Source: Methylococcaceae bacterium (GTDB lineage: Bacteria > Pseudomonadota > Gammaproteobacteria > Methylococcales > Methylomonadaceae). From it: a stretch of 64,000 bases of DNA. The stretch spans positions 1 to 64,000 of the forward strand of contig DAOUSN010000006.1 of NCBI GenBank assembly GCA_030627205.1, written 5' to 3'. Positions 1-64,000 of the stretch are shown in pieces. Position 1 is the stretch's first letter. Every line of letters begins with the position of its first letter. Below the pieces are notes generated by a model. It searched no databases and had not been told where the DNA came from. It saw nothing but the letters and a program-made list of their open reading frames with translations. The translations under genes and the position numbers were made by a program.

Positions 1-199
1 CCTTCGTCACCAATCAAACCTTTGATTTTTTAAAACCCATCACCGAGCCTCTAGCTATCAATGATTTCGAATGGCGGCTCAAGCAGTTAATCAAGCGTTA
101 AACAATCTGAAGAATGCGGAGGTTATTATAAAATTATCAGGGGCAGAATTAATGGCAGGTGGATTACTTGAAAAATAATAGGTGTTTTTATATAATCAT

Positions 200-601
200 T
201 TATTTCACAAAACACATTTTTTCAGCATACAATTCGGCTTCCTGTAAACGTTTTCTAAGGCTTTTAGATTGTTTAGGGTCACGAAATGCTGACCCATTTT
301 CTCCAGGAGTTTTACGTAAATAACTAAAAGTAGTTGCCGCTTCAAATTCTTTAAAGCTTAATTTTTCAGCAACTTTATCAATTTTACACCCACAAGCATA
401 TTGAGAAATATAAGTTAATCCTCCATGTTTAGCCACACAATTTAACACATAATCTACCAGGTCTCGCGTTGGGTATTGATTAATGTAAGTGTTAGTTACT
501 GGATTAATAGCACTTGCTACGGGTGCAGTATTTGTAGTTGCACAGCCTGTTATCATGCTAATTAACGCGAAATAGATAAAATTGATAGATATTTTTTTCA
601 T
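200..601 (-). CDS. small predicted lipoprotein, hypothetical
   Basis: N-terminal signal with lipobox-like ITGC (MKKISINFIYFALISMITGCATT). Confidence 0.6.
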   Translation of the reverse strand: MKKISINFIYFALISMITGCATTNTAPVASAINPVTNTYINQYPTRDLVDYVLNCVAKHGGLTYISQYACGCKIDKVAEKLSFKEFEAATTFSYLRKTPGENGSAFRDPKQSKSLRKRLQEAELYAEKMCFVK

Positions 602-644
602 AAAAACTATAGCTTAAAAAGTTGTAAAAAAGTAAGTTTAATCA

Positions 645-1103
645 TTATTCATCAACAGCAAAATCTACAATTGCTTTGAGCATTTGATTCATTTTTTCTG
701 AGAATTGATTCAGTTCTTTATTATCAGTATTAGTCGGTAATAAATGCGTTTTAACAATAGTTCTTCCTTGATATTGATATGTAACCACATTACATGGCAT
801 GTGACGAACTGAATGTGGAGAGAGTTCTAATAAGGTTTTTGCATGGGTTAAATTACAAAACTGTAAGGTATCATAATTTGGAAACCCCTTTGTTCCCCGA
901 TCACGAATAACTTTACCCACCCGACTATGACCTGTTATTCTAAAATTATGTTCACTAATTGCAATTTCCAATTCTGCCAGCACATCGTCATAAGGCTTGA
1001 TAGTACTGGATTGATAATAAACCATAGTTTCATTCTTTGCTGAATAACTAATGCAGCTTGCAATGACTATCGAAGTTGCGATAATAAACAATCTTTTCAG
1101 CAT
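645..1103 (-). CDS. DUF302 family protein, exported
   Basis: DUF302-like pattern (SVRHMPCNVVTYQYQGRTIVKTHLLP) after an N-terminal hydrophobic segment. Confidence 0.6.
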   Translation of the reverse strand: MLKRLFIIATSIVIASCISYSAKNETMVYYQSSTIKPYDDVLAELEIAISEHNFRITGHSRVGKVIRDRGTKGFPNYDTLQFCNLTHAKTLLELSPHSVRHMPCNVVTYQYQGRTIVKTHLLPTNTDNKELNQFSEKMNQMLKAIVDFAVDE

Positions 1104-1126
1104 TTTTTCAGGGAATAAATTAAGTT

Positions 1127-2521
1127 ATGGAGCAGCTCAATAAAGTAACTGGAGTAATTCTTGCGGGCGGTCTAGCTCGGCGAATGAATCATCAAGATAA
1201 AGGTTTAATTAACTATAAAGGTCGACCTTTAGTTTCTTATGCTATTAATGCGATGGCAGCCACCGTTAACACGGTATTGATTAATGCCAATCGTAATCAC
1301 CAGCAATATTTAAAATTTGGTTATCCTGTGATTGCTGATCAGACTAATAATTTTGATGGTCCACTTGCAGGCATTTTAACAGCAATGTTAGCAACAGAAC
1401 ATGAAACTTTATTAGTTATTCCTTGTGATTCACCTTTAATTACCGCCAAGCATTTAACCCAATTGCTTACGGCGTTAGAAAAAAATGAAGCTGAAGTTGC
1501 TGTTGCCTTTGATGGTAAACGTTTACATCCGGTTTTTTTAGCGTTAAAAACTCAATTAAAAACTAGTTTATCCGCGTATTTAGATAAAGGGGAACGAAAA
1601 ATAGATCGTTGGTTTCAGCAACATAAATGGGTGAGTGTTGACTTTAGTAAACACACGAATATATTTTTGAATATTAATACTTTGGATGAATTATTAGCTT
1701 TAGAGCAATCATCATCTTATCAACCTGAAATGAGTTCCGAAGGATTAAGTTTTTCAACAGCTGCTCTGGTTACTGATGAAAATGGTTGTCAGCGAGAAAT
1801 TCAATTGGTTGGTGAACGCGCATTAACACTGTATGTTGATAAACAAGAGATTGTAACCTTAATGACCATGGGAACACATCCTGAATTATTAACTTTAGGT
1901 TATTTAAAAAATCAGGATTTTTTTGAATCGTTAGAGGCAATTAAAGTAGTTCAAGTTGACTGGAAAGCTGAAGCTGTTGCTGTGGTTACTCATCAAGAAA
2001 ATAGTGATTTTTCTAAAAAAATGGCACAACGAACAATAACAACTGGTTGTGGACAAGGAACTGTTTTCGGGAGATTAATGGAAAAATTGACAATGATTAC
2101 TATTCCCAAAACAACCATCAAACAATCAACACTCTATGCAATGCTGGCATCTTTAAAAGAACATAACGAGGTTTATAAAAAAGCTGGAGCGGTTCATGGA
2201 TGCGCCTTATGTACTGGTGATAAAATTAATTTTTTTATTGAAGATGTTGGTCGACATAATGCTGTTGACGCGATTGCAGGTTATATGTGGTTAAATAATA
2301 TTAAAGGCGATGATAAAATTTTTTATACTACTGGGAGATTAACTTCTGAAATGGTCATCAAAGTATCGCAAATGGGTATTCCTGTTTTATTATCACGTTC
2401 AGGAGCAACGCAAATGGGACTGGAAATGGCAAAACAAGCGGGAATTATTTTAATTTCCAGAGCGAAAGGAAAACATTTTTTAGTTTTGAATGGAGTTGAG
2501 TCTATTATTTTTAATTCTTAA
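1127..2521 (+). CDS. fused molybdenum cofactor guanylyltransferase (MobA) / formate dehydrogenase accessory sulfurtransferase (FdhD)
   Basis: N-terminal MobA motif GVILAGGLARRMNHQDKGL; C-terminal FdhD motifs TTGCGQGT, HGCALCTGD (CxxC), EDVGRHNAVDAIAG, TGRLTSEMVIKVSQMGIPVLLSRS. Confidence 0.93.
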   Translation: MEQLNKVTGVILAGGLARRMNHQDKGLINYKGRPLVSYAINAMAATVNTVLINANRNHQQYLKFGYPVIADQTNNFDGPLAGILTAMLATEHETLLVIPCDSPLITAKHLTQLLTALEKNEAEVAVAFDGKRLHPVFLALKTQLKTSLSAYLDKGERKIDRWFQQHKWVSVDFSKHTNIFLNINTLDELLALEQSSSYQPEMSSEGLSFSTAALVTDENGCQREIQLVGERALTLYVDKQEIVTLMTMGTHPELLTLGYLKNQDFFESLEAIKVVQVDWKAEAVAVVTHQENSDFSKKMAQRTITTGCGQGTVFGRLMEKLTMITIPKTTIKQSTLYAMLASLKEHNEVYKKAGAVHGCALCTGDKINFFIEDVGRHNAVDAIAGYMWLNNIKGDDKIFYTTGRLTSEMVIKVSQMGIPVLLSRSGATQMGLEMAKQAGIILISRAKGKHFLVLNGVESIIFNS

Positions 2522-2571
2522 ATTTTAACTAATCAACACATATTTACTTTACACACACACACAAAATACTT

Positions 2572-3609
2572 ATGAATGCTAAGAACTCATCAATGACAGA
2601 CGCTTTAAAATGGACTGGTACACAATTACAGGTATTAGACCAACGGGTTTTACCCGAAGAAATTCGTTATGATTATTATAATGATGCTCAAGGAGTGACT
2701 GAGGCGATTATTTCAATGCGAGTTCGTGGTGCGCCAGCAATAGGAATTGCCGCTGCCTATGCCGTGGTCTTATCCGTTAAAGTTCATTATTCCGAACATA
2801 ATTCTAATTGGCAACAACAAGTTAAAGCAGATATTGAACAATTAAGAGGTTCTCGCCCAACAGCGGTTAATTTATTTTGGGCATTAGAAATTATGAATAA
2901 AGCTATGGATGTCGAAAATGTCAGCCCTATTGCTAGTTTAGAAGTTTTAGCCAAAAAAATTCATCAGGATGATATTGCGGCTAATCATACAATGGGTGCG
3001 TTAGGGGCTGAATTATTAATTGAAGCGAAAGGAGTAATGACCCATTGTAATGCAGGCTCATTAGCTACAGGTGGCTATGGAACAGCTTTAGGGGTGATTA
3101 GAAGTGCTTATAAACAAGGATTAAGAAAAATCTATGCTGGTGAAACACGTCCTTGGTTACAAGGGGCAAGATTAACCGTTTGGGAATTAGCTCAAGATGG
3201 GATTGCCTCTACTTTAATAGCTGATTCTGCCGCCGCTTGGTTAATGAAATCTGGGGTAATTGATTGGGTAATTGTTGGTGCAGACCGCATTGCTGCAAAT
3301 GGGGATGTGGCTAATAAAATAGGTACTTACTCACTATCAGTGTTAGCCAAACAACATGGAGTTAAGGTGATGGTTGTTGCTCCCACCTCAACTATAGATT
3401 GGGCAATGGTAAGCGGTGAACAAATTGAAATAGAACAACGCCAACCTAAAGAATTGCTTAATGATTGTTACCTTGATGAGCATTCTTTAGTTGATGCCTG
3501 GAATCCTGTATTTGATGTCACTCCAGCGTATTTAATTACTGCGATTGTGACTGAACTAGGTATAGTTTTAAACCCATCAGAAGTAAATGGAGTAAAAAGT
3601 TTACAATGA
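2572..3609 (+). CDS. mtnA: S-methyl-5-thioribose-1-phosphate isomerase
   Basis: MRVRGAPAIGIAAAYAV, MTHCNAGSLATGGYGTALGVIRSA, ETRPWLQGARLTVWEL, GADRIAANGDVANKIGTY. Confidence 0.95.
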   Translation: MNAKNSSMTDALKWTGTQLQVLDQRVLPEEIRYDYYNDAQGVTEAIISMRVRGAPAIGIAAAYAVVLSVKVHYSEHNSNWQQQVKADIEQLRGSRPTAVNLFWALEIMNKAMDVENVSPIASLEVLAKKIHQDDIAANHTMGALGAELLIEAKGVMTHCNAGSLATGGYGTALGVIRSAYKQGLRKIYAGETRPWLQGARLTVWELAQDGIASTLIADSAAAWLMKSGVIDWVIVGADRIAANGDVANKIGTYSLSVLAKQHGVKVMVVAPTSTIDWAMVSGEQIEIEQRQPKELLNDCYLDEHSLVDAWNPVFDVTPAYLITAIVTELGIVLNPSEVNGVKSLQ

Positions 3610-4379
3610 TCTCATTTACTAGTAAAGGTAATAATCCATTTTATGTTATTACTTGTTTATTAAAAGCTTTTCATTTTTTATCTAAAGCACAACTGCGTAA
3701 ATTTTTATTAATTCCTATTTTTATTAACCTGCTGCTATATAGTCTTGCATTTGTGGTAGGTTTTTTTTATATGGATGATTTAATGGAATATTTATTACCT
3801 GACTGGATAAATTCTATTCCTTGGTTAAGTTGGTTATCATCAGTGTTAGAAGGACTTTTTTTTATTTGTCTATTAATGATTTCTTTTTTTAGTTTTACGA
3901 TTTTAGCTAATCTAATTGCCTCACCTTTTTATAGCAAATTATCTAAACGTACTTTAGAATTATTAATTGAAAATGAAACTCCTAAAGGGAAAAAACCTAA
4001 AAAGATAAAATCTATTCCTGAGGTTTCGTTGATGAAGAATTTATATGGAGAATGGTTACGAATACGTTATTTACTATCATGGTCACTATTTTTATTAATT
4101 TTTTCCATAATTCCAGTGATTAATTTAATTGCCCCGATTTTATGGCTTTTATTTGGTGCGTGGGGAATGGCTTTAGAGTATTTAACCTACCCCTTAGAAA
4201 ATCGCGGGTTATTATTTCCTGAACAAAAAAAATTAGCAAAAGAGGTTCGTTTCGGCGCATTAACCTTTGGTGGGATAAGTTTATTTGGCTTAACCATTCC
4301 TTTTTTTAATATTGTAGTTTCTCCTGTTGCTGTTATTGCGGCAACTATTTATACACATGGGATTGAGAATAAGAAATAA
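3606..4379 (+). CDS. CysZ/EI24 family membrane protein
   Basis: CysZ-like N-terminus (KAFHFLSKAQLRKFLLIPIFINLLLY) and several TM segments; overlaps the mtnA stop. Confidence 0.75.
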   Translation: MISFTSKGNNPFYVITCLLKAFHFLSKAQLRKFLLIPIFINLLLYSLAFVVGFFYMDDLMEYLLPDWINSIPWLSWLSSVLEGLFFICLLMISFFSFTILANLIASPFYSKLSKRTLELLIENETPKGKKPKKIKSIPEVSLMKNLYGEWLRIRYLLSWSLFLLIFSIIPVINLIAPILWLLFGAWGMALEYLTYPLENRGLLFPEQKKLAKEVRFGALTFGGISLFGLTIPFFNIVVSPVAVIAATIYTHGIENKK

Positions 4380-4518
4380 AAAGAAAAAACCAAAAAAAGT
4401 TAAGCGTAAAAAATAGGATATAAAGTTTAAAAATTACAGCAGAAAAATAAATAACCTTATCATGGTAAGATTAAATTTTAAACCTCAAAAAAAACCCCTT
4501 TAGTTAAGCCTATTCACA

Positions 4519-7500
4519 ATGAAAATATTGACTCTTTATTTTAAAAATATCAACTCATTAGAAGGTGAAAGCCTGATTGATTTTCAAAAAAAACCGCTTG
4601 CTAATGCAGGGGTTTTTGCGATTACAGGGCCTAATGGTTCTGGTAAAACTAGTCTATTAGACGCGATTAGCTTGGCTTTTTACGGTGAAACGTTTCGTTT
4701 TGATCGTCCAGCTGAACACGTAATTACCCATAATGCGACCGAAAGTTTTGCACAAGTTGAGTTTTCTATAGCCGATAAAAAATTTAAAACTCGTTGGCAT
4801 CTTCAGCGTAAAAATAATAAAGTTAAAGCTGAATTATTAGAGCCAACGATGCAATTATTTGCTCTAAATATAAATGAAAAAGAAGAACTTTTAGCAGAAA
4901 GTTTACAAACCGTAGTTAGTAAAATCAATCAGATTCTTGGGATGGATTTTCATAGTTTTAGTCGTTCTATTATGCTCGCACAAGGTGATTTTGCCGCTTT
5001 TTTAAATGCGTTAGATAATGAGCGCATGGGTATTTTAGAAAAAATGAGTAGCATTGATATTTATGAAGAATATAAACAGGAGCTTAGAACAAAAACTCAA
5101 CAATCTGAGCGGGCGTTAGCACAACTTAAAAACGATTTAAATACTCTCCCGATAATGAGTACGGTAGAAGTCGAAACCTGTCATGATAACTTGATTGATT
5201 TTAAAGAACAACTTGATGATTACCGACAACAGAAAAATGAATTTAAAGAACAATTAGCATGGTATCAGCGAATAAGATTATTTAAGCAACAGATTTTAAA
5301 TCTGAATAAAAAACAAGGTCAAAATAATCAACAACTTGATTATGTAGAAAAAAAACGGCAAACAATTCTTAGTTTAGAAAAAGCACTTGATTTTAAAGAT
5401 GACGTTAGTGCAATGGAGCTACAACAACAACAGTTTAAACAAAGTAAAAAAAGTGTTGATAGTGCTACATACGAATTAGAACAGCTCAAAAAACAGCAAC
5501 AAAAATTAAAGATTAAAACCAATGTAGCTGCTGTTGAGGGTAAAAATAGTGCAGATCAAAAACAGGTAATTGATAAACTACGCTACCAAGTACAGCAGAA
5601 AAATGTGGTTCTAAAAACTGAAACTAGTTTAATTGAACTGATTAATAAGGATATTATCGCTAATAAAACCCGACAAACAGAAATTTTAGTGTGGCTTGAT
5701 GCTCATTCCACAGATAAAACCTTATTAGATGGTTTTCCTGAAACTAAAGAACTTAAGCAATTATCTTTAGATTTAAGCAAGCGGGAACAACAATACCAGG
5801 CGACTGAAAAACAAACCAAGGAAGTACAGCTCTTATTAGAAAAAAATCAAGATAATGAAACCATAGAGGTTCAAAAAACGATTGAGACTAAGCAGCTTTT
5901 AATGAATGCTGAAAAATTGTTAGACTCTATGATTGAGGATTCACCTTTAATCGAACGTCAGCATCTAGCTGAAGATCAATTGCAAAGAACAAATGATTTT
6001 AAAGAGTTATATACCTTAGCAAAAATAAATAATCGTGTTAGTAACCGTGGCTTTTTAGGCTTGTTTTCGCAAAAGAAAAGTGAAGAACGATTAAGCGTTA
6101 AGGAATTAAATCAACAAGCGAAAGAAATAACTAAAAAAATCAGTGAGTCTCAATTCTTAAGGAATACCTTAGAAAAAGCGATTATTAATGAAAAGTTATT
6201 AAAAAAAATGCTTACATTTAGAGAGCATTTAGAAAAAGATTTTCCTTGTCCTTTATGCGGAGCTATCGAGCATCCTTTTACAAAAACACCACCAAGAGAA
6301 ACTGATTCTCAGCAAACATTAAAAGACCAAAAAAATAAATTGCATTTATTAATTGTTCAAGCAGATAAAATTAAAATGGAAATTATCAATAGGCAAAAAC
6401 ATGATGAAAAAGAGACGGTCAATGCTAATAATTTACAAAAAAATCGTTCTCAATGGAGAATTTTAACAAATAAATTGAATGTCTCTAGTAAACTACTTGA
6501 AATTAATAACTTTTCTTTAATGAAACAATTATTAAAACAATCAGAAGGTGAGTTAAATGAATTTAAACAACATTTAAGTTTATTTCAACAGCAACAATTA
6601 TTAATTGAAAAACTAACCATACAATTAGAGGCTATAAAAGAAAGTGTAGTCACTTTAAAGACAGAGTTAGAGCGATTACAGATTAAAGATACTCAATTAC
6701 AAAAAATATTACCCGTACTAAAAATACAATTAGAAAAAATGACGGTTGATGAAAAAATATTATCGGATAAAACCATAAAAAAATTAGCTAGCTTAAATGA
6801 AAAAATACCAATTAAAGATACAGATGATTTATTATTAGAGCGTTTAAAGATTCGAGAACAAGATTATAAAATTTATCTTGAAAAAGGAAATATGGTTAAA
6901 AATAATTTATTAGAGTCAGATAATAAAATAATTAATAGCCAGCAAAAAATGAAGAAACTTACTGCTGAAATATCACAACATGAACAAGTATTAAAAGTAG
7001 AAGAATCAATAGGTCTTTATTTAGCTGAAATTGAAAAACAAAAATTAATAATCAATAAAGAACAAGTATTTCAACAACAGCAGCAACAGTTACAACAACT
7101 AGAAAAAACATTAACAGAAAAATTACAGGCTAGTTCATTTTCAGATTTAAACGAACTTAAAGAAGCCTTGATTTTAGTGACTAAACAAGCGGAAGTGGAA
7201 CAAAAATATGCTAGTTTACAACAAGAATCTACTTCTTTAGAGCAAGAACAGCAACAATTAGAGTCTCAATTAAAGGCAGAGCAAAATCTTGAAATTAATC
7301 TTGCTAAACGTGAGGTTGTAGAGCTAAAAAGTAGAGCGTTAGATGAGAAAATAAGTATTACTAATGATGAAATACGTTACTTAAATGATCTGCAACATAA
7401 GCAGGTTAAAATACAGCAACAACACGCATTATTATCAGAAAAATTACAACAACAGCAACAGCATTTTGATGAAGCTAAGATAAATTTATGCGAAAGTGAA

Positions 7501-7971
7501 AATAATGGCATTGTTTTTCGTCGTCGGGTGCAATTAAAAATGGCAACTAAATTATTATCGCAAACTAATAACATATTAGAGAAGATGAATGGGCGTTATT
7601 ATATTCGTCAAGCACCTAGTGATACAGGACTGGCTTTGGAAATTGAAGATACTAAACAACAAAATAGTCGGCGATTACCTAAATCATTATCAGGAGGTGA
7701 GAGTTTTGTAGTTAGTTTAGCGTTAGCATTAGGGCTATCAGAATTAGCTAATAATGGCAAAGCGGTTAATTCTTTATTTTTAGATGAAGGCTTTGGAAAT
7801 TTAGATTCTGAAACCTTGTATACGGTTGTTACTACCTTACAAAGTTTGAAAACACAGGGCAAAACCGTTGGTATTATTTCTCATGTTGACGGGGTTAAGA
7901 AAAGGATTAAAACACGGATTGAAATGGTTAAAAAGATGAATGGTTTAAGTAAATTAAAGAAAATTTCCTAA
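4519..7971 (+). CDS. sbcC: exonuclease SbcC (SMC/Rad50-like ATPase)
   Basis: Walker A GPNGSGKTSLLDAI, zinc-hook CPLCG, C-terminal LSGGESFVVSLALALGLSEL and Walker B LFLDEGFGNLD, long coiled coil. Confidence 0.95.
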   Translation: MKILTLYFKNINSLEGESLIDFQKKPLANAGVFAITGPNGSGKTSLLDAISLAFYGETFRFDRPAEHVITHNATESFAQVEFSIADKKFKTRWHLQRKNNKVKAELLEPTMQLFALNINEKEELLAESLQTVVSKINQILGMDFHSFSRSIMLAQGDFAAFLNALDNERMGILEKMSSIDIYEEYKQELRTKTQQSERALAQLKNDLNTLPIMSTVEVETCHDNLIDFKEQLDDYRQQKNEFKEQLAWYQRIRLFKQQILNLNKKQGQNNQQLDYVEKKRQTILSLEKALDFKDDVSAMELQQQQFKQSKKSVDSATYELEQLKKQQQKLKIKTNVAAVEGKNSADQKQVIDKLRYQVQQKNVVLKTETSLIELINKDIIANKTRQTEILVWLDAHSTDKTLLDGFPETKELKQLSLDLSKREQQYQATEKQTKEVQLLLEKNQDNETIEVQKTIETKQLLMNAEKLLDSMIEDSPLIERQHLAEDQLQRTNDFKELYTLAKINNRVSNRGFLGLFSQKKSEERLSVKELNQQAKEITKKISESQFLRNTLEKAIINEKLLKKMLTFREHLEKDFPCPLCGAIEHPFTKTPPRETDSQQTLKDQKNKLHLLIVQADKIKMEIINRQKHDEKETVNANNLQKNRSQWRILTNKLNVSSKLLEINNFSLMKQLLKQSEGELNEFKQHLSLFQQQQLLIEKLTIQLEAIKESVVTLKTELERLQIKDTQLQKILPVLKIQLEKMTVDEKILSDKTIKKLASLNEKIPIKDTDDLLLERLKIREQDYKIYLEKGNMVKNNLLESDNKIINSQQKMKKLTAEISQHEQVLKVEESIGLYLAEIEKQKLIINKEQVFQQQQQQLQQLEKTLTEKLQASSFSDLNELKEALILVTKQAEVEQKYASLQQESTSLEQEQQQLESQLKAEQNLEINLAKREVVELKSRALDEKISITNDEIRYLNDLQHKQVKIQQQHALLSEKLQQQQQHFDEAKINLCESENNGIVFRRRVQLKMATKLLSQTNNILEKMNGRYYIRQAPSDTGLALEIEDTKQQNSRRLPKSLSGGESFVVSLALALGLSELANNGKAVNSLFLDEGFGNLDSETLYTVVTTLQSLKTQGKTVGIISHVDGVKKRIKTRIEMVKKMNGLSKLKKIS

Positions 7972-8086
7972 TTAAAGGATTATCGTTTAATGGCTACCAA
8001 TATTAAAAATGGGCAATATAAAATATCCAGTCTTAAATTGTGGTAGCCTCTAATTAAGATAAATAGTCTTAGTTTAAAAGGAGTTT

Positions 8087-9187
8087 TTATAGTCGCATTG
8101 GCATAACTATAAATTCAAAAGTTTCATCATTGAGGTCTTTAATAAAACAACTACTAGCATTTTTTGCAATAATTAATCTGGCTTCTTTAGAATCTAAATT
8201 ATTAATCCCATCAAGTAAATATTGTGCATTAAAAGCAATGGACAGTGGCTCACCCTCGTAATCAATGATTAGCTTCTCCTCAGCCTCATCATGTTCTGGA
8301 TTATGCGTTGAAATTTTTAATAAATTTTCACTAATATCAAAACTAACGCCTTTGAATTTTTCATTAGCTAAAATAGCAACACGATTTAAGGCATCTTTTA
8401 AATTCTGTTTTGGAATTTGAATCTCCTCAAAAAAATCTTGCTCAAAGACTTTACTAAAATCTGGGTATTTAGCATCCACTAATTTAGCTGAAAAAACTAA
8501 GTTTTTAATCAGTACCCTAATATTACTGTTAGAAAATTGAATCTCTAGTTCAACCTCAGCATCATCAAGTAAACGATTAAGTTCCAGAACTCCTTTTCTA
8601 GGAATAATAATACATTCTTCGTAGCCTGTTTCGATTCCTATTTCGCCTTTATAAATAGATAGACGATGACCGTCTGAGGCAACTAGTTTAAGTTTACTAT
8701 TTGAAATATTAAGCATCAAACCATTCAAATAATAACGAACATCCTGATTTGCCATACAAAATAAGGTTTTATTTAATGCCTTTTTAAAATTACCTGCATT
8801 TATTATAAAACTATGTTCTAATTTAGCTTCTGAGAACTCAGGGTAATCTTCGGCATCTAATGACGATAAGGAAAAACGACTTCGACCAGAAATAACTTTA
8901 ACTTTATCACCTTGTTGTTCAATTTTTATTTTAGCTTCTCTGGGTGATAAACGGCAAATATCAAGAAATTTTCTAGCAGGGACTGTAATTTGACCTACTT
9001 CAAAATCATCTAAGGTTAATTTAGCAACAATTTGAATTTCAAGATCAGTCCCCGTAAGGGTTAATTGTTTCTCGGTAACAACAATAAGGATATTGGATAG
9101 AATGGGCATTGTTTGCCTTTTTTCAATCACATTAATAATTTGCTGTAAAGGGATTAAGAGTTGTTCGCGGTTGATAGTAAATTTCAT
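8087..9187 (-). CDS. dnaN: DNA polymerase III subunit beta (sliding clamp)
   Basis: 366 aa, MKFTINREQLLIPLQQIINVIEKRQTMPILSNIL... ending FIVMPMRL. Confidence 0.97.
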   Translation of the reverse strand: MKFTINREQLLIPLQQIINVIEKRQTMPILSNILIVVTEKQLTLTGTDLEIQIVAKLTLDDFEVGQITVPARKFLDICRLSPREAKIKIEQQGDKVKVISGRSRFSLSSLDAEDYPEFSEAKLEHSFIINAGNFKKALNKTLFCMANQDVRYYLNGLMLNISNSKLKLVASDGHRLSIYKGEIGIETGYEECIIIPRKGVLELNRLLDDAEVELEIQFSNSNIRVLIKNLVFSAKLVDAKYPDFSKVFEQDFFEEIQIPKQNLKDALNRVAILANEKFKGVSFDISENLLKISTHNPEHDEAEEKLIIDYEGEPLSIAFNAQYLLDGINNLDSKEARLIIAKNASSCFIKDLNDETFEFIVMPMRL

Positions 9188-9234
9188 AAAGATATAGAGA
9201 ATAGGTAATAGGGAATAAAAAGTATTAGACTAAA

Positions 9235-10560
9235 TTAATGTGATAGGGTTCTTAAAAGATTCATGTAATCTTGGTTAAACTTTATATTACTCGTTTTTAG
9301 TTCATTAACGCGTTTACAGGCATTAATAACCGTAGTGTGGTCACGACCTCCAAAGGCATGTCCAATTTCAGGGTAGCTATGTGTAGTTAATTCTCTTGCT
9401 AATGTCATTGCTATTTGCCTAGGACGGGTAATGGTTTGTTTTCTCGCTTTAGAACATAAGTCAGCTATTTTAAGTTTAAAATATTCTGCCACAGTTTTTT
9501 GGATATTATCAATATTTACTCGCTTTTCTTGCAAGGAGATTAAATCTTGTAATGATTTTTTTGTAAACTCTAAGGTAATAATGGTATTTGTAAATTGAGC
9601 ATTAGCGACAACGCGTCTTAATGCCCCTTCTAAATCTCTAACGTTAGAAGGAACACGTTTGCTGATAAAAAAAGCCACTTCCTGTGGTAAGTCTATTCCC
9701 ATAATACTGGCTTTTTTCATTAAAATTGCGGTTCGAGTTTCTAAATCAGGTGGCTCTATAATAACAGGCAATCCCCAGCTAAAGCGTGATTTTAATCGGT
9801 CTTCAAGTCCATCTATTTCTTTAGGATATTGGTCACAAGTTAAGACAATTTGGTGTTTTTTATCTAAAAGGCTATTGAAGGTGTGAAAAAATTCTTCTTG
9901 TGAGCGTTCCTTACCTGCTAAAAATTGAATATCATCTACCAATAACACATCAATACTACGATAATAGTCTTTAAACTTAGAAAAACTATTTTGTTGCAAT
10001 GCTTTTACCATATCTTGAACAAATTTTTCAGAATGTAAATAAACTACATTAACTTGTGGTTTATTTTCTGAAATAGCATTGCCAATAGCGTGCATTAAGT
10101 GTGTTTTTCCTAATCCAGAGTTACCATAAATAAATAACGGATTGTAGGATTTACCCATACTTTCAGATACTTGTAAAGCAGCAGCTCTTGCGAGTTGATT
10201 TGAGTGACCCTCAATAAAACGATCAAAAGAAAAGGCTTTATTTAGAAAACTAGGGTGTTTTTTTTGTCCCACCTTAATAGCCGATTTATTTTTGATTTTT
10301 TTAGAAGAAATATCTTTTTCAGATTTAGATCCAATTTCAAGAGTAAGACTTAATGTGCCATTAGAAAATTCATAAATAGCATCTTCAAACTTGTTAAAAT
10401 AATGTTGCTTAACCCAATCAAGAACAAAACTATTTGGCGCAAGTAATTTTACTTGATTTTCGCTTTCTTCCGCCTGTAAAGGTCTAACCCAAGTACAAAA
10501 GTCAGACGATGGAATTTCATTTTCAAGTCTTAAAAGACAGTTATTCCAAGTTAAACTCAT
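9235..10560 (-). CDS. dnaA: chromosomal replication initiator protein DnaA
   Basis: PLFIYGNSGLGKTHLMHAIGN, LLVDDIQFLAGKERSQEEFFHTFN, GGRDHTTVINACKRV. Confidence 0.98.
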   Translation of the reverse strand: MSLTWNNCLLRLENEIPSSDFCTWVRPLQAEESENQVKLLAPNSFVLDWVKQHYFNKFEDAIYEFSNGTLSLTLEIGSKSEKDISSKKIKNKSAIKVGQKKHPSFLNKAFSFDRFIEGHSNQLARAAALQVSESMGKSYNPLFIYGNSGLGKTHLMHAIGNAISENKPQVNVVYLHSEKFVQDMVKALQQNSFSKFKDYYRSIDVLLVDDIQFLAGKERSQEEFFHTFNSLLDKKHQIVLTCDQYPKEIDGLEDRLKSRFSWGLPVIIEPPDLETRTAILMKKASIMGIDLPQEVAFFISKRVPSNVRDLEGALRRVVANAQFTNTIITLEFTKKSLQDLISLQEKRVNIDNIQKTVAEYFKLKIADLCSKARKQTITRPRQIAMTLARELTTHSYPEIGHAFGGRDHTTVINACKRVNELKTSNIKFNQDYMNLLRTLSH

Positions 10561-10688
10561 AGCTTTTCACGAATAAAAACAGGATGAATAATCGTCATCA
10601 AAAGGTTTCTCTCTTTAATTATGGGATAAAAATGAAGGTATTCTAATTATTACCGATGCAGATTAAAAGCAGTGATTAATCAATAATA

Positions 10689-10718
10689 TTGACAGATGGA
10701 TAGGGTTTATCTTATCAT
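10689..10718 (+). promoter_or_regulatory. sigma70-like promoter upstream of rpmH
   Basis: TTGACA, 18-nt spacer, TATCAT. Confidence 0.5.
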
Positions 10719-10773
10719 CCTTCATCTTTTTTATCCGTTTTTTATTAAACTTAACTTTTAGGTCTTAAAATCA

Positions 10774-10908
10774 ATGAAAAGAACTTACCAACCCAGTAAA
10801 ATTAAACGTGCTCGCACTCATGGTTTTCGCGCTAGAATGGCGACTAAAGGTGGTCGTAACATCATCAACGCTCGTCGTGCTAAAGGTCGTGCTAAATTAA
10901 CTGTTTAG
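10774..10908 (+). CDS. rpmH: 50S ribosomal protein L34 (not in ORF track)
   Basis: Direct translation [44 protein letters not shown], 44 aa. Confidence 0.97.
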
Positions 10909-11277
10909 TTGTTAATACAACCATCCTTTAGCTTTCCACCTTTTTTACGCTTAAAAACCCCTGCTGACTTTCAACAGGTTTTTACGCAGCCAGTAAAATC
11001 CACTGATCGGTATTTTACTTTGCTAGCGATTAAAAATCAGCTTGAACATCCTCGGTTGGGGCTTGCGATTGCTAAAAAAAATAGTAAGCGTGCAGTCGAT
11101 AGAAATAAAATTAAGCGCGTAACAAGAGAAAGTTTTAGGTTACAACAGCATGAGCTATCAGCGTTGGATATTGTAGTTTTAGCTCGTAGAGATGCGGCTA
11201 ATGCCTCGTCATCCCAATTAACAAAATCATTAGAAAAACATTGGGTCAAATTAGTAAAACAATGCGCTGGTTGCTGA
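10909..11277 (+). CDS. rnpA: ribonuclease P protein component (TTG start abutting rpmH stop)
   Basis: [29 protein letters not shown]; position after rpmH; first codon is TTG. Confidence 0.95.
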
Positions 11278-11495
11278 TTGCTATTATAAAATTTTATGGG
11301 CTTTTTATAAGCCCTTTACTTGGGAATCATTGTCGATTTCACCCAAGCTGTTCAGGTTATGCCTTAGAAGCCATTCAATTACATGGTGCTGTAAAAGGCT
11401 CTTATCTTACGCTTAAACGCTTATTAAAATGCCACCCGTTTCATCCAGGGGGGCTTGACCCCGTTCCCGAAAAATTTGGTAAAAAAAATGGATAA
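11262..11495 (+). CDS. yidD: membrane protein insertion efficiency factor YidD (start refined to MRWLL; track start 11241)
   Basis: [30 protein letters not shown]. Confidence 0.95.
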
Positions 11496-13173
11496 TATTA
11501 GATTTATACTGGTACTTGCTTTAGCAATGATCGGTTACATGATGTGGGAATCATGGCAGATAGATTATGTTTACCCCAAACCCGATATTAATGCAATAGA
11601 GCTACCTCTCGTTGATAATAAAGAAGAGTTACCTATTGAAGGCAATACGCAAGTTACAAATTCTTCGGTACCGTTATCAGAGGTTAATTCAGGAAAATTA
11701 ATTAAAGTTGAAACCGATGTTTTTTCATTGGAAATTGATACTGAAGGCGGTACATTACGCAATCTTGATTTAGTTCAATATCCGCTTGAAAAAGAAAATA
11801 CCGTGGTTACCAAGCTGCTTAAAATGATTGGTATGACACCTGATAAAACCAATGTTACCCCGATACGAATGTTTAATAGCAGTGTCGAAAAATTGTTTTT
11901 AGCCCAAAGCGGTTTAATTGCAGGAACAAATTCTGCGACAGCCCCAGATCATCACCAACTTTTTATTGCTGAAAAAAATAACTATAAATTAGCAATAGGT
12001 GAGCAAACCTTAATTATTCCTTTAACGTGGAATAATGGTAAAGGACTAACAGTCACTAAAATATTAACGTTTACACGTGGAAGTTATAATATTAAATTGA
12101 CTCAAACACTTAATAATAACAGCGATAGTGCGTGGACTGGGAGGCAGTATAGCCAATTTCAAAGACGACCTTTTGAAGATGAAAAAAAGAATACCTTTAT
12201 TCGTACTTATTCAGGTGGGGTCTTTTATACCGAAGAAGATAAATATCAAAAAGTTGATTTTGAGGATATGGCAGAGGAAAACCTAAAGGTCACCACATTA
12301 GGAGGTTGGAGTGGCTATATTCAGCACTATTTTGCTGCATTATGGGTTCCGCCTGCTAATCAAGAAAATATTTTTTATACTAAAGAACTTAAAGATTGGC
12401 GTTATGTTATTGGCTCTTATTCACCAGAAATTAACGTTGGTGTACAGAGCGAAGGAATTTTTAAATCACAACTTTTTGTTGGCCCTAAAATTCAACCAAT
12501 GATGGAGCAAATTTCACCAGGTTTAGAGTTAACAGTTGATTATGGCTGGTTAACTTTTTTTGGAAAATATATTTATGCGGGGTTGAATTGGTTTAATAAT
12601 CATATTCATAACTGGGGGTTATCTATTTTATGCGTTACTTTTTGTATTAAATTATTATTCTTTCCTTTGTCGCAGGCGAGTTATCGTTCGATGGCAAGAA
12701 TGCGTAAAATTCAACCTAAGTTGAAAGAGCTAAAAGAACAATGTGCAGATGATAGACAGCGTTTCAATACTGAAATGATGTCAATGTATAAAAAAGAAAA
12801 AGTGAATCCTTTGGGAGGTTGTTTACCCATTATGGTACAAATTCCTGTATTTATTTCTTTGTACTGGGTATTAATTGAAACCGTTGAATTACGCCAAGCA
12901 CCCTTTTTAGGTTGGTTGACGGATTTATCAGCACAAGATCCATTCTATCTATTACCGGTTTTATACGGTATTACGATGAAGATACAACAAAGCTTAAATC
13001 CTCCGCCAATAGACCCTGTACAAGCAAGAGTTATGCAGATGTTTCCCATTATGTTTACCTTCTTTTTCTTGTTTTTTCCATCAGGATTAGTTTTATACTG
13101 GATTTGTAATAATACCTTGTCGATTATTCAACAATGGTATATTACCAAGAGGATTACGGCTGAGAGTAATTAA
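11488..13173 (+). CDS. yidC: membrane protein insertase YidC (start refined to MDNIRF; track start 11455)
   Basis: [51 protein letters not shown]; position after yidD. Confidence 0.96.
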
Positions 13174-13221
13174 TCTTTAAGGATAATAGCAATAAAAACG
13201 TTATCTTTGAGAAGATAGAAA

Positions 13222-13281
13222 AATAAAGCGGACGGAATAAAAATGGCGTAAAATTCGTGCTTTTTTTATCCGCCGCTTATT
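13222..13281. terminator. imperfect stem-loop between convergent yidC and argC, possible bidirectional terminator
   Basis: aaataaagcggacgga ... atccgccgcttattttt inverted repeat with T/A tracts. Confidence 0.4.
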
Positions 13282-13309
13282 TTTAGTATTAGCGCATAAA
13301 TAGTACCTA

Positions 13310-14344
13310 CTAAGGATACAAGGCAATAGTTTCTAATCCTAAGTTTTCATCAAAGGCATAGATTAAATTCATTGCTTGTACCGCTTGTCCTGCTGCTCCT
13401 TTTACTAAATTATCAATGACTGATAAAATCACCAAGGTATTTTCGCCTTGCGGTTTAAATAAACCAATTTGACAATTATTACTGCCACGAACATTACGGG
13501 TATCTGGAGCAGTTTGTTGAGCTAAAACCTTAACAAAGATTTCATTTGCATAACGCTGTTCATACAAGCTCTGAATTTCAGCAAGCTCTATATCTGTTTG
13601 TAGATATAAAGTTGCATGAATTCCACGTATCATTGGGATTAAATGCGGAACAAAGGTTAGGTTTATCGCTGAGTTTGTTGTCATTGAAGCTAAACCTTGC
13701 TTAATTTCAGGTAAATGTCGATGACCATCAACATTATAGGCTTTAAAACTTTCACCTGTTTCGCTCATTAAGGTAGGTAATGCCGCCTTACGTCCTGCCC
13801 CACTCACACCTGATTTCACATCAGCAATAATAGCCGTTGAATCAATAAGTCCTGCTTCCATTAACGGTAATAACCCCAGTTGAACCGCTGTTGGATAACA
13901 ACCTGGGCAGGCAATTAATGAAGCTTTTTTAATTAGTTCACGGTTCATTTCCACTAAACCATAAACACTGTATTGAATTAAATCAACACAGGCATGAGGC
14001 ATTCCATACCATTTTTCCCAAACAGCAACATCTTGTAAACGAAAATCAGCTGATAGGTCGATAACTTTAATGCCATGATTTAATAAAGCTGATACCATCG
14101 TCATCGCAATACCATTTGGTGTTGCAAAAAATACTAAATCACACTGTTTAAGTGATTTTATTGTTGGTAAGGTAAATACTAGCTCATACAAGCCCTGTAA
14201 ATTAGGATAAACTTCATCAATACGTTTTCCTGTATCTGTTCGTGAGGTAACAATAGTTATTTCAACCTTTGGATGTCTGGCTAAAATTCGTAATAGTTCA
14301 ACCCCTGTATAACCTGTTCCACCAACAATGCCGATTTTAATCAT
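13310..14344 (-). CDS. argC: N-acetyl-gamma-glutamyl-phosphate reductase (start refined to MIKIGIVGG; track start 14362)
   Basis: [38 protein letters not shown]. Confidence 0.95.
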
Positions 14345-14387
14345 TTGTATTTTTCTCCTCAATTAGAACTAAGTAATATCATACAAG

Positions 14388-14942
14388 CTAGGTACGTTGA
14401 AATAAATAATAATCAACTTCACCAGCGGATTTGTTTTTTAGGCATTGCCAATTTTCAGGCATTCCTTGAAGGACAAGTTGATGCTCAACTTCCAAATAAA
14501 TTTTAGCATTGAGTGCGAGCCAGTTTTTATTTTCTAACCATTGACAACTTTTAATAGCTAAATTTTTATTAAATGGTGGGTCGATGAACACTAAATCAAA
14601 GGGTTGTGGCTTAGTTAAGCTTAGAAAATCAAAAACCTCATTTTTAACCAACTTGATTTGCGTTGCAGCTAAATTATCGGCATTATTTTTTAATTGTCGG
14701 CAAACATTTGGATTTTGCTCAACTTGTAATACTTTAGTTGCTCCACGAGATGCGGCTTCAAAACTTAAAGCCCCACTGCCTGCATATAAATCTAAACAAT
14801 GACTAGCTATTACATCATTTTGTAGCCAGTTAAATAAGGTTTCACGTATTTTACTAGCTGTTGGTCGCAAACCTTCAGCATCATCAAAAATAATTTGCCG
14901 ACTGCGCCAATAACCTGCAATAATTCTCAGTTTATTATTCAT
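14388..14942 (-). CDS. rsmD: 16S rRNA (guanine(966)-N(2))-methyltransferase
   Basis: RIIAGYWRSRQI, GLRPTASKIRETLFNWL, LDLYAGSGALSFEAASRGA, FIDPPF. Confidence 0.95.
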   Translation of the reverse strand: MNNKLRIIAGYWRSRQIIFDDAEGLRPTASKIRETLFNWLQNDVIASHCLDLYAGSGALSFEAASRGATKVLQVEQNPNVCRQLKNNADNLAATQIKLVKNEVFDFLSLTKPQPFDLVFIDPPFNKNLAIKSCQWLENKNWLALNAKIYLEVEHQLVLQGMPENWQCLKNKSAGEVDYYLFQRT

Positions 14943-15104
14943 TTACTCTGTCCTTACCTAAAAGTTTAAAAGTAGTTTATACTTTTATTTTTAAAAAGAT
15001 GGATAAATAAAATAATTTTTACTATCTTTTTTAGTAAACCAACCGCTAAAACCATTGGAATCCAATGTCAATAGCTAAATTATAAACCTATTGGATTAAG
15101 CATT

Positions 15105-15833
15105 ATGTTGATTAAAAAAACAGATTTTATTATTCTTAGCGTTATTATTTTATGTTTTTATAGTTTAGTGCAGGCTCAAAGTTTGTCGACAAAAAATAAA
15201 ATTATAAATCATCAGTACCAATTGACACATAATAATCCTAACTGGGAAATTAATGCTGAATACCCTGAAATTATTTTAACCAATAAACAAGTTGCAAGAG
15301 ATTTTAATACGCTTGCAAAAACATTAGTGATGACCAATGTGGAGACATTTAAACAAACATTTGCCAATGATAATAACACTGAGCTTACTTATGACATGTC
15401 AATTAGTTATACTGTTGAGTTACTGAATGACAACTTAGTTAGTCTTTTTTTTCAAGGGAGAGAATTTACAGGTGGCGCACATGGGAATTCTTGGAGTTTT
15501 ACTCTTAACTATGATTTAAAAAATAATAAAAAGCTAGAACTTAGGGATTTATTTAAAGGGAATGTGAATTTTCTATCATTTATTTCCAAACAAAGTATTC
15601 ATCAAATTATGACAAGTCAAGGCGAATCTGCGGTTAATGAATGGATTACAGGTGGAGCTAGTGAAAATATTGAAAATTTTAAAAGTTGGAATATGACTTC
15701 AACAGGCTTAAAAATTACTTTTGATCCTTATCAAGTTGCCTCGTATGCAGAAGGAATTTTTACAACACTTATCCCTTATAAAAGCTGCACCTCAATACTA
15801 ACAGGCTCATTTCTTACCTCGATTTCTCAATAG
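15105..15833 (+). CDS. exported DUF4163/DUF3298-like (RsiV-like) protein
   Basis: Signal peptide, FTGGAHGNSWSFTLNYDLKNNKKLELRDLFKG, VASYAEGIF. Confidence 0.7.
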   Translation: MLIKKTDFIILSVIILCFYSLVQAQSLSTKNKIINHQYQLTHNNPNWEINAEYPEIILTNKQVARDFNTLAKTLVMTNVETFKQTFANDNNTELTYDMSISYTVELLNDNLVSLFFQGREFTGGAHGNSWSFTLNYDLKNNKKLELRDLFKGNVNFLSFISKQSIHQIMTSQGESAVNEWITGGASENIENFKSWNMTSTGLKITFDPYQVASYAEGIFTTLIPYKSCTSILTGSFLTSISQ

Positions 15834-15855
15834 TTTCGAGAGGAATGGCAATCAA

Positions 15856-16827
15856 ATGTTAAATTACATCATTCGTCGGTTTTTATATGCGTTACCGTTA
15901 TTGATGGGGGTTAATATTTTAACCTTTGTCTTATTTTTTATTGTCAATAGTCCTGATGATATGGCTCGAATGCAGTTAGGGCAGAAACATGTTACTCAAC
16001 AAGCGGTTGAAAATTGGAAACAACAGCGGGGTTATGATTTACCATTATTATGGAATTCTAAGTCTGATAACCCTTTAACAACAACCATTTTTTATCAAAA
16101 ATCTATTCGTTTATTTGTCTTTGATTTTGGAATTTCAGATAGTGGGCGCACGATTGGAAGTGATATTAAACAACGGATGTGGCCAAGTTTAGCGATTGCC
16201 TTACCTTCATTAGCTGTTGGACTTTTGGTTAATATTTCTGTGGCATTATTAATGGTATTATTTCGTAATAGCTATATTGAATTGAGCAGTATTATTTTAT
16301 GCGTGGTATTAATGTCAATCTCTTCATTATTTTATATTATTGGGGGACAGTTTTTAGTCGGTAAATTACTTCGTCTTGTTCCTATTTCGGGTTATGATAC
16401 AGGTTTTAATGCGTTTAAATTTCTAATTTTACCTGTGTTAATTGCCGTTGTTGCAGGCATAGGCTCAGGAGCTAGGTGGTATCGGACTTTATTTTTAGAA
16501 GAGGTAGAAAAAGATTATGTGCGTACAGCAAGAGCAAAAGGACTAACAGAAACTCAGGTTCTATTTAAACATGTATTACCCAATGCGTTAATTCCTATTT
16601 TAACAGGTGTCGTAGTTGTATTACCATTATTATTTATGGGTAGTTTAATTACCGAGTCTTTTTTTAGTATTCCTGGATTAGGAAGTTACACCATAGATGC
16701 GATTAATCGACAAGACTTTGCTATTGTTAGGGCGATGGTTTTTTTAGGTTCGGTTTTATATATTTTAGGTTTATTAATGACGGATATATCTTATACCTTT
16801 GTTGACCCGCGAGTTAGGTTATCTTAA
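15856..16827 (+). CDS. ABC transporter permease, DppB/OppB/YejB family
   Basis: MLNYIIRRFLYALPLLMGVNILTFVLFF, EAA loop YVRTARAKGLTETQVLFKHVLPNALIPIL. Confidence 0.92.
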   Translation: MLNYIIRRFLYALPLLMGVNILTFVLFFIVNSPDDMARMQLGQKHVTQQAVENWKQQRGYDLPLLWNSKSDNPLTTTIFYQKSIRLFVFDFGISDSGRTIGSDIKQRMWPSLAIALPSLAVGLLVNISVALLMVLFRNSYIELSSIILCVVLMSISSLFYIIGGQFLVGKLLRLVPISGYDTGFNAFKFLILPVLIAVVAGIGSGARWYRTLFLEEVEKDYVRTARAKGLTETQVLFKHVLPNALIPILTGVVVVLPLLFMGSLITESFFSIPGLGSYTIDAINRQDFAIVRAMVFLGSVLYILGLLMTDISYTFVDPRVRLS

Positions 16828-18191
16828 TGGTGATTTTATGGACAGATAGCTTAATTTATTTATTAGTTTTAATTATAATTTCTTTAAGTTTTTATTTAGC
16901 TAAAAAACCACAATTACAACGACCTTTAGCAGCTATATCCGCTAATAAAATAGGGATGTTATCACTAGTTTTTCTATTATTTTTTATAGCGATTGGTTTG
17001 TTAGATTCAATTCATTTTAAATCAAATGAAACTAGTGCTAAACCGATTATTAGTGTTTTAGATTATTGGGCAACACCATTACGAATGATGGGAGAGAAAA
17101 CCTACTCTTCTCCTTTTGCAACCCATCTTTATAGTAAGGAAACGATTATTTTAGCAGATGGTTCTAAAACTTGGGATTATTCACGATTGCAGTATGGAGG
17201 CAGTCATTTAAAACAGCCTGAATTAGAAAAAACAACTGATATTTTAATAAAAGCTAGTAGTGGATTTATTAAAGGAATGACTTTATTTGGGATTATATTT
17301 TTTTTAATATTTTTTTATGCTAGTCATCAAACTAAAAATAAAATAGACTTCAGTTTTTATAAGTTAGGATTAAAACTAATAACCCATCCTGTTTATTTAT
17401 TAGGATTATTATTAATATCTATCACCTATATGGTCATTGAGCTTTCAGGATATTATCATGTTTTTGGCACTGATAAAGTAGGTGAAGATGTTTTTTATCA
17501 AGCGATTAAAAGTATTCGTACTGGTTTAGTGATTGGTTCACTCACTACATTAATTATGCTTCCATTAGCGATTATTTTTGGGATTATGGCAGGATTTTTC
17601 CGTGGTTGGGTTGATGATTTAATTCAGTATCTTTACACCACTTTAAATTCTATTCCAAGTGTTTTATTAATAGCCGCTTCTATATTAATGGTACAAGTAT
17701 ATATGGCAAATCATCAGCAGGAATTTACTAGTTTAATTGTTCGTGCAGATATGCGGTTATTATTTTTATGTTTAATATTAGGGGTAACAAGCTGGACGGG
17801 ATTGTGTCGTTTATTACGTGCAGAAACGTTAAAATTACGCGAAATGGACTATGTGCAGGCAGCCCAAGCACTTGGGGTTAGACGTAGCATGATTTTATTT
17901 CGTCATATTTTACCAAATGTTATGCATATTGTTCTTATTTCGGTGGTGTTAGATTTTAGTGCTTTAGTGCTTGCAGAAGCAGTTTTATCCTATATTAATA
18001 TTGGTGTTGATCCAACCACTTATAGTTGGGGAAATATGATTAATGGTGCGCGATTGGAAATGGCACGAGAGCCTATTGTATGGTGGTCATTAAGTGCATC
18101 ATTTGTATTTATGTTTAGCTTGGTTTTAGCGGCTAATTTATTTGCAGATTGTGTTAGAGATGCGTTTGACCCTAGAAGGGCGCAAATTTAA
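16827..18191 (+). CDS. ABC transporter permease, DppC/OppC/YejE family
   Basis: EAA loop DYVQAAQALGVRRSMILFRHILPNVMHIVLI; GTDKVGEDVF; overlaps the OppB-type gene. Confidence 0.9.
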   Translation: MVILWTDSLIYLLVLIIISLSFYLAKKPQLQRPLAAISANKIGMLSLVFLLFFIAIGLLDSIHFKSNETSAKPIISVLDYWATPLRMMGEKTYSSPFATHLYSKETIILADGSKTWDYSRLQYGGSHLKQPELEKTTDILIKASSGFIKGMTLFGIIFFLIFFYASHQTKNKIDFSFYKLGLKLITHPVYLLGLLLISITYMVIELSGYYHVFGTDKVGEDVFYQAIKSIRTGLVIGSLTTLIMLPLAIIFGIMAGFFRGWVDDLIQYLYTTLNSIPSVLLIAASILMVQVYMANHQQEFTSLIVRADMRLLFLCLILGVTSWTGLCRLLRAETLKLREMDYVQAAQALGVRRSMILFRHILPNVMHIVLISVVLDFSALVLAEAVLSYINIGVDPTTYSWGNMINGARLEMAREPIVWWSLSASFVFMFSLVLAANLFADCVRDAFDPRRAQI

Positions 18192-18220
18192 TTTAAAAAT
18201 AAAACTATAATATTTATGGA

Positions 18221-18273
18221 CACGGTTAAAATTCCGTGCCAAAAAACCCGTATTACGCAAGTTCCATACGGGC
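18221..18273. repeat. two adjacent inverted repeats downstream of the permease gene
   Basis: CACGG-ttaaaatt-CCGTG followed by CCCGTAT(18248-18254)-12 nt-ATACGGG(18267-18273). Confidence 0.6.
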
Positions 18274-18314
18274 TACGGCTAAGTAGAAAGCTATACTAAT
18301 ATTTTTTGTTAATT

Positions 18315-19805
18315 TTATTCACACTTAGACGGTGTTAACGAGCTACGCCAATATTGTTTATCAGTTTCAAATAAACGCTGGCACTCAGTCGGCCCCCATG
18401 AACCCGCAGGATAAGTGGTGATGAAATCCCTTTCTACAGCCCATTTTTGTAAAATAGGATCAACAATGCGCCATGCGTATTCAACTTCATCAAAACGTAA
18501 AAATAAAGAACGGTCGCCTTCGATGACATCAAGTAATAAATCCTCATAAGCATCGGTATGACTTTCATTGTCATTTCTAAAACTTGCATCAAGACTACGA
18601 ACACGAGTACGCATTTCCAAACCAGGTTCTTTAACCGTCATTTCCATACGAATACATTCTTCTGGTTGAATTCCTAATAATAACCAATTAGGATTTTTAC
18701 ACTGTATCGGTGTATCTTGAAAAAATTGTAATGGCGGTTGTTTAAAACAAATAGAAATACTTGACTGTCCCTTTGCCATTCGTTTTCCTGTTCGCAAATA
18801 AAACGGAACATCACTCCAACGCCAATTATCAACATAAAGTTTCATTGCTGCATAAGTTTCAGTGACACTATTTGCAGGTACATTTTCTTCCTGCAAATAC
18901 CCATTTACTTTTTTACCATCAATTATTCCTTCTGAATATTGAGCTCTAAAAGCACACGCATTAACCGATTGTTTAGTAATAGGACGAATAGACTTTAAAA
19001 CTTTAACTTTTTCATCGCGTAATGATTCAGCATCCATTGATGCAGGAGGTTCCATTGCGACTAACGTTAATAGTTGTAATAAATGACTTTGTAACATATC
19101 ACGCATTGCACCAGCATCATCATAATAACTAGCGCGACTACCTATTCCCATATCCTCAGAATGGGTGATTTGAATATGGTCAATATAATGACGATTCCAT
19201 AAAGGTTCTAACATCACATTAGCAAAACGAAACACTAAAACATTTTGTACTGTACCTTTCCCTAAATAATGGTCAATACGATAAATTTGTTCTTCATCTA
19301 AATAACGCGAAATTCGTTGTTGAAGGGCTTGAGAGCTTTCTAAATCATAACCGAAAGGTTTTTCGATAATCATTCTACGCCAGCCACTTGTTTGCTTTAA
19401 TAAGTTCACATGGCTTAATTTTTCAATCACATCTGCAAAATATTCAGGACTAATAGCCAAATAAAATGCCATATTACTGGGAAAATCACCACTATTATTT
19501 AACTCTTTAGCGAGTTTTAAATAATCATCAGCTTCATCAATATTGACTTTTGCATAGGATAATTTTTCAGAGAAACGTTGAAAAACATCCTCATCTAAGC
19601 CACCTCGAGCTTTTGCATCAATCATTTCACGAGCTTCGGTGATTAATTTATCATTATCCCAGTCACGTCTCCCTATCGCCAAGATTTTACTTCCTTGAGG
19701 TAAGCGATTTTCCATTTCTAAGTGGTAAAGAGCGGGCATTAATTTGACACGAGATAAATTTCCCGTTGCTCCAAAGATTACATAAGTACATGCTTTATTT
19801 AGCAT
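18315..19805 (-). CDS. zwf: glucose-6-phosphate 1-dehydrogenase
   Basis: [42 protein letters not shown], 496 aa. Confidence 0.97.
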
Positions 19806-19871
19806 TTATAGTTCCATTTATCAAGGTTAAAAAATAAGTTATTACTGACAAGAATATTTCATTTTAATAAA

Positions 19872-20261
19872 TTATTCATTTTCAATCACTTCTATTGCAT
19901 TACCATCAGGGTCTCTAAAAAAGATAGCAGCTCGTCCTGATTTGCTTTTACTGTAAAAAACCTGATAGACTTCTAATCTGGTTATTAACGGGGTGAGATC
20001 ATGGGTTCTTAAAGCCACATGTCTATCTAAACCACCATGTTCAGGTCTACCTTTTACAGGGTCATAATTAGGTAAACACAAGCAATGAATCGCAACCCCT
20101 TTAGAGATTTTAAACCACAAACCATCATATTTTAATTTCGGACGCTCAAGATCTATTTCTAAACCAAGAACGTTATGATAAAAAAATTTAGATTTTTCAA
20201 TATCTGCAGAAATAACACTATGATGATCTATTTTTGAAAAAATAATTTTATTTAGATTCAT
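19872..20261 (-). CDS. VOC/glyoxalase family protein
   Basis: DHHSVISADIEKSKFFYHNVLGLEI ... FFRDPDGNAIEVIE. Confidence 0.85.
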   Translation of the reverse strand: MNLNKIIFSKIDHHSVISADIEKSKFFYHNVLGLEIDLERPKLKYDGLWFKISKGVAIHCLCLPNYDPVKGRPEHGGLDRHVALRTHDLTPLITRLEVYQVFYSKSKSGRAAIFFRDPDGNAIEVIENE

Positions 20262-20319
20262 ATTTTTAACTTACCTAATTGATTATATTAAAAAACAGCC
20301 TGTTTAGAGATCATTAAAA

Positions 20320-21186
20320 CTAAACTGCACTCTTAAATTTCCCGATTGATTGCCCTAATTCTAATGGATGACCAGCAAGATGGTTTTTCTCCCAATCAAC
20401 TTTATTTCTAGCAAATAAAACAATAATTGTAGAGCCCATATTGAAACGCCCCATTTCCTCGCCTTTCCTCAATAAAGGCGCGTCATCAGTATATTGCCAG
20501 TGACGAACGCTGGAAATAGTCGGCGGTGTAACCACACCATGCCAAACCGTTTCTATACTGGATACAAAAATAGCCCCGACTAAAATCAACGCCATTTCAC
20601 CAACTTCAGTATCAAAAATACACACAACTCGCTCATTACGAGCAAACAAACGCGGAACAGAGTTTACCGTAGCAACATTAACACTAAATAAACGCCCAGG
20701 TATATGAATCATTTCTTTTAATGTCCCTGTTAGAGGCATGTGTAAGCGATGATAATCTTTAGGTGATAAATAAATAGTGCTAAAAACCCCTTCATTAAAA
20801 GCCACCGCACGTTGACTATCACCACCGAGTAATTCAGTCACGGTAAAACTCTTACCTTTAGCTTGAAAAATATCACCTTGACTAATTATGCCAGCTTGGC
20901 TAATAACCCCATCAGCTGGTGATGCAATACTATCACTAGATTTAACAATTATTCTTGCGCTTTCTTTAAGTTCACGGGTAAAAAAATGGTTAAAACTTGC
21001 ATAAGCATTAATATCTTGCTCATTGGCCTCATCCATATTAACCTTATAAATTTTAATAATGCTATTAATCATTAAATTTTTCCAGGTTTTATGTTCACAA
21101 TGGGTAAAAAAACGCATTAATTGCGATAATAAATGATGAGGTAATATATATTGCAATAAGGTTATTAAGGTTACTTTTATCGACAT
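20320..21186 (-). CDS. psd: phosphatidylserine decarboxylase proenzyme
   Basis: ASFNHFFTRELKESAR, SPADGVISQAG, LSPKDYHRLHMPLTG, GST processing site in NMGSTIIVLF. Confidence 0.95.
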   Translation of the reverse strand: MSIKVTLITLLQYILPHHLLSQLMRFFTHCEHKTWKNLMINSIIKIYKVNMDEANEQDINAYASFNHFFTRELKESARIIVKSSDSIASPADGVISQAGIISQGDIFQAKGKSFTVTELLGGDSQRAVAFNEGVFSTIYLSPKDYHRLHMPLTGTLKEMIHIPGRLFSVNVATVNSVPRLFARNERVVCIFDTEVGEMALILVGAIFVSSIETVWHGVVTPPTISSVRHWQYTDDAPLLRKGEEMGRFNMGSTIIVLFARNKVDWEKNHLAGHPLELGQSIGKFKSAV

Positions 21187-21310
21187 AAATTTATCTGTAT
21201 TAAAGGTTAATAAGAAAGAGTAGATTTTGAACTTATAAACTTCAAAAAATTATTTGCTTAGGTTACACTTAAGCATAAAAAGTGTGATTAAACAGAGATT
21301 TTAAACAATT

Positions 21311-23644
21311 ATGATTGATTTAGATATTATTAAAGTCCTAGAAAAACAAATCGGTGAACAATTAAAACCTTGTGCATTAACCGAGGTTATGAATACGAAT
21401 GCTCGCGGTTGCTATTCTGTAGACGAACAACAACAGATTATTGGGTTAAATTTACAAAACTATAAGCTAACACATTTTACTTTTGTTAAGACATTCATTT
21501 ACCTAAGAAAGCTTAATTTAGCACTTAATAAGATTGTTGAATTAGCACCATTAAAAAAGCTCAATCAACTTAATGAGTTGAATTTACAAAAAAATGAAAT
21601 TACTGATATTCGCGTGCTGGAAAAGCTGGAAAATTTACAAAATCTAAATTTACAAGCCAATAAAATTACTAATATTAAACCTCTGTATCACCTGAAAAAG
21701 TTAAATGTACTCAATTTAAGCTCAAATGTTATTGCTGATTTTGAATCTTTAGTGGGATTAAATCAATTAACTCATCTTAACTTAAGTGATAACGGAATAA
21801 GCTCTTTATTAGTTTTAAAAATGATGAGCCATTTAATTGAACTAGACTTAAGGTTTAATAAGATTAGTAATCTTAATGAACTTAAATCACATAAAGAGCT
21901 AACTAAACTTTTTTTAAGTTCTAATAACATTAGTGATATAACCCCACTTACTGAATTGGTCGGATTAACACAGCTTTATTTGAATTCTAATAAAATAAAA
22001 GATATTAGCGCCATTAATAACTTTCATTTTTTGAAACTATTGGATTTAAGATCTAATCGGATTGATGATATAAGGTCAATAGAAAAACTAACAGAATTAA
22101 CACATTTACACTTAGAGTCTAATGAGATTAGTGATATATCAGTTCTTAAAAATCTTAGTAAACTAACTCAGCTTAATTTAAGAACAAATCAAGTCCATTG
22201 TATCCAAGCATTGAAAGATTTAAAATATTTAAGTCATCTTTATTTAAGTGATAACCAGATTAAAGTGTTACCTAGGTGGATTCTTAATTTAAATTTACCG
22301 ATTAAATGGAACAATGGTGGGCAAGGGATTAGTGTTATTGCTAACCCTATAGAAAATCCACCTATTGATATTATTCGGCAAGGTAATACCACGATTAAGA
22401 ATTTTTTTGATAGTTTACAAGATCATAATTTAAATAAAGTTAAAGTATTATTAGTCGGTGATAAAGACGTTGGAAAAACATCATTAAGTCAAGCGTTACG
22501 TCATTTACCATTTAATGATTCACAATCTCAAACACTAGGAATTAACATAAATTCGTGGGAGCAAGATGATCTTTGTGTCAATTTATGGGATTTTGGAGGG
22601 GAGCAAAGTTTATTAGCAACTCATAAATTATTTTTTTCTAAACATAGCCTTTATATCTTGGTGCTTGATAATAGGAAGCGTAGATTTGAGGAGCGTTGGT
22701 TAAAACGGATTGAAAGTTTTGGACAACAGTCATCTATTATAATTGTTTTGAATAAATTTGATGAAGAGAATAGCTATGATATAGATCGTCATTATTTATT
22801 GCATCGTTATAAAGGTTTACGAGGGATATTTCCAGTTTCTTCTGCACAAGGAGTTGGGTTAGAGGTTTTCAAGCGTGGATTAATAATGGCTTATAAACAA
22901 ATTCCATCTTTTAATAAATCGCTATCCTTGAGTACTTTTCGCATTAAAGAAGCATTGGAAAAACAGCAGCAACAACATTGTGTATCTTATGATAGCTATC
23001 TTAATATTTGTCATAAACAAGGGTTAAAAGCACAAAAACAGCAACAAAATTTGCTAGAGTTATTACATGATTTGGGCAATACGATTTATTTTAATGAGCT
23101 TAAAAGTAGTTATAACTATATTTTTGATCCTATATGGCTTACTAAAGGCTTATATAAAATTATTACTTCCAAGTTAATTATCAATAACAACGGTATTTTG
23201 CAGTTGAAATATTTATCAACAATTTTAAGTTCTGAAGATGATGAAAAGTCATACTCTAAAAAAGAACAACTGTATTTAATTGAGGTGCTGAAGAAATTTT
23301 ATCTTTGTTACCAAATTAATCAAGATAAAATATTAATTCCTCAACTTCTTAATGAAGAAAAACCTGAGATAATCTTTGATCTTAATGAGGCTTTATCTTT
23401 TCAAATTTACTATAATCTTTTAGATGAGAGTCTAGTATTACACCTTATCATCAAATTATATTCACAAATAGATTTTAATAAAAGTAGTCGTCATTGTCTA
23501 TTCTTAGATAATCATGAATTTGATTGTTTAGTTTTACTTGAAGTTGATTATGACAAAGATCTTATTAGTCTAAAAGTTAATGGTGATCGTAAGCGTGACT
23601 GCTATGCCTTTATTCGTAAAACCCTATATAGTATTCCGAGTTGA
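21311..23644 (+). CDS. bacterial ROCO-type protein: N-terminal leucine-rich repeats plus Roc GTPase domain and COR-like tail
   Basis: About 12 repeats of ~22 aa (LxxLxLxxNxIxDIxxL); P-loop GDKDVGKTS; switch II WDFGGEQ; NKFD motif. Confidence 0.9.
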   Translation: MIDLDIIKVLEKQIGEQLKPCALTEVMNTNARGCYSVDEQQQIIGLNLQNYKLTHFTFVKTFIYLRKLNLALNKIVELAPLKKLNQLNELNLQKNEITDIRVLEKLENLQNLNLQANKITNIKPLYHLKKLNVLNLSSNVIADFESLVGLNQLTHLNLSDNGISSLLVLKMMSHLIELDLRFNKISNLNELKSHKELTKLFLSSNNISDITPLTELVGLTQLYLNSNKIKDISAINNFHFLKLLDLRSNRIDDIRSIEKLTELTHLHLESNEISDISVLKNLSKLTQLNLRTNQVHCIQALKDLKYLSHLYLSDNQIKVLPRWILNLNLPIKWNNGGQGISVIANPIENPPIDIIRQGNTTIKNFFDSLQDHNLNKVKVLLVGDKDVGKTSLSQALRHLPFNDSQSQTLGININSWEQDDLCVNLWDFGGEQSLLATHKLFFSKHSLYILVLDNRKRRFEERWLKRIESFGQQSSIIIVLNKFDEENSYDIDRHYLLHRYKGLRGIFPVSSAQGVGLEVFKRGLIMAYKQIPSFNKSLSLSTFRIKEALEKQQQQHCVSYDSYLNICHKQGLKAQKQQQNLLELLHDLGNTIYFNELKSSYNYIFDPIWLTKGLYKIITSKLIINNNGILQLKYLSTILSSEDDEKSYSKKEQLYLIEVLKKFYLCYQINQDKILIPQLLNEEKPEIIFDLNEALSFQIYYNLLDESLVLHLIIKLYSQIDFNKSSRHCLFLDNHEFDCLVLLEVDYDKDLISLKVNGDRKRDCYAFIRKTLYSIPS

Positions 23645-23656
23645 AACAGCTAAACT

Positions 23657-24931
23657 TTAACTTTCAGAGATTTCAATATAAGTCTTTGTTGCAGTTTTTA
23701 ACCTGACTAAAGAAATAGTATTTTCTAAGTTATCCTTAGAAGCAACTCGTAAATAATTAGGAGTATAACCTAAAATTAAGCGTTCACCAGTAGTTAAATC
23801 TTCTCGGGGAGTTTCCCATAAAATTGAAAACTTTTTGTTTAATTGGGTTTGGATAAATTGCTGTTTCATAATTATGGCTAATTCATGTAATTGTTTGCTA
23901 CGTTGTTTTTTTATTGATTTACAAACAGGATTAGCTAAAGTTGCCGCTTTTGTACCTTCTCGGTGTGAATAACTAAAAATGTGTAAATCACCAAAGCCTA
24001 TTTGTTTAATAAACTCAAAACTTTGCTGCCATTCAGCCTCAGTTTCTCCAGGAAAACCGACAATAATATCAGTAGTTAAATTAAATCCTGCAATTTGTTG
24101 ACGGGCTTTAGCAACAATTTTAGCAAATTCTTGTGTATTACAACGTCTTGCCATGCGTTTTAACACACTATCACAGCCACTTTGTAACGGTAGGTGCAAA
24201 TGCGGCATGAGTCTTGAATTTTCAAATAATGAAAAGAAATCACTAGGTAAATCCCATGGTTCTAATGATCCTAGTCTTAATCGAGGAATTGTTGTTTGTT
24301 GTAAAATTTTCCTAATTAAGGTTGATAAATTAAGGTTTATTTCTGTGCCATAACCGCCTAAATGTACCCCTGTCAAAATAACTTCATGAATGCCTTGCTG
24401 ATGCAGATTATTGATTTCATTGATGATTGCTTCTATAGGTCGACTTATTTCTACACCTCTAGCAACGGTAACAATACAAAAAGTACAACGATAACGACAG
24501 CCATCTTGAATCTTAACAAACGCCCGCTGTCTGCCACGAGTGAATAGAGAATGTTCACCTGCCTCGGTTGACATTGTAGGCATGGCGGCAAAATTTAATT
24601 GTGATAAAGTTTTTTCAACTAATTGTGATTTATCTGAATTACTAATCACTAAATCCACTCCCATTATTTGGGTTGCCTCGGATTTATTTAGCGTTGCATA
24701 ACAACCACTAACAACTAGTTTAGCAGTTGGATTTTGATGATGTAAGCGACGAATAAGTTGGCGTGATTTACGAGCAGCTTCTTGGGTCACGGTACAGGAA
24801 TTAATAATAATTATATCTGCCTGCTCTAATTGTGGACTAATTTGATGCCCTGCTTGTTGAAAAGATTGCGCCCATGTTTCAAGCTCTGCTTCGTTAAGGC
24901 GACAACCTAATGTCCTAAGATGTATCAACAT
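23657..24931 (-). CDS. mtaB: tRNA (N6-threonylcarbamoyladenosine(37)-C2)-methylthiotransferase, MtaB type
   Basis: TLGCRLNEAELE, NSCTVTQEAARKSRQ, radical SAM CRYRCTFCIV, LTGVHLGGYG. Confidence 0.93.
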   Translation of the reverse strand: MLIHLRTLGCRLNEAELETWAQSFQQAGHQISPQLEQADIIIINSCTVTQEAARKSRQLIRRLHHQNPTAKLVVSGCYATLNKSEATQIMGVDLVISNSDKSQLVEKTLSQLNFAAMPTMSTEAGEHSLFTRGRQRAFVKIQDGCRYRCTFCIVTVARGVEISRPIEAIINEINNLHQQGIHEVILTGVHLGGYGTEINLNLSTLIRKILQQTTIPRLRLGSLEPWDLPSDFFSLFENSRLMPHLHLPLQSGCDSVLKRMARRCNTQEFAKIVAKARQQIAGFNLTTDIIVGFPGETEAEWQQSFEFIKQIGFGDLHIFSYSHREGTKAATLANPVCKSIKKQRSKQLHELAIIMKQQFIQTQLNKKFSILWETPREDLTTGERLILGYTPNYLRVASKDNLENTISLVRLKTATKTYIEISES

Positions 24932-24998
24932 TATTTAATAAAAAGCGATAAAATTGAATATTATCTCATAAATAATTAATACGGATGGTTATTAAATC

Positions 24999-25208
24999 TC
25001 ATCCATTAAGCGAGGTTTCTAAACGTTTAATTTCATCGGCTTTTAATTCAAATAAAGCATAAACTTTTTTATTAATCTCGTATTCTAAGCGTTTAATTTC
25101 GGTGGTGAATCCTAGCCATGCTTGTTGTTCGCTTAAAAATTTTTTCCATGTCATTTGTTCGCTTGGGTCATTTAGATCAATACTGCGTAACATCAGTAAT
25201 GAATTCAT
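24999..25208 (-). CDS. small hypothetical protein (69 aa)
   Basis: ORF with SD-like GGAG upstream on the minus strand (ggagaatggattatg). Confidence 0.5.
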   Translation of the reverse strand: MNSLLMLRSIDLNDPSEQMTWKKFLSEQQAWLGFTTEIKRLEYEINKKVYALFELKADEIKRLETSLNG

Positions 25209-25317
25209 AATCCATTCTCCTTTTCATATAACAATATAATATACTGAGATGTATAGATTTATACAGTAATTTTAAAAAATCACAATAATTAATTTAAATA
25301 TAACTGTGGGCTACGGG

Positions 25318-25346
25318 TTGACAAATAAAAATTCAAAGGGTATCCT
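25318..25346 (+). promoter_or_regulatory. sigma70-like promoter of the P4-like immunity leader
   Basis: TTGACA (25318-25323), 17-nt spacer, TATCCT (25341-25346). Confidence 0.65.
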
Positions 25347-25400
25347 GCTCCTAACTTCAAAAATATTTAAAGTTACCTGATTTCATTATCAGGGCTGGTT

Positions 25401-25422
25401 TAGAACTTCAGTCAAATACAGG
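25401..25422 (+). promoter_or_regulatory. upstream antisense-target-like site (P4 seqA analogue)
   Basis: TAGAACT (25401-25407) and ATACAGG (25416-25422), both complementary to single-stranded segments of the 25482-25557 RNA. Confidence 0.6.
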
Positions 25423-25429
25423 TGCATGT

Positions 25430-25460
25430 AAGCGCATTATTTTAGTTACGCGCTTTTTTT
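25430..25460 (+). terminator. intrinsic terminator in the leader (P4 t1 analogue)
   Basis: AAGCGC-attattttagttac-GCGCTT followed by T tract. Confidence 0.7.
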
Positions 25461-25481
25461 ATGCCTAAAATTTACCCTTAT

Positions 25482-25557
25482 GGTGGGTTGTTTTAGAGAC
25501 CTTTGTGGTCGCCGTATCCTGTATCTCGGTAGTTCTAATCTAATTCAACCTACCACC
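25482..25557 (+). ncRNA. C4/CI-like phage immunity antisense RNA
   Basis: Outer stem GGTGG+GTTG with CAAC+CCACC (3-nt bulge), inner hairpin GACC-TTTGT-GGTC, exposed segments TCCTGTAT (25517-25524) and AGTTCTA (25531-25537) complementary to flanking sites. Confidence 0.75.
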
Positions 25558-25563
25558 CGTATC

Positions 25564-25600
25564 TAGAACTTACAGGGGTAGCTTAAAATTTAATACAGGA
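25564..25600 (+). promoter_or_regulatory. downstream antisense-target-like site (P4 seqC analogue) overlapping the ribosome-binding site of the HTH gene
   Basis: TAGAACT (25564-25570) and ATACAGGA (25593-25600) complementary to the C4-like RNA; AGGA lies 8 nt before the ATG at 25609. Confidence 0.65.
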
Positions 25601-25608
25601 AAAACATC

Positions 25609-26355
25609 ATGAGCTTTAAAGCTATAAATTGGGCATTCAAACAAAGCCCTAACAAACCCATTCAAAAATATCTTCTTATAATTCTTGCTTATCGTGTAGA
25701 TGATAATTATCAGTGCTATCCATCAATCAGTTGTATTGTAAAAGATACAGGCATGGGACGTAGAACTATTCAAACACATTTACGTGATCTATTGGATCAG
25801 GGATTCATTAAAATCAGTGGGCGCGTTAGCTCATCAAATGTTTATACTTTGTGTACTGATAATGCGGAAACAACTGGAGACAAAGAATCTTCATTTTTTC
25901 AGCTCGGTAGTAAAAAAACCGCACCTCCTCCATGCGAACCACGCATACAGAATAAGTCAATTAATCTTTCTTTTCTCTCTACTAAAAAATCAACAACAAT
26001 ACCCCCGTTAGATAACTTTACCGCTGAGATGAAAGCAGCTTATAACTGGGCAAAAACCGAACCTTTCTGGTCGCCAAAGATAGAAAAAATAAGCAATTTT
26101 ATTCGTTATTATACTACTGGCGACCTTAAGAATCAGTATCTTAATATTTTAAATAAAAAAAGAAAAAAGGTGAATTATCCAGAGAAGAGAGCCTATAACG
26201 GACAAAAAACTGACATTCGACCATGGGATCAAAAACCTAAAGAAATTGATAAATTCACTAATTTAAGTCATTTTCAAATGCTGTTTAAAAAATTCGGGGA
26301 TACTGCTTTAGCTGGCATCCCCATTGAATATCATTCACAATTGTTAGTTACATAG
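25609..26355 (+). CDS. helix-turn-helix (HTH_36-like) DNA-binding protein, phage/plasmid type
   Basis: NYQCYPSISCIVKDTGMGRRTIQTHLRDLLDQGFIKISGR winged-HTH pattern; SD AGGA. Confidence 0.75.
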   Translation: MSFKAINWAFKQSPNKPIQKYLLIILAYRVDDNYQCYPSISCIVKDTGMGRRTIQTHLRDLLDQGFIKISGRVSSSNVYTLCTDNAETTGDKESSFFQLGSKKTAPPPCEPRIQNKSINLSFLSTKKSTTIPPLDNFTAEMKAAYNWAKTEPFWSPKIEKISNFIRYYTTGDLKNQYLNILNKKRKKVNYPEKRAYNGQKTDIRPWDQKPKEIDKFTNLSHFQMLFKKFGDTALAGIPIEYHSQLLVT

Positions 26356-26421
26356 CCATTAGATTTTATCCAGCACAACAAGATAATTTACTTAAAAATA
26401 CCAAATTGAGTGGTCTGGTTA

Positions 26422-27510
26422 TTATTTTAAAGTGGGCAAACCTGATACAACACCATTGTTTTGTCCTCGGTGACGTAAAAAATGATCCATAATTATAATT
26501 GCCATCATTGCTTCTGCAATTGGTGTCGCTCTAATACCTACACAAGGATCATGTCTACCTTGAGTGATAACATCAATAGCTTCATTTTTAGTATTAATAC
26601 TCCGTCCTGATAATCTTAGGCTTGAAGTTGGTTTTAAAGCAATGCTCGCCACAATATTTTGCCCACTGGAAATACCGCCTAATATTCCCCCTGCATGATT
26701 ACTTAAGAATCCTTTAGGGGTAATTTCATCCCTAAACTCAGTGCCCTTGCTATTAATACAATCAAAACCATCGCCTATTTCAACCCCTTTTACCGCATTA
26801 ATACTCATTAACGCCTGCGCTAAATCGGCATCTAAACGATCAAAGATAGGTTCACCTAAGCCCGCAGGAACATTACTAGCTATTACCTTAATTTTTGCGC
26901 CAATCGAATTACCTTCTTTGCGAAGAGCATCCATATAATCACAAAGTTCTTGTTCTTTACTAACATCAGTTGAAAAAAAGGCACTTTTTTCTCTATCCAC
27001 CCAATTAACTAATTTCAATTTTATTGGACCTAATTGAGATAAATAACCTCTAATTTGAATATCAGCAATTTCTTTTAAATATTTTTTTGCAATTGCACCT
27101 GCGGCAACCCGCATTGCAGTCTCTCTAGCAGACGAACGCCCACCACCACGGTAATCTCGAAAACCATATTTAGCTTGATAAGTAAAATCAGCATGTCCAG
27201 GTCTAAAAGTTTCAGCTATATCAGCATAATCTTTAGAGCGTTGATCGGTATTTTTAATTAATAAACCGATAGGTGTTCCTGTGGTTTTACCTTGAAAAAC
27301 ACCAGATAATATTTCAACTTTATCTGCTTCACGGCGTTGAGTTGTGTGTCTTGAAGTACCTGGTTTTCTGCGGTCTAAATCAAGCTGAATATCAGCTTCT
27401 GAAAGCAACATTCCCGGAGGACAGCCATCAACAATGCAGCCCAAAGCAATACCGTGACTTTCACCAAAACTAGTCACAGTGAATAATTTTCCTATTGTAT
27501 TTCCAGACAT
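26422..27510 (-). CDS. aroC: chorismate synthase
   Basis: [63 protein letters not shown]. Confidence 0.98.
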
Positions 27511-27535
27511 AGTGTGTATTTATAATGTAAATGAA

Positions 27536-27958
27536 TTAAAAAGGTTTAACCACTGCTAAAATAATTATAATAACTAAAAATAGAACTGGAACTTCATTAA
27601 TCCAACGATAAAAAACATGGCTATGTTGATTACGATTATATTTAAAATCTTGTAGCCATAAGTAGCAACAATAATGATAGCCTAGTAACCCTATTAATAA
27701 TAATATCTTTAAATGTAACCATCCCATAGATGAATAAATTACCCAAGCATAATCAACTAACATCCATAATCCAAAAAAGACGGTAATAATCATTCCAGGA
27801 GTCATAATGCCAAAAAATAGCTTCCTCTCCATAACTTTAAAACGATCATTACTTATCTCATCATCACTCATGGAATGATAAACAAATAAACGTGGTAAAT
27901 AAAATAATCCTGCAAACCAGGTAACCATAAAAATTAAATGAAAAGCCTTTAACCACAT
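27536..27958 (-). CDS. hemJ: protoporphyrinogen oxidase HemJ / CopD-like membrane protein
   Basis: KAFHLIFMVTWFAGLFYLPRLFVYH, 4 TM. Confidence 0.88.
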   Translation of the reverse strand: MWLKAFHLIFMVTWFAGLFYLPRLFVYHSMSDDEISNDRFKVMERKLFFGIMTPGMIITVFFGLWMLVDYAWVIYSSMGWLHLKILLLIGLLGYHYCCYLWLQDFKYNRNQHSHVFYRWINEVPVLFLVIIIILAVVKPF

Positions 27959-27991
27959 AAATTAATCTCATTAACCAAAGAAATTTACCCT

Positions 27992-28672
27992 CTATCTTGT
28001 TCCAAAAACCACAATAGTTTTACCATGTGCGGTAATTAACCCCTTTTCTTCCAATTCTTTTAATACTCTACCGACAATTTCTCTGGAACAACCCACGATA
28101 TGACTAATTTCTTGACGACTCATATGTAACTGCATACCATCAGGATGAGTAATTGCATCAGGCTCTTTACATAAATCAATTAAAGTTCTAGCAATACGAC
28201 CTTTAGTATCCATAAAAGCAAGGTCACGAAAATTACGACTAGTAATAAAAAGGCGTTCAGCCATTTGTTCGCCAATCATAAATAAAATATCAGCGGCATA
28301 TTCAGGTAACTCTTTTTTTAGAACATTACGAATACGATCATGTGTAATTTCAGCAACAATACATTCACAACGGGTTTTAACATTAACAATTCTAGGATCT
28401 TTACCATTGAAAACCCCCATTTCACCAATGAAATCCCCTTTATTAAGATAAGCCAAAATAAGTTCTTTGCCATCATCATCTTCTGCACCAACTAAGACTG
28501 AGCCCTTTATAATGTAATAGAGCATTTCATTAATATCACCCGCATGAATCAATGTAGTTTTTGTAGGGTAAGTTTTCACATGACATAACTTTAAAAAATT
28601 TGTCAACGCTTGTTGACGTACAGGGTCTTGATTATAAATGGCAATCATAATTTTTTCATTATCCGTTAACAT
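27992..28672 (-). CDS. crp: Crp/Fnr family transcriptional regulator (Crp/Vfr-like)
   Basis: Cyclic nucleotide-binding fold GKELILAYLNKGDFIGEMGVF; HTH MSRQEISHIVGCSREIVGRVLKELEEKGLI. Confidence 0.88.
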   Translation of the reverse strand: MLTDNEKIMIAIYNQDPVRQQALTNFLKLCHVKTYPTKTTLIHAGDINEMLYYIIKGSVLVGAEDDDGKELILAYLNKGDFIGEMGVFNGKDPRIVNVKTRCECIVAEITHDRIRNVLKKELPEYAADILFMIGEQMAERLFITSRNFRDLAFMDTKGRIARTLIDLCKEPDAITHPDGMQLHMSRQEISHIVGCSREIVGRVLKELEEKGLITAHGKTIVVFGTR

Positions 28673-28723
28673 TTTAAATCTTATTTTAAGGCTAAAAAAC
28701 CCTAAATAAAATTAGCTGAATGA

Positions 28724-31213
28724 CTAAAAAGGAAATTTAATTCCTTCATTAATTTCGCCCATTAAATGTTTAATCCTTTTTTGTATTTTTAACAGGGCTT
28801 TTTTATTATCGGCTTCAAATCTAAGCATAATAGAAGGAGTACTATTAGAGGCTCTAATTAAAGCCCAGCCATCTTCAAATTCTATTCGTAAACCATCTAT
28901 AGTAATAATTTGGGCGTTTGGAAAGTTGACTAATTTAGTAAACTCATCCATAAATTTAACATTTTCACCTACAGCCATTGTAATCAATATTTCAGGAGTA
29001 TTAATACTATCAGGAAGTTCTGCAAAAACTTCATGGCAGGCTCTTTTATCTGCTGCTAAAATTTCTAATAGCCTTGCGGCTGAATATAACGCATCATCGA
29101 AACCAAACCAACGGTCATTAAAGGCTATATTTCCTGATAACCCACCAGCAAGAACAGCTCCAGTTTCCAACATTTTTTCTTTAAGAAATGAATGACCTGT
29201 TTTCCACATTAACGGTCTCCCAGAATGCTGTTTAATATATTTAACAAGATGGCGGGAACATTTAACATCATAAATAATTTCAGCGCCAGGTTTAGTTGCT
29301 AAGATTTGTTTAGCAAATAACATTATTTGACGGTCTGCCCAGATAATATTTCCTAAATTATCAACCACACCCAGTCTATTACCAGCACCATCAAAAGCAA
29401 GACCTATATCTGCCTTATTCTTTTGAACCGTCTTAATTAAATCTGTAAGGTTTTCTGGCTTACAGGGATCAGGCTGATGATTAGGAAATTTTCCATCTAT
29501 ATCACAATAAAGTTTAATCACTTCACAACCTAAACTCTCTAGTAATATAGGAATAATCGTTCCTCCAACACCATTACCACAATCAACAACAATTTTTAAG
29601 CATCTTTTTAGTAAAATATCATCACAAATCGTGCCAATATATTCTTCTATATAGGCATCATTTTTTTCCACAGTTCCTAGGGTTTCAGTAATGTATTCTT
29701 CATCTTCAATTAGTTTCTGAAGGCGTTGAATTTTTTCACCTGCCAAAATTTCGCCATTAATAACTATTTTCAAACCGTTATACTCAGCTGGATGATGACT
29801 GCCAGTTACCATAACACCTGAACGCCCACCTACATGGTGCGTAATAAAATACAGTAGAGGTGTCGGTACTGCACCTAAATCTAAAACATTACATCCTGTT
29901 GAAATCAGACCTTTAATTAATGCACTGCTTAAATCTGTGCTAGAGCAACGGCCATCTTTAGCAACTACCACCATTTTCCTACCATTTTGCTTAACCTCTG
30001 TCCCTATTGCTAAACCAATTTCATAAACTTTTATTTTTGATAAGTTCTTACCTGCAATTCCACAAATATCATACGCTTTAAAAATTGATTTATCTTCATT
30101 ATTTTCTAAAATAATAGCAGTTGGCTTAATAATAGTTAACGGTTTTTCTATTTTATTTTTAGATGGGGTTTTTTTAGGATCTGGATTTAATTGTTGTTTA
30201 GGTTTTGATTTTTCTTTTATTTTCTTCTCTATTTGCCCACTTACTACGCTTGTGTTTAACTGTTCTTTTTTTCTAGTCGTAATTTGTTCTTTATTGTCTA
30301 AAACACGTTTAAATTTCATTAATGTTGAAATAAAAATATTCATTTCAGCTAAATTAAGAGAACAATTACTAATATTTTTACCCATCAGTAAATCTTTAAT
30401 GGCTTTTAGAATAATCGCTTGATCTTTTTTTAATGCTAGCTTTATTCGGTAATAGCAAAAAAAGCAAACAAGACCAGTGAATAAACTAATAGCAGTAATA
30501 TTAGCGATAACCCAACCGATGTTACTTATATCACGGGGGGCTGCAACCATATAATCAAGTTGCCAACGTGTTTTGGCTATTTTAAAGGATTGAGGTTTCG
30601 TCTTTTTTAGCGCAATATTACCAGCTTCTGCTAATATAATATGACCTTGTTTTAAAGCTACAAAATTATTTTCTATAGTGGTTTTATCAAAAAGATTGGA
30701 AATAAAGTCAGTATGTAAACTTGCTAAAATAACCCCTATAACTTTATTATTTTTTTTAATAGCGGTAGTAATAGTAAGGTGTTTATTTTGATTTTTACCT
30801 TGTACAGCAGATAATTGTTTTCCCTTAAATGTTTTTTCTACTAAATTAAGGTCTGCATAATTAAAATAATCTTTTGTGGTTTCATCAATGGTATTAATAT
30901 CCACTAAATAAATTTTTAGTTTTAACGCATAAGGTAATATATTTTGGAATTTTTTGGATATATGTTCAACTAATATGGCATCATTACTATCAACAGCAGT
31001 GATAACTTCATCATTAGTTGCTATATTCTCAATGGTTTTCTCCAGTAATTTAACCTGCGATGAAATATTATAAGCGAGAACTTTTGCTAAAGTTAGGGTT
31101 GATTCTCGTTGGAGATCTTTGAAATTAGATGATGATAACCAAAATACGCTAATACTACTAACGACAATCATTATGACAGCAAATAGTGAGAGTATTCCAA
31201 AAAATCGACCCAT
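28724..31213 (-). CDS. algC: phosphomannomutase/phosphoglucomutase (AlgC type) with N-terminal membrane-anchored sensor-like region
   Basis: Active site TGSHHPAEYNG, DGAGNRLGVVD; first ~260 aa have two TM segments around a periplasmic region. Confidence 0.9.
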   Translation of the reverse strand: MGRFFGILSLFAVIMIVVSSISVFWLSSSNFKDLQRESTLTLAKVLAYNISSQVKLLEKTIENIATNDEVITAVDSNDAILVEHISKKFQNILPYALKLKIYLVDINTIDETTKDYFNYADLNLVEKTFKGKQLSAVQGKNQNKHLTITTAIKKNNKVIGVILASLHTDFISNLFDKTTIENNFVALKQGHIILAEAGNIALKKTKPQSFKIAKTRWQLDYMVAAPRDISNIGWVIANITAISLFTGLVCFFCYYRIKLALKKDQAIILKAIKDLLMGKNISNCSLNLAEMNIFISTLMKFKRVLDNKEQITTRKKEQLNTSVVSGQIEKKIKEKSKPKQQLNPDPKKTPSKNKIEKPLTIIKPTAIILENNEDKSIFKAYDICGIAGKNLSKIKVYEIGLAIGTEVKQNGRKMVVVAKDGRCSSTDLSSALIKGLISTGCNVLDLGAVPTPLLYFITHHVGGRSGVMVTGSHHPAEYNGLKIVINGEILAGEKIQRLQKLIEDEEYITETLGTVEKNDAYIEEYIGTICDDILLKRCLKIVVDCGNGVGGTIIPILLESLGCEVIKLYCDIDGKFPNHQPDPCKPENLTDLIKTVQKNKADIGLAFDGAGNRLGVVDNLGNIIWADRQIMLFAKQILATKPGAEIIYDVKCSRHLVKYIKQHSGRPLMWKTGHSFLKEKMLETGAVLAGGLSGNIAFNDRWFGFDDALYSAARLLEILAADKRACHEVFAELPDSINTPEILITMAVGENVKFMDEFTKLVNFPNAQIITIDGLRIEFEDGWALIRASNSTPSIMLRFEADNKKALLKIQKRIKHLMGEINEGIKFPF

Positions 31214-31315
31214 GTTAATATTCCTTAAATACGTTTTTTAAGAGCAGATCGTAAATTTAAATCGACTTTTACAAGCCTAAAAAATTACGTTCTATTTTCA
31301 GTTGGCTGTTTATTA

Positions 31316-32503
31316 TTATTTTTTTCTCTCAACAATTAAAGCGATTAATTGTTTTGCTAATTGTTTTTTATCAGTCATCGGTAATTTTTTTTGACCAGTA
31401 TGCCAAAAAACCTGTAAAGCATTGTTATCATTTTCAAAGCCACCTTGTTCATGCCCTACCCAATTTGCAGCAATCATATCTAATTTTTTTTGGTTGAGCT
31501 TTGCTAGTGCATAAGTTTCTAAATCATGAGTTTCAGCAGCAAAACCAACAACAAAAGGACGCTTAGGTAACAAAGCAACAGTTGCTAAAATATCCTTTGT
31601 TCTTTGTAAGGACACGCTATTTTCTTGATCTTGTTTTTTTATTTTTCGGGTTTGTTTTTTTATAGGGGTATAGTCCGCCACCGCTGCCGCACCAATATAA
31701 ATATCATGACTAGTTGCTCTTGAAATAACCGCATCAAACATTTCCGCCGCCGTTTCCACAGTAATTAAATTTACCCCAATTGGGGCAATTAAATTCACAG
31801 GACCTGTAACTAAACTAACGATAGCTCCAGCTTCTAAAGCTGCTTCTGCTAAGGCATATCCCATTTTCCCTGAACTTCTATTACTGAGGTATCGAACGGG
31901 ATCAAGTGGTTCACGAGTCGGGCCTGCAGTAATTAATAATTTGAGACCGCTTAAACTTTTATCAATTGTTAGCTGATGATTAATCAAATAATCACAGATT
32001 GTAGCTGGCTCTGATAATCGTCCCCAGCCTATTTCACCACAGGCTTGTAAACCTTGTTCTGGAGAAATTAATTGCATACCTTGTTGTTGTAATGATTTTA
32101 TATTAGTCTGGGTGATAGTTTTATGCCACATTGCTTGATTCATTGCAGGAGCAAAGTAAATAGGGCATTCAGCAGCAAGGCACAAGGTACTTACTAAATC
32201 ATCTGCAATCCCATGAGCTAATTTTGCAATGATATTTGCTGTTGCTGGCGCGATAATGATTTTATCTGCCCAGCGTGCAAGATTGATATGCCCCATTGCA
32301 TTTTCTTGCTCAGTATCTAATAACTGTGTTTGTACAGGGTTGCCAGATAGAGCTTGAAAGGTTAAAGGACTTATAAATTGAATCGCGGAAGTCGTCATCA
32401 CTACTTTAACTTCTTGCTTATTTTTAATTAATAATCGTAATAATTCAGCGGCTTTATACGCTGCAACTCCACCACTAACAGCAAGTAAAATATGTTGTTT
32501 AAT
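31316..32503 (-). CDS. coaBC: bifunctional phosphopantothenoylcysteine decarboxylase/synthase; probable ATT start at 32503 (track ORF begins at internal ATG 32401)
   Basis: Upstream in-frame translation (I/M)[34 protein letters not shown] completes the CoaC nucleotide-binding N-terminus; SD GAGGT 6 nt before ATT; in-frame TGA precedes it. Confidence 0.9.
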
Positions 32504-32738
32504 ACGATTACCTCAATAATTAAGGGGAATAATCATTATTATGACAAGGATCAAAAAAATCGTCTATTATTTTAAGTGTCTATTTTTCAAATGAAGACTA
32601 ATTAAATGCCAATGTTTATCCGTAAGAAATGGTTAAAAATCCTTGCCTTTATTTGATATTCGAGGGTTAGATCACTTTATTATTAGTGATAAAAAAACCT
32701 CATTTTTTTGCAGAATAGAGTTTAATTTTAATTTAAAC

Positions 32739-32774
32739 TAATTGTAGGTTAAGTTAATGATCGACCTACAATTA
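32739..32774. terminator. perfect 11-bp inverted repeat followed by T tract, probable terminator
   Basis: TAATTGTAGGT-taagttaatgatcg-ACCTACAATTA, T8 nearby. Confidence 0.55.
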
Positions 32775-32789
32775 ACTTATTTTTTTTAA

Positions 32790-33152
32790 TTAAATATTCT
32801 TATCTATAATAATTTTATCATCAATCACTAATTTAGAAATGCCTCCTAAAGAAACATGTAAAGTACAGGTAGCTATTTTAAAATTATCTTTTTCCTCGCC
32901 AACCCATTTCATTGTCATATAAGTTTCTTTATCGGTAGTTGTTTTAGCGGCAAAATAAACCTGTGTTCCTGTTTCTTTTTTAATCGCAACAGGACATTTT
33001 TTACTCGCCATCCGACTCATTCCAGAAACCGCTCTCACCATAGCTTCTGCTTGTAACTCTTCATTACTTTTTTCTTTACTCGTACCGACTAACATAAAAC
33101 CTGCTGCAAAACAGCCGATAACAGCAATAATCATTTTTTGTACGTTACTCAT
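32790..33152 (-). CDS. hypothetical protein with N-terminal TM segment
   Basis: 120-aa ORF, N-terminal hydrophobic segment MIIAVIGCFAAGFMLVG. Confidence 0.6.
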   Translation of the reverse strand: MSNVQKMIIAVIGCFAAGFMLVGTSKEKSNEELQAEAMVRAVSGMSRMASKKCPVAIKKETGTQVYFAAKTTTDKETYMTMKWVGEEKDNFKIATCTLHVSLGGISKLVIDDKIIIDKNI

Positions 33153-33401
33153 TATTTATTTCCTAATTATTATTTTTGGCTTAAAACCTTTAGACGGGAC
33201 AGTTGTATTTTAGAATTTGACCATTTTTTAGGTGTACCAAAATCTACGCCAATGTTTATTTAATAAGAAAGCCACATTATAGTTTGTCCTAAGAATTGAT
33301 TTTATGCGATTTAGAGATTCCCAGCAATAGAAAATATTAACTTCACCTTTGAATATTTATATAAGTCATTTTAATACACACATTAGCTAAATGATAGCCA
33401 C

Positions 33402-33432
33402 AAAAAAAGCCCGATAATATTATCATCGAGCC
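33402..33432 (-). terminator. intrinsic terminator of the alanine-zipper lipoprotein gene
   Basis: Minus strand GGCTCGATGATAATATTATCGGGCTTTTTTT. Confidence 0.8.
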
Positions 33433-33463
33433 TTAATAATTATTGACTATCTGTAGAGATAAT

Positions 33464-33739
33464 TTATTTTTTCATTACACCGTTTAAGATACGATCAAGT
33501 TTTTGATTAACTTCATCAGCTGAACGTGCAGCACGGTTTGAAGCAGCTTCTGCCGCCGATGCTTTAGACGCCGCATCAGTTGCCGCTGAATTAGCCGAAT
33601 TAGCAGCACTTTTTGCACTAGAAACATCAGTTTTTAGCGTATTAAGTTGACTTTGTAAATTCTCAATATCTGAGTTAGTTGCACAACCTACTGCTAAACT
33701 AGCTGTCAGAACAATCATTGATAATTTTAATGCTTTCAT
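33464..33739 (-). CDS. Lpp/OprI-like alanine-zipper outer-membrane lipoprotein
   Basis: Lipobox LAVGC, coiled-coil IENLQSQLNTLKTDVSSAKSAANSANSAATDAASKA. Confidence 0.85.
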   Translation of the reverse strand: MKALKLSMIVLTASLAVGCATNSDIENLQSQLNTLKTDVSSAKSAANSANSAATDAASKASAAEAASNRAARSADEVNQKLDRILNGVMKK

Positions 33740-33825
33740 AGTATTTTACCTTTTGTGAAAATTAATGAACTAAAATAATGTGTAACACATCTAATTCTGC
33801 CTTTTTCTGAGCTTAATTTCCAGTC

Positions 33826-34488
33826 TTATTTTACTTTTACGGTCATTCCCTTGACAATCCACTGACTTAATTCATCAATTTGCTGATTAGTAACGGCGAT
33901 ACAGCCTTTTGTCCAGTCCCATATACGGTGTACTTGTTCATTTGCGCTACCTAATCCATGCAATCCAATTCTACCTCCTAATGGTGTGTTTTGTGGCGGA
34001 GTTTTATGGCTATAATGTGCATCAAGGATGGAATAATAAATAGAGTCTGAAATCAAACCTCTTTTTAAGGCTTCTTTTGCATTCTCTATAGAGGGATAAG
34101 TAAAACCGTAAAAAGTACGAAAAGAACTTTGATGGTTAATCCAACCAATTTTATACGTTCCTAAGGGGGTAATTTTATCACCACGCCGATGTTTAAAACC
34201 AGCCCCTTTACGACCAATAGCAATTTTATTAAATGTTGCTAATACTTTTTCTCCTAGTTTAACTTCTAAGCGTTTTTTTTGAGTATCAATAAGTAACCAT
34301 ACCGAAAGATTTTCGACTACCGCTTTAACTTCTTCAGTTGGTTTTTGTTTAATCACAATGGTTTCAGTTATTAGTGGCTTAACCACTAACTTTTTTTTAG
34401 GTTTTTCAGTGGTACAAGCTATGATTAAGAACAAACAAAATCCTAAAAAAAGGATTGAAACTGGTTTGAATGAATGCATTGTTAACAT
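33826..34488 (-). CDS. L,D-transpeptidase (YkuD) family lipoprotein
   Basis: IGLHGLGSANEQVHRIWDWTKGCIAVTNQQIDEL (HGxx...S/TxGC motif), lipobox LIIAC. Confidence 0.9.
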   Translation of the reverse strand: MLTMHSFKPVSILFLGFCLFLIIACTTEKPKKKLVVKPLITETIVIKQKPTEEVKAVVENLSVWLLIDTQKKRLEVKLGEKVLATFNKIAIGRKGAGFKHRRGDKITPLGTYKIGWINHQSSFRTFYGFTYPSIENAKEALKRGLISDSIYYSILDAHYSHKTPPQNTPLGGRIGLHGLGSANEQVHRIWDWTKGCIAVTNQQIDELSQWIVKGMTVKVK

Positions 34489-34536
34489 AAATAATCTACA
34501 ATTAGTGATAAATTTAGTGTAATTTACACTCTTTAA

Positions 34537-36195
<1,659 letters not shown>

Positions 36196-36225
36196 AAAAC
36201 GTAGTATGGATAATAAATAACAAGC

Positions 36226-36852
36226 ATGTTAGAAGTTAATAATTTATTTTGTGAGCGTGATGAACGTATTTTATTTAAGCAACTTAATTTTAAAATTGAA
36301 ACAGGTGAAGTGTTGCAAATTGAAGGTGAAAATGGGAGTGGTAAAACGACTTTACTTAGAATTTTATCTGGCTTATTAGATGCCTTTGAGGGGGAAATAT
36401 TATGGCAAAAACAACCTTTAAATGATGTTCGCGAAGACTATTACCACAAGATGCTTTATGTTGGTCATTTAACTGGTGTAAAAGCGGCATTAACGCCTGA
36501 AGAAAATTTAGCATGGATGATATGCCTGTCTTCTCATTTAAATAAACTAAGCATTTATCAAGCATTAAAAAAAGTTGGTCTTTACGGTTATGAAGATGTT
36601 CCTTGTCATAGCTTATCTGCAGGTCAACAACGCAGGGTTGGGTTAGCACGTTTATATTTAAGCTCTGCACCTTTATGGATTTTAGATGAACCATTTACTG
36701 CATTAGATAAAAAAGGAGTTGCTGAAAAAGAAGCGTTAATTGCCGAACATGTACAAACAGGTGGGGCAGTTATTTTAACGACACACCATGAGCTTAAAAT
36801 TCCGCAACAAACCTTGCGCCGACTTAATTTAGATAATGAAAAGGGAGCATAA
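36226..36852 (+). CDS. ccmA: cytochrome c biogenesis ABC transporter ATP-binding protein
   Basis: GENGSGKTTLLRILSGL, LSAGQQRRVGLARLYLSSAPLWILDEPFTALD. Confidence 0.95.
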   Translation: MLEVNNLFCERDERILFKQLNFKIETGEVLQIEGENGSGKTTLLRILSGLLDAFEGEILWQKQPLNDVREDYYHKMLYVGHLTGVKAALTPEENLAWMICLSSHLNKLSIYQALKKVGLYGYEDVPCHSLSAGQQRRVGLARLYLSSAPLWILDEPFTALDKKGVAEKEALIAEHVQTGGAVILTTHHELKIPQQTLRRLNLDNEKGA

Positions 36853-37520
36853 TGCAATTTTTTTTTGCAGCAATGAAACGTGACTTGCTCCTTAGTTTTA
36901 GACACCGTAATGAGATAGTTAATCCATTAGCGTTTTTTTTAATGGTCGCAGTGATGTTTCCATTAGGAATTAGTCCTGAACCTAAATTTCTTGCAGAAGT
37001 TGCACCGGGGGTTATTTGGGTAGCAGCATTATTAGCAAGTCTATTATCAGTTGATAGTATTTTTCGGACTGATTTTGATGATGGGTCGTTAGAACAAATG
37101 TTGGTTAGCCCGCAACCATTAGTCTTATTAGTGTTAGCAAAAGTATTAAGTCATTGGTTAATTAGTGGGTTTTGTCTCGCGCTAATGTCACCACTACTTG
37201 CGTTAATGTTATTCTTGCCTGCTGAAGGGTTATTTTCTTTAGTGATGAGTTTGTTACTCGGTACGCCCACATTAAGCTTAATAGGGGCAATTGGAGCAGG
37301 ATTAACCGTTGGATTACGCAAAGGCGGGGTTTTAATCTCTTTATTAGTTTTACCATTATATGTTCCTGTCCTCATTTTTGGGGCAGGAACAGTACAAGCA
37401 GGAACAATGGGAATGTCTATTGATGGCTATTTAGCACTTTTAGCTGCAATTTTAGTTGTAAGTATTATGCTTGCTCCCTTTGCTATTGTTGCCGCATTAA
37501 AAATTAGTGTGAGAGGATAG
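36852..37520 (+). CDS. ccmB: heme exporter protein CcmB
   Basis: FRTDFDDGSLEQMLVSPQPL, PLYVPVLIFGAGTV; overlaps ccmA. Confidence 0.95.
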   Translation: MQFFFAAMKRDLLLSFRHRNEIVNPLAFFLMVAVMFPLGISPEPKFLAEVAPGVIWVAALLASLLSVDSIFRTDFDDGSLEQMLVSPQPLVLLVLAKVLSHWLISGFCLALMSPLLALMLFLPAEGLFSLVMSLLLGTPTLSLIGAIGAGLTVGLRKGGVLISLLVLPLYVPVLIFGAGTVQAGTMGMSIDGYLALLAAILVVSIMLAPFAIVAALKISVRG

Positions 37521-37646
37521 AGATTTGTTTTGTAATGCTTGATTATTTGGCATTAATTGCATTTAATGCGTGCCATTTAAGACTTGTATCTACATTTTCA
37601 TCTTTAAATTCTATTGTTATTATTTTTACAGTATCATTTACACATA

Positions 37647-37679
37647 AAAAAACCGGCACTAAAACATAGTGTCGGTTTA
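37647..37679. terminator. stem-loop terminator between ccmB and the convergent lipoprotein gene
   Basis: AAAAAAACCGGCACTaaaacatAGTGTCGGTTT. Confidence 0.75.
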
Positions 37680-37707
37680 CTATTGTATAACTTATTGAAT
37701 TATTGAA

Positions 37708-38112
37708 TTATTCAGTTGGAGATGCTTCTTCTGTTACTGCTTCTGTTACTGCTTCTTCTGCTGCATCTTTAGCTTCTGTTGCTGTTTCTGATATAGCTTC
37801 TACTGCTTCTGCTGTTGAAGTTGCTGCTGAATCAACAGCTTCAGTTACAGCAGCCTTTGCTGCATCAACTGCATTTGTTGTAACATCTGCTACATTCTCA
37901 GTAGTCTCAGTTGTTACTTTAGCTGCTGAATCAACTGCATCTGTTATTGTAGTAACTGCCGCACCTGTGGTTTCAGGTGCAACAACAGGGGCTACTAACT
38001 CAGTTGTTTCAGTTTCAGTTGCACTTGTATCAGTAGGTTGACTACCACTGTCACAGCCTGATAATAAAGCTAAACTTATTAAACTTGTTGCAATAATCTC
38101 TTTTGTTCTCAT
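37708..38112 (-). CDS. Ala/Thr/Val/Glu-rich low-complexity lipoprotein
   Basis: Lipobox LALLSGC, then AVDSAAKVTTETTENVADVTTNAVDAAKAAVTEAVDSAA repeats. Confidence 0.7.
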   Translation of the reverse strand: MRTKEIIATSLISLALLSGCDSGSQPTDTSATETETTELVAPVVAPETTGAAVTTITDAVDSAAKVTTETTENVADVTTNAVDAAKAAVTEAVDSAATSTAEAVEAISETATEAKDAAEEAVTEAVTEEASPTE

Positions 38113-38389
38113 GTAACTACCTTTAGTTATTAAATGTTAAAAAATATATCATTAAGTAATGATTTTATTATATATTTGGTCAAAAAATGAATAATTTTTT
38201 ATCAAAAGCTTATAATTTTCTTAAATAAGCAAATAATAACAAACTTAAAACTTAATCTTGATTAATATAATAACTTATTTTTAATAATTAAGTAAATTTA
38301 ATCATTGATTTAGGTTATCTTAATAACACAATAATTTATGTTTGTTATTTTTATTTTCAGTTGACACTTTAGTATTCAATAAATTAAAT

Positions 38390-40396
38390 ATGCCTAAACT
38401 CAATCCTCAACAACAAGCTGCTGTTAAAATTACCGAACACCCTTTATTAGTACTTGCAGGAGCTGGCAGCGGTAAAACCCGAGTTATTACTGAAAAAATT
38501 GCTTATTTAGTTAATAAAGGTTTAGCTGCTCGGCATATTGCTGCACTCACTTTTACCAATAAAGCTGCCCGTGAAATGAAATCACGGGTTGAAAAATTAT
38601 TAGATAGTCAACAAAGTCGCGGTTTACGGGTGTCAACATTTCATTCATTAGGGTTAGATATTTTACGCCGTGAACATAAAATTTTAGAATATAAATCAGG
38701 GATTACATTATTTGACGAATCTGATAAAAAGACCCTATTAAAAAATTTAATTAATCAAGGAGTTGCTAGTTGCGATATTGATGAGATAGATAATTATTCG
38801 ACTCAAATTGGTTCATGGAAAAATGCGCTTATTACTCCAGAGCAGGCAAGTAATCATGCTGACATCTTAACTATAGATGTAGCTAGTTTGTATCACGCTT
38901 ACAATCATAATTTAAAGGCTTATAACGCCGTTGATTTTGATGATTTAATTTTATTACCAGTTTTATTATTTAAACAATTTACAGAAATTTTAGAAAAATG
39001 GCGAAATAAAATTCGCTATTTACTTGTTGATGAATATCAGGATACCAATATTACCCAATACGAATTGGTGCGTTTACTTGCGGGTAATTTAGGGCGTTTT
39101 ACCGTTGTCGGTGATGACGACCAGTCAATTTATGCTTGGCGTGGGGCGCAACCTGAAAATCTATCCCAGCTACAACAAGATTACCCACGTTTAAAAGTTA
39201 TTAAATTAGAGCAAAACTATCGTTCAATGGGACGAATTTTAAAAGTTGCTAACCATTTGATTGCAAATAATCCACATGAATTTGAAAAGCGATTATGGAG
39301 TAAGTTGGGTTATGGGGACGAGCTTAAGGTATTGACTCATAAAGATGAACTAACTGAAGCTCAACAAGTAGTTTCTGAAATTATTCATCATAAATTTCAT
39401 CAAGGTGGTCAATACCACGATTATGCAATTTTATACAGAGGCAATCACCAATCCCGTTTATTTGAACATTGTTTACGTGAAAATAATATCCCTTATTTTA
39501 TTAGCGGTAGTACTTCATTTTTTTCTTATAGCGAAGTCAAAGATGTCATGGGCTATTTGCGTTTATTTATTAATCAGGATGATGATGCGGCATTTTTAAG
39601 AGTAGTGAATACTCCTAGACGAGAAATCGGCCCCACTACTTTAGAAAAATTAGGCGTGTATGCTAATGAACGTCAAATTAGTTTATTTTCGGCTTGTTTT
39701 GAGTTAGGTTTATCACAAAAATTACCTGAAAAAGCAGTAGTACGATTAAATAAGTTTTGTAAATGGGTATTAAGTACGGCAGAATCAATAAAACGGAGCA
39801 ATAATTTAACGATGATTAATACCATATTAAATGATATAGGTTATGAGCAATGGTTAAAAGAAAATAGCAAGACCCCTGAAGCCGCAAAACGTCAGCAAAA
39901 AAATGTGACCGATTTGGTTGACTGGTTAAAACGCATGGGAAAACCAAATGATGGTGAAGCTGAAAAATCATTATCAGAGGTAGTTGCTAAAGTTATGCTG
40001 TTAGATATATTAGAACGCCAAGAAGAAGATAAATCTAATGAGCAAGTGAGTTTAATGACTCTACATGCTGCAAAAGGATTAGAATTTCCACATGTTTTTT
40101 TAATTGGGATGGAAGAGAATTTATTACCTCATCAAAATAGTATTGACACTAATAATATTGAAGAAGAACGTCGCCTTGCTTATGTTGGAATTACTAGGGC
40201 GCAACGGAGTTGTACCTTTAGTTACTGTACGCATCGTAAACGTTATGGGGAAGTATTGGAAACAAAGCCTAGTCGTTTTTTGGATGAATTACCTAAAGAA
40301 GACTTAGAGTGGACAGCTAAAAATCCAATTAATCCTGAAAAAGTTAAACAGCGAGGTAAAGCAAGTTTAGCTCATATAAAAACAATGTTATCGTAA
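38390..40396 (+). CDS. rep: ATP-dependent DNA helicase Rep (start refined to MPKLNPQQQ; track start 38342 is TTG)
   Basis: LNPQQQAAVKITEHPLLVLAGAGSGKTRVITEKI, VGDDDQSIYAWRGAQPENL, LMTLHAAKGLEFPHVFLIGMEE. Confidence 0.95.
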   Translation: MPKLNPQQQAAVKITEHPLLVLAGAGSGKTRVITEKIAYLVNKGLAARHIAALTFTNKAAREMKSRVEKLLDSQQSRGLRVSTFHSLGLDILRREHKILEYKSGITLFDESDKKTLLKNLINQGVASCDIDEIDNYSTQIGSWKNALITPEQASNHADILTIDVASLYHAYNHNLKAYNAVDFDDLILLPVLLFKQFTEILEKWRNKIRYLLVDEYQDTNITQYELVRLLAGNLGRFTVVGDDDQSIYAWRGAQPENLSQLQQDYPRLKVIKLEQNYRSMGRILKVANHLIANNPHEFEKRLWSKLGYGDELKVLTHKDELTEAQQVVSEIIHHKFHQGGQYHDYAILYRGNHQSRLFEHCLRENNIPYFISGSTSFFSYSEVKDVMGYLRLFINQDDDAAFLRVVNTPRREIGPTTLEKLGVYANERQISLFSACFELGLSQKLPEKAVVRLNKFCKWVLSTAESIKRSNNLTMINTILNDIGYEQWLKENSKTPEAAKRQQKNVTDLVDWLKRMGKPNDGEAEKSLSEVVAKVMLLDILERQEEDKSNEQVSLMTLHAAKGLEFPHVFLIGMEENLLPHQNSIDTNNIEEERRLAYVGITRAQRSCTFSYCTHRKRYGEVLETKPSRFLDELPKEDLEWTAKNPINPEKVKQRGKASLAHIKTMLS

Positions 40397-40436
40397 TTAT
40401 TTTTATAATCGGTTAGAATAGGTCACTTCATGTCAC

Positions 40437-40513
40437 GCGCCCGTAGCTCAGATGGATAGAGTGCACCCCTCCGGAGGGTGAGGTCGGACGTTCGAATCGT
40501 CTCGGGCGTGCCA
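40437..40513 (+). tRNA. tRNA-Arg (anticodon CCG)
   Basis: Cloverleaf: acceptor GCGCCCG/CGGGCGT, anticodon arm CACCC-CTCCGGA-GGGTG, T arm GGACGTTCGAATCGTCT, encoded CCA. Confidence 0.95.
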
Positions 40514-40530
40514 TTGATTAGGAAAATCTT

Positions 40531-43266
40531 ATGTCTGATATTAGTCGTATTGCATTGTTTGGAAAATTAAATAGTGTTTGTTATAAATCTATGGAAGGAG
40601 CAGCAGTTTTTTGTAAGTTACGTGGTAATCCCTATGTTGAATTAGTACATTGGTTACATCAACTTTTACAATTACAAGATTCTGATTTACATCAAATCAT
40701 TAAACAATTTAATTTATCTCCCTCAATTATTGCTAAAGATTTCACCAATTTTTTAGATTTATTACCACGTGGTTCTACTTCTATTTCTGATTTATCATCT
40801 CATGTAGAAGAAGCGGTTAAAAGTGGTTGGCTATTTGGAACGTTATTATTTGGTGAATCTCAGGTACGTTCAGGGCATTTGATTGTAGGTATTTTAAAAG
40901 ATCGTGATTTAAAAAATGCGCTATATTCTATTTCTAAAGAATTCGATAAAATTAAATTAGAAACCTTAACTGATTGTTTTGATGAAATAGTCAGTAGCTC
41001 ACCTGAAGAAAACTTACTGGCTCAAGATGGTTCAAATATTAGCAACGGAACAACACCCGGTGAAGTAAGTGGTGCAATTCCTGCAACGCAAATGGGTAGA
41101 CAGGAAGCATTACAACGATTCACGGTTGATTTAACCGCACAAGCTAAAAAAGGTGAAATGGATCCTATTGTTGGCCGCGATGAAGAAATTCGCCAAGTGA
41201 TTGATATTTTAATGCGCCGCCGTCAAAATAATCCCATTCTGACGGGAGAAGCAGGGGTTGGTAAAACAGCCATCGTTGAAGGTTTAGCCCAAAAAATTAT
41301 TGCAGGTGATGTGCCACCTAGTTTAAAAGATGTCACTTTACTTACGTTAGACATAGTGTTGTTGCAAGCAGGGGCGAGTATGAAAGGTGAATTTGAAAAT
41401 CGTCTTCGCCAAGTGATTGATGAGGTTCAAGCTTCTGAAAAACCGATTATCCTGTTTATTGATGAAGCCCATACTTTAGTTGGTGCAGGTGGTACGGCTG
41501 GTACTGGCGATGCTGCAAACCTGTTAAAACCAGCCTTAGCACGTGGAACATTACGCACGATTGCAGCAACTACTTGGGCTGAATATAAAAAATATATTGA
41601 AAAAGACTCCGCGTTAACCAGGCGTTTTGAAGTGGTTCAAGTTAATGAACCTAGTGAAGAAAAAGCGATTTTAATGATGCGTGGTATTGCCTCAGTCATG
41701 GAAAAACATCATCAAGTACAGATATTAGATGAGTCTTTAAAGGCTGCTGTTACTTTGTCCCATCGCTATATTCCTGCACGACAATTGCCTGATAAATCAG
41801 TCAGTTTATTAGACACAGCATGTGCAAGGGTTGCTATTTCTCAACAGGCTGTTCCTGCAGAAGTTGATGATTGTCGTAAACGTATTGATGCTTTAAGCAC
41901 GGAACTAAAAATTATCGCTAAAGAAAAAGTTATCGGTATTGATATTTTAGAACGAGAAACACTTACGACTGAAAAATTAGTTTCTGAAACCCAACGATTA
42001 GAAAGTTTAGAAGAACGTTGGAATACTGAACGGGATTTAGTCACTAAAATTTTAGAATTACGCAAACAATTACACCAGCAAACAATTAAAGTTGAAAACA
42101 CTGGAAATGAGTTAGAAAAAACGGTGAACGAGCTTAAAGAACTCGAAATAAATTCTATCGATAGTGATACTTTGTTAAAGGATTTAAAAACTTTGCAGGC
42201 ACAATTGCATGAGTTTCAAGGTGAATCACCACTGATTTTTCCCAATGTTGATTATCAAGCGGTAGCAACAGTAGTTGGTGATTGGACTGGTATTCCTGTT
42301 GGTAAAATGGTTAAAAATGAAGTCGAAAATATTCTTAACCTTGCTGATAATATTGAAAAACGCATCATTGGTCAGCGTCATGCTTTAGAAATGATTGCTA
42401 AACGAATCCAGACCTCACGAGCAGGTTTAGATAATCCCAACAAACCAGTTGGCGTATTTATGTTAGCTGGAACCTCTGGTGTGGGTAAAACTGAAACGGC
42501 GTTAGCGTTAGCTGAAACCTTGTATGGTGGTGAACAGAATATTATCACTATTAACATGAGCGAATATCAAGAAGCTCATACGGTTTCAAGTTTAAAAGGT
42601 GCGCCCCCAGGTTATGTTGGTTATGGCGAAGGAGGAGTATTAACAGAAGCCGTTAGGAGAAGACCTTATTCGGTGGTGTTATTAGATGAAATCGAAAAAG
42701 CACATTCTGATGTTCATGAAATTTTCTTTCAAGTGTTTGATAAAGGCTGGATGGAAGATGGGGAAGGGCGAGTTATTGATTTTACAAATACCCTTATCTT
42801 ACTAACAACTAATGTAGGCACAGAGTTAATTAGTGATTTATGTGCAAATTCAGATTTAATACCTGAGCCAGAAAGGATTTCTAAAGAGTTACGAACTCCT
42901 TTGTTACAAGTTTTTCCTCCTGCTTTATTGGGTCGTTTGGTGGTGATTCCCTATTATCCATTAAATGATGAGATGATTACCGCAATTACTAAATTACAAT
43001 TAGGACGTATTGAACAGCGTATTATGGAAAATCATAAAATACCGTTTAGTTATGATGATGATGTGATTAAATTAATTTGTGAGCGATGTACTGAACTTGA
43101 AAGCGGTGGGCGGATGATTGATACAATATTAACTAATACTATGCTTCCTAGTATTAGTACCGAATTTTTAACTCGAATGATGGAAGGAAAGATGATAGAA
43201 CAAGTTCATGTTAGTGTGACTAACGGAGAGTTTGCCTATCAATTTGAGTCGTTAAAATTCACTTGA
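40531..43266 (+). CDS. clpV: ClpV/TssH-type AAA+ ATPase (type VI secretion ClpB paralogue)
   Basis: Two AAA modules: GEAGVGKTAIVEGLAQKI and AGTSGVGKTETALALAETL; ClpV-like N-domain and insert (TLLTLDIVLLQAGASMKGEFENRL). Confidence 0.88.
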   Translation: MSDISRIALFGKLNSVCYKSMEGAAVFCKLRGNPYVELVHWLHQLLQLQDSDLHQIIKQFNLSPSIIAKDFTNFLDLLPRGSTSISDLSSHVEEAVKSGWLFGTLLFGESQVRSGHLIVGILKDRDLKNALYSISKEFDKIKLETLTDCFDEIVSSSPEENLLAQDGSNISNGTTPGEVSGAIPATQMGRQEALQRFTVDLTAQAKKGEMDPIVGRDEEIRQVIDILMRRRQNNPILTGEAGVGKTAIVEGLAQKIIAGDVPPSLKDVTLLTLDIVLLQAGASMKGEFENRLRQVIDEVQASEKPIILFIDEAHTLVGAGGTAGTGDAANLLKPALARGTLRTIAATTWAEYKKYIEKDSALTRRFEVVQVNEPSEEKAILMMRGIASVMEKHHQVQILDESLKAAVTLSHRYIPARQLPDKSVSLLDTACARVAISQQAVPAEVDDCRKRIDALSTELKIIAKEKVIGIDILERETLTTEKLVSETQRLESLEERWNTERDLVTKILELRKQLHQQTIKVENTGNELEKTVNELKELEINSIDSDTLLKDLKTLQAQLHEFQGESPLIFPNVDYQAVATVVGDWTGIPVGKMVKNEVENILNLADNIEKRIIGQRHALEMIAKRIQTSRAGLDNPNKPVGVFMLAGTSGVGKTETALALAETLYGGEQNIITINMSEYQEAHTVSSLKGAPPGYVGYGEGGVLTEAVRRRPYSVVLLDEIEKAHSDVHEIFFQVFDKGWMEDGEGRVIDFTNTLILLTTNVGTELISDLCANSDLIPEPERISKELRTPLLQVFPPALLGRLVVIPYYPLNDEMITAITKLQLGRIEQRIMENHKIPFSYDDDVIKLICERCTELESGGRMIDTILTNTMLPSISTEFLTRMMEGKMIEQVHVSVTNGEFAYQFESLKFT

Positions 43267-43280
43267 TAATGTTAGATTAA

Positions 43281-45410
43281 TTAAAAGCCACTTTCACGCC
43301 TAAATAACGCGTAAAAACTATTTTGAATACGTTTAAAAAAACTTTTAGAATCACCTTGTAATACTACCGTTCCTCGTCTAACTCGTTGTAAATCACTAAG
43401 TGGCTCAGAAAGTTTTAAACGAATTTTATAAACACTAATCACTGGTAGTAATTCTTTTTCATTATTTTCTCGCACCGCAACGTTCCCCCCAAACAATGAA
43501 GCAGAATACAAGCTATTCATTGCTCTTACTGATATTCCTTCAATTTCCATCAACTCCACACTAACAACAGGAAAATTTCCGCGTTCTGAGTAAAAATAAC
43601 CTTTAACTCCAATATCAAGACGTGATAAATACTCTTCTTGAAGATAAGCAATTACCTCAAATTCATCTTTTTCTAAAATCGCTAATAGTTGTGTGCCTTC
43701 ACTAATCCAATTTCCCACTTTAATATTTTGGATTTTATCAGCAACTATGCCATTTTTAGATGAGAGTAATTTTAATTTACGTTGTTTTTTTAATAAACTC
43801 CGCAAACGTTGATTTTGAGTAATCAAGCTACTACTAACAATCAACGCTTCTTGGCGCATTTTTTTATTAAATCCCAAAAAAGCACGTTGCCAACTTAATT
43901 CTTGATAACGCCGTTCGACTTGCTGGGTTTCATAACTAAGTTCAGGAGCTTCCATTTCAATTAATAAAGAGCCTTTTTTTACTCTATCATTATTTTTTAT
44001 TTCGATACGCGTTATTTTACCTGATACAGGTGCATACACGGGGGTATAACGTGCTTTAATAAAACCTGCTACTTCGATAGAACTACGCCATGGAATAAAT
44101 GCGAGGCTAATTAATATAAGTAATAACATACTACTGCGTAATGTGGCTTTATTCCAGTGTACCTGTGACCAAAATTTTTGCCAGTGTTTTAATTCATTAA
44201 ATAATGGACGCAAAATAAAATAGATAATTTCAATTAAAAATAAAATAATTCCTAGAACCTTAAAGAAAAAGAAATAAACTAAGGTTGCTATCCCTAAAAA
44301 TAAAAAAAACCTATAAGTCCAAACGGCAAAAGAAAACCCCACTAGTTTCATTTTTATGGTTTCTGGTGGAGTAAAATTTAAACCGAATAATTTTTCTCTT
44401 AACCACCATTTTGCCATCGCAAAGGCACGTGATTCTAAATTAGGAATTCGCAACCAATCAGACATTAAATAATAGCCATCAAAGCGCATCAATGGATTGA
44501 AATTAACCAAAACACTCATAATCCAAGTGGTGGTTGCCAATAAAAAGAAGACACTTTTAAGCATTCCGTCGGCGGCAAGACTCCAACAAAAAAGGCAAAT
44601 AATCGCAATCGCAAGTTCAACGGCAATACCTGCTATACCAATTTTCATCCGCTTTCGGCGAGAATTTAGTTTCCACGCATCACTGGTGTCCGTATATAAC
44701 ACCGGCCAAGCAACTAAAAAAGCAACGCCAATAATCGGAACTTTACAGCCCATTTTTTTAGCGGTATAGGCATGACCTAATTCATGAAATAATTTAATAA
44801 ACCCTAAAGCTAAAATGTAAACGCCAAATCCTTCACTGTTAAAAAAATGTAAAAATGTGCTAATAAACGCATCAATTTGTCTAAAGGCTAGAAATAAACC
44901 CACCCACATTAATAATCCTAAAAACATAAAAACAGGTGTTGTTCCTAGCCAAGCTACATAATGAATAGTGTTACTTAAAAAGAGGTCGGGTTTCCAAAAA
45001 GGAATTCTAAAAAACAAATAACTTTTGGCTAAATAACTTAACCAACCTTTTTGTTTAGTTTTTAAGTGCTGTTGTGAATACCAGTTTTTTTGACTATCAT
45101 CACCTAAGGCTAAATTATTGAGTCTTAAAAAGGCAAATAATTGCCTGACTTCTTCAATAGTGACCTCATAACCCATTTTAAGTGTGGCTAATTGGGCGAT
45201 TTTCTCCTCATCTCCCTGACCACAAAATAGCAATAAATTCATTTCTAACTCACCAATCCGAAAATGGCGATTGCTTAAAGGGTCGTGTAACATCCATGAT
45301 GGTGAGCCATCTAAATCCGCTTCCGCAGGGTATAAGTTAAGTTCTTGACGTAATTTTGGCGGTGGTAGTTTTTGTGGTTGCGGTATCTCGCTATCTAAAC
45401 TCCCAGCCAT
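43281..45410 (-). CDS. PqqD-like / M50 metallopeptidase-like membrane / HlyD (biotinyl-lipoyl) fusion protein
   Basis: HELGHAYTAKKMGCKVPIIGVAFL (HExxH), downstream NPLMRFDGYYLMSDWL, C-terminal YAPVSGKITRIEIKNNDRVKKGSLLIEMEAPEL. Confidence 0.85.
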   Translation of the reverse strand: MAGSLDSEIPQPQKLPPPKLRQELNLYPAEADLDGSPSWMLHDPLSNRHFRIGELEMNLLLFCGQGDEEKIAQLATLKMGYEVTIEEVRQLFAFLRLNNLALGDDSQKNWYSQQHLKTKQKGWLSYLAKSYLFFRIPFWKPDLFLSNTIHYVAWLGTTPVFMFLGLLMWVGLFLAFRQIDAFISTFLHFFNSEGFGVYILALGFIKLFHELGHAYTAKKMGCKVPIIGVAFLVAWPVLYTDTSDAWKLNSRRKRMKIGIAGIAVELAIAIICLFCWSLAADGMLKSVFFLLATTTWIMSVLVNFNPLMRFDGYYLMSDWLRIPNLESRAFAMAKWWLREKLFGLNFTPPETIKMKLVGFSFAVWTYRFFLFLGIATLVYFFFFKVLGIILFLIEIIYFILRPLFNELKHWQKFWSQVHWNKATLRSSMLLLILISLAFIPWRSSIEVAGFIKARYTPVYAPVSGKITRIEIKNNDRVKKGSLLIEMEAPELSYETQQVERRYQELSWQRAFLGFNKKMRQEALIVSSSLITQNQRLRSLLKKQRKLKLLSSKNGIVADKIQNIKVGNWISEGTQLLAILEKDEFEVIAYLQEEYLSRLDIGVKGYFYSERGNFPVVSVELMEIEGISVRAMNSLYSASLFGGNVAVRENNEKELLPVISVYKIRLKLSEPLSDLQRVRRGTVVLQGDSKSFFKRIQNSFYALFRRESGF

Positions 45411-46744
45411 TGTCTCACCGCAGCAAAAGGTCGTCTAAATAAATAATAATAAAGTGGAACTTGCCGACCATAAATTTTTGCTGTGCCTCGTAGTCCTATT
45501 CGTGGCATTTTATCAGTTGATAAAAAATTAGCTCTAGCTCTAAAAGCAAATAAACCATCAGGAGATACTTCTGCTTGAAAATTAACATAAGATAAATGCG
45601 CTGGATGAGAAATTTCAGGGGAAACATTTAAAAATAAATCAATTTTAGCCTGTTTAGGTAATTTAATACTATCACCGACAGCAAGCCACATTTCCAGTTC
45701 AGCAGAATTTTCTTTGGCAATAGTCAATAAACGTTCGCCCAGTTGAACAGGTTTGCCTTCTAATTCATAAGCATCTGGAACAATCGCTATTCCTGATGCT
45801 TCTGCATGAATAGTAATTCGTCTTAATAATGATTTTATATAATTAACCTCAGCATTACGTTGTTCAATTCGTGCCGCTAACATGGGGATTTCCGCCGAGG
45901 CATTATTATCTAATACCGAGCTTTGTTCTGTACGTCTATATTCCGCTTTAGCAATTTCAAGTTCTTGTGTAGCGACATCAATACGTGATTGTAGTTCGGT
46001 ATCATCTAAACTAATAAGTAAAGAATTTTTAGCGACGGTTTTATTAGGCAAAGCAAAAACTTTACTAATAACACCTGTTAATGGAGCGCGAACAACAATT
46101 GGATCTTTTGGGACAACCTCGGCTTGGGCTAACACTGATAAGGTGACAGGAATAAATAAAATAGCAATTAGTCCAGTCGCTAAAACAACCCAAATGATAG
46201 TTTTTACTTGTTTTAACCCACTAAAAATGGAATGTTTTTTATGAAATAATAATTCAACTGAATGTGAAACTGCATTTCGCCAATAATCTAACAATCTTAA
46301 TTCATCTGTTTGCCAGATTTCTAATCGGGCTAATAACAACCCTCCTAAATATTCACCATCGGCAGATAATAATGGTAACCATAAAACTTCAGGTGGTAAA
46401 AATTCATCCCAGCTTGTTAGTTGTTCATTAGTAAAACGACAAATATTATGCTCTTTATTAATAATTGACGGCTCAATTAAATTTTTTGAGCTAATGAGTT
46501 TACACAGGGATTTAAGCCAAATATAAAAAGGGGCTTCTTTAACAGGAGTGGGGATGCCTGAAATTGCTTCAATTTTCTTATAACCACGAAAATGACGGTA
46601 AAAAACTGCGATTTGGTAAGGGGCAATTTTTTGACTGTCATTGACTAAAAAATAACCTAACTCAGTTAAAGTAATTTTACTGCGTAATTGTTGTTGTAAT
46701 AGTAAAATATCAGCAATAGCGAGATTATTTTTTATTGTTGACAT
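45395..46744 (-). CDS. HlyD-family membrane fusion protein with N-terminal GAF-like domain
   Basis: VPKDPIVVRAPLTGVISKVFALPNKTVAKNSLLISLDD lipoyl/HlyD motif; one TM; overlaps both neighbours. Confidence 0.85.
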   Translation of the reverse strand: MSTIKNNLAIADILLLQQQLRSKITLTELGYFLVNDSQKIAPYQIAVFYRHFRGYKKIEAISGIPTPVKEAPFYIWLKSLCKLISSKNLIEPSIINKEHNICRFTNEQLTSWDEFLPPEVLWLPLLSADGEYLGGLLLARLEIWQTDELRLLDYWRNAVSHSVELLFHKKHSIFSGLKQVKTIIWVVLATGLIAILFIPVTLSVLAQAEVVPKDPIVVRAPLTGVISKVFALPNKTVAKNSLLISLDDTELQSRIDVATQELEIAKAEYRRTEQSSVLDNNASAEIPMLAARIEQRNAEVNYIKSLLRRITIHAEASGIAIVPDAYELEGKPVQLGERLLTIAKENSAELEMWLAVGDSIKLPKQAKIDLFLNVSPEISHPAHLSYVNFQAEVSPDGLFAFRARANFLSTDKMPRIGLRGTAKIYGRQVPLYYYLFRRPFAAVRQWLGV

Positions 46745-47537
46745 CAGTAGGACTCTTAACCGTTGTAAATTTTATCTCACCGCTCATACCTGGTAATAAT
46801 GCCTTCGGATGATCAATTAATTTTCCAATGACACGAATAGTTTGGCTGACAGGATCAATTGTTCCCACATTACGATCAATTTTAGCTTTGATAGGCGTTG
46901 GATATTCATCTAATTTAATTGAAAACACCGTACCCTTAGGTATTGTTTTTAATCGTCGCGAAGGAATAACCATTTCAATTTCAAGACTAGTTGTATCAAT
47001 AAGTTCCAGCAAAGGCTCACCTTCTTTTACATATTGATATGCTTGGGCTATTTTATTAGAAATGATTGCCGAAAAAGGAGCTTTAATTGTACAATTAGCT
47101 AATACAGCTAAAGTTTGATTTAATTCGGCTTTTTGAATTGCAACCTCGGATTTTGACAAGGTTACATCTAATAAACTAATATTTTTATAACTAGCTAACT
47201 TGGTATTAACAGCAAGTTTGCTTTGCGCGGCGCTCAGTTTAGCAACGACTATTGCTTTTGCTGCCGTTTCCATTCGGCAATCAAACTTGGCTATTTTCTG
47301 ACCTTTACTGATTCGTTGTCCATGTGTAACTGGAAAACTGACTAATTTTCCTGATAATCCCGCCGAAATAATGGTGAATCGTCTGGCTCTTAATTGTCCA
47401 CGCAACACATTTCTTAATTTAGGCATGGTCATCGAAACAATAGGTGATTGAATTATGTCATCACTATAAGCGACAGACATAGCTCCAATACATAACCAAA
47501 CTAGAAAGAGAGATTTTAAAAAAAATTTAAGCTTCAT
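46725..47537 (-). CDS. RND/HlyD-type periplasmic adaptor subunit
   Basis: Signal peptide, LSGKLVSFPVTHGQRISKGQKIAKFDCR, CTIKAPFSAIISNKIAQAYQYVKEGEPLLELIDT. Confidence 0.88.
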   Translation of the reverse strand: MKLKFFLKSLFLVWLCIGAMSVAYSDDIIQSPIVSMTMPKLRNVLRGQLRARRFTIISAGLSGKLVSFPVTHGQRISKGQKIAKFDCRMETAAKAIVVAKLSAAQSKLAVNTKLASYKNISLLDVTLSKSEVAIQKAELNQTLAVLANCTIKAPFSAIISNKIAQAYQYVKEGEPLLELIDTTSLEIEMVIPSRRLKTIPKGTVFSIKLDEYPTPIKAKIDRNVGTIDPVSQTIRVIGKLIDHPKALLPGMSGEIKFTTVKSPTDVNNKK

Positions 47538-47755
47538 TTGTCATAATCCAAGAATAAAATTTAGCATTAAGATTTAGGGTATTTATAATAATTTATGGTT
47601 ATTTAATTGTAGCTTGTTTAGATTATTTTATAAAATAATCTATAAATTCAACTTATTATAGTTTTAGATACTCGCATGAACATAGAAAAATAAATAAATA
47701 TTAACCAGTTGCTATAATTATAGCCAATTTATCAAGTTTTTATAGGAATTAAACC

Positions 47756-48121
47756 ATGGGTTTTATCACCGCTTTACCTTGGAATTTTGTCATCATTATA
47801 GCTCTTATTGCTCTTCATGAAATGGCTATTCCTATTGAAGGTGTTATTGAGCAAACTTTATTTGTACTTTATTTAGGTGCATTAATTTTTGGTTTTATTA
47901 ATAGTTCTAATATTTCACCTAATAATTTTACTCTATTAATTATTCGTTCAACCACGTCGGTTGCTGTTGCCAGTGGTTTTAGTAGTTATCTCTGGTGGGG
48001 AACAGAAAATGGACTATCTTTTATTTATGCGATAGGCCTTGCTATTGTGATGATTAACTCGATCATTTCACCGATTAATAGCTTTAAAACTGCTTTAAGA
48101 GATTTTCATACCGCAGAGTAA
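47756..48121 (+). CDS. small polytopic membrane protein, hypothetical
   Basis: 121 aa, about 4 hydrophobic segments. Confidence 0.6.
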   Translation: MGFITALPWNFVIIIALIALHEMAIPIEGVIEQTLFVLYLGALIFGFINSSNISPNNFTLLIIRSTTSVAVASGFSSYLWWGTENGLSFIYAIGLAIVMINSIISPINSFKTALRDFHTAE

Positions 48122-48128
48122 AATCTAA

Positions 48129-48782
48129 ATGAAACAACTTGCTTATTTAATTATTTTATTAGGATTAATTACTTATTTTTGGGAATATCCTATTCTTTAT
48201 CCATTGAAATTATTAGTGGTCTTTTTTCATGAATCTTCCCATGCTTTGGCCACGGTATTAACTGGTGGTGAAGTTAAAGAATTTGTGATTAATCATGAAC
48301 AAGGCGGTCATGTTATTTCTAAAGGAGGTAATCGTTTTATTATTCTAAGTTCAGGTTATTTGGGGTCACTGTTATGGGGGTTGATGATTTATATTGCGAG
48401 TGTACAAACTTTATACGATAAAGTATTAATGGGCTGCTTGGGAGTTAGTATTATTTTGATAACAGTTTTGTTATCAAGCTCTAGTTTTAGTTGGTTATTT
48501 GGACTGACTTCGGGCATGGGAATGTTAGTTATTGCGCGTTTTTTAGACAATAGTTATAACGATTTCTTATTACGATTATTAGGATTAACTAGTATGCTAT
48601 ATGTACCATTAGATATTTATAGTGATACGATTTTTCGAGCGCATTTGAAATCAGATGCGTATATGTTGGCAGAATATACTGGAGGTTCAACTATATTGTG
48701 GGGAAGTTTATGGCTTATTATTAGTCTGATTGCTATTTATTTTTGTCTAAAATGGTCATTAGCTAAAAATAATGTAGAATAA
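48129..48782 (+). CDS. M50B-like (site-2-protease-like) membrane protein
   Basis: LLVVFFHESSHALATVLTGGEVKEFVIN (HExxH in TM), several TM. Confidence 0.8.
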   Translation: MKQLAYLIILLGLITYFWEYPILYPLKLLVVFFHESSHALATVLTGGEVKEFVINHEQGGHVISKGGNRFIILSSGYLGSLLWGLMIYIASVQTLYDKVLMGCLGVSIILITVLLSSSSFSWLFGLTSGMGMLVIARFLDNSYNDFLLRLLGLTSMLYVPLDIYSDTIFRAHLKSDAYMLAEYTGGSTILWGSLWLIISLIAIYFCLKWSLAKNNVE

Positions 48783-48818
48783 GGTGATTCTACCCTACAT
48801 ATACTTAGATAGTAGCGG

Positions 48819-49463
48819 TTAGTTAAACTTAATTGAATCAATAATTTTACGTAATTCTGGGCGGCAAGTTTCAAATTTTTCAGTTTTAGCAGCCCCCATT
48901 AAATTGTAGTAACGGTTTTTTTCATCATAAGCTTGATAAATAATGCGTTGATTTCCACCAGCTTTACCGTTTTCAACAACTTCCCAACCAATAACCCCTC
49001 TTTTTTTACTTGTACCTTTATCATTACGACGTTTTGCAGAAAGTAACTTCTTAATTCCAATATCTTCTTTAGCTGCTTTTAATGAGGCTCTAACTGATGC
49101 TGCAGCTGGAAAACTTTTCCGCATCGGCGTAATATGGAATTGAAAACTACAAGAATTACTAATAGGAGCTTGCATAAATAAGACGCTATCAGAGTCAGCT
49201 TCGCCATTTTGTTTTGACCAACCTGCAGGAATGGTAAAAGAGAAGCCATAGGTCTTATTTTCATAAGTAACTGCTGATGAAGAACCTGTTATCCCACCTG
49301 CTGTTGAATTTAGAGTTCCACCTGTAGACCCTGTAGACCCTGTAGACCCTGTTGCTACTGAAGTTATACTATTTAAAACCCCAGTTGTTGTCGTTGGAAC
49401 ACAAGCACTAACAAGTAATGCAACGCCTATTGATGTAATGGTGGTCGAAACTATTTTTTTCAT
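48819..49463 (-). CDS. lipoprotein with GST-repeat linker, hypothetical
   Basis: Lipobox LLVSAC, GSTGSTGSTGGT linker, KTYGFSFTIPAGWSKQNG. Confidence 0.65.
   Translation of the reverse strand: MKKIVSTTITSIGVALLVSACVPTTTTGVLNSITSVATGSTGSTGSTGGTLNSTAGGITGSSSAVTYENKTYGFSFTIPAGWSKQNGEADSDSVLFMQAPISNSCSFQFHITPMRKSFPAAASVRASLKAAKEDIGIKKLLSAKRRNDKGTSKKRGVIGWEVVENGKAGGNQRIIYQAYDEKNRYYNLMGAAKTEKFETCRPELRKIIDSIKFN
49321..49347. repeat. 9-bp tandem repeat (cctgtagac x3) inside the lipoprotein gene
   Basis: Three perfect copies, in frame, encoding GST. Confidence 0.9.
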
Positions 49464-49779
49464 GTTTAACCTAATGAGTAAAGTTGAAAAGTAAAGTTTT
49501 ATAAACTTTAGTAGTGCTTATCTATTTGATATTTACTGCCAATTAAAAATAATGTTTATAAATTGAGAAAAAGAATATATTTAAGAATTATTAACTTGAT
49601 GACCAATAATACCGTTCATCGCAAAACCTAAGTAGTAGTTTTGTTAATAGCTCCAAATTATACCTATTGATAGGTAAAAATCAAAGAACAGTTGATGATA
49701 CATGATTTTTTAAATCCTATTTTTGAGTTATTACAAAAAATGATAAAATTAATTATACTTAAAAACACCGAGAAAATTT

Positions 49780-50670
49780 ATGAATACCCCAGATGCTCTT
49801 TACGAATCCTCCTTATCTTGCTTAAGTTTACGCACTAAAGGAAAAGTTCGTGATATTTATGAAATAAATGATAATTATATGTTGATTGTCACGACGGATA
49901 GATTATCCGCTTTTGATGTGATTTTACCTGAACCTATTCCTGGAAAAGGGCGTATATTAACCAATGTTTCTAATTTTTGGTTTTATAAAACTCAATCTTT
50001 AATTGCTAATCATTTAGTTGATATAAGTTTAGAAGAAGTTATGGATAATGCAGATGATATTGCTCAAGTAAAAGGTCGTGCTGTTGTTGTTAAACGCTTA
50101 AAACCCTTACCAGTAGAGGCAATTGTACGTGGTTATTTAATTGGCTCTGGTTGGAAAGATTACCAAAAAACAGGCGAGGTATGTGGGATTCAATTAGTAG
50201 AAAATTTGCAACAAGCACAGCAATTACCAAAGGCTATTTATACGCCATCAAGTAAAGCTAATATAGGTAAGCATGATGAAAATATTAGTTTTGATAAAAC
50301 TGTCGAGTTATTAGGCTTAGAAATGGCAGAGAAAGTTAGAGATATAAGCCTTAAACTTTATATTGAAGCGGCAAGTTATGCACAAGAACGCGGAATTATT
50401 ATTGCCGATACTAAATTTGAATTTGGGGTTGATAATGAAAATAAATTATATTTAATTGATGAAGTATTAACTCCTGATTCCTCTAGATTTTGGCCTGCAG
50501 ACCAGTATCAAGTGGGAATAAGCCCACCTAGTTTTGATAAACAATATATTCGTGATTATTTAGAATCATTAGCTTGGGATAAAACCTCTCCAGCACCGAC
50601 ATTACCTGAAACAGTTAGATTACAATGTGCTAAAAAATATCATGAAGCTGAGGTTAAATTAATAAACTAA
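49780..50670 (+). CDS. purC: phosphoribosylaminoimidazole-succinocarboxamide synthase
   Basis: GKVRDIYEINDNYMLIVTTDRLSAFDVILPEPIPGKGRILTNVSNFWF, VRGYLIGSGWKDYQKTG, DEVLTPDSSRFWP. Confidence 0.97.
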   Translation: MNTPDALYESSLSCLSLRTKGKVRDIYEINDNYMLIVTTDRLSAFDVILPEPIPGKGRILTNVSNFWFYKTQSLIANHLVDISLEEVMDNADDIAQVKGRAVVVKRLKPLPVEAIVRGYLIGSGWKDYQKTGEVCGIQLVENLQQAQQLPKAIYTPSSKANIGKHDENISFDKTVELLGLEMAEKVRDISLKLYIEAASYAQERGIIIADTKFEFGVDNENKLYLIDEVLTPDSSRFWPADQYQVGISPPSFDKQYIRDYLESLAWDKTSPAPTLPETVRLQCAKKYHEAEVKLIN

Positions 50671-50723
50671 TATCTTACTTTCATAAATTTAGAATCATCA
50701 CATCCATCTACTTACCAATCAGC

Positions 50724-51677
50724 CTATAAACTGTTCAAATAAGCTGAAATTTTGTTTGCTGAGTCTGCGGTAATAATTGCACTTAAAACCCCCATTCCTC
50801 CTTTATTACCTGCAATAGCTTCCATGGTCGCACTAGGATTCCTTGCATCTAAAATACCATTTTGATTAAAAGCAGGGTTAGCGCCGTGACAAGAAGAAGA
50901 CGCACAACTTGCGTAAGCTGTCAGACCTTCTGTAATAATAGAATTACCACTTACAGGTGTTGTTGGTACTGGAGCTGGTGTAGGAATATTATTGATGCAG
51001 TTATCATCAGAGCTACCATCATTTTCAGACCCGCTTTCATTACCAGAACAATTAATATTTATTGGTGTTGTTGGATCTAGGTTATTATTTTCTTCGCTAT
51101 CACGATGACCATTTCTATCTTTATCATCATCATGAAAGCCATCGTTATCACTATCATCATCATGAAAGCCATTATAATTTTTATCGTCATCATGAAAACC
51201 ATCTTTATTGCTATCATCATCAGCAAAACCATCATTATTAAAATCACCACTCTGCTCTGTAGGTAAACCAATGGTAAAATTAATTTTACTTAAACCACCA
51301 AGCCCACCTACCCAATTATTAAAATCTAACGGATCAGTACCAGGGTTAGTGATAACTTGATATAAAGGATAACGGCCTGGGCTAGAACCTTCTGCCGGCA
51401 AATCAAGTATGGTGACTTTACCTACATGCTCAGTATTTTGAGAAAAAGGTGTTGCAGTAGGTAAAAATTCTCCTTTATCAGTAAAAAAAATATATTTTCC
51501 ATTAATTTGAGTTGCAACGTAAAGGTCACCGCTTACAGGAGTTGGAAAATTTGCTGTAGCAGATATTCTTGATGCTGAATCATTGATAACCGCTCTATCG
51601 GTTTGTAATTCAGCAACAGCTATATTAGTTATTGCACTACAACTAATAGCTAGTGCTATTATTTTTAATTGTGTCAT
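50724..51677 (-). CDS. secreted protein with Asp-rich Ca-binding-like repeats and C-terminal cytochrome c-like motif
   Basis: Signal peptide; 10-aa repeats DSNKDGFHDD; C-terminal YASCASSSCHGANP ... GGMGVLSAII. Confidence 0.7.
   Translation of the reverse strand: MTQLKIIALAISCSAITNIAVAELQTDRAVINDSASRISATANFPTPVSGDLYVATQINGKYIFFTDKGEFLPTATPFSQNTEHVGKVTILDLPAEGSSPGRYPLYQVITNPGTDPLDFNNWVGGLGGLSKINFTIGLPTEQSGDFNNDGFADDDSNKDGFHDDDKNYNGFHDDDSDNDGFHDDDKDRNGHRDSEENNNLDPTTPININCSGNESGSENDGSSDDNCINNIPTPAPVPTTPVSGNSIITEGLTAYASCASSSCHGANPAFNQNGILDARNPSATMEAIAGNKGGMGVLSAIITADSANKISAYLNSL
51096..51245 (-). repeat. five 30-bp (10-aa) Asp-rich coding repeats
   Basis: DFNNDGFADD/DSNKDGFHDD/DKNYNGFHDD/DSDNDGFHDD/DKDRNGHRDS. 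Confidence 0.85.
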
Positions 51678-51947
51678 TTGGATTATTCCTGTTTTTTATT
51701 TATGATATTAGATTAATTTAAAAAAGTTAAGGTATTTTTAAATTCTACCCTAATTCAATGCATTTAAGATGCCAAGTTATAAAAATAACTTCAATTCCAT
51801 ATAATTAGGATTTTAAGACTTTACAATTGATTATTTTTTATAAGTCTGTTAATTATAGTTAGACAATAAACCTGCAAAAAAAGTATGAATTAATAAAAAG
51901 ACTGCAATTTTTGAAGGTGGAAAAAATATCTTTAGGTAATAATATTT

Positions 51948-52796
51948 ATGAAAACTCAGAATTTAATTCAAGATCTACAATTAACGATAACAAACTGGAA
52001 GCAACAACAAATGACGATTGCATTTGTTCCAACCATGGGTAATTTACATGCTGGTCATTTAGAATTAGTCAAAGCGGCGAAAAAAAAAGCGGATAAAGTT
52101 GTCGTCAGTATTTTTGTTAATCCTACTCAATTTTCTAAAGACGAGGATTTTGAGAATTACCCACACACGGAACAACAAGATATAGAGGCTTTAATTACAA
52201 ATAATGTTGATTTATTATTTTTACCATTAATCAAAGAAATTTATCATTCTCAAACAAAAACAATAATAACGGTTGCTGATATTTCTAATTTACATTGTGG
52301 GCAAACACGGATAGGGCATTTTTCAGGGGTTGCTACTATTGTATGTAAATTATTAAATATAGTTCACCCTGATAGTATTTTTTTTGGTGAAAAAGATTTT
52401 CAACAGTTAGCGGTTATTCGTTTAATGGTTCGGGATTTAAATATTTCTGTGAATGTTGAAAGTGTAGCAATAATCCGTGAATCAGATGGTTTAGCTATGA
52501 GTTCTCGTAATAGTTATTTAACCATTCAGCAACGCTTAATAGCGCCTAAACTTTATCAAACCCTTTGTAATGCTAGGGATAAAATAATGCAGCAACAGTC
52601 TGATTTTCGTGAAATTGAAGAACAACAAAAACAGTATTTAACTACTGCGGGCTTTAAGGTTGATTATTTTTCAATTTGCCGAGTAAATGATTTATTATTA
52701 GCAAATAAAAATGATAAAAAATTAGTTATTTTAACCGCAGCAACACTGGGTAAACCACGATTAATCGACAATATTTGTATTACCCTAGAATCTTAA
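51948..52796 (+). CDS. panC: pantothenate synthetase
   Basis: FVPTMGNLHAGHLELVKAAK, VSIFVNPTQF, FFGEKDFQQLAVI, MSSRNSYL. Confidence 0.97.
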   Translation: MKTQNLIQDLQLTITNWKQQQMTIAFVPTMGNLHAGHLELVKAAKKKADKVVVSIFVNPTQFSKDEDFENYPHTEQQDIEALITNNVDLLFLPLIKEIYHSQTKTIITVADISNLHCGQTRIGHFSGVATIVCKLLNIVHPDSIFFGEKDFQQLAVIRLMVRDLNISVNVESVAIIRESDGLAMSSRNSYLTIQQRLIAPKLYQTLCNARDKIMQQQSDFREIEEQQKQYLTTAGFKVDYFSICRVNDLLLANKNDKKLVILTAATLGKPRLIDNICITLES

Positions 52797-52870
52797 AAAG
52801 TTCGTGTTTTTCTTATTTATATTTTTATTACAAAGTTATTCTAAAAATAATTTATCTCAGAAATAGGTTT

Positions 52871-53308
52871 ATGAGCAAAAATAAATTTACTACAGTATGG
52901 TTTATAATTGGCCTAATGTATTTTACACAAATTATTTATATTTTATTATCTCATGGTTTTCAACAAGAACTGCAACAAATATCAATGACCGCTAAACAAC
53001 TAGAGTTACTTAGAGGTATTTTTTATTTCATTGCTATTATTAGCTTTCCATTGACTAATTTGATTCGTCATATTCAATTACGCATTAATCAAACAGTTCC
53101 TAGTAATAAACCCATGAATAAGCGTTATTTAATGACTGTTATTGTTTCTCAAGTAATAATGGCTTTTATTGGTTTACTTGGGTTTGTTATGTTTATTTTT
53201 GGCGATCATTTTAATACCTTATATATTTTTAGTAGCTTGGCATTTTTAGGATTTTTTTTACATCGTCCTAAGCAGAACGAATTTTTAACTTTAATAGTCA
53301 AGCAATAG
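52871..53308 (+). CDS. hypothetical membrane protein (start refined to MSKNKF; track start 52775)
   Basis: 4 hydrophobic segments; precedes tadA. Confidence 0.6.
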   Translation: MSKNKFTTVWFIIGLMYFTQIIYILLSHGFQQELQQISMTAKQLELLRGIFYFIAIISFPLTNLIRHIQLRINQTVPSNKPMNKRYLMTVIVSQVIMAFIGLLGFVMFIFGDHFNTLYIFSSLAFLGFFLHRPKQNEFLTLIVKQ

Positions 53309-53309
53309 T

Positions 53310-53768
53310 ATGACTGATGAAGATTGGATGCGCCATGCAATTAAATTAGCCCAACATGCTGAAAATGAAGGAGAAGTGCCTGTTGGTGCATTATTAGTGA
53401 AAGAGGATGAATTGATTGCAGAAGGCTGGAATATGCCGATTGGTTCTTGCGACCCAACTGCCCATGCTGAAATCATTGCCATTAGAAAAGCGGGGGCAAG
53501 ACAGAAAAATTATCGCTTAATAAATACAACGCTCTATGTAACCTTAGAACCTTGTGTGATGTGTATGGGGGCTATTTGTCATAGTCGTATTCAACGATTG
53601 GTTTTTGGTGCTTATGATTCTAAACGTGGGGCTGTTTGTCATGCACTTCACCTTGCAGACGCACCTTTTTTAAATCATTCGGTTAGTTGGATAGGTGGTA
53701 TTTTAGAGGCTGATACATCGGTATTATTGAGTAATTTCTTTCAAGCAAAACGCCTAGCTAGTAAATAA
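53310..53768 (+). CDS. tadA: tRNA-adenosine(34) deaminase
   Basis: DPTAHAEIIAIRKAG, TLEPCVMCMGAICHSRI. Confidence 0.96.
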   Translation: MTDEDWMRHAIKLAQHAENEGEVPVGALLVKEDELIAEGWNMPIGSCDPTAHAEIIAIRKAGARQKNYRLINTTLYVTLEPCVMCMGAICHSRIQRLVFGAYDSKRGAVCHALHLADAPFLNHSVSWIGGILEADTSVLLSNFFQAKRLASK

Positions 53769-53779
53769 AAAATTATTAT

Positions 53780-54559
53780 TCAAACTTTTATCGGTATCAC
53801 GTTAGCCGCAAGAAACGCTTCAACTCTAACTAAATCTTCTGCGGTATCAACCCCTGCCTCTGGCGCTTTAATAACTGTTTTTACTAATATTGATTCACCT
53901 TGCCATAAAATTCTAAGTTGCTCCAAAGATTCAACAGACTCTAAAGCAGATGGAGTCCATTGACAATAATTTTTTAAAAAGTTAACGGTATAAGCATAAA
54001 TACCAACATGACGTAGATAAGGCATCGCGGATAAAGTTTTGGAATCATGACTAAAATGATCTCTATCCCAAGGAATAGGTGCGCGACTAAAATAAAGTGC
54101 ATAGCCTTTTTTATCGGTGACAACTTTTACCGCATTTGGATTAAATACCTCATCGACAGAATCAATTTTAGCTGCGAGTGTTGCTATACCTGCGCGTGAC
54201 TGTGCGGCTAATGCCGTTGCTACCTCATGAATATAAGTGGCAGGAATTAAAGGCTCATCACCTTGGACATTAACAATAATTACCTCACTATCCCAATCAA
54301 GAATGGTTGCAACTTCTGCAATACGTTCAGTTCCACTCTGATGATTTTTGTCAGTCATTACCACTTTTATGCCTAATTTATCTACGGCATCATAAATATT
54401 CTCATCATCAGTAGCAACAACAACTTGCTCCGCATTAGCCTCTAACGCGCGTTCACAAACATGAGCTATCATCGGTTTACCCGCTATATTGAGTAACGGT
54501 TTACCTGGTAGACGTGTTGAACCATAACGCGCAGGAATAACAACGTTGAATTTATTCAT
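53780..54559 (-). CDS. kdsB: 3-deoxy-manno-octulosonate cytidylyltransferase (start refined to MNKFNVV; track start 54607)
   Basis: [39 protein letters not shown]. Confidence 0.96.
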
Positions 54560-54749
54560 TGGTACGCAAAGCATCGACTTCATCTGGTGATAGTGTTCTG
54601 GCTTCATCTATTAACATCACGGGAATATCATCATCAATAGGAAAAGCAAGCCCATCCGCTTTACATAAGAGTTCTTGTTGTGATTGATTATAAATCAGTG
54701 GGCTTTTGCATGTAGGGCAAGCAAGAATATCGAGTAATTTTTTATCCAT
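54552..54749 (-). CDS. Trm112 family protein (YcaR-like)
   Basis: [51 protein letters not shown]. Confidence 0.95.
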
Positions 54750-55737
54750 GTTTTTGTTTAATTAAAGTTAATAATTGATTAAAAAAAGAATCGGGAAGTT
54801 GCGGTTGTACAGGAACAGACCAATGGTTTTCAGAAGCAAATTCACGACATTTAACCGCATCTTTTTCCGTCATTAAAATAGGTCTATTATCTTTGAATTG
54901 AAGATGACTGGCTTTAAATTGATGATGATCGGCAAAAATATGATTTTTAGTCTTCAAACCAAATGTGGCTAACATCTTAAAGAATCGCTGTGGATTGCCT
55001 ATACCGGATAACGCATGACAAGGTTGAGTGTTAAATTCAACTAAGGGTTTTCGTTCATTAGTCACAAGGTTTATTGCAACATCGGCAACTAATGTCATTA
55101 AAATTTCATCATCACTAGGGTCTCCACCATTAATAACTACAAAGTCCACTTCTTTAATTCGTTCTTGAGGTTCACGCAACGGGCCTGCAGGAAGGAAAAA
55201 ATTATTTCCAAACCGCCGCTCTCCATCAATGACCACTATTTCAATATCACGTTGTAACGGATAATGTTGTAAACCATCATCAGCTAAAATAATATCACAA
55301 TTTTTTTTATCTAATAAAAGTTGTACAGCCTCAACGCGTAAAGGTGCAGCGGCAACAGGACACATTGTTTGAATAGCGATTAAAACCGCTTCATCACCAG
55401 CTTGTTTAGTTTTAGTATTACTATCTACTAATAACGGCCAATGTTCATTGTCTCCACCATAACCACGAGTAACAATACCAGGATTAAAACCTGCCTGTTT
55501 TAATTGTTGTGCCAGCCAAATAACCAAAGGGGTTTTTCCTGTTCCACCAACAGTAATATTACCAATAATAACCACAGGGATAGAAAACTTAACACTTTTT
55601 AAAATTCCTTTACGGTATAAAAAACGTCTAAAACGAACAATATCAATATAAAAATACGCTAAAGGTGATAGCCATGAGGAAATATAATAATCTTCGTACC
55701 AAAGTTTATTTAACCAACGTTCTATTATTTTTTTCAT
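54742..55737 (-). CDS. lpxK: tetraacyldisaccharide 4'-kinase
   Basis: [37 protein letters not shown]. Confidence 0.95.
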
Positions 55738-56171
55738 TGCATAGCCTCAGGCTCTTTAGTTGCGAAAGCTATGTGTTTAAAACCTACTTGACTAGCAATA
55801 TCGAGGGCTTTAATCACAAATTTATGCGAAGTTTTATTATCCGCACTAATAACAAAAGGCGTTTCAGGGCGGTTAGCCATTGCTTTTGTTAATTCTCTTT
55901 TTAAGGTGGTGAATTTGAAGTCAATAAATTTAGCTTTCATAACATCTTCTGTTGAAATAAAATATTGTCCTTTAGAATCAATTAATAGGGTGATTGATAG
56001 ACGATCCTTTTTTGTTTGCTGACCTTTTGCTTCAGGCAAATTAATATTTAACCCTGTTTCACGAGTAAAAGTCGTGGTCACCATAAAAAAAATTAATAAC
56101 AAAAATACCACATCAATCATCGGGGTTAAGTTAATTTCTAAAGGCGGACGTTTATTTCGGTGAAAATTCAT
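55734..56171 (-). CDS. exbD: ExbD/TolR family biopolymer transport protein
   Basis: INLTPMIDVVFLLLIFFMVTTTF. Confidence 0.93.
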   Translation of the reverse strand: MNFHRNKRPPLEINLTPMIDVVFLLLIFFMVTTTFTRETGLNINLPEAKGQQTKKDRLSITLLIDSKGQYFISTEDVMKAKFIDFKFTTLKRELTKAMANRPETPFVISADNKTSHKFVIKALDIASQVGFKHIAFATKEPEAMQ

Positions 56172-56173
56172 CG

Positions 56174-56782
56174 CTACTCTCTATCACCGTGAATAATATC
56201 AACTAACTTTAACGACTCTTCTTCCATTTTTAACACATATTCATCAATTAAACGTTCAAAATAACGGTGAAAAATTAAACTAGGGATAGCCACCGTAAGC
56301 CCAGCTGCGGTAGTAATCAAAGCTTCTGAAATACCACCCGCTAAAACGGCAGGATTTCCAACTCCGCTTTCCATAATAGCGGCAAAGACTTTAATCATCC
56401 CTAAGACTGTGCCTAATAACCCTAATAGCGGAGTAATTGAAGCAATAGTTCCCAAGGTATTTAAAAACCGTTCTAATTCATGAACCACTTGCCGCCCTGT
56501 TTCCTCAATACTTGATTTCATAATCTCTCGACCATGATGACGATTTTCAAGTCCTGTTGCCAGAATTACCCCTAAAGGGGAATCATTTTTTAATCCACGA
56601 ATGGTATTTTCATTAATTTGATTATCTTGAGATTCTTTCCAAATTTGAGGGACTAAATGTAGGGGAAGTATTTTTTTTCGATTTAAAGACCAAAAGCGTT
56701 CACCAATGATTGACATTGCAGTGATAGAACAAAGAATAATAGGAAACATTATCCACCCCCCGCTTTTTATTAATTCAAACAT
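56174..56782 (-). CDS. exbB: MotA/TolQ/ExbB proton channel family protein
   Basis: LGTIASITPLLGLLGTVLGMIKVFAAI, ALITTAAGLTVAIPSLIFHRYF. Confidence 0.93.
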   Translation of the reverse strand: MFELIKSGGWIMFPIILCSITAMSIIGERFWSLNRKKILPLHLVPQIWKESQDNQINENTIRGLKNDSPLGVILATGLENRHHGREIMKSSIEETGRQVVHELERFLNTLGTIASITPLLGLLGTVLGMIKVFAAIMESGVGNPAVLAGGISEALITTAAGLTVAIPSLIFHRYFERLIDEYVLKMEEESLKLVDIIHGDRE

Positions 56783-56842
56783 CTATATAATCCTTATCCT
56801 TTTAATTATCTATTTTTAAATCACGGTGGAAATTTTCACCTT

Positions 56843-57586
56843 TTAAATAGTTAAACGTGCTTGACGCATCATAAGCTTTAAATCATTAACAGTTTGCGTT
56901 AATCCTGAAAATATCGCTTGTGCAATCAGTGAATGTCCAATATTAAGTTCAACAATTTCTGGAATATAGCAAATTTCTTCTACATTATGAATATGTAAAC
57001 CATGTCCTGCATTGACTTGTAAACCCAAGCTATGCGCATAATAAGCTGCTTGTTGAATTCGCTTTAATTCTTGTGTTTGGATGAGTGAATTTTTTGCATC
57101 AGCATAAGCTCCTGTATGTAATTCAATCACGGGCGCGCCTGCTATTTTAGCGGCATCAATTTGTTTTTCTTCAGGGTCAATGAATAAGGAAACTTCAATT
57201 TCTGAATCCGCTAATTTACTACAAGCAGCTTTCATTCTTTTAGGTTGAGAAGCAACATCTAAACCGCCTTCAGTGGTTAATTCTTCACGTTTTTCAGGCA
57301 CAAGACAACAGGCATAAGGCTTAACTTTTTGAGCAATAGCAATCATTTCATCAGTCACTGCCATTTCTAAGTTCAAACGACTATGAATTCTATCTGTTAA
57401 TAAAAAAATATCACGATCTTGAATATGGCGACGGTCTTCGCGTAAATGAGCCGTAATACCATCTGCCCCTGCTTGTTCTGCAATTAGAGCCGCTTGAAGT
57501 GGGTCTGGATACTTTGTACCTCGTGCTTGGCGTAGTGTGGCAACATGGTCAATATTAACCCCTAATAAAATAATTTCTTTTTTCAT
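56843..57586 (-). CDS. pdxJ: pyridoxine 5'-phosphate synthase
   Basis: [59 protein letters not shown]. Confidence 0.97.
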
Positions 57587-57613
57587 TTTTAAAAACCTTA
57601 TAAAAATTTAATT

Positions 57614-58480
57614 TTATTCCTTATTAAGAAATTGAGAAATTATTTTCTCATCTAAATTAGTTACTTGAGCAATGGTTTTTATATCAAATCCTTGTTTTAA
57701 CATTTTTATGGCAATTTCAGAGTTACCTTTTTTAACTCCTTTTTTAACTCCTTTTTTAATTCCTTTTTTAACTCCTTTTTTAACTCCTTTTTTAACTCCT
57801 TTTTTAACTCCTTTTTTAATTCCTTTAGTTTCAATTTCATCTGAATTGAACTCTTCAATCATATTATATTTTTCAGCAGGTGAAATATCATTTTCTTCAA
57901 TATGTGCAATAATTTTTTGGATTTCAGGTAAATGATAATTAGATTCGTCAACCATTCCTTTTAAACTATCATCAATAACTTGTAGCCATTCACGATAAAG
58001 TTCAGGGGTTTTATTATTTAAATATTTAGGACATAAATAAATAATTTTATGAGGAATTTCATTGAGTGAATTTCCCTCTAAATCTTTAGGATCAAAATCA
58101 ATAATAGAAACATCACGTTTATGTTTATCACCTGAGGTTAAAACGACAATAGTATAAACTCCTAAAGGCGGACGATAATTGGATGCGCTTTTGATTTGTT
58201 GGACTAAGGCAATACAATGATAATATAAAAAACGATCATAATGGTCAGTATGACGTTCATGTTGAATATCAACAATAATTCGGTTTTTTTTATCTTCAGC
58301 ATATAAATCAAATTTTATTTCAACGTCACCAACTGTTGGTTTAAATGATTTTTCAGTTTCAACGGTGTCAATTTCTAAATTAATTCCGATAATGTCTCGG
58401 ACAAAACCTTTAAAAACATCGACATCACAAAAGGCTTTTTTAAAGATAACTCCATAACGTAATGGGGCTACTTTTTTCAT
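57614..58480 (-). CDS. Rpn family recombination-promoting nuclease / PD-(D/E)XK nuclease-transposase family protein
   Basis: GVIFKKAFCDVDVFKGFVRDIIG, EIKFDLYAEDKKNRIIVDIQHERHTDHYDRFLYYHCI, C-terminal KKGVKKG repeats. Confidence 0.88.
   Translation of the reverse strand: MKKVAPLRYGVIFKKAFCDVDVFKGFVRDIIGINLEIDTVETEKSFKPTVGDVEIKFDLYAEDKKNRIIVDIQHERHTDHYDRFLYYHCIALVQQIKSASNYRPPLGVYTIVVLTSGDKHKRDVSIIDFDPKDLEGNSLNEIPHKIIYLCPKYLNNKTPELYREWLQVIDDSLKGMVDESNYHLPEIQKIIAHIEENDISPAEKYNMIEEFNSDEIETKGIKKGVKKGVKKGVKKGVKKGIKKGVKKGVKKGNSEIAIKMLKQGFDIKTIAQVTNLDEKIISQFLNKE
57725..57820 (-). repeat. 12-bp coding tandem repeat, 8 units encoding (V/I)KKG
   Basis: Eight contiguous units of cctttttta-act/att on + strand; units differ at few positions. 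Confidence 0.95.
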
Positions 58481-58551
58481 ATTTTACTCCCTTAATAAAT
58501 TTTTATTTTATAAGATTATGATAATTTATTAGCTGAATTAACCTATAAATA

Positions 58552-59433
58552 CTAATATTCAAATCCCAAACTTTTCAAAGCCCGCTCACTATCTGACCAG
58601 CCTTTTTTTACTTTAACCCAAAGCTGTAAATAGACTTTCTGTCCAATTAATTTTTCAATATCAATACGGGCATTAGTTCCAACTTTTTTTAACATTTCAC
58701 CTTGTTTTCCGATGACAATATTTTTTTGACTATCTCGTTCAACTAAAATCGTGGCATAAATTTTAACAATTGATTTTTGCTCTTCATAACGTTCAATTTC
58801 AACTGTCAACGCATAAGGTAACTCATCTCCTAAACGTCGGGTTAATTTTTCTCGAACAATTTCAGCCGCTAAAAAGCGTGTGGGTCTATCGGTTATTTGA
58901 TCTGCTGGATAAATTAAATCATTTTCAGGCAATAGTGAAAAAATAACCTCTTCAAGGGATTTTAAATTAATGCGTTTGAGTGCGGAAACTGGGACTAATT
59001 CTTTGAAAGGATATTTTTTTTTCGCATCATCGAAAAAAGCGAATATTTCTTCTTTATTTTTAATCCTATCAACTTTATTAACCACTAAAATGACAGGTAA
59101 ATTAGCCCGCTCTAATTTTTTAAAAATAACTTTATCATAATCCTGCCAAACTAAGCCATCAATTAACCAAACTACAACATCTACCCCAAATAAAGTGGTA
59201 TCGGCAGTTTGGTTTAAATAACGATTTAAAGCCTTTTTTTCATTTTGATGCATTCCGGGGGTATCCATATAAATGGCTTGCCCTTTCTGATTGGTACTAA
59301 TGCCTACAATACTATGGCGAGTTGTTTGCGGTTTACGTGAGGTAATACTAATCTTTTGTCTCAATAAATGATTCATTAATGTCGATTTACCGACATTAGG
59401 TCGACCAATCAAGGCAACATAACCACAGTTCAT
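58552..59433 (-). CDS. era: GTPase Era
   Basis: GYVALIGRPNVGKSTLMNHLLRQKISITSRKPQTTRH, DTPGMHQNEKKALNRYLN. Confidence 0.97.
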   Translation of the reverse strand: MNCGYVALIGRPNVGKSTLMNHLLRQKISITSRKPQTTRHSIVGISTNQKGQAIYMDTPGMHQNEKKALNRYLNQTADTTLFGVDVVVWLIDGLVWQDYDKVIFKKLERANLPVILVVNKVDRIKNKEEIFAFFDDAKKKYPFKELVPVSALKRINLKSLEEVIFSLLPENDLIYPADQITDRPTRFLAAEIVREKLTRRLGDELPYALTVEIERYEEQKSIVKIYATILVERDSQKNIVIGKQGEMLKKVGTNARIDIEKLIGQKVYLQLWVKVKKGWSDSERALKSLGFEY

Positions 59434-60113
59434 GGTTGTTCTCTCTCTAATAATGCTAACATTTTTTCAGCTGCGGCTTGCTCAGATTTTTTTCGAGAAT
59501 TACCTTCACCCCTAGATTTGTTTTCAGTCAATACGGTTAAACAATTAATTTTAAAAGTTTGAGCATGAGCAAAACCTGACATACTTATAAGCTCGTATTT
59601 TGGTAATTCCACCCCTTTAGATTGCATTAATTCTTGTAGGCGAGTTTTTGGGTCTTTTTGTTCACTTTCTGGATTTAAATTTTCCAGTTTATTAGCAAAA
59701 ATACTTAAGACCCATTCTTCACAGACAAGAATACCTTGATCTATATATAATGCACCAATAATTGCTTCAACCGCATCAGATAAAATTGATTCACGCCGAA
59801 ACCCACCACTTTTTAACTCACCTGAACCTAAAATTAAATAATCCCCTATTTTATGTTCTCTGGCAACAGACGCTAATGATTCCTCATTAACTAAACTTGC
59901 TCGCAAACGACTTAAAACTCCTTCACTTGCCTTTGGAAAGTTATTATAAAGTTTTTGGGCAATCACAAAACCTAAAATTGAATCGCCTAAAAATTCTAAG
60001 CGTTCATTATTATTAGCCCCCATGCTTCTATGGGTTAATGCGATACGAAAAAGCTCAGGTTGCTTAAAGTTTAAGCTTAATTTTTTAGCTAATTGCTGAG
60101 GTTCTTTTATCAC
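59430..60113 (-). CDS. rnc: ribonuclease III
   Basis: ALTHRSMGANNNERLEFLGDSILGFVIAQKLY, dsRBD C-terminus. Confidence 0.97.
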   Translation of the reverse strand: MIKEPQQLAKKLSLNFKQPELFRIALTHRSMGANNNERLEFLGDSILGFVIAQKLYNNFPKASEGVLSRLRASLVNEESLASVAREHKIGDYLILGSGELKSGGFRRESILSDAVEAIIGALYIDQGILVCEEWVLSIFANKLENLNPESEQKDPKTRLQELMQSKGVELPKYELISMSGFAHAQTFKINCLTVLTENKSRGEGNSRKKSEQAAAEKMLALLEREQP

Positions 60114-60487
60114 TTTCTACCTGCCTCAACAAATTCATTGAACTCCACTAACACACTAAGATTAGCGAATAATTTTTCTTTCACATCATATTTAGCAACT
60201 ATTTTTAGATAATTACCACGTTTAAGAACTTTAATCGCATCTTTAGGTAAGTCATAGACTGAATTAACTGCGAGTCGTTTTCTTATCAGTTTTCTTATTT
60301 GACTTTTACTTTTTGATTCCGCATCTTTAAGGTTTGCAACCGATTCTATTGTACTTTTTACCTTGCCATAATTCATATAAATAGGTACTATTTTAAAAAA
60401 TAACAACACCACTCCGCCAATCATGATGAGAATCATCAAAATACTTATCATGGTTAAACCATGTTGTTTTTTAAGTGAATAAATCAT
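60110..60487 (-). CDS. DUF4845 family protein
   Basis: KQHGLTMISILMILIMIGGVVLLFFKIVPIYMNYGKVKSTIE; lepB-rnc context. Confidence 0.88.
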   Translation of the reverse strand: MIYSLKKQHGLTMISILMILIMIGGVVLLFFKIVPIYMNYGKVKSTIESVANLKDAESKSKSQIRKLIRKRLAVNSVYDLPKDAIKVLKRGNYLKIVAKYDVKEKLFANLSVLVEFNEFVEAGRK

Positions 60488-60501
60488 AGTAATTTTCCTG
60501 A

Positions 60502-60536
<35 letters not shown>

Positions 60537-60550
60537 TGAAAGTATATTGC

Positions 60551-61327
60551 TTATTTCAATAGAGTACCAATGCGACTAAAATTTATCCCTTGATAGTCTA
60601 AATCCCAATTCATCCAAATAAAAAAAGCTTTACCAACTAAATTAGCTTCGGGAACAGTTCCCCAGTAACGACTATCATTACTATTATCACGATTATCCCC
60701 CATCACAAAATAATGTCCGTTAGGAACAATATATACCGATTCAACCGACTGTCGTCCTTCAAGAAGTAAAATGCTGTGTTCTACAGTGGTTAGGTTTTCA
60801 GTGATATGTTTTGCACCTGTCATGCTTTCACCTTTACCAAGACCTTGATACGCGCCTAACGAAATTTGAGTCATTGGTTTATCATTGATATAAACTTTTT
60901 TATTATAATAAGAAACTTTATCACCAGGAAGTCCAATAACACGCTTTATATAATCAATTTTAGGATTTTTAGGATAACGAAAAACAACAACATCACCTCG
61001 TTTAGGTTCACCTAACTCAACTATTTTTGTATTAATAACTGGGAGTCTAACCCCATAAACAAATTTATTAACTAGAATAAAATCCCCAATCAATAGCGTA
61101 GGCATCATTGATCCTGAGGGAATACGAAATGGCTCAACTATGAAAGAACGTAAAAGTAATACAATTAAAACCACTGGAAAAAAAGAACGCGCATATTCAA
61201 CTAACAATGGTTCATTTTCTTCGCTAAAAGGCATATCAACCGATTTTAAGTAGAGCAGATAAGCTCCCCAGGTAATTCCTGTAGTTAAGGTTGCAATCAC
61301 TAAAAAAAATGAAAAATCAATATCCAT
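60551..61327 (-). CDS. lepB: signal peptidase I
   Basis: FIVEPFRIPSGSMMPTLLIGDFILVNKFVYG, DYIKRVIGLPGD, MGDNRDNSNDSRYWG. Confidence 0.97.
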   Translation of the reverse strand: MDIDFSFFLVIATLTTGITWGAYLLYLKSVDMPFSEENEPLLVEYARSFFPVVLIVLLLRSFIVEPFRIPSGSMMPTLLIGDFILVNKFVYGVRLPVINTKIVELGEPKRGDVVVFRYPKNPKIDYIKRVIGLPGDKVSYYNKKVYINDKPMTQISLGAYQGLGKGESMTGAKHITENLTTVEHSILLLEGRQSVESVYIVPNGHYFVMGDNRDNSNDSRYWGTVPEANLVGKAFFIWMNWDLDYQGINFSRIGTLLK

Positions 61328-61367
61328 ATTTATTACTCTAAATTAAGGTTAAAAGGGAGTTTAATCA

Positions 61368-63167
61368 TTAGTCTTTATTGATTTGCAATACTGCAAGAAA
61401 AGCTTCTTGTGGAATTTCAATATTTCCCACTTGCTTCATACGTTTTTTACCAGCTTTTTGTTTTTCGAGTAATTTCTTCTTACGACTAATATCACCGCCA
61501 TAACATTTAGCAGTAACATTTTTACGCAAAGCTTTCACCGTAGAACGAGAAATAATTTTAGAACCTATTGCCGCTTGTATCGCAACTTCATACATTTGTC
61601 GTGGAATCAACTCTTTCATCTTTTCAACTAAATTACGACCACGTATTTGACTTAAATCACGATGAACAATAACAGATAAAGCATCAACTTTATCTCCGTT
61701 AATTAGCACATCCAATTTTATTAACGTTGCGACTTGAAAGCGTAAAAATTCATAATCAAATGAGGCATAACCACGAGAAATAGATTTCAAGCGGTCAAAA
61801 AAATCTAACACTACTTCACTTAGGGGCAATTCATAGCTTAATGAAACTTGTGAGCCGGTATATTCCATATTTTTTTGAACTCCACGTTTTTCAATACAAA
61901 GGCTAATAACACCACCTAAATATTCTTGAGGTAGCAAAATATTAGCTTGAATAATTGGCTCTCTAATTTCAGTAATCGTGCCTGCATCAGGTAATTTAGC
62001 TGGGTTATCAACCATTAAAACCTCACCATTATGGGTTTCTACCTCATAAATAACGGTAGGTGCGGTAGTGATTAAATTAATATTATATTCCCGCTCTAAT
62101 CGCTCTTGCACAATCTCCATGTGCAACATTCCTAAAAATCCACAACGAAAACCAAAGCCTAATGCTTGAGAGGTTTCAGGTTCAAAATGTAACGAGGCAT
62201 CATTAAGGCGTAATTTATCTAACGCTTCACGCATGTTGGTATAATCATCAGAACTAACAGGATAAAGTCCTGCAAAAACACGCGGTTGAACTTTTTCAAA
62301 TCCATCCAATGCAGTCAAAGTTGAATGATCGGTTAAAGTGATAGTATCGCCAACAGGTGCGCCAAAAATATCTTTAATCCCCGCAACAATAAAACCCACT
62401 TCACCAGTATTTAAACTTTCTTTTTCTAAACGCTTTGGGGTAAAAACTCCCACTTTTTCAGCTAAAAAAGATTTACCCGTGGACATAATGGTTATTTTTT
62501 GTTTGCGATGTAATTTGCCATTAACAATTCTAACTAAAGAAACTACACCCAGATAATTATCAAACCAAGAATCAATAATTAAGGCTTGTAAAGCTGCATT
62601 TTCATCTCCTGAAGGTGGGGGGATTTCTCTAACTAATTGTTCTAAAACCTCAGCAACTCCTACACCTGTTTTTGCACTAATTTTAAGCGCGTTATCAGCA
62701 GGAATTCCAATCACATCTTCAATTTCATGCTTTACCCGTTCAGGTTCGGCTGAGGGTAAATCTATTTTATTAAGGACAGGAATAACTTCTAAACCTTGCT
62801 CTATTGCGGTATAACAATTGGCCACACTTTGAGCTTCTACACCTTGTGCTGCATCAACAATTAATAATGCTCCTTCACAAGCGGCAAGTGATCGTGAAAC
62901 TTCATAAGAAAAATCGACATGTCCAGGGGTATCAATAAAGTTAAGTTGATAAATTTCGCCGTTATCAGCTTTATAATCTAAAGTAACACTCTGTGCTTTA
63001 ATAGTAATGCCACGTTCACGTTCTATATCCATAGAATCTAAAACTTGGGATTCCATTTCTCGATCGCTTAATCCGCCACACATTTGTATAAAACGGTCAG
63101 CAAGGGTTGATTTTCCATGATCTATATGAGCGATAATAGAAAAATTTCGTATATGTTTTAAATCCAC
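61368..63167 (-). CDS. lepA: elongation factor 4 (LepA)
   Basis: [69 protein letters not shown]. Confidence 0.98.
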
Positions 63168-63361
63168 TTAATTTATTGGTTGATGGTTATAAAGAGGTGA
63201 CAAGGGTTAGAAAATGCCCTTGAATTTCAAACTGTTCATTATAACAGAATTTAATTTTAGACTAGATTTCTATTTCATCACCGTATAATATAACTTCTAT
63301 GTTCTTAAACGCTTATACGCCCTATCACACTTTTCCTTATATCTTGACAGGTAAAAAAACA

Positions 63362-64000
63362 ATGTCTATAAAAATAGTGATAAAGCAACAGACTTTATTT
63401 CATCCTCAAATTCTTAAAAAATATCTTGAAACTGCAACGATACTGAAAGAAGGTGAAATTCCTCCAAAACCTACACAGGTCATTGAAAAATGGCTGAGTA
63501 ATCAAGAACAACATAAAAAACGTAACGAGCAGTCTATTCGTGAAGAGTTCAGCGTTTTTTTTAAAGATTTATTAGGTTATAAAGCTTTAAATGATACTAA
63601 AAATGCTAAAACGTGGAGTATTGAATCGGAGTTAAATTATATTGATTTTGCCTTGGGGAAATTCACACCTGACGCTAAAAATATTATTGCTCCGTTTGAA
63701 TTTAAAAGTGCTAACACAAAATCATTAGACTTAGCCTTATTAGGGCGTAATAAATCAGCGGTACAGCAAGCGGCTGATTATGCTAAAGAAACCAACGGCA
63801 CGGCAAAATGGTTTGTAGTGTGTAATTGTATTGAGTTTCGATTGTATAAATACCCTCATTCTGAACGCTTTTATGAACAATGGCGGATTGAGGATTTAAT
63901 TAAGCCTTCCGAGTATGCACGCTTTGTTTTATTACTCAGTAAAAATAATCTTTTAGGCACAAAAACTGAAGCCATTTTTAAAGACTCACAAGCCTTAGAA
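63362..64000 (+). CDS. N-terminal part of a type IIG-like restriction-modification enzyme (partial, continues beyond window; not in ORF track)
   Basis: Open frame of 213 codons from ATG 63362 with PD-(D/E)XK-like YIDFALGKFTPDAKNIIAPFEFKSA and QQAADYAKETNGTAKWFVVCNCIEFRLYKY. Confidence 0.7.
   Translation, partial: MSIKIVIKQQTLFHPQILKKYLETATILKEGEIPPKPTQVIEKWLSNQEQHKKRNEQSIREEFSVFFKDLLGYKALNDTKNAKTWSIESELNYIDFALGKFTPDAKNIIAPFEFKSANTKSLDLALLGRNKSAVQQAADYAKETNGTAKWFVVCNCIEFRLYKYPHSERFYEQWRIEDLIKPSEYARFVLLLSKNNLLGTKTEAIFKDSQALE

Follow-up and report, generated by a model that had tools for sequence, protein, structure and literature searches.

What does a C4-type antisense RNA control when it stands with a single gene among the housekeeping genes of a bacterial chromosome? 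RNAs of the C4/CI type are known from a few phages, and many bacterial chromosomes carry such RNAs. The question is raised here by a locus of about 1 kb at positions 25318-26355 of the window, the 64-kb stretch of Methylococcaceae DNA analysed as a whole. The initial annotation had read it as an isolated P4/P1-type immunity locus controlling an HTH gene, and had taken it for a degenerate satellite or a domesticated switch. We conclude with high confidence that the locus is a C4-type switch acting on the downstream gene, here called rep. It is also probable that a complete C4/CI-type switch directly targets this one O-like replication initiator, the two forming a solo, dispersed cassette that selection maintains and that does not belong to a prophage. 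Repeated copies and selection support the cassette, and we hold this combined claim less firmly than the regulatory one.

At the centre of the locus, positions 25476-25560 of the forward strand encode a C4 antisense RNA of family RF01695, which scores 54.2 bits against the curated cut-off of 45 (E 1.2e-7, whole 64-kb window) and is the sole Rfam match in the window. Its predicted fold has the structure of the family (MFE -28.8 kcal/mol, z -4.0) with two loops, b' (TCCTGTAT, 25517-25524) and a' (AGTTCTA, 25531-25537), and a GGT at 25482 occupies the expected 5' position of the presumed RNase P site. Double-sided changes affect 20 of the 27 pairs in the consensus structure of 30 C4 RNAs, and the covariation among homologues extends to the outer stem. 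The C4-like folded RNA that the initial annotation had proposed from the sequence is borne out.

The RNA lies within an ordered set of forward-strand elements, of which the promoter, site A, the t1-like stem with its T-tract and site C are where they had first been placed. A putative sigma-70-type promoter (25318-25346) consists of TTGACA at 25318, a 17-nt spacer and TATCCT at 25341-25346; a consensus promoter scan is by itself not significant (7 found versus 5.2 expected), and the promoter forms the left edge of a core conserved in three species. Alignment and fold show an imperfect palindrome just 3' of it (25353-25376, AACTTCAAA..TTTAAAGTTAC), which is kept in all copies and could be a leader stem-loop or an operator. 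Next comes site A (25401-25422), the equivalent of seqA or a1b1, composed of TAGAACT (25401-25407) and ATACAGG (25416-25422). It is followed by a t1-like intrinsic terminator (25430-25460) conserved in the same-genus genomes G001 and G005, whose stem (AAGCGC at 25430-25435 and GCGCTT at 25450-25455, then a T-tract) is not listed by a consensus terminator scan because its 14-nt loop exceeds the limit of that scan. Site C (25564-25600), the equivalent of seqC or a2b2, lies beyond the C4 RNA and combines TAGAACT (25564-25570) with ATACAGGA (25593-25600). It covers the Shine-Dalgarno sequence AGGA (25597-25600) of rep, the ATG of which is at 25609. The 7-mer pair also occurs inside rep (25745 and 25761); it is not conserved in the homologue, and we treat this candidate third target site as probably due to chance.

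Either 7-mer on its own is common, occurring at 12 places each on the two strands of the window, so the evidence for pairing has to come from the arrangement, a permutation test, loop/site covariation and duplex energies. For the permutation test, the longest exact complement between the loop region of each RNA and its own upstream or downstream flank was compared with that obtained after swapping flanks, using 34 C4 loci of this genome and of related ones. The own-flank sums were 256 on the site A side and 261 on the site C side, against 221 and 213 for the best of 5000 permutations. Duplex energies predicted for the window RNA are -21.7 at site A and -19.2 at site C, values equalled in 4 and 14 of 1000 shuffles, respectively. 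The homologues in G005 and G001 retain the architecture as well as the a' loop AGTTCTA and its sites, and the b' loop varies jointly with both of its sites: TCCTGTAT faces ATACAGGA in the window, CCTTTGC faces GCAAAGG in G005 (with one G-U in site A), and CCTTTTTT faces AAAAAAGG in G001. Permutation test and covariation together rule out chance complementarity; the RNA loops match both flanking sites, as had been claimed, and both sites are conserved.

The gene under this RNA (rep, 25609-26355, forward strand, 248 aa) had been described as an HTH protein in the position of P4 kil. The HTH part of this description stands, as the product matches the winged-helix family HTH_36 (PF13730) at 4.7e-11. 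It is neither a kil equivalent nor a regulator, and family and fold searches instead identify it as a predicted phage O-like replication initiator. The product matches many PHROG replication-initiation families (best phrog_1032, 3.6e-19), and in its AlphaFold model, of moderate confidence overall (mean pLDDT 67), a disordered linker joins a well predicted winged helix (residues 1-84) to a helical C-terminal part. Foldseek against viral models returned phage HTH and replication proteins, one of them being the putative replication protein O of phage Min27; a PDB fold search gave generic winged-helix matches only. This organization, an N-terminal HTH_36 winged helix followed by a linker and a helical C-terminus, is that of the O-like initiators of lambdoid and podovirus phages (PHROG 1032, 6643 and 391); unlike these, rep has no phage around it and lies directly under a C4 RNA. 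Initial scans of viral sequences and of genomes found nothing, and no close phage or plasmid relative of rep was found, similarity being N-terminal only (26-43% identity; one N-terminal match in IMG/VR at 45%). There is no iteron array in 25200-26450, and no convincing terminal inverted repeats, tandem repeats or iterons were seen at the element.

Substitution patterns indicate that the rep protein is under purifying selection, both between species and between the two copies in this genome. By Nei-Gojobori estimates, the window gene and its G001 homologue differ by dN 0.24 and dS 1.25 (ratio 0.19). The window gene and the copy on contig C29 of the same genome differ over their last 72 codons by dN 0.006 and dS 0.16 (ratio 0.04), that is, by about six synonymous changes and one replacement (binomial p = 3e-4). 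Selection on the protein argues against a dead remnant and also against a purely RNA-based function. With an intact regulatory anatomy, a selected gene and more than one copy, the term 'degenerate' is not supported for this locus.

By analogy with the phage systems, we infer promoter activity, RNA processing, two modes of repression and immunity in trans. RNA polymerase starting at 25318 would produce a leader that includes site A and t1 as well as the C4 RNA. The C4 RNA would then be excised, as it is by RNase P in P1/P7. The a' and b' loops of the released RNA would pair with sites A and C of later transcripts. Pairing at site A would favour termination at t1, whereas pairing at site C would mask the Shine-Dalgarno sequence of rep, such that no initiator is made and the untranslated RNA is exposed to Rho. 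In trans, the C4 RNA could silence an incoming replicon with matching sites.

The isolated setting of the window copy is confirmed by a family search of its neighbours, which include genes for phosphatidylserine decarboxylase, an LRR/GTPase-like protein, mtaB, aroC, hemJ, crp, coaBC and a phosphoglucomutase/phosphomannomutase-like protein (pgm), with dnaA about 15 kb away. The ORF list of the window has no recognisable phage neighbour, and no integration gene was found at the locus. A 69-aa ORF on the reverse strand (24999-25208) is similar to type IIG restriction-modification enzymes over their C-terminal ~50 residues (PADLOC E 2.7e-4) and looks like a truncated C-terminal stub of such an enzyme; its start adjoins the left edge of the duplicated unit described below. 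Relatives gave no clean empty site for the mtaB-aroC interval, because gene order differs there and the two genes are not adjacent (far apart in G001; on separate contigs in G005 and G003). All assemblies are draft metagenome assemblies whose contigs tend to end inside the element, and a mis-join across a repeat is possible in the window contig.

While the locus stands alone among housekeeping genes, it is neither unique nor degenerate, since C4 RNA plus rep recurs at unrelated chromosomal sites. In this genome, contig C29 starts with a second copy of the 3' end of rep, and what remains on contig C32 is a 5' piece with the promoter region, after which transposase-like sequence begins. G001 carries an intact unit as well as a 3' remnant, and G005 carries a single 5' end plus two 3' ends that differ from each other. 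All copies adjoin different genes, namely those for an acyltransferase and YceI in G001, and for RdgC/L,D-transpeptidase, a GGDEF protein and pyrG in G005. The conserved core begins at the -35 box and stops where rep ends, giving a unit of ~1.04 kb in the window. Copies of the same genome share slightly more: ~90 bp left of the promoter in the window and C32, and ~45 bp past the stop codon in the two G001 copies. Same-genome comparison places the left extension common to the window and the C32 remnant at 25228-25299 (forward strand, 92% identity), and the duplicated unit thus reaches at least to 25228. A weak DNA match in G004, located within an ATPase-like gene, was disregarded.

The C4 matches in the six genomes of the genus are all of two kinds, C4 plus rep and C4 plus a short KilA-N or AntA gene. 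The latter type, also solo, is present in four of the six genomes. Its cassettes lie in G000 (contig C31, L084 1-550), G002 (C194, L123 1600-2203) and G003 (C87, L122 374-1013), with two tandem units in G005 (C17, L121 4007-5149). They likewise span the -35 box to the end of the gene, their genes have dN/dS ratios of 0.16-0.34, and the flanks read are mostly host genes, some contigs being short or ending beside the cassette. C4 RNAs were found in 40 of 101 related genomes, and among the genes examined immediately 3' of them are antirepressors of the Bro-N and KilA-N types, AlpA, RadC and small ORFs of unknown function. The combination with an initiator also occurs outside the genus, elsewhere in the family: G213 (L087 6809-8146) has a C4 RNA, an 81-aa leader ORF overlapping the start of rep, and rep itself beside a MobC gene, and in G226 (L088) a C4 RNA precedes an O-like initiator in an element bearing AlpA and Rha. 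A C4-controlled initiator is therefore a recurrent design of mobile elements, and the peculiarity of the present case is its isolation.

The immunity region of phage P4 runs in the order PLE, seqA, t1, CI RNA/seqB and seqC, followed by the kil...alpha operon. The window locus has its promoter, site A, terminator, C4-fold RNA and site C in this same order. In P4, the CI RNA pairs with seqA and seqC, and transcription ends prematurely ahead of the replication genes (PMC4825925); here, too, a single RNA is complementary to both sites, and the proposed outcome is silencing of a replication gene. Unlike P4, the locus contains no kil, eta or alpha, its initiator comes first and is O-like, and int, psu, sid, delta and alpA are missing from the ~1.04 kb that stand alone. 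P4-like satellites are recognised by co-localised int, psu, delta, sid, alpA, epsilon and alpha with at most two missing (PMC8628076), a set that the locus does not carry. It does carry a CI-type RNA with seqA and seqC equivalents, and this C4-type RNA is the one P4 component found at the locus; 'P4 satellite' is not supported. The wider reading as a P4/P1-type antisense-RNA immunity locus holds, given the C4 match, the stem covariation and the conservation of both flanking sites. PICMI minimal phage satellites are similar in being very small chromosomal elements with a replication gene, but they carry int, alpA and a primase and occupy a fixed position next to fis (PMC10803314), none of which is found here. 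With the core genes absent, we rejected a P4-like or PICMI satellite.

In phages P1 and P7, the C4 RNA of immI is processed by RNase P and its b' loop occludes ribosome-binding sites (PMC5320573). As in their c4 - icd/ant region, the RNA has a' and b' loops, and the gene that comes first downstream has its ribosome-binding site overlapped by the b' site. The targets differ, being icd/ant in P1/P7 and a replication initiator here, which is not an antirepressor; the C4 plus KilA-N/AntA type of this genus is closer to P1 than C4 plus rep.

We favour the view that the cassette began as the regulated replication module of some phage, satellite or plasmid and now maintains itself and spreads on its own, although this is the weaker half of our interpretation, and we rank such a selfish cassette above defence, addiction or a relic. 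That the C4-plus-one-gene cassettes of the genus, with an O-like initiator or KilA-N/AntA, are a class of selfish elements of ~1 kb spreading through chromosomes without an integrase, phage or helper gene of their own is a tentative and rather unlikely proposal. If true, they would count among the smallest known mobile replicon units with self-immunity.

An unlikely alternative, yet the best of the competing ones, is a domesticated host defence in which the C4 RNA is retained for blocking, in trans, phages or plasmids of related type, with the gene serving as no more than a passive reporter target. C4 systems do confer superinfection immunity in P1/P7 (PMC5320573), and the two C4 RNAs of this genome differ in loop specificity. 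In Acinetobacter baumannii, C4-like RNAs are multicopy and expressed, and the Group 1 RNAs resemble those of this genus in having many chromosomal C4-fold copies with variable loops; these were described as sRNAs with unknown targets (PMC5320573), whereas the copies here are single-gene cassettes with both sites and a selected gene. It is this selection on the protein as well as the RNA that a passive target would not explain. Moreover, no phage or plasmid record with a close rep relative was found, and the exact 31-nt C4 pattern has no match in viral contigs.

We consider it improbable, and less credible than defence, that the locus is a decaying prophage or satellite, the last immunity and replication piece after deletion of the rest. 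The solo setting, the fragments in C32 and G001, the neighbouring restriction-modification stub and a KilA-N copy in G005 broken by a stop would all suit such decay. However, the minimal unit has identical edges at several unrelated sites in three species, loop and sites co-evolve, rep is selected even between the two copies of this genome, and Terminase_6N, the one terminase family searched, was found in none of the six genomes of the genus and in 6 of 14 control genomes. Least plausible is an addiction pair of the RNA-antitoxin kind, in which an unscheduled initiator (or KilA-N/AntA) is harmful, the C4 RNA is its antidote and the pair persists selfishly: dispersed copies of a single gene with its antisense RNA, both selected, and the same layout for KilA-N/AntA would fit, but no toxicity is known, O-like initiators are not known toxins and nothing indicates a lower stability of the RNA relative to the protein.

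The locus places a C4 RNA in a position to act directly on a replication initiator. Given that a complete switch accompanied by just one selected gene is found repeatedly, and in genomes in which Terminase_6N was not found, orphan C4 RNAs become testable as defence systems, addiction modules or minimal mobile elements. The exchangeable loop/site pairs also offer a ready set of orthogonal RNA switches.

Some minor observations concern the surroundings of the copies. Palindromes of the sequence TTCCCAAGCTGGAGCTTGGGAACGAGAC, possibly a REP/MITE-like repeat, flank several rep-unit copies in G005 (contigs C6, C74 and C113; L079-L081). About 490 bp of short CCAAAG-type tandem repeats lie beside the G001 copy (L077 9314-9823), and GACCCCTTTGGT repeats interrupt the G001 3' remnant too. 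The window itself has a PD-(D/E)XK transposase-like gene at 57614-58480 (reverse strand), relatives of which lie beside the C4-KilA-N cassette of G002 (L123 627-1454) and upstream of cobS/mtaB in G005 (contig C89).
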